A DNA stretch of 25,892 nt, from positions 1 through 25,892 of IMG/VR virus record IMGVR_UViG_3300006736_000081; one strand, written 5' to 3'. Shown here in pieces: positions 1 to 25,892 of this stretch (its first letter is position 1; each line of letters begins with the position of its first letter). A program made the translations under genes and the position numbers. Under the pieces are notes generated by a model that saw only the letters and a list, made by a program, of their open reading frames with translations, searched no databases and had not been told where the DNA came from. The stretch comes from a virus.

Positions 1-5508: not shown

Positions 5509-7458
5509 ATGGTTACGGACACTCTTCATGCCGAAGCGATTACTTCGCCGCTCAATAATACGGAAGCGGTTGAGCGTATTGCAGATTCCTCGATGCCTAG
5601 CCTGGAGATGACCCAGGACCAGAAGGACCGTTGCCCTTTCTTTAAGTATGTGCCGAGAGACCTGGAAGGGAACCTGAAATATAGGCGGCATATGCTGCGA
5701 GATGCGGCGAGTAACCCCGAAGTACAAGCGCAGATCTGGACCGCATGTAGTCGAGATCTGCTTTTTTATGTCAATACCTTCCTCTACCTGTTTGAGCCGC
5801 GCGATGCCCTGGAAATCCCCTTCCTGACCTACGGATTCCAGGATGCGACGCTGATGAGCCTTGCCGATGCGATAGGTAATAGTGATATCGTGATCGAGAA
5901 GAGTCGGGATATGGGCGCGTCCTGGATGTGTGTGACAGTGATGGAGTGGTTATGGCATTTTCATGGGCGGCAGACTTTCCTGCTTCTGAGCCGCAAAGAG
6001 GATCTGGTCGATAAGACCGGCGACCCCAAGTCTCTATTCTGGAAACTGGACTTCCTACATAAATACCAGCCTGCATGGTTGCTTCCGACCGACTGTACAC
6101 GGATGAACATGCACAAAGAGAATATGGATACTGGTGCGTCCATCGATGGTGAGAGTACGAACAAGTTTGCGGGTGTTGCCGACCGGCGACGGGCGGTGAT
6201 GCTCGACGAGTTTAGCAAGATGGACAACCAGGAAGTTATCTTTCGGGGTCTGCGTGATGTGAGTCGGACCCGTATATTCAACTTCACCCCGCAAGGATCT
6301 GCCAATCAAGCCGCTAAGGTAGCGCGGGATTCCCGATTCAAGACCATTACCCTGCATTGGAGTTACCACCCTGAGAAAGCCAGGGGGCTGTATTACGTGC
6401 ATGAGGGTGGACGAATCGAGATTATCGACCATGCCTACTGGACGGCAGAGCGCAAGCGGGACTATCAGTTCCGACAGCAGCGACCCAATAACCCGCGATT
6501 CTTCTATAGATCCCCCTGGTACGACGAGCAGTGCGATAGAGCGGCACATCCGATGGAAATAGCCCAGGAGTTGGATATTGATTACCTGGGTTCAGCCTAT
6601 CAATTCTTTGACCAGGAAGTGTTGGGGCGAATCGAGCGCGAGGATATCCGACCACCCTACGCGATTGGTGAACTGGACTTTGACCGGGAATCGCTGGAAC
6701 CGATGGGCTTTGACCTGAAACCGGGCGGGTGCCTCAAGCTATGGGTGAACCTTGCCAGTGATGGGCGACCCCCCAAGGATCGCCGGTACGTGATCGGTGC
6801 CGATATCTCGATGGGGACCGGGGCATCCAATTCAGCTATCTCGATCATGGACCGCAAGACCCGCGAGAAGGTGGCAGAGTATATCACACCTGATATGGAA
6901 CCAGGGGAGTTTGGACGGTTGGCGGTTGCCCTGGCTAAGTGGTTCGCCGGTAATGATCCGGCTGAATCAGCATTTATGATCTGGGAATCCAACGGTCCTG
7001 GCAGGCTGTTTGAGAAGGCTGTATTGGGCAGCCATTTCGGGAATTATTACTTTCGAGACCAGAACGACCAGGACATTACCCGCAAGAAGAGTAGAAAACC
7101 GGGATGGTGGAAATCAGCGGAGACCGGGATTAAAGCCCTGGGTGATCTGCGGCGGGGGATGAAGGATAGAACCGTAGTCATACGCTCCATCCAGACCATC
7201 GATGAAGCGAGACAGTATATCTTTAATACCGATCAATCCGTCACCCACTCCAACGAGAAACAGAACGAAGACCCTTCAGGAGCGAGAGCGAATCATGGAG
7301 ACCTGATTATTGCCGATGCCCTGGCATTTATGGGGTTGTCGGAAGTGAGCAATAAGAAAACAGCAGCACCAGCCGCTAAGGTTGGGTCGTTTTTGTATCG
7401 GAGATTAAAGCATCGAGAGCAGCGGCAGACGAGCGAGAACAGGTGGTTGATGCCATGA
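5509..7458 (+). CDS. terL: Terminase large subunit
   Basis: A 649-residue packaging motor that uses ATP to translocate DNA into the prohead and cuts it with a C-terminal nuclease. The ATPase shows an atypical Walker A, SRDMGASW (132-139), common in phage terminases, and a Walker B AVMLDEF with D233 and E234. FNFTPQGSANQ (258-267) fits the coupling motif region. The RNase H-like nuclease shows GADISMGTG with D432, IWESNG with E493 and HGDLIIADAL with D598/D603. Length is normal. Its stop overlaps the next start (ATGA, 7455-7458). The reading frame is intact. Confidence 0.95.
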   Translation: MVTDTLHAEAITSPLNNTEAVERIADSSMPSLEMTQDQKDRCPFFKYVPRDLEGNLKYRRHMLRDAASNPEVQAQIWTACSRDLLFYVNTFLYLFEPRDALEIPFLTYGFQDATLMSLADAIGNSDIVIEKSRDMGASWMCVTVMEWLWHFHGRQTFLLLSRKEDLVDKTGDPKSLFWKLDFLHKYQPAWLLPTDCTRMNMHKENMDTGASIDGESTNKFAGVADRRRAVMLDEFSKMDNQEVIFRGLRDVSRTRIFNFTPQGSANQAAKVARDSRFKTITLHWSYHPEKARGLYYVHEGGRIEIIDHAYWTAERKRDYQFRQQRPNNPRFFYRSPWYDEQCDRAAHPMEIAQELDIDYLGSAYQFFDQEVLGRIEREDIRPPYAIGELDFDRESLEPMGFDLKPGGCLKLWVNLASDGRPPKDRRYVIGADISMGTGASNSAISIMDRKTREKVAEYITPDMEPGEFGRLAVALAKWFAGNDPAESAFMIWESNGPGRLFEKAVLGSHFGNYYFRDQNDQDITRKKSRKPGWWKSAETGIKALGDLRRGMKDRTVVIRSIQTIDEARQYIFNTDQSVTHSNEKQNEDPSGARANHGDLIIADALAFMGLSEVSNKKTAAPAAKVGSFLYRRLKHREQRQTSENRWLMP

Positions 7459-8351
7459 TCCTGGTGTTTATAGCATTGATGCTGGTGGTATTGATTGTAT
7501 GCAATGTTGTCCCATGTCACTATCAATTACCTACTTGCGACTCTGATGATGACATAGATGAAATAGAAATCTTCCCCGCAGCAGTGGAAATCGAAGAAGA
7601 AGAGGAGGTTGAAAACGTGGCAGCAGCACAAGGAACCGGCATAACAATTACGGCAGCAATGGCTGTTAAGAAGGGGTTCAAACAACAAGCGGATCTACAG
7701 GATTCACAGCGGGAAATCGCCATGACCGGGGATCGGCATGTCAACACCAGCCTGACCCTATCAGCGCGGGATACCCTGGTCCTGATGGATTACGGGCAGA
7801 TGGTTCGCCCTGGATATCTCTACTTCCGATGCCCTGAGAGTGATGATGAGTCATTTATCGATGTATTGCGCGGCAGTACGGATGCGGCGGCAATGTTGAC
7901 CGGCGAAATAACATCGATGACTTCCGAAAGTCTTGAGGTCTTGTGTATCAAGGTTGCTCATGGTCTGACGACCGGCGATACGATCACCATCATCGATGTT
8001 GATTCTACCCTGAATAATCAGGTTGCCGGGGAGTGGACTATAACCGTTCAGGATGCTAACTCATTCACCCTGGATGGGAGTGTTACAACTGCATCAGAGA
8101 ATGATGGAAGCGTTACCGGATCTATCGGTGATCCCATTACCACAAATACCGCTATCGATACCGATGATCTACCTTATTTCTGGTTGACCAATGATGTGAT
8201 CGCACGCGCCAAGGGTGGCACCGACCGCGAGTTTAGTCTGGTACGCCTGGGACCGGGAATGACCAGTGTGGCAGGGGCGCGGGACCGTTTACTACGTTTC
8301 AAGGCATCAAAAGACAATATCGAGGTGGAATACCTACTCAGTGAGGATTAA
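7455..8351 (+). CDS. Decoration-like virion protein with membrane N-terminus and FCCH-like insert
   Basis: A 298-residue protein starting at the ATGA overlap with terminase. Residues 1-20 are a hydrophobic segment (MILVFIALMLVVLIVCNVV) and 28-54 a very acidic linker. The rest begins AAAQGTGITITAAMA. Residues 95-150 (TLSARDTLVLMDYGQMVRPG) and 238-298 (ending VEYLLSED) resemble the two parts of the beta-rich protein encoded at 8357. Between them, about 150-225, lies an FCCH-like beta domain (HGLTTGDTITIIDVD, WTITVQDANSFTLDGSV). An in-frame GTG at 7617 (codon 55) with AGAGGAGG upstream may be the main start of a 244-residue virion form. It is probably a head decoration or accessory protein. The membrane segment is odd for that role and may be a separate product or a chance extension. 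Confidence 0.68.
   Translation: MILVFIALMLVVLIVCNVVPCHYQLPTCDSDDDIDEIEIFPAAVEIEEEEEVENVAAAQGTGITITAAMAVKKGFKQQADLQDSQREIAMTGDRHVNTSLTLSARDTLVLMDYGQMVRPGYLYFRCPESDDESFIDVLRGSTDAAAMLTGEITSMTSESLEVLCIKVAHGLTTGDTITIIDVDSTLNNQVAGEWTITVQDANSFTLDGSVTTASENDGSVTGSIGDPITTNTAIDTDDLPYFWLTNDVIARAKGGTDREFSLVRLGPGMTSVAGARDRLLRFKASKDNIEVEYLLSED
7601..7619 (+). promoter_or_regulatory. Internal ribosome binding site and GTG start
   Basis: AGAGGAGG (7601-7608) is followed after eight bases by GTG 7617-7619, in frame with the gene at 7455. It is among the strongest Shine-Dalgarno matches in the window and could give a 244-residue product lacking the membrane segment. Glu codons (GAA/GAG) also create such purine runs, so coincidence is possible. 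Confidence 0.5.
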
Positions 8352-8356
8352 GGGTT

Positions 8357-8728
8357 ATGGCAGATCTTACAGCAACAGTGACATTGGTGAGCGCGAAGTC
8401 TCCCAATACGTCACTCACCTATACCGGGGTAGCCGACGAAATATCGTGCAGTGCCACCGGGCGATTGATTGGCACTCAAACCATCGGCACATCGGAAGAG
8501 GCATTGGACTTAGGACAAGTGGGTAGTGCGACCCTAGGTCTATGCCTGATTGTCAATACCGACTCAACCAACTTCGTCGAGATGCGCCAAGGGACCGGCA
8601 CCACCAACTTGATGAAGTGGAAAGCAGGAGAGGCGTTTCTATTTAGATTCTCCCTGGACACCACTGCACCATTTATGATCGCAGACAGCGGCAGTGTGGT
8701 GATCGAGATCTGGTTACACGACGACTAG
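8357..8728 (+). CDS. Small beta-rich virion protein (decoration-like)
   Basis: A 123-residue protein starting at ATG 8357, five bases after the previous stop. It is rich in Thr, Ser and Gly with alternating beta-like strands. The end (WKAGEAFLFRF, TTAPFMIADSGSVVIEIWLH) matches a pattern I know from small phage virion proteins whose C-termini read like APY-AD-VEYLLIED. It appears homologous to the flanking parts of the protein at 7455: ATGRLIGTQTI pairs with MTGDRHVNTSL, and ALDLGQV with VLMDYGQM. The two are probably tandem paralogues, here without the inserted domain. Predicted role is capsid surface or neck protein; moderate confidence. Confidence 0.65.
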   Translation: MADLTATVTLVSAKSPNTSLTYTGVADEISCSATGRLIGTQTIGTSEEALDLGQVGSATLGLCLIVNTDSTNFVEMRQGTGTTNLMKWKAGEAFLFRFSLDTTAPFMIADSGSVVIEIWLHDD

Positions 8729-8735
8729 GAACATC

Positions 8736-10565
8736 ATGCAGGATTGGCAAAAAGAAACCATCATAGCGCACTCGACGCTGACGGCATTGCTGGATTCGGT
8801 GAATAACAGCCGCTATCGGATGCAACCCTTCCGCGAAAAACAGCGGGAACTGGTGCGCCAATTTGTGGGATATAACTATTCCTATGACGGTGCCTACGCG
8901 CCGGTGCCGGTCAATCTGATAGAGACAGCCAGTGTCGTCTATATGCAAAACCTGTTCTCACAGATGCCGCAAGCTACTGTTTCATCCCCCTATGACAAAT
9001 TCTATGAAGATGCCAGGGATATCGAGACAGACCTGAATGACCATATAGAAAACCTGGACCTGGACCTGCCCATCGGGAAAGCGGTACTCAATAGCCTGTT
9101 TTCCCTGGGGGTGGTCAAGGTGGGCGAGCAGTTGACCGGCGATATCGAAGTGGATGAAGTGATGATACCGATGGGTGATCCGTATGCCCTGCCCGTCCAT
9201 ATCGATGATTTTGTTATGGATATGGAAGCGCGGGACATGCACGAGCTACGCTTTATCGGTAATCGATATCGCATGGACTTTGAATTAGCCGTAACTACCT
9301 TTGGGTACAATCAAGCCGCCCAGGATCAACTACAACCCACATCCACCCCGACCCGATATAACGAGTTTGGCGACGAACGCACCGAAACCATGAGTATGGG
9401 ACAATCAGTGCGGGACCGATCAGAGTTTAAGCCGCATGTGGAACTATGGGATCTGTACCTGCCGCGCGAAGGATTGTTGATTACCGTACCGGCTGAATCG
9501 GCGGGGCTACAGACAGCACTCCCAACGGTCCTGAAAGCGCGAATCTGGAAAGGTCCACCCCGTAAAGCCAACAGCATGAATTGCGGACCCTTCCATCTAC
9601 TCTGGCATAACGACGTTCCTGGGAACTTCTTCCCGTTATCCCCGATGTCGGTTCTTAATGATCTGCATGACCTAGCGAACACACTCTTCCGAAAAATTGC
9701 GCGCCAGGCTTTGCGACAGAAAACGAACCTTCTGGTACAGGACTACGCTATCTCCGATGGTGAACGAATCATCAACGCCGATGATGGTGTGGCGATTACC
9801 ACCAACAACGCAGACGGGGTGCGGGAGGTTTCCTGGGGTGGTCCCGATCAAGCAGGTATGGCCGCTTTCATTATGGCGAAGGATGAGTTTGATATCCGCG
9901 CCGGAAATTTATCGGTGATGGGCGGGACCGCGCCCGGTTCAGATACGGTCGGCCAAGATCAGATGATGCAATCCGCAAGCAGCAAACGCCTACAGCGGTA
10001 TCAGCAGCGGATTCATCGATTTACCAGGGGGATTATCCACGATATTGCATGGTATCGGTGGCACGATCCGTTCGTACAAAATGCCCTGACCAAGAAGTAC
10101 GAAGGCACCAATATCGAGATCCCGATTGTATTCACCCCCCAGGACCGGCAGGGCGTATGGGAAGACTATCGGTTCGATATCGTGCCGTACTCTATGGTTG
10201 AGCGCACCCCCCAGGAACAACTACAGGTACTCAATTCGATCCTGATGAACCATGTCTATCCAAACCTGGAAATGATGATGTCCCAGGGAATCACCGTGGA
10301 TCTGACCGCATTTGTGGAAGAGGTTGCCCGACTGACCAACTACAACCATTTGCCACGTATACTCAAGACAGGACAGGGAACCTGGGAGCCGCCACCACAG
10401 AGAGAGGGGAACAATAACAAACCAGCCAATACATCCAGGACATATACCAGGGTGAATCGGCCAGGAGCGAACGTACAAGGAAAGAATCAGGCGATGATTT
10501 CCTCATTGATGGGTGCAAACCAACAGCCTGCGGAGCAAGCGCAGATTGCGAGGCAAGCAGGATGA
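8736..10565 (+). CDS. Portal protein
   Basis: A 609-residue protein between terminase and scaffold/capsid, the usual place for the dodecameric portal through which DNA enters and leaves the head. The N-terminal region (KQRELVRQFVG, PVPVNLIETASVVYMQNL) and the central block FPLSPMSVLNDLHDLANTLF followed by RKIARQALRQKTNLLV match the portal type I associate with environmental podovirus-like phages. DSVGQDQM-like sequence (DTVGQDQMMQSASSKRL) corresponds to the stem region. Residues from about 560 are Gln/Asn/Pro-rich and probably disordered. Ribosome binding signal upstream is weak (AGGAAC). The stop overlaps the next gene (ATGA). Confidence 0.85.
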   Translation: MQDWQKETIIAHSTLTALLDSVNNSRYRMQPFREKQRELVRQFVGYNYSYDGAYAPVPVNLIETASVVYMQNLFSQMPQATVSSPYDKFYEDARDIETDLNDHIENLDLDLPIGKAVLNSLFSLGVVKVGEQLTGDIEVDEVMIPMGDPYALPVHIDDFVMDMEARDMHELRFIGNRYRMDFELAVTTFGYNQAAQDQLQPTSTPTRYNEFGDERTETMSMGQSVRDRSEFKPHVELWDLYLPREGLLITVPAESAGLQTALPTVLKARIWKGPPRKANSMNCGPFHLLWHNDVPGNFFPLSPMSVLNDLHDLANTLFRKIARQALRQKTNLLVQDYAISDGERIINADDGVAITTNNADGVREVSWGGPDQAGMAAFIMAKDEFDIRAGNLSVMGGTAPGSDTVGQDQMMQSASSKRLQRYQQRIHRFTRGIIHDIAWYRWHDPFVQNALTKKYEGTNIEIPIVFTPQDRQGVWEDYRFDIVPYSMVERTPQEQLQVLNSILMNHVYPNLEMMMSQGITVDLTAFVEEVARLTNYNHLPRILKTGQGTWEPPPQREGNNNKPANTSRTYTRVNRPGANVQGKNQAMISSLMGANQQPAEQAQIARQAG

Positions 10566-10792
10566 GTATCAAAGAAATGGGTGGCGTGGCTAAAGAAGTG
10601 GCAAAACAAGCCCCTTCCCTGGTGATTATGGCAGTGATCGTCTTCATGTTTATCGGTTATCTGGAACGACGGGATACTGCGTTTCTCGAAATGGGCAGGG
10701 AGTTCAAACACGCAGCGGAGAAAAATGTTGAGGTGTTAGGCGAAGTTAAAGAGGCTTTGCGGCACTTTCGAGTATCTAACGGTCTTCGATGA
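10562..10792 (+). CDS. Small single-pass membrane protein
   Basis: A 76-residue protein starting at an ATGA overlap with portal. Residues 17-33 form one transmembrane segment (APSLVIMAVIVFMFIGY), followed by a charged, coiled-coil-like tail (EMGREFKHAAEKNVEVLGEV). This topology resembles BhlA/UviB-type holin-like proteins, which have a short N-terminus, one membrane helix and an amphipathic cytoplasmic helix. A lysis role is possible, but no endolysin lies nearby in the window. It might instead be a head-maturation or membrane-associated factor. Confidence 0.6.
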   Translation: MSIKEMGGVAKEVAKQAPSLVIMAVIVFMFIGYLERRDTAFLEMGREFKHAAEKNVEVLGEVKEALRHFRVSNGLR

Positions 10793-10811
10793 AGACAGAA
10801 CAGGTGAGATT

Positions 10812-11006
10812 ATGAATGATGCAGCGCAGAGCCAATCAGGTGATGTGAACCCCGCCAAGCAACCGACTATGAAGAGTTGCTTGAAGGATGGGGCAGCAAC
10901 CAACGAGAAACCCGCGCCGGTCGAAGGTCCAGGTATGAAGGACGTTCACGAAGCGGCAGGCACCGGACTGAAGAACCGTAACGCCTTCGGTAAGAAAGAT
11001 TCTTAG
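10812..11006 (+). CDS. Small disordered hypothetical protein
   Basis: A 64-residue polar protein with AGGTGAG seven bases before ATG 10812. It is rich in Ala, Lys, Pro, Gly and Asn with no hydrophobic core (VNPAKQPTMKSCLKDGAATN). The C-terminus reads GLKNRNAFGKKDS. No family is recognised. It lies in the portal-to-scaffold interval in the same direction as its neighbours, and may be a small virion or assembly factor. Confidence 0.55.
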   Translation: MNDAAQSQSGDVNPAKQPTMKSCLKDGAATNEKPAPVEGPGMKDVHEAAGTGLKNRNAFGKKDS

Positions 11007-11009
11007 GCT

Positions 11010-11396
11010 ATGCCTGAGATCCTTTATCTACTGGAAGAGGATAACGGGGTACATCTGCGCCGATGGTTCCCTGACCTGGAATCCGCACCGGCTGTGATCG
11101 ACGAGACCGGCAAGATGTTCGGTGACAAAAAGACCTATCTACGGGCAGATACCGTTGAATGGTCTGAATCTGAACTACGGATTCGGTGTAGCACCTATCC
11201 CCATGTCTCGTATGCGGCGGGGGTGCATCCTAAGCAGATCCCCGCCGCGATAGCGAAAGACAGGGCGAATGGGATAAAGGGTCTCGAATATACCAAAGAC
11301 GGAGACCCTAAATACACAAGCCCTGGTCAACGTAAGCGGCACATGAAAAGCATTGGTCTGGTCGATAAGAGTGGATTCGGTGGGATTTTCGGATGA
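11010..11396 (+). CDS. Hypothetical head-region protein
   Basis: A 128-residue protein starting at ATG 11010, three bases after the previous stop. Its first half has mixed alpha/beta character (ILYLLEEDNGVHLRRWFPD). The second half contains SYAAGVHPKQIPAAIAKDRA and ends with PKYTSPGQRKRHMKSIGLVD. That last pattern, a statement of a residue range followed by R(K/R)-x-x-M-K-x-x-G-L-V-D, is familiar from small phage proteins near scaffold genes that often accompany a zinc-ribbon protein, but no Cys ribbon is present here. Coupled by ATGA to the next gene. Function unknown. Confidence 0.65.
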   Translation: MPEILYLLEEDNGVHLRRWFPDLESAPAVIDETGKMFGDKKTYLRADTVEWSESELRIRCSTYPHVSYAAGVHPKQIPAAIAKDRANGIKGLEYTKDGDPKYTSPGQRKRHMKSIGLVDKSGFGGIFG

Positions 11397-11608
11397 GCGT
11401 CGCAAAAAAATGGTGTGTGTTGTGGACAAATACCAATACCGGACGCATGGGGTTTATCCCGGTTGCGGGAGGGGTGGACGACCGCACCAGGGTATTTAAC
11501 CTGAAGCGACAGGCACAAGAGTTGTCGAGTAGCAGGAATCGCACCGACGACCACTATTACTATGAAACCGTCCCCTATCCATCGGAAGTACCGATGAAGG
11601 CGACATAA
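11393..11608 (+). CDS. Small hypothetical protein
   Basis: A 71-residue protein beginning at an ATGA overlap (11393-11396). The N-terminus KKWCVLWTNTNTGRMGFIPV looks like two beta strands, followed by a basic helix (VFNLKRQAQELSSSRNR) and a Tyr-rich tail (DDHYYYETVPYPSEV). No domain is recognised. It is the last small gene before the scaffold. Confidence 0.55.
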   Translation: MSVAKKWCVLWTNTNTGRMGFIPVAGGVDDRTRVFNLKRQAQELSSSRNRTDDHYYYETVPYPSEVPMKAT

Positions 11609-11620
11609 CGGAGAGTGACA

Positions 11621-12619
11621 ATGGCAGAACCAACAGAAGAATCTGTAGTTGAAACAGTATCAACCGAGGACGCTTCATCTCAAACGGATGACTTCGCCAG
11701 CGCGGAGGATGCGTTATTGGAAGAGGCAGATGCTCCGATGGAAGAGTATGAAGCCAACGACAAGAGCAGTAACAAACCAGATAAGAGCAGCAAACCCAAA
11801 AAAGACAATTCCAGTGCCGATGATGATTCCGGCACTGATGATTCCGGCGATGGCGACGATGCTGTAACCGATGACCAAGTTGAAGAAGCGGTACGCGCAG
11901 GGTTCACCATGCACGAGGTCCGTGGATTCACAGGTACGCAGTTGAAGACGGTTCTTGCACGAGTCAAACGCGACTCCAAGGACGACTCCGACCCCGATGG
12001 CGGCAAGGGCGAAGAGGAAGAGGAATACAGCCTGGACGATTTAGCCTTAGATCCCGAAGAGGTTGATCCAGACGTTGCCGATAAACACAACAAACTCTTA
12101 GCGTTCCACAAAAAGAAAGAAGAGAAACAAGCCAAAGAGCAGCATGAAAGGGTCTTGAAAGAGACCAATACGAAGATGAAAAACGCCTTCCTGGATCTAG
12201 GGAAGGATGATGTTTTCCAGGATGTCATTGGCGACGGCGATGTGGAGAATATGGACCCCAAGAGCAATACAGCTAAGGCCATACACCGGATCGCAGATAC
12301 GATGGTAGTGATAGCCAGGGGCTATCAGAATCGTGGAGAAGAACTCCCATCTTACGAAGTGCTTGCTCGTAAAGCCGGATACGCAGAGTTTGGAGACAAA
12401 CTAACCAAAAGTGGCTCAAAACGGACCCGTAATAAGATTATGGATCAAGCCCGTGACAGGGCTGGTCAATTCACCAATCCCCCAAATGCAAAATCTAAGG
12501 CTACATCCAGCAAGGCTGTGACCGCAGATGATCGCGCCAAGACGTTCATCAAGGACTTCATGCGTGACAATGAGGGTGGAATGGAGGATGGATACGACGA
12601 CGGGGACGATGGGCTGTAA
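11621..12619 (+). CDS. Putative capsid scaffolding protein
   Basis: A 332-residue very acidic protein immediately before the major capsid gene, the typical place and composition of scaffolding proteins that template prohead assembly and then leave or are degraded. ATG 11621 has CGGAGAG seven bases upstream and is preferred over GTG 11615. Residues 1-80 are disordered Glu/Asp/Ser. A helical patch (DQVEEAVRAGFTMHEVRGFT) follows, then an acidic stretch, a coiled coil (HKKKEEKQAKEQHERVLKET) and a basic segment near 275 (SGSKRTRNKIMDQARDRAGQ) of the kind that contacts the capsid. The call rests on composition and position. Confidence 0.78.
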   Translation: MAEPTEESVVETVSTEDASSQTDDFASAEDALLEEADAPMEEYEANDKSSNKPDKSSKPKKDNSSADDDSGTDDSGDGDDAVTDDQVEEAVRAGFTMHEVRGFTGTQLKTVLARVKRDSKDDSDPDGGKGEEEEEYSLDDLALDPEEVDPDVADKHNKLLAFHKKKEEKQAKEQHERVLKETNTKMKNAFLDLGKDDVFQDVIGDGDVENMDPKSNTAKAIHRIADTMVVIARGYQNRGEELPSYEVLARKAGYAEFGDKLTKSGSKRTRNKIMDQARDRAGQFTNPPNAKSKATSSKAVTADDRAKTFIKDFMRDNEGGMEDGYDDGDDGL

Positions 12620-12635
12620 GGAATAACAGTGAATC

Positions 12636-13664
12636 ATGGCATTAACCGACGATAAAATACCAGATCTAATTAACGGTACGCTCAAGGAATTGGGCCGACT
12701 CCGTTTCAATCAGGTTGCGCAAGCCCGAACCCGTTATGAAGTTTTTGGCCGATTGATGAAACTCAATAAGGTTGAAATCCACGACGGCGAAGGCATCCAG
12801 CGCAACTTAATGATGCGTCATTCAGGAGCGGCACAACGCGCCGGGATGAACAGCGTCGATAACGTGTCGATTGGCGATGTGTCCGCACAGATGTCAATTG
12901 AATGGAAACACGTTTTTTCGTACTACGCCTACGAGCGGCGTGAATTGCTGATGAACCGGGGCGCGTCCAGGGTCTTCGATGTGATGAAGATGCGGCGCAC
13001 GGACGGCATGTTGTCCCTGGTCGAGTTGATGGAGCAGGACTTTTTCAGCAAGCCTGCCGATTCATCCGATGAACTGACCCCCAACGGGTTGGACTATTGG
13101 GTGGTCAGCAACGCGACGACCGGCTTCAACGGTGGTAATCCTTCCGGCTTCTCTGATTGCGGGGGCATTGACTCCGACACTGAGGCAAACTGGAAGAACT
13201 TCACCGGCACCTATGCCGCTTTCTCTAAAGCGGATCTGATTAAGTTGATGCGCCAAGCCCACCGACGCACCGACTTTGTATCCCCCCTGGACATTCCCGA
13301 CTACCGGGAAGGCGCAGGTCAGGAATACCGGATCTATCTCAATCGCACATCGATTGAGAATTTGGAGGATCTAGGCGAGGCGCAAAACGAGAACTTGGGC
13401 CGAGATTTGGCTCCGATGGATGGCGCGATGGCGTTCAAACGCAATCCGATCATCTATGTGCCGCAGTTGGATGACTCAACCAGCAACCCCATTTACATGC
13501 TGAACTTCAACTACCTGCACATGGCTTGCTTGAAGGGCGACTACCTGCGCGAGTCCAACCCTGAGAAGGCACCGTTCCAACACAACAGTTGGTGTGTATT
13601 CATCGACTTGACGTACAACTACTTCTGCACTGACCGGCGACGGCAGGCAGTTTTGACCCAGTAA
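12636..13664 (+). CDS. Major capsid protein
   Basis: A 342-residue protein after portal and scaffold. The opening ALTDDKIPDLINGTLKELGR and the C-terminal block (YLRESNPEKAPFQHN followed by VFIDLTYNYFCTDRRR) match a major capsid protein type I know from environmental tailed phages. By that family it should adopt the HK97 fold and form the icosahedral shell. No N-terminal protease or delta domain is evident, in keeping with a separate scaffold. The start at 12636 has only a distant AAGGA. Base composition is slightly more GC-rich than flanking late genes, and a hairpin follows the stop. Confidence 0.85.
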   Translation: MALTDDKIPDLINGTLKELGRLRFNQVAQARTRYEVFGRLMKLNKVEIHDGEGIQRNLMMRHSGAAQRAGMNSVDNVSIGDVSAQMSIEWKHVFSYYAYERRELLMNRGASRVFDVMKMRRTDGMLSLVELMEQDFFSKPADSSDELTPNGLDYWVVSNATTGFNGGNPSGFSDCGGIDSDTEANWKNFTGTYAAFSKADLIKLMRQAHRRTDFVSPLDIPDYREGAGQEYRIYLNRTSIENLEDLGEAQNENLGRDLAPMDGAMAFKRNPIIYVPQLDDSTSNPIYMLNFNYLHMACLKGDYLRESNPEKAPFQHNSWCVFIDLTYNYFCTDRRRQAVLTQ

Positions 13665-13675
13665 ACTGAATCCAG

Positions 13676-13691
13676 CGTGCGGGTTCGCACG
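13676..13691 (+). other. Hairpin after major capsid gene
   Basis: CGTGCG (13676-13681), GGTT loop, CGCACG (13686-13691): a perfect 6-bp stem 12 bases after the capsid stop. No U tract follows, so it is not a classic intrinsic terminator. It could protect the 3' end of capsid mRNA, attenuate read-through, or be incidental. Confidence 0.5.
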
Positions 13692-13734
13692 TATGTCTGA
13701 AGGTAATCAGATATCAGAATGGAGTTACATTGTT

Positions 13735-14847
13735 ATGAGTAGAACACATGCAAACAAGTTGTCGTTCCACGATGACGCGCGTTTCCTGAATCGCAAGGTC
13801 TTCTATACCGGGACCGGGGCATTGGAGCGGGGTGTCGGTCTCTGTTATGACCAGGACCGAGGCACTGCAACCAGTGTCGATGACAAGCGCGATGTCAATG
13901 TGGAGTTACCTGGAAGCGGTACGCAGAACAACCTTGCTTTCGCAGGGGTGACGGTGCGCGCTTACGAGAACGCAGAGCCGAATGGTCAGTGGGTCGAGAT
14001 CCACGAACCAGGGGGTTTGGCGTACATTTCGACCAATCTAGCTACCGTGGTCAATGCGACTCGCTTGACCTGTTCGGCAGGCACCGGCAATGCCGGTCGT
14101 TTCCACACCGCAGGGTTTAGTGGTCGAGGAACGGCATTGGCACTGCAAACCAAGGCAGCATTGTCGGCCACCGGCAGCACTCCCGGCGTATTGGGTTCGT
14201 TGTTGGACGGGTCCGCATTGGTGAGTACAACCCCCTGGAAGACCATTTCCAATGGCGGGACGGTATTCGCCAATGCCCAGGCGGGAGATTATGTATTCGT
14301 CCTGGGTGGTCACACCGATGCGACCGGCGTAACGGTCCTTACACCGCAACGGCATACCATCGCCAGTGTCACCAGTGACGCGATTGCGGTTATGACCGAT
14401 GCCGTGGCAACGGTCGATTCCAACGTATCGCTCTATGTGGTCCGAGGGAATCCGGTCGTACTGGCATTGTTGCAGGACGGCGAGGAATCCGGTCTGACTG
14501 AGTGGATCACCCCCGACAGTGCCACAGCGGTTGCATCGATGATTAGCGGAATGACCTTCATTCACGGTGGATCAACGGGACTTGCTGCTGACTCAACCTT
14601 TGTTCTGGCTGATGGGACATTCAGTGGGCAGACCAAGGGTTTCAAGTTGATGGGTGCATTAACCACAAGTGATTATGTGGTGACTGTTACCAGTGGTCTG
14701 GTTATCGATCCAACAGCAGCGTCATTGACACTATCTTTCGGAGCTTTAGCAACAGCGACGCTTGATGGGGCTAATGATTCATCTACTTTCACTTGGAAGG
14801 TGGATAATTGGGTCATCGATAGTAATGTCGGGACCGCATTGGCCTAA
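13735..14847 (+). CDS. Beta-rich capsid-associated or decoration protein
   Basis: A 370-residue protein. ATG 13735 (GGAG ten bases upstream) is preferred to ATG 13693, which follows the hairpin without a ribosome binding site; the longer form would have 384 residues. The sequence is rich in Gly, Thr, Ala and Val, low in charge and almost wholly beta-like (AGDYVFVLGGHTDATGVTVL, VTVTSGLVIDPTAASLTLSF). The first 60 residues (KVFYTGTGALERGVGLCYDQ) resemble the small capsid-companion proteins often encoded right after the shell protein. Probable head decoration or fibre. A strong terminator follows. Confidence 0.65.
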   Translation: MSRTHANKLSFHDDARFLNRKVFYTGTGALERGVGLCYDQDRGTATSVDDKRDVNVELPGSGTQNNLAFAGVTVRAYENAEPNGQWVEIHEPGGLAYISTNLATVVNATRLTCSAGTGNAGRFHTAGFSGRGTALALQTKAALSATGSTPGVLGSLLDGSALVSTTPWKTISNGGTVFANAQAGDYVFVLGGHTDATGVTVLTPQRHTIASVTSDAIAVMTDAVATVDSNVSLYVVRGNPVVLALLQDGEESGLTEWITPDSATAVASMISGMTFIHGGSTGLAADSTFVLADGTFSGQTKGFKLMGALTTSDYVVTVTSGLVIDPTAASLTLSFGALATATLDGANDSSTFTWKVDNWVIDSNVGTALA

Positions 14848-14879
14848 CCTGAGTATTCGGGCGTATGCCCTTATCTGGT

Positions 14880-14924
14880 TGCGAGGGTGGTAATTCACCC
14901 CAGGTTGCCACCCTCGCATTATTT
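14880..14924 (+). terminator. Strong intrinsic terminator closing the head operon
   Basis: TGCGAGGGTGG (14880-14890) pairs perfectly with CCACCCTCGCA (14908-14918) around a 17-base loop, giving an 11-bp GC-rich stem, and TTATTTTT follows directly. It is 32 bases after the stop of the capsid-associated gene and 31 before the next start codon. This is the clearest terminator in the window, separating head from connector/tail genes. A smaller GGGC-GTAT-GCCC hairpin lies just upstream at 14859-14870. Confidence 0.92.
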
Positions 14925-14954
14925 TTAACTTGGAGAGTAACGGGAGACAGAACA

Positions 14955-15608
14955 ATGGAATGGAACATCGAAACAGATACCGACGCGAAGCACCTGATTA
15001 CCATTGAACGGCTGTTGGGCTGTGAGAGCGGAACCCCGATACCGGAGGGTGTGGTTAATCTGTATCTAAAAACACGCCTACTATACAGCCGACTAGGGAT
15101 GAACCCCGAAAGCATGAAACCGGGGATCTTCGCCGTGATCGTGCTGATGGGCTTGGCGAGCGAGGAAATGCACGAGCGGATCAACGATATCCTGCTTGGT
15201 GAAGTGGATGACGATACCGACGCTGATGGTCAACCCAATCCACCGGCACAGAAACCCAAGCCGGTCAAGGTTGCCGTCAAGAAAGCGGCGACCCGTACCA
15301 ATACCCGCAAGAAGAAGGTGAAGAAAAAGCCAGGGCGCAAGAAGAAGAGCAAGGCAGTCAAAGTGACTCACGCGCCACTGCCGGATGATGTGGAAATCTT
15401 CACCCCTGGTCAGCAAGTGACAGTGATCCACCGTAACAACCGATTCCCTGGTCAGATTGCTACCCAGATTCGCCCAGGGATGTACAACGTCACCCTGACC
15501 AACGGTATGACCCTGCGTAAGAAATCAGCGGATATATCATCCGGTGCAGTCAGGGTGCCGGAAGTGGTTGCATCTAACCCCCATGCCGTCAATAGTGAGG
15601 ATATATAA
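14955..15608 (+). CDS. Lys-rich protein with SH3/Tudor-like C-terminus
   Basis: A 217-residue protein with CGGGAGA upstream of ATG 14955. An earlier ATG at 14865 lies inside terminator sequence and is rejected. Residues 1-90 are helical (ITIERLLGCESG, GIFAVIVLMGLASEEMHERI). Residues 100-140 form a Pro/Lys-rich linker resembling histone H1-like or DNA-compacting tails (ATRTNTRKKKVKKKPGRKKK). Residues 150-195 (FTPGQQVTVIHRNNRFPGQI, GMYNVTLTNGMTLRKKSADI) look like a small SH3/Tudor-like barrel. I do not recognise the whole protein. Nucleic-acid contact near the head-tail junction is an inference. Confidence 0.62.
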   Translation: MEWNIETDTDAKHLITIERLLGCESGTPIPEGVVNLYLKTRLLYSRLGMNPESMKPGIFAVIVLMGLASEEMHERINDILLGEVDDDTDADGQPNPPAQKPKPVKVAVKKAATRTNTRKKKVKKKPGRKKKSKAVKVTHAPLPDDVEIFTPGQQVTVIHRNNRFPGQIATQIRPGMYNVTLTNGMTLRKKSADISSGAVRVPEVVASNPHAVNSEDI

Positions 15609-15610
15609 CG

Positions 15611-16411
15611 ATGCCGGGATCGCCGTTAGCCGTAGATTATCCATCGATTGCCAAGGAAGTCTCATGGGAAATGGGTTACGGGCGTGATATATCCATACTC
15701 AATGCGACCCGTTTAGACCTATTGGCGTATGTGATCGCCAAGGGGATGCGGCAAGTCTATTGGCCCCCGCCCACCGAGGTTCGTCCAGGTGGAGTGTCCA
15801 GGTCATACCGATGGCGATTCATGCAGCAGGACACCGCTATCGATACGGTTATCGGGCAGGGTGACTATCAAATGCCGGAAGACTTCGGGGGGGTGGTGGA
15901 TGTCATCACCTTCCAGACGACCACCCTTAGAGATCCAATCGAGATTACCGGCGAACAGGAAATCAGACGACGACGGCAGAACCGCACCTATAATGCCCGA
16001 CCATTCCTGGCCGCGCAGATGCCGCGCCCCTCAACCGGCGCACTGGCACAACAGTTTGATATGCAGTTATACCCAACCCCTGATGCCGTCTATACCCTGG
16101 AATACACCTACCATGTCGTACCCTGGACCCTGGATGCGGATCACCCCTATCCATTGGGTGGGGATATGTTGGGTCAATTGTTTATGGAATCATGCCTAGG
16201 TGCCGTCGAGCAGCATATCAAGAAAGCCCCAGGGATTCACACACAGTTATTCGGGGATATGTTACGCGCGGCAATCGTGACCGACCGCACTACATCGGTC
16301 CCTCATACCTTGGGATATAACGCCGACCGTAGCGATTCAGCGCAAACCAATCGTTTTAACCGTAATACCAGGGGCGACGACGGATACTACGTCACCTTCG
16401 CAGGAGAATAG
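15611..16411 (+). CDS. Putative head-tail adaptor / connector
   Basis: A 266-residue protein with GAGGA 9-10 bases before ATG 15611. It lies between the head operon and the large tail protein. The segment MQLYPTPDAVYTLEYTYHVV followed by PWTLDADHPYPLGGDMLGQL matches a recurrent pattern in podovirus connector proteins of the T7 gp11 / P22 gp4-like class, which form a ring under the portal. The N-terminal helices (LAVDYPSIAKEVSWEMGYGR) and the WRFMQQ turn agree. The call combines motif recognition and gene order; it is not certain which subclass. Confidence 0.68.
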   Translation: MPGSPLAVDYPSIAKEVSWEMGYGRDISILNATRLDLLAYVIAKGMRQVYWPPPTEVRPGGVSRSYRWRFMQQDTAIDTVIGQGDYQMPEDFGGVVDVITFQTTTLRDPIEITGEQEIRRRRQNRTYNARPFLAAQMPRPSTGALAQQFDMQLYPTPDAVYTLEYTYHVVPWTLDADHPYPLGGDMLGQLFMESCLGAVEQHIKKAPGIHTQLFGDMLRAAIVTDRTTSVPHTLGYNADRSDSAQTNRFNRNTRGDDGYYVTFAGE

Positions 16412-16413
16412 AG

Positions 16414-16755
16414 ATGCAGACGATTCCCGAAACCGGCGCAGTACCGACATTCAGTACAGCTACCGGCACCAATGCGGCAGCAGTGATTACCTTAGCGGCA
16501 GATGACGAAGAGGTGCATGTGATCGATTGGATTCATTACAGCTTCGATCAGGTGCCAGCGGCGGCACTCACCCTGACAGTCGCCATCGGTGGTGTCACCA
16601 AATTCACCCGACAGATAGCGGCGGGTCTGGTGCAATCGAGAGACAATATCCCCTTTGAGGGTGGTCTCTATGGCGAAAAAGGTGATGCGGTTGTCATTAC
16701 ACTTGGGGCAGGTGGTGCGACAGTGGTAGGCACTGTGAATGCGAGGTCAAGATGA
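16414..16755 (+). CDS. Tandem paralogue A, small beta-rich virion protein
   Basis: A 113-residue protein starting two bases after the connector stop. It shares with the next gene IPETGA-PTFST at the N-terminus, LAAD...HVIDW in the middle, PF-GG-YG-KGD and a C-terminal N-RSR, so the two are clear paralogues from a tandem duplication. Beta-rich, neutral and without Cys, it looks like a small virion accessory or decoration protein. No named family is recognised. The stop overlaps the next start (ATGA), so the pair is translationally coupled. Confidence 0.7.
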   Translation: MQTIPETGAVPTFSTATGTNAAAVITLAADDEEVHVIDWIHYSFDQVPAAALTLTVAIGGVTKFTRQIAAGLVQSRDNIPFEGGLYGEKGDAVVITLGAGGATVVGTVNARSR

Positions 16756-17090
16756 AGGCAATACCTGAAACTGGTGCAAAGCCTACATTCAGCACTGAAT
16801 CCGGCGTATCAAATCTGACTGTCTCTTTAGCGGCAGATGCCGAGCATACCCATGTGATCGATTGGGTAGATTTCAGTTACGAGGATGCGACCAATGCGGC
16901 ACCAACTGAAATATCGATCATTGATGATTTTGATACAGTGCTATGGCGATGGCAGATATTGGATAACCTTGTTGGGTTGGCGAGGTTCATACCGTTCCCT
17001 GGTGGAATCTACGGCACCAAGGGCAAACGCCTGCGGGTGACGCTATCCAATACGGGACCGACTGCCTCTCTGAACGTCAGAAGCAGATAA
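16752..17090 (+). CDS. Tandem paralogue B, small beta-rich virion protein
   Basis: A 112-residue protein beginning at an ATGA overlap with its paralogue. The N-terminus KAIPETGAKPTFST, HVIDWVDFSY, FIPFPGGIYGTKGK and NVRSR align with paralogue A, while the segment between (ISIIDDFDTVLWRWQILDNL) has diverged. Keeping both copies with different surfaces would suit heteromeric assembly or a change of ligand. Probably a virion surface protein; function unknown. Confidence 0.7.
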   Translation: MKAIPETGAKPTFSTESGVSNLTVSLAADAEHTHVIDWVDFSYEDATNAAPTEISIIDDFDTVLWRWQILDNLVGLARFIPFPGGIYGTKGKRLRVTLSNTGPTASLNVRSR

Positions 17091-17125
17091 ATGTAGAAAC
17101 TTAAACACGAAAAGGAGTAAACATT

Positions 17126-18022
17126 ATGCCAGGACACAATATACACAGTAAGCTAACGCTTGGGCATTTTCCCGCTGAATGGACAGGGTTCTATATCCCT
17201 GGTCATGGCAATATGGAAGGTTGGGGGGCGACGGTCCCCTCTGATGGGGCAACAGGTTGGGGCAAAGGCGCGCGTTTCAGGGACACCAACGCGACCGGCG
17301 ATACCGATGGGGTATATATCAACATCGGTGACAAGGATTCAGCAAACTTCGATGTTATCACCGAATTGAGCCTGGAAGCGGATCTAGCCTTGGCGACCAG
17401 TGGCAACGGTGCCAGCAAGATTGGTGTATTTGATACGGCAGGGTATTTTGCAACAGCAACCGCCGAGGCTGTGTTAGCCGAAATCGGCAAGCATATCACC
17501 AGTACCCAGGCGTTTTTGAATATCCCATTGGGAGCGTTCACGAATGATATCGGCGTAGCACTGGCAGTATATGCGGCGGCACCGGCAGCAGGGTATCACG
17601 CAGTTGCAGAGGGCTTAGGGATACAGTGGGGGGCGCACGCAAACCCGACACCCATCGGAACATCCATTCCTTACCCACCAGACCTGGACCCTGCATCGAA
17701 CATCATCATGCACTTCTTGGCGGCTAAGGCTGGTGCCACTATTGGCGATGCCGTAATCTGGACAGTGACGGCATTCGAGAACATCGACGGTGCCTTGTAT
17801 GACGCTGATAGTGATTTTGGTGGCGACTCTTCCGCGATGACCGGCGATGCGGCCACTAAGACCTGTCAAGAGGAAACCTTGACGCTGGCAGCAGCAAACA
17901 TTACAGGTTCGCCGGGATGCTTAAATCTGACCATTCAACCGAAAGACGGCACCCTTGGTACGGACGATGTGATCCTGCTTGGCGTTTGGTTGGAGTACAC
18001 CCGAAAACTTCTGACTGCATAA
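17126..18022 (+). CDS. Probable structural (virion) protein
   Basis: A 298-residue protein with a strong AAGGAG ten bases before ATG 17126, suggesting high expression. It is Ala/Gly/Thr-rich and predicted beta-dominant, opening HSKLTLGHFPAEWTGFYIPG and ending in a block (TIQPKDGTLGTDDVILLGVW, then LEYTR) that looks like the closing strands of a jelly-roll or carbohydrate-binding fold. It sits between connector and large tail protein. Candidate roles are tail or neck appendage, or capsid fibre. No family name can be given. Confidence 0.6.
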   Translation: MPGHNIHSKLTLGHFPAEWTGFYIPGHGNMEGWGATVPSDGATGWGKGARFRDTNATGDTDGVYINIGDKDSANFDVITELSLEADLALATSGNGASKIGVFDTAGYFATATAEAVLAEIGKHITSTQAFLNIPLGAFTNDIGVALAVYAAAPAAGYHAVAEGLGIQWGAHANPTPIGTSIPYPPDLDPASNIIMHFLAAKAGATIGDAVIWTVTAFENIDGALYDADSDFGGDSSAMTGDAATKTCQEETLTLAAANITGSPGCLNLTIQPKDGTLGTDDVILLGVWLEYTRKLLTA

Positions 18023-18031
18023 GACTATCTC

Positions 18032-21000
18032 ATGGCACAGCAAGCACCAATGGAATTGCAGTGGCCGTTGGGTGGGATCTCTAAGAAGGTCCAGGTCCAG
18101 AGTCAACCCCCCTATACCACCCCTGACGCTCAGAATGTACGTCATACCGACGTAATTGAAGGGCGCACCAGGGGTGGGTCTAGGGCTGGTCTGGGTAAGA
18201 TGTGGGAGGAAAGCGCGGGAACAAAGGTTATTGATGATGTAACAAAAGTGGTGGTTGAAGTTGACGCACAAGGTAGTAGTGCAATCGAGAAGATACAAAT
18301 CAATGTGGATAAACATCATTTTTCAGGTGGAGAGGTAATTGAAATACGAGGACAAACCATTGTTACACCACAGGGAGATCCGTCGCCACTGAATGGGGAG
18401 TGGACCGTTGAGTTTGTGGATGCCGATAATTTTCTATTAGCAGAATCAACAGATAAAGCACTTCCAAATATATTAGTTAATGGGTTGATAACAACCAGGG
18501 TTAATCTACTGGCACAGGTGGACTTTGTTACTAATAAAAGAGTTGAGGAACGCACCAAGAAGATTATCACTGATAAATTCCAAGCAGATGATTTAGGGGA
18601 TAATTGGAAAACAGTGAGTAAAGGGGGATCGATTGATTTTTCTTTTCCAACTGTTTTACGAGGAATGGCAGCAGCAGAATATGATGATGAGGTAGCTTGT
18701 GCCTATAAAGAGGTGGATCACGATAATCAGTTTGATTTCGAGACCGAAGGTAAACATGAAATAGGGATACATATTATTCCTTATCGTGGCTCACATCGGG
18801 GGACATACAAGCTGTATATATGTATGGAGGATGGTGATCCATCGGCAAGCGCGGCAGATGGAGTTACTGTTACATTAACATTGGGTGTGACAGCGGGTTC
18901 GTTCAGTGGGACAGTCAATGTTCCTAGTTCACTATCTATATCCAGTGTCTCTATACCGGCAGTAAACTTTCAAACAGTCAGCGGTACGATATTAAACGAG
19001 GCAGGCAATGGAGTTGATAAGGCGGGATGGTTTCGCCTGATATTGAAAAGAGGGTTTTTCGGGTTTGACCAATTATCAGGATGGTGGCAAGGGACGAAAC
19101 TTTTTCAAATTTTCGCGCAAAACGGATTTGGAAATCCAGACATTACCTTACCAGCCGATGGTAATGAGTTGATTGTTGTTCCTTTATTGCCGGGAGGTGC
19201 GGAAAACTCCGAGTTTCCAGAGGATCGGGTGGGGTTTGGAATGGTGCCGAGAGCGGAGAACGACATCACCCTGGTCGATACATGGCAGTATATCTATGAA
19301 AAAGGGGTGATCCCTACAAGACGTTCCCTGGTTGTAGCATCAGCATGTGGAAAAATGTCTTTCAATAAGGATTTATGGAAACTGGAAGATTTACAGAATC
19401 TTGATGGTACTAAATCTAAAACAGGGTTAGCAGCGGATCGCAATATACAGAGCGTTCAATATGAGCAAGATTTATTGATAGCGGATTTTTCTGAGGCTAG
19501 AGCAGCAGGAAAAGGGCAGAACAGGGTTGATGGAATAGATGAGCCTGGGCATATAGAAACTGTAAAGTTAGTCAGTAATACACTGTTAAAGGATATAAAT
19601 GTAAAGTTTGAAGAATTGGGGATAGTCAGTACGGATGATCTGGTGTATGTCAGACGAGAACTTTACGCCAGCATTACATCCGTTGATGCAGGGGGTGGGG
19701 AGATAGTTGGTGAACCGGCAGGTTTTCCGTTACAGGTTTTTGAGGCAGTTTATATCCCTGGCTCACAAAGCGGGGCTACTCTGGGTTTAACATGGTTTGG
19801 GGGTTCCAAGCCTGACCACATGGATGGTACAAGTGGGAATAGCGCGTTAGCCAAATGGGAAGTTGTGACATATGAGGTGCATCGATGCCCGAAAATATAT
19901 CAACCAACACACCCTGTTAATCCATTAAATCATTTTGTTAGATGGGAAGCAAGAAAAAGAGGGGGGCAAGATCAAGGGACGTTTGGTTTTCCTCCCCTGG
20001 GTTGTCCAATCATTTGTAAATGGTCAAACAGAATTTGCATGGCCGGAAATCCTTCGTTCCAATGGTTCATGTCCAGACAGGGTGACCCCACAGATTGGGA
20101 TTATGGCGCGGCATTACAAGGGGATAGTGCGGCGGCAACCTACGGGGATAACGCCGATGCCGGTACATTGGGTGAAGAGATCCGCGCATTGGTCCCATTT
20201 GGCGATGACCACCTGATATTCGGATTGAAAACTGAGACCTGGGTAATGCGGGGTGATCCAGGGTTTGGGGGGCGATTACTCAATATATCCAGGAGCGTCG
20301 GTTTTCTTGATCGGGATGCCTATTGTCATGGTCCCAACGGTGAACTGGTATTCATGTCATTAAACGGTTTGTATGGGATGTCAGGGCAGGGCAGTTTACC
20401 AGAACCGATATCTTTGGGGACACTACCAGAGGATCTGTTAAACATAGAACGGTCCAACTATCAAGTGACGATGGAGTATTCTGTAAAAGAGCGAGGGATT
20501 CACATCTTCCTGACCCCTCGTGTACGCAATATCCGCAGACATTTCTATTTCGATTGGGATACCAAGACCTTCCTTCCAGATAAGTATCGATTGGATCAAG
20601 AAGCAACAGCGATATTTAGATATAACTCACAACTCGATGACGCAGAATATGTGTTAATAGGTGGTCGTGATGGATATATCCGTAGGTACGACGAGCGTTT
20701 TGAGTTGGATGACGGGGAAGAAATTGACAATTACATCATCATTGGACCATTGGCAGTGGGGGGCGATCACTTCACAGAAGGGTTTGTGCATGAGATAGAG
20801 GGGGTTCTGGCTCAACATAGCGGACCTTTATCCTACAACATTCTATCCGGCGCGACTGCGGAAGAAGCGGTAAAGAGTACCACCAGGGAAGCGGCGGGGC
20901 ATTGGTTCGCAGGTGATAACCCTATCGATTATCCCAGGACAGCGGGACGCTATATCTGTATCAAGATTGGTAATCATAGTGTGGGCAGGGCATGGGCGTT

Positions 21001-21052
21001 AGAGGCTATACGGACGGTTATGGAGCGTGGGGCGCGGTTCAGGAGAGACTAA
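18032..21052 (+). CDS. Large tail hub / nozzle protein with inserted domains
   Basis: A 1006-residue protein. The N-terminus (MELQWPLGGISKKVQVQSQP) and C-terminal half (ICKWSNRICMAGNPSFQWFM, WVMRGDPGFGGRLLNISRSV, ELVFMSLNGLYGMSGQ) resemble the beta-propeller tail nozzle proteins of podoviruses (T7 gp12 / P22 gp10-like), expected to bind under the connector and close the tail. Residues 70-160 look like an FCCH-like beta domain (GEWTVEFVDADNFLLAEST), similar to that in the protein at 7455. Residues 180-340 resemble a lectin-like jelly roll (DKFQADDLGDNWKTV onward). DNA over roughly 18230-19980 is visibly more AT-rich than the gene's ends, suggesting an acquired insert. The frame is intact. Confidence 0.66.
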   Translation: MAQQAPMELQWPLGGISKKVQVQSQPPYTTPDAQNVRHTDVIEGRTRGGSRAGLGKMWEESAGTKVIDDVTKVVVEVDAQGSSAIEKIQINVDKHHFSGGEVIEIRGQTIVTPQGDPSPLNGEWTVEFVDADNFLLAESTDKALPNILVNGLITTRVNLLAQVDFVTNKRVEERTKKIITDKFQADDLGDNWKTVSKGGSIDFSFPTVLRGMAAAEYDDEVACAYKEVDHDNQFDFETEGKHEIGIHIIPYRGSHRGTYKLYICMEDGDPSASAADGVTVTLTLGVTAGSFSGTVNVPSSLSISSVSIPAVNFQTVSGTILNEAGNGVDKAGWFRLILKRGFFGFDQLSGWWQGTKLFQIFAQNGFGNPDITLPADGNELIVVPLLPGGAENSEFPEDRVGFGMVPRAENDITLVDTWQYIYEKGVIPTRRSLVVASACGKMSFNKDLWKLEDLQNLDGTKSKTGLAADRNIQSVQYEQDLLIADFSEARAAGKGQNRVDGIDEPGHIETVKLVSNTLLKDINVKFEELGIVSTDDLVYVRRELYASITSVDAGGGEIVGEPAGFPLQVFEAVYIPGSQSGATLGLTWFGGSKPDHMDGTSGNSALAKWEVVTYEVHRCPKIYQPTHPVNPLNHFVRWEARKRGGQDQGTFGFPPLGCPIICKWSNRICMAGNPSFQWFMSRQGDPTDWDYGAALQGDSAAATYGDNADAGTLGEEIRALVPFGDDHLIFGLKTETWVMRGDPGFGGRLLNISRSVGFLDRDAYCHGPNGELVFMSLNGLYGMSGQGSLPEPISLGTLPEDLLNIERSNYQVTMEYSVKERGIHIFLTPRVRNIRRHFYFDWDTKTFLPDKYRLDQEATAIFRYNSQLDDAEYVLIGGRDGYIRRYDERFELDDGEEIDNYIIIGPLAVGGDHFTEGFVHEIEGVLAQHSGPLSYNILSGATAEEAVKSTTREAAGHWFAGDNPIDYPRTAGRYICIKIGNHSVGRAWALEAIRTVMERGARFRRD

Positions 21053-21454
21053 GTGCCGACAGTATCTAACAGCATACGAACCGCTGTAAACACGATGGAT
21101 GATGTGCGCCGCGCCTTGATGAAGATCCTACAGGATATGGGGATCATTAAGCGGAATACTGTCACCGTGGATGCCGCCTACTCTATTACCCGATTCGATT
21201 CAATAATATATGTGGATGCAGAAGACGCATTACCAGCAGTAGGTATCAATATAACGCTTCCTCCGACCGGCAACCTGAGCCGGGGGTTCCAGGTGGATGT
21301 CAAGAAGATTGATATCAGTACCAATAAAGTGACCATTAAAGTCGATAATGAAGATACTGAAACGATAGATCTGGCGACTGACCTGGAGATAAGCACACCC
21401 CAGGCGAGTCGTACCCTATCGTGCAATGGGGGGGCTCTTTGGCATGTCCTATGA
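21053..21454 (+). CDS. Tail fibre protein, N-terminal/adaptor type
   Basis: A 133-residue protein that starts at GTG 21053, directly after the previous stop. Residues 15-30 form a helix (DDVRRALMKILQDMGII). From about 40 the sequence (VDAAYSITRFDSIIYVDAED, VDVKKIDISTNKVTIKVDNE, SRTLSCNGGALWHVL) is a motif widespread in phage fibres and spikes, a beta module of the form Y-V-D-A..T-L-P..V-K-K..V-T-I..W-x-V. It may link the long fibre to the tail. The stop overlaps the next gene by eleven bases. Confidence 0.78.
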   Translation: MPTVSNSIRTAVNTMDDVRRALMKILQDMGIIKRNTVTVDAAYSITRFDSIIYVDAEDALPAVGINITLPPTGNLSRGFQVDVKKIDISTNKVTIKVDNEDTETIDLATDLEISTPQASRTLSCNGGALWHVL

Positions 21455-22304
21455 TCCGATACTAGGTATCGCCAATATAGTCGAGGACACAACCCCCCAA
21501 TTAGGGGGCAATCTGGATACCCAGACATTCACCGTTGACGGGCGTGATGTCGGCACCGATGGCACCAAGTTGGACAGTGTTGAATCGGGGGCAGATGTCA
21601 CCGATGCGACAAACGTGGATGCCGCCGGTGCCACAATGAACGCTGATACCGACGTATCCAGCAATAGTTATGTTGTGGATGAAGATGATATGTCGTCTGA
21701 TTCGGCCACCAAATTAGCAACACAACAAAGTATTAAGGCATATGTAGATGCAGGAGATGCCGCCCCCGCCACACGACCATACTTAGTTACAAATTATTAC
21801 ACTAGAAATGGGTCAATAACCATAACACCATTTATTACAAACAGTGATACGACTGCACAAATGTATGGATTACGAGTCGTATATAACGCCGGTGCATCGG
21901 TTGTTATTGTTAAATTTTATCAAAACCAGCTACCTGAATGGGTCGATGTTTCCGAAGATATAACCGTATATCTTCCCGTTCAACTAATCAATGCTACTCC
22001 GACATCGGGTGAAGGTTGCTACCATCAAGTTTTTGTAGATTATTTCGACCCTGCTGGAGTGGCAGGAGTTATCTCAGAATATACAGCAACGGCTAAATTT
22101 AATGATCTAAATGCGATGGGTTGGACACACACACATACTGATATGCTTAATATTGGGACGATTGCGGGTGGAACTTTACCGAGTGAAGCAGTGTTTGGGA
22201 TAGCATGGACAGCACCAATTAACGATAACAGTAAATGGACAATGAGTAATACTAAATATCTCAATCAAGCAAACATGCTTCAATTAGAGTGTGTGCCACT
22301 ATAA
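21444..22304 (+). CDS. Tail fibre, probable receptor-binding protein
   Basis: A 286-residue protein starting at ATG 21444 with a GGGGGG run upstream; an ATG at 21426 is less likely. The N-terminal half holds classic phage fibre motifs: NIVEDTTPQLGGNLDTQTFT, VDGRDVGTDGTKLDSVESGA and DMSSDSATKLATQQSIKAYV. Residues 110-286 (RPYLVTNYYTRNGSITITPF onward) differ in composition: the DNA from about 21775 is AT-rich, and the sequence is beta-rich with many Thr, Asn and Tyr. The C-terminal part is probably the exchangeable receptor-binding tip. Host receptor unknown. Confidence 0.8.
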   Translation: MSYDPILGIANIVEDTTPQLGGNLDTQTFTVDGRDVGTDGTKLDSVESGADVTDATNVDAAGATMNADTDVSSNSYVVDEDDMSSDSATKLATQQSIKAYVDAGDAAPATRPYLVTNYYTRNGSITITPFITNSDTTAQMYGLRVVYNAGASVVIVKFYQNQLPEWVDVSEDITVYLPVQLINATPTSGEGCYHQVFVDYFDPAGVAGVISEYTATAKFNDLNAMGWTHTHTDMLNIGTIAGGTLPSEAVFGIAWTAPINDNSKWTMSNTKYLNQANMLQLECVPL

Positions 22305-22314
22305 GGATTATTTA

Positions 22315-22554
22315 ATGCCAACGCAGCGAGAAAGAAATGATTTTTTGAACGCATACGCAGACGCAGAGATTGCCAAACAAGAGCGGCACACTATCGCGGT
22401 AAATGCACTGCGAGCGGCGGTTTTATTGGCTCGTAAATTAGAGGCCAGGGAAGTTACGCGGGTTGAATATGACCGTCAATTGGCGACGATCAGACAAGTG
22501 GATACCGATGTCATCCTGACCGACGAAGATACAGATTTTATAGATAGCGACTAA
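22315..22554 (+). CDS. Small helical tail-region protein
   Basis: A 79-residue protein. ATG 22315 has AAGGA about eight bases upstream and is preferred over GTG 22291, which lies inside the fibre gene. It is strongly helical and charged (MPTQRERNDFLNAYADAEIA, NALRAAVLLARKLEAREVTR) and ends in an acidic tail (DEDTDFIDSD). No membrane segment is present. It could be a chaperone or small structural protein for the fibre or ejection module. Confidence 0.6.
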   Translation: MPTQRERNDFLNAYADAEIAKQERHTIAVNALRAAVLLARKLEAREVTRVEYDRQLATIRQVDTDVILTDEDTDFIDSD

Positions 22555-22567
22555 AGGAGATAGTGAT

Positions 22568-23332
22568 ATGCTTGGAGCATTAAATATACTCACCAGCATG
22601 ATGGAAGGTGCGCAGAACGAGGCTAATAAAGGCAAAGCCCTGGAAGGCTATGGAGAACTGCGTGGCATGGAGGGTTGGTTGGAGCAGTACGGACATGATC
22701 TTGATAAATCACAAGGTATCGAGAGTGACCGGCAATTCAAAAAATATGATGACCTGGAATCCGGGGTCAATAAGAAGATGGATGAACGCTTGACCCGTAA
22801 CATGGACCGTATCAAGGATATGGGCAAGCAGGAAGAGAAGGATATCAATCAGCGTTACGACAATATGCAGTCGGATGTTGGTCAGAATCTAGTACGTCAG
22901 GGTTTATCCGGCACCGGGGTAGCGGCAGCACTAGGGAGTGGTGTAACCAGAGAACGCACCGACGCGCAGGGACGATTGAAAGAGCGGGTATCACAACGCC
23001 TAACTGATGTGGATTCAACCTTGAGTGGGCAAGCGGCAGAGATGCAGGCATCATTAGGCACTGGTAACATCAAATTCAAGCAGGATGTGACCCAACAGGG
23101 TTATATGGATATGGAGCGTCGCCAGTTAAACGCCTTGGACTTCAAGAAGGGTAATATCCAGGACATGGCGGGTATCCATATTGGTGCGCCTACCTTCTCT
23201 TCAGCATTGAATCAAGGCATGAGCGAGACATATCGTACCTATCAATCCACTAAGGCGGCAGGTGCAGGTAATAAGAAACCTGGAATCGGTGGTGGAGTTG
23301 ATCTGGGTATTGTTAAGGCTAACTACGGTTAA
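22568..23332 (+). CDS. Coiled-coil virion protein, candidate ejection protein
   Basis: A 254-residue protein with AAAGGAG eight bases before ATG 22568, a strong ribosome binding site. Most of residues 20-190 is a long charged helix or coiled coil (LDKSQGIESDRQFKKYDDLE, MDRIKDMGKQEEKDINQRYD). The segment VRQGLSGTGVAAALGSGVTR followed by ER resembles the GLGNTT/RE-type motif I know from podovirus internal (ejection) proteins, which enter the cell with DNA and help form a trans-envelope channel. The Gly-rich C-terminus (KKPGIGGGVDLGI) is probably flexible. Moderate confidence. Confidence 0.6.
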   Translation: MLGALNILTSMMEGAQNEANKGKALEGYGELRGMEGWLEQYGHDLDKSQGIESDRQFKKYDDLESGVNKKMDERLTRNMDRIKDMGKQEEKDINQRYDNMQSDVGQNLVRQGLSGTGVAAALGSGVTRERTDAQGRLKERVSQRLTDVDSTLSGQAAEMQASLGTGNIKFKQDVTQQGYMDMERRQLNALDFKKGNIQDMAGIHIGAPTFSSALNQGMSETYRTYQSTKAAGAGNKKPGIGGGVDLGIVKANYG

Positions 23333-23345
23333 GGGAGTGTGATTG

Positions 23346-25352
23346 ATGTTCATAACAGTAATAGTAGTTGGCTTTTTCATTTGCTTTGTATGCCAATCTC
23401 AGTTTTGGGCGGCAGCAGCAGCGGCGATGTCGGCAATGGCATCAAAAGCGGCGGCATCGACAGTAACTACGGCGGCATCTAATGTTGCAACTACAGCAGC
23501 GGCATCAGCAGCGGCAAGCAATATGACCCAAACAGTTAATGCAACGAAATCCAACCCATCCGGTATGGTCGATAAAGTTAAGGGTATGGCTGATAACCTA
23601 TCTAAAAAAGCTACCGAACATGCTCCAGGTGGTACACCAGGGAAAGAAGGAATAAAGGATCTAGGCGCAGGTGTGCCAGATGCCCAACTACCAGTGGGAA
23701 GTAAGGAAGAATTAAAGAGTAAAAAGTCCACCCCCTCGAAATCCAAGACAGTGGAATCATCTGAACCCCAACAAAGTGATGACGAACCCCAACAAAGTGA
23801 TGATGATTTTTTCAGGGAAATGCAGGAACTTGCGGCAGGGGATGGTCCTGAAACAACATACAGTAAAACAAGACTAGCTAAGAAATTAGCCAAGAATGAT
23901 GAAAAAGGTAAGTCATTTGGCGATCAATTCTGGGACTCTGTAACAGACAAAGAGTTATGGAAAGATGCGTTTTTTGACCAGCCTGATGAAGAGGGTAGGC
24001 GTAAACTCAAATTCAAAGCCTGGGTCAAGGGTAAGAATTTCAGCGCAGAGTTTGGGGATGACGGCGAGTTAGAGCGTCGAGCGCAGATAAATAAGGAGCA
24101 ACGGGGGGTAGCCAGGGAAATTGCCAGGGAAGAGCGGGGCGATAAGAGGTGGTTGGATCGCAATGAACAAGGGCGTATTTGGGATAAGGAAGACGAGAAA
24201 AGGCATATTGCTCAACGTCGGGACCAGACATTGTTTGGCTTGACCGGCAAGGTGACAGGGCAACTACAACAAGAATGGCAGGAATGGAATAAAACCAATC
24301 CTAACGATCAGATTGATAACCTGCCGGATTACATCTCTGAAATCGAGATGCGTAACCAACAAAGTATCAAGGATCGGAACTACTTGTACCGGATACAGAA
24401 TAACGGCCCATTCATGGCGGCAGAGTACCTAAAGAAAACGAGGGCATGGGAAGATCAACAGTTAATGGCAGAGGCAAAAGCACAACGTGTGCAAATGGAG
24501 AAAGATGAAGCGAGGGCATCAAATTACGCTGAATCAATAGGCGATAAGGAATATGGAAAACTCCGAAAAACCGCAACTGATGCCAGAGACACATTGATGC
24601 GTAATGAGCAACCACAAAACCGAGATACATTAGATGCCGTGTATAAAGAAGCACAGGCGAAATTGAATGAGCGTACCAAGACATTATTACAGGAAGCATC
24701 ACAGCAGCAACCGCCTCACACTACAGCGGAGCTATTCGCACCAGGGACCGGCAATGTTCCAAGGTACGGCAAGGATGGAAAAACCATCATTGGTTATAAC
24801 CGACTCGATTCTAATGGTGTACTGCAATACGAGAAGATGGACCCAGAGGATGACACCTTAATAGAAGGCACTACTCGTACCGATCCTGATGGCAGTAGTT
24901 TCAAGGTGGTTGGTGGTAAGTGGAAGGAATGGACAAACCCCCACACTGAGGCACGACAGAAGCACCAGAACGCTGCAATAACCAAAGCAGCGAGCATGAC
25001 TGTCACAGAGATCACAGGGGAAAAGCCCAATCAGATACAAATCACCCGACCGGCAACCTATGAAGAGAAAGAACAACAGATCCAGGATGAAATGAAGTTG
25101 TTCGATAAGTTTAATCCGGCACCTAACCAGGGTGACAAGCAAAAAGCACCCCAACAGAACTGGTTCGAGAAGATGTGGGGCAAACTCAAGAGTTATGACA
25201 TTAAGAATATGACCCCTGAGCGTGCTACAGAAGTTGCTCAGGAATTGATGCTGAAATTTCCTGACCGCGATAGCACCCCCCCAGAGGTTGAGGAAATGTT
25301 GGATGCTTTACGTGCCAAGATTGAAGAGGGGATGAATGCCGCCAAGCAATAA
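23346..25352 (+). CDS. Large coiled-coil protein with N-terminal membrane segment
   Basis: A 668-residue protein. ATG 23346 (GGGAG eight bases upstream) is preferred over TTG 23343. Residues 1-17 are hydrophobic (MFITVIVVGFFICFVCQ), followed by an Ala-rich stretch (about 20-56) that is likely a membrane-active helix. Residues 110-160 contain a repeat (EPQQSDD twice). Thereafter long charged helices dominate (RAQINKEQRGVAREIAREER, RKTATDARDTLMRNEQPQNR). Size, composition and position suit an internal DNA-ejection protein of a podovirus, with the hydrophobic/Ala-rich N-terminus used to enter the membrane. No lytic transglycosylase or other enzyme motif is seen. The next gene overlaps its end by 17 bases. 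Confidence 0.58.
   Translation: MFITVIVVGFFICFVCQSQFWAAAAAAMSAMASKAAASTVTTAASNVATTAAASAAASNMTQTVNATKSNPSGMVDKVKGMADNLSKKATEHAPGGTPGKEGIKDLGAGVPDAQLPVGSKEELKSKKSTPSKSKTVESSEPQQSDDEPQQSDDDFFREMQELAAGDGPETTYSKTRLAKKLAKNDEKGKSFGDQFWDSVTDKELWKDAFFDQPDEEGRRKLKFKAWVKGKNFSAEFGDDGELERRAQINKEQRGVAREIAREERGDKRWLDRNEQGRIWDKEDEKRHIAQRRDQTLFGLTGKVTGQLQQEWQEWNKTNPNDQIDNLPDYISEIEMRNQQSIKDRNYLYRIQNNGPFMAAEYLKKTRAWEDQQLMAEAKAQRVQMEKDEARASNYAESIGDKEYGKLRKTATDARDTLMRNEQPQNRDTLDAVYKEAQAKLNERTKTLLQEASQQQPPHTTAELFAPGTGNVPRYGKDGKTIIGYNRLDSNGVLQYEKMDPEDDTLIEGTTRTDPDGSSFKVVGGKWKEWTNPHTEARQKHQNAAITKAASMTVTEITGEKPNQIQITRPATYEEKEQQIQDEMKLFDKFNPAPNQGDKQKAPQQNWFEKMWGKLKSYDIKNMTPERATEVAQELMLKFPDRDSTPPEVEEMLDALRAKIEEGMNAAKQ
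23763..23804 (+). repeat. 21-bp tandem duplication in coding sequence
   Basis: Two head-to-tail copies of a 21-base unit (starting GAACCCCAACAAAGTGATGA) encode EPQQSDD twice. They differ at one base and keep the frame, indicating a recent in-frame slippage in a disordered linker. Confidence 0.9.
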
Positions 25353-25892
25353 CATCTTGGATATGTTCGATAAACGGGACCGGGGCGTGCTGAAACAAGA
25401 GCAGCGCGAGCAGAGCCTTCGACAGATCCCGATTATGGATATGTTCACCATGCGCGATACGGGGCAACTAGCACCAGAGGAATCCGCGCAGCAGCAGCAA
25501 CCCACCACACAGAGAGATGGACCCCTACCGGCAAACGCACCTGATAGCGATATCTTCGAGAGTCAATTCCAGGAATGGTACGCAGAAACAGTCGAGCAAC
25601 GGCAACAGATGGGGATGCCGCTTAATCCCGATCCCGATCACCCTGGACAGAAGTACGACTATCGAGAGTTGTTCCGCAACGGCGGCAGCATGAACCCCGA
25701 TGACGGACACTTCCCCTCTGAATATAAGGATGACGACCACCCGAATCGGTACGTTGACGGGGTGGATACTAAGACGGGTGAACCGCAACAGGAAGGACCA
25801 CCTGATTATCTGGAAGACATAGAGCCAATAGGGATTGAAGCATTAGATAAATTCCAGCGTGATATAGGTCTTGCGCGGACACCCAAAACCGG
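25336..25892 (+). CDS. Virion protein with YDYRELF / PSEYK motif, 3' partial
   Basis: An open frame from ATG 25336 to the end of the window with no stop, at least 185 residues. GAGGGG precedes the start, which overlaps the previous gene's stop. The N-terminus has an internal repeat (ILDMFDKRDRGVL and IMDMFTMRDTGQL). Later, FQEWYAETVEQRQQMG, PDPDHPGQKYDYRELFRNGG, HFPSEYKDDDHPNRYVDGVD match a recurrent block in phage virion and tail proteins that reads YDYRAA...GHWPS.FK...HPNR. It is probably a large tail or ejection-module protein. Its true length is unknown. Confidence 0.8.
   Translation, partial: MPPSNNILDMFDKRDRGVLKQEQREQSLRQIPIMDMFTMRDTGQLAPEESAQQQQPTTQRDGPLPANAPDSDIFESQFQEWYAETVEQRQQMGMPLNPDPDHPGQKYDYRELFRNGGSMNPDDGHFPSEYKDDDHPNRYVDGVDTKTGEPQQEGPPDYLEDIEPIGIEALDKFQRDIGLARTPKT

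Follow-up and report, generated by a model that had tools for sequence, protein, structure and literature searches.

A probable FCCH-like module inserted in the predicted tail nozzle protein of a podophage and its distant relative in a second gene of the same virus record

The window analysed here is an entire IMG/VR virus record of 25,892 bases, and the features discussed below are collected in Table 1. The integrase appears to be of the tyrosine type and, given its presence, the phage may be temperate. The portal-like protein is named from its position and length. The head-tail adaptor gene precedes the gene of P0001 in the structural block, with three open reading frames (ORFs) between them; two ORFs between adaptor and nozzle, 16414-16755 and 16752-17090, are tandem paralogues (43% identity, 115 columns). 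Two further genes, those of P0001 and P0002, carry the modules studied here, referred to as A and B.

Table 1 Features of the window, with positions numbered from its first base
Feature	Positions	Strand	Remarks
Integrase	1346-2455		phrog_1, E=5e-40
Terminase	5509-7458		phrog_2, 1.3e-13
P0002, 302-residue ORF carrying module B	7443..8351	+	ATG at 7455; alternative GTG at 7617
Module B, FCCH-like, P0002 residues 156-228	7908..8126	+	
123-residue protein	8357-8728		Between P0002 and the portal-like gene
Portal-like protein	8736-10565		Without PHROG or significant Pfam match
Major head protein	12636-13664		phrog_9953, 3e-12
Head-tail adaptor	15611-16411	+	Pfam SU10_adaptor PF24175, E=3.9e-10, over cut-off; upstream of the nozzle gene
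P0001, 1006 residues, predicted tail nozzle protein	18032..21052	+	T7 gp12 / P22 gp10 / SU10 gp17 type
N-terminal nozzle arm, P0001 residues 1-56, QPPYTTPDAQNVR...RGGSRAG	18032..18199	+	Conserved in homologues
Module A, probably FCCH-like insertion, P0001 residues ~64-157	18221..18502	+	Bounds from homologues
Motif NGEWTVEFVDADNFLLAEST of the preliminary description, P0001 residues 121-140	18392..18451	+	
Second accessory beta domain, P0001 residues ~170-405	18539..19246	+	Alignment of 12 homologues
Native nozzle segment, P0001 residues 495-625	19514..19906	+	FCCH-like over 76-96 residues in most homologues, suggestive only
Conserved nozzle core, P0001 residues 655-1006	19994..21049	+	30-40% identity in homologues
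Tail-fibre-like protein	21426-22304		phrog_892, 5.5e-9; further genes follow

A preliminary description of the window had proposed that one module occurs in two otherwise unrelated virion genes and had suggested aligning the two copies. When the full proteins were compared by BLASTP, P0001 residues 76-146 aligned with P0002 residues 155-220 with 21/71 identities (30%, 27.7 bits, E=0.001). In an all-against-all comparison of 30 window proteins, P0001 and P0002 were the top pair (E=0.024) after the tandem paralogues starting at 16414 and 16752. Shuffled sequences were rarely as good: the Smith-Waterman score of module A against module B was matched by 1 of 5000 shuffles, and that of full P0001 against P0002 by 3 of 1000. 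Chance does not explain this resemblance, which is strong in the case of B and moderate in that of A. The motif quoted in the preliminary description does lie within module A, but the two ranges given there disagree, as bases 18240-18460 encode residues 70-144 and residues 70-160 are encoded by 18239-18511. The partner gene that it placed at 7455 was found as the P0002 ORF with its ATG at that position.

Both modules were compared with the Pfam family E1_FCCH (PF16190), which has a curated cut-off of 29.5 bits. Module B was matched at 14.5 bits (E=0.039), under the cut-off, and at 17.2 bits in a six-frame search; module A gave no match at E<=1 among the proteins or at E<=10 in the six-frame search. 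With its score under the cut-off, module B is classed here as FCCH-like and not as a member of PF16190. Profiles were also made from modules outside the window. The seed profile comprised five modules, namely four Pfam-accepted nozzle stretches and a second stretch of P0006 (a Manatee Spring phage protein described below) picked by eye, and profiles s1 and s2 were iterated with outside modules only, window sequences being left out. Among 45 proteins, the seed profile matched P0002 at E=5.4e-9 and P0001 at E=0.004, and with the iterated profiles the E values were 1e-7 to 2e-9 for B and 0.005-0.014 for A. Over the 165 stop-to-stop frames of the window, P0002 ranked first and P0001 second with each of the three profiles (P0002, 2.3e-8 with the seed profile and 1.2e-7 with s1; P0001, 0.015, 0.052 and 0.13 with seed, s1 and s2), the s1 and s2 values for P0001 falling short of the usual significance limit. 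Shuffled P0001 sequences scored as high in 0/1000 cases with s1 and 1/1000 with s2. Alignment to the outside FCCH profile by hhalign was in register for both modules (B, E=4e-7, probability 93; A, E=3e-4, probability 40).

When 12 phage modules, with A and B among them, were combined in one profile, it matched the FCCH domain of UBA1 in the PDB (E=9.6e-7, 78 positions) and, more weakly, the phage tail proteins 10lj (8e-4) and 9l0f (0.04); only one H and one G are invariant among the 12. Strands were predicted at residues 72-79, 103-106, 122-129 and 135-141 of module A, at low pLDDT (about 40-64) in the AF2 model of P0001, and at residues 151-158, 180-187, 193-204 and 207-213 of P0002, all at low pLDDT (about 40-60 over the module region) in a model whose overall value is 41. 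By sequence, module B can safely be called FCCH-like and module A is probably FCCH-like, which would give module A a small beta-barrel fold.

The identity of P0001 came mostly from profile and structure comparison. No Pfam or PHROG family names it, PF25675 (Phage_nozzle) was not matched at E<=0.1 by any of 48 family members including P0001 itself, and a P0001-family profile searched by sequence against solved structures gave three matches, the best at E=0.57 and none a phage protein. A profile of 13 known phage nozzles matched P0001 residues 661-742 (3.9e-4, hmmsearch), and P0001 with 47 homologues aligned to the nozzle profile by hhalign at E=1.1e-5 over residues 660-899 (223 columns), compared with 0.21 or worse for all 11 controls (the reversed and ten column-shuffled alignments). 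The AF2 model made from the 48-sequence alignment had a pLDDT of 73.6 and a pTM of 0.75, and its top Foldseek matches in the PDB were phage nozzles (SU10 6.6e-14, Pa223 4e-13, P22 1e-10). By VIA-align the Pa223 nozzle scored highest, with a Z of 27.3 over 462 residues; SU10 gave 24.7-25.6, P22 23-24, Carin1 22.2 and T7 19, with the VP1 nozzle within 22-26; unrelated propellers reached Z 19-20, level with the T7 nozzle. A list of BFVD models contained, at rank 42, a "Ubiquitin-activating enzyme E1, FCCH domain containing protein". The predicted structure and the profile matches identify P0001 as a podophage tail nozzle with a propeller and platform fold. The conserved core comprises later propeller blades and the C-terminal part of the platform, with the nozzle-family motif at 661-742, and by analogy with T7 gp12 the N-terminal arm may contribute platform strands. 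The second accessory domain may have a lectin- or concanavalin-like fold, and Foldseek matches to the whole P0001 model include calreticulin, beta-glucanase and the Emp47p CRD. This domain was present in 8/12 homologues and missing from four short ones (L113-L116).

We next consider where module A sits relative to other members of the nozzle family. P0001 and P0002 had no match in 50,697 phage records; no close relatives of P0001, its C-terminal part, P0002 or P0006 were found in viral contigs, nor of P0001 in genome contigs. Relatives were reached via the terminase and then via the nozzle alignment. At least 593 terminase-related stretches, out of 600 candidates, were confirmed in viral contigs, of which 80 were kept, and the 46 longer loci of 84 terminase-found loci served as related records. 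The contrast between at least 593 terminase relatives and no match of P0001 in the phage records may mean that the group is common in the environment and poorly covered by isolates. P0001 was matched at E<=0.01 in 13 of the 46 related records, 12 of them virus records, and in the alignment all 12 homologues lacked module A in the stretch between the RGGSRPG and VRML motifs. A second, nozzle-based scan took in 80 loci of 115 confirmed, some contigs being shared with the terminase set. The comparison drew on 83 nozzle ORFs, of which 57 were full-length and 52 of these distinct; fragments and ORFs lacking the N-terminal motif were dropped. None of these 52 homologues carried module A, and each had at most 16 residues where P0001 has 101.

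Module A is an insertion specific to this lineage, placed close to the first strand of the propeller. In the AF2 model, strands at residues 46-50 and 53-56 precede it and a strand at 157-166 follows it, and the propeller matches found by VIA-align begin at residue ~51. The most likely arrangement is therefore that blade 1 bears the module on its outer side. The preliminary description's view of the module as an added part agrees with its absence from all 52 nozzle homologues and with the lack of any P0002 homologue in the 46 related records. It had also proposed a search for further copies in related phages: Pfam E1_FCCH matched none of these 46 records at E<=0.01, and our own FCCH profile reached only E=0.011 as its best score in the 84 loci (7149 frames).

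The accessory gene that carries module B, located between those of terminase and portal, is less readily assigned to the virion. Read from the ATG at 7455, P0002 begins with a hydrophobic helix (pLDDT about 90), predicted to be a membrane helix, followed by an acidic linker. With no known relative and this helix at its N-terminus, P0002 leaves the earlier designation of "two virion genes" standing for P0001 as a nozzle and not for its partner. The alternative GTG start lies 8 bases after AGGAGG at 7603-7608; the GAA/GAG-rich codons of P0002 could mimic such a ribosome site. Among 79 relatives having both genes, the terminase-portal gap was 27 bases or less, or an overlap, in 62, 81-178 bases in 6, 304-760 in 8 and more than 3,500 in 3, so that P0002 occupies a site of gene gain in this lineage. 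In the PDB, P0002 matched a neck-whisker protein (9occ, E=0.034), but that alignment does not keep the register of the FCCH motif and was set aside. We also considered whether P0002 arose from the 8357-8728 protein by insertion of a module; this gained no support, as no homologue of the 8357-8728 protein was found.

FCCH modules also occur in the nozzles of other phages. A lax tblastn search with module B returned five records at E=2-5, four Manatee Spring phages and the Methanosarcina virus MetMV. The matched Manatee Spring phage gene is annotated "phage stabilization protein"; its product in the first of these phages (P0006) contains an E1_FCCH stretch over the Pfam cut-off (31.5 bits) and is a tail nozzle by its match to PDB 8ck1 (Carin1, E=1.2e-65). 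Among 11 named nozzles, Pfam E1_FCCH was over the cut-off in four (ctVRi840, HTVC010P, Vibrio phage 1.021.A and ctRVW222), under it in Mel-JY33 (13.6 bits) and absent from six, one of which, ctCJ8213, held three likely modules by our own profile. The nozzle of ctRVW222 (1883-5317) has about five modules, with 4 Pfam stretches totalling 97.9 bits; the number per nozzle in some other phages ranges from one to about five. In a four-nozzle alignment the modules were clean insertions at two places, present/absent pairs aligning around them: the earlier place in HTVC010P, the later in Vibrio phage 1.021.A and both in ctVRi840. A full-length profile comparison paired P0001 residues 92-136 with ctVRi840 nozzle residues 119-157, inside the latter's Pfam FCCH stretch (114-173), but only as the second-best, weak alignment (E=0.089). 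In a module-based viral scan, with 80 stretches kept of at least 540 confirmed among 600, every match kept was closely related to the nozzle module of the Pelagibacter phage (2 non-redundant out of 81). Public annotation already shows that podophage nozzles can contain FCCH modules; nozzle genes of Vibrio, Nostoc and Microcystis phages have been deposited as "FCCH domain ubiquitin-activating enzyme E1". We found no study of FCCH in phage tails in the literature covered, which excludes most subscription journals.

How modules A and B relate to each other can be judged from these comparisons. Module A might be some other small beta domain whose likeness to FCCH reflects convergence of strand-rich sequence. 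Patterns of the WT-I/V...F-L kind are frequent in beta proteins, module A scores weakly without B as a bridge (E 0.004-0.05), has no Pfam match and is modelled at low confidence, and the strand-rich protein at 21426-22304 is likewise faintly matched (E 0.02-0.2). We nevertheless regard convergence as unlikely, as A matches B directly in the right register (E=0.001) and the FCCH profile by hhalign (3e-4), ranks second of 165 frames with three profiles, is equalled by none of 1000 shuffles with an outside-only profile and lies, like the FCCH modules of other nozzles, in the N-terminal part of the protein. One module might also have been copied recently from the other within this phage, given that they share a genome and that searches of the related records recovered neither of them. 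Such an event is highly unlikely: module B is closer to the modules of MetMV (43%, E=1e-7) and ctVRi840 (36%) than to A (26-30%), which argues against recent gene-to-gene copying. The two modules were probably acquired separately, and their likeness would be that of a widespread family and not of a recent copy. The "same module" of the preliminary description thus holds at the level of the family and no closer, A and B being 30% identical in the BLASTP alignment as against 43% for B and MetMV.

A broader, very unlikely reading treats the FCCH barrel as a mobile component that moves among phage tails, taken up independently by the two genes here, possibly present as a native tip segment at P0001 residues 495-625, and the source of the FCCH half-domain of eukaryotic E1 enzymes. 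The homologues' segment opposite P0001 495-625 matched the FCCH profile at E=0.0019 by hhalign, compared with 0.16-0.78 when seven further segments of these homologues were tried, while P0001's own, longer copy alone gave E=0.38. This native, possibly FCCH-like segment (residues ~355-400 in L137 and L140, for example) is perhaps where other nozzles carry tip domains.

For the role of module A, we think it rather likely that P0001 is a hexameric nozzle in which residues ~64-157 form an inserted FCCH-like barrel serving as an interchangeable outer part for docking or spacing. By analogy with known nozzles, the P0001 hexamer would close the DNA channel of a short-tailed phage. The alignment places the module directly after the first predicted propeller strand, so that six copies per tail could jut from the propeller rim, where each may act as a spacer and as a surface on which a tail fibre or an adjacent subunit docks, and would not be catalytic. 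Its position recalls the SU10 nozzle, in which blade 1 is extended by a loop to which the short tail fibre docks, while Ig-like nozzle domains interrupt the propeller between blades 2 and 3 (PMC9509320). Other nozzles are described as having a fibre dock and a beta-barrel tip in T7 (PMC6702177) and, in the crAss001 muzzle, two immunoglobulin-like domains below the propeller together with a large further domain (PMC10172136). Against docking, other nozzles manage without module A, and FCCH modules do not sit at one fixed site from nozzle to nozzle, so a single common docking role is not required.

Alternatively, as the preliminary description had suggested, the module could be a host-surface or glycan-binding domain, six putative copies of which would add weak contacts to the envelope. 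Module A is accessory and lineage-specific, as expected of adhesion parts, and a second, possibly lectin-like domain follows it in P0001. The 12-module profile also gave a weak match (E=0.065) to the phage endosialidase 4hiz, at residues 194-256, and in the K1F endosialidase a beta-barrel, which may correspond to the matched stretch, is one of three sites that bind polysialic acid (PMC12632334). The 4hiz match is not significant, no binding residue is known or conserved past the barrel pattern (one H and one G being invariant in the 12 modules), and the best solved matches are E1 enzymes (UBA1, 9.6e-7). The FCCH domain of E1 enzymes is not known as a lectin. Glycan or host-surface binding is therefore possible but doubtful, and docking to fibres or neighbouring subunits appears somewhat likelier.

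One nozzle with the module set against 52 distinct homologues without it makes a clean with/without case, suited to asking what a tail protein that gates DNA gains or loses from an extra domain on its surface. The comparison also accounts for nozzle genes labelled as ubiquitin-activating enzymes, since the name comes from the inserted FCCH module and not from an enzyme. Beyond these two points the finding is an ordinary one.

By predicted structure, P0001 shares the propeller and platform with the nozzles T7 gp12, P22 gp10, SU10 gp17, Pa223 and Carin1; it differs from these in being larger than most and in carrying two accessory domains, of which the first is the probably FCCH-like module. The extra FCCH or FCCH-like domain in the N-terminal third of the nozzle is probably a feature shared with Vibrio phage 1.021.A (NVP1021A_14), Microcystis phage Mel-JY33 and Pelagibacter phage HTVC010P (its tail protein), although the modules of HTVC010P (46.9 bits) and Vibrio phage 1.021.A (42.3) pass the Pfam cut-off and module A does not. 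The position differs as well, the modules of HTVC010P and Vibrio phage 1.021.A lying at least 50 residues past the RPG motif and that of P0001 starting ~11 residues past RGGSRAG. Given the lack of a BLAST match to phage records, P0001 belongs to a nozzle family other than theirs. The MetMV protein AZF89914.1 resembles P0002 in its FCCH-like module (residues 32-90; 43% identical to B over 63 columns, E=1e-7), but there the module occupies the N-terminal end of a protein that matches beta-helices and is not a nozzle. Finally, the phage modules resemble the E1_FCCH domain of ubiquitin-activating enzymes (PF16190; UBA1 2lzj, 4p22) by the profile match at 9.6e-7 but, unlike in those enzymes, A and B occur without the accompanying enzyme domains.
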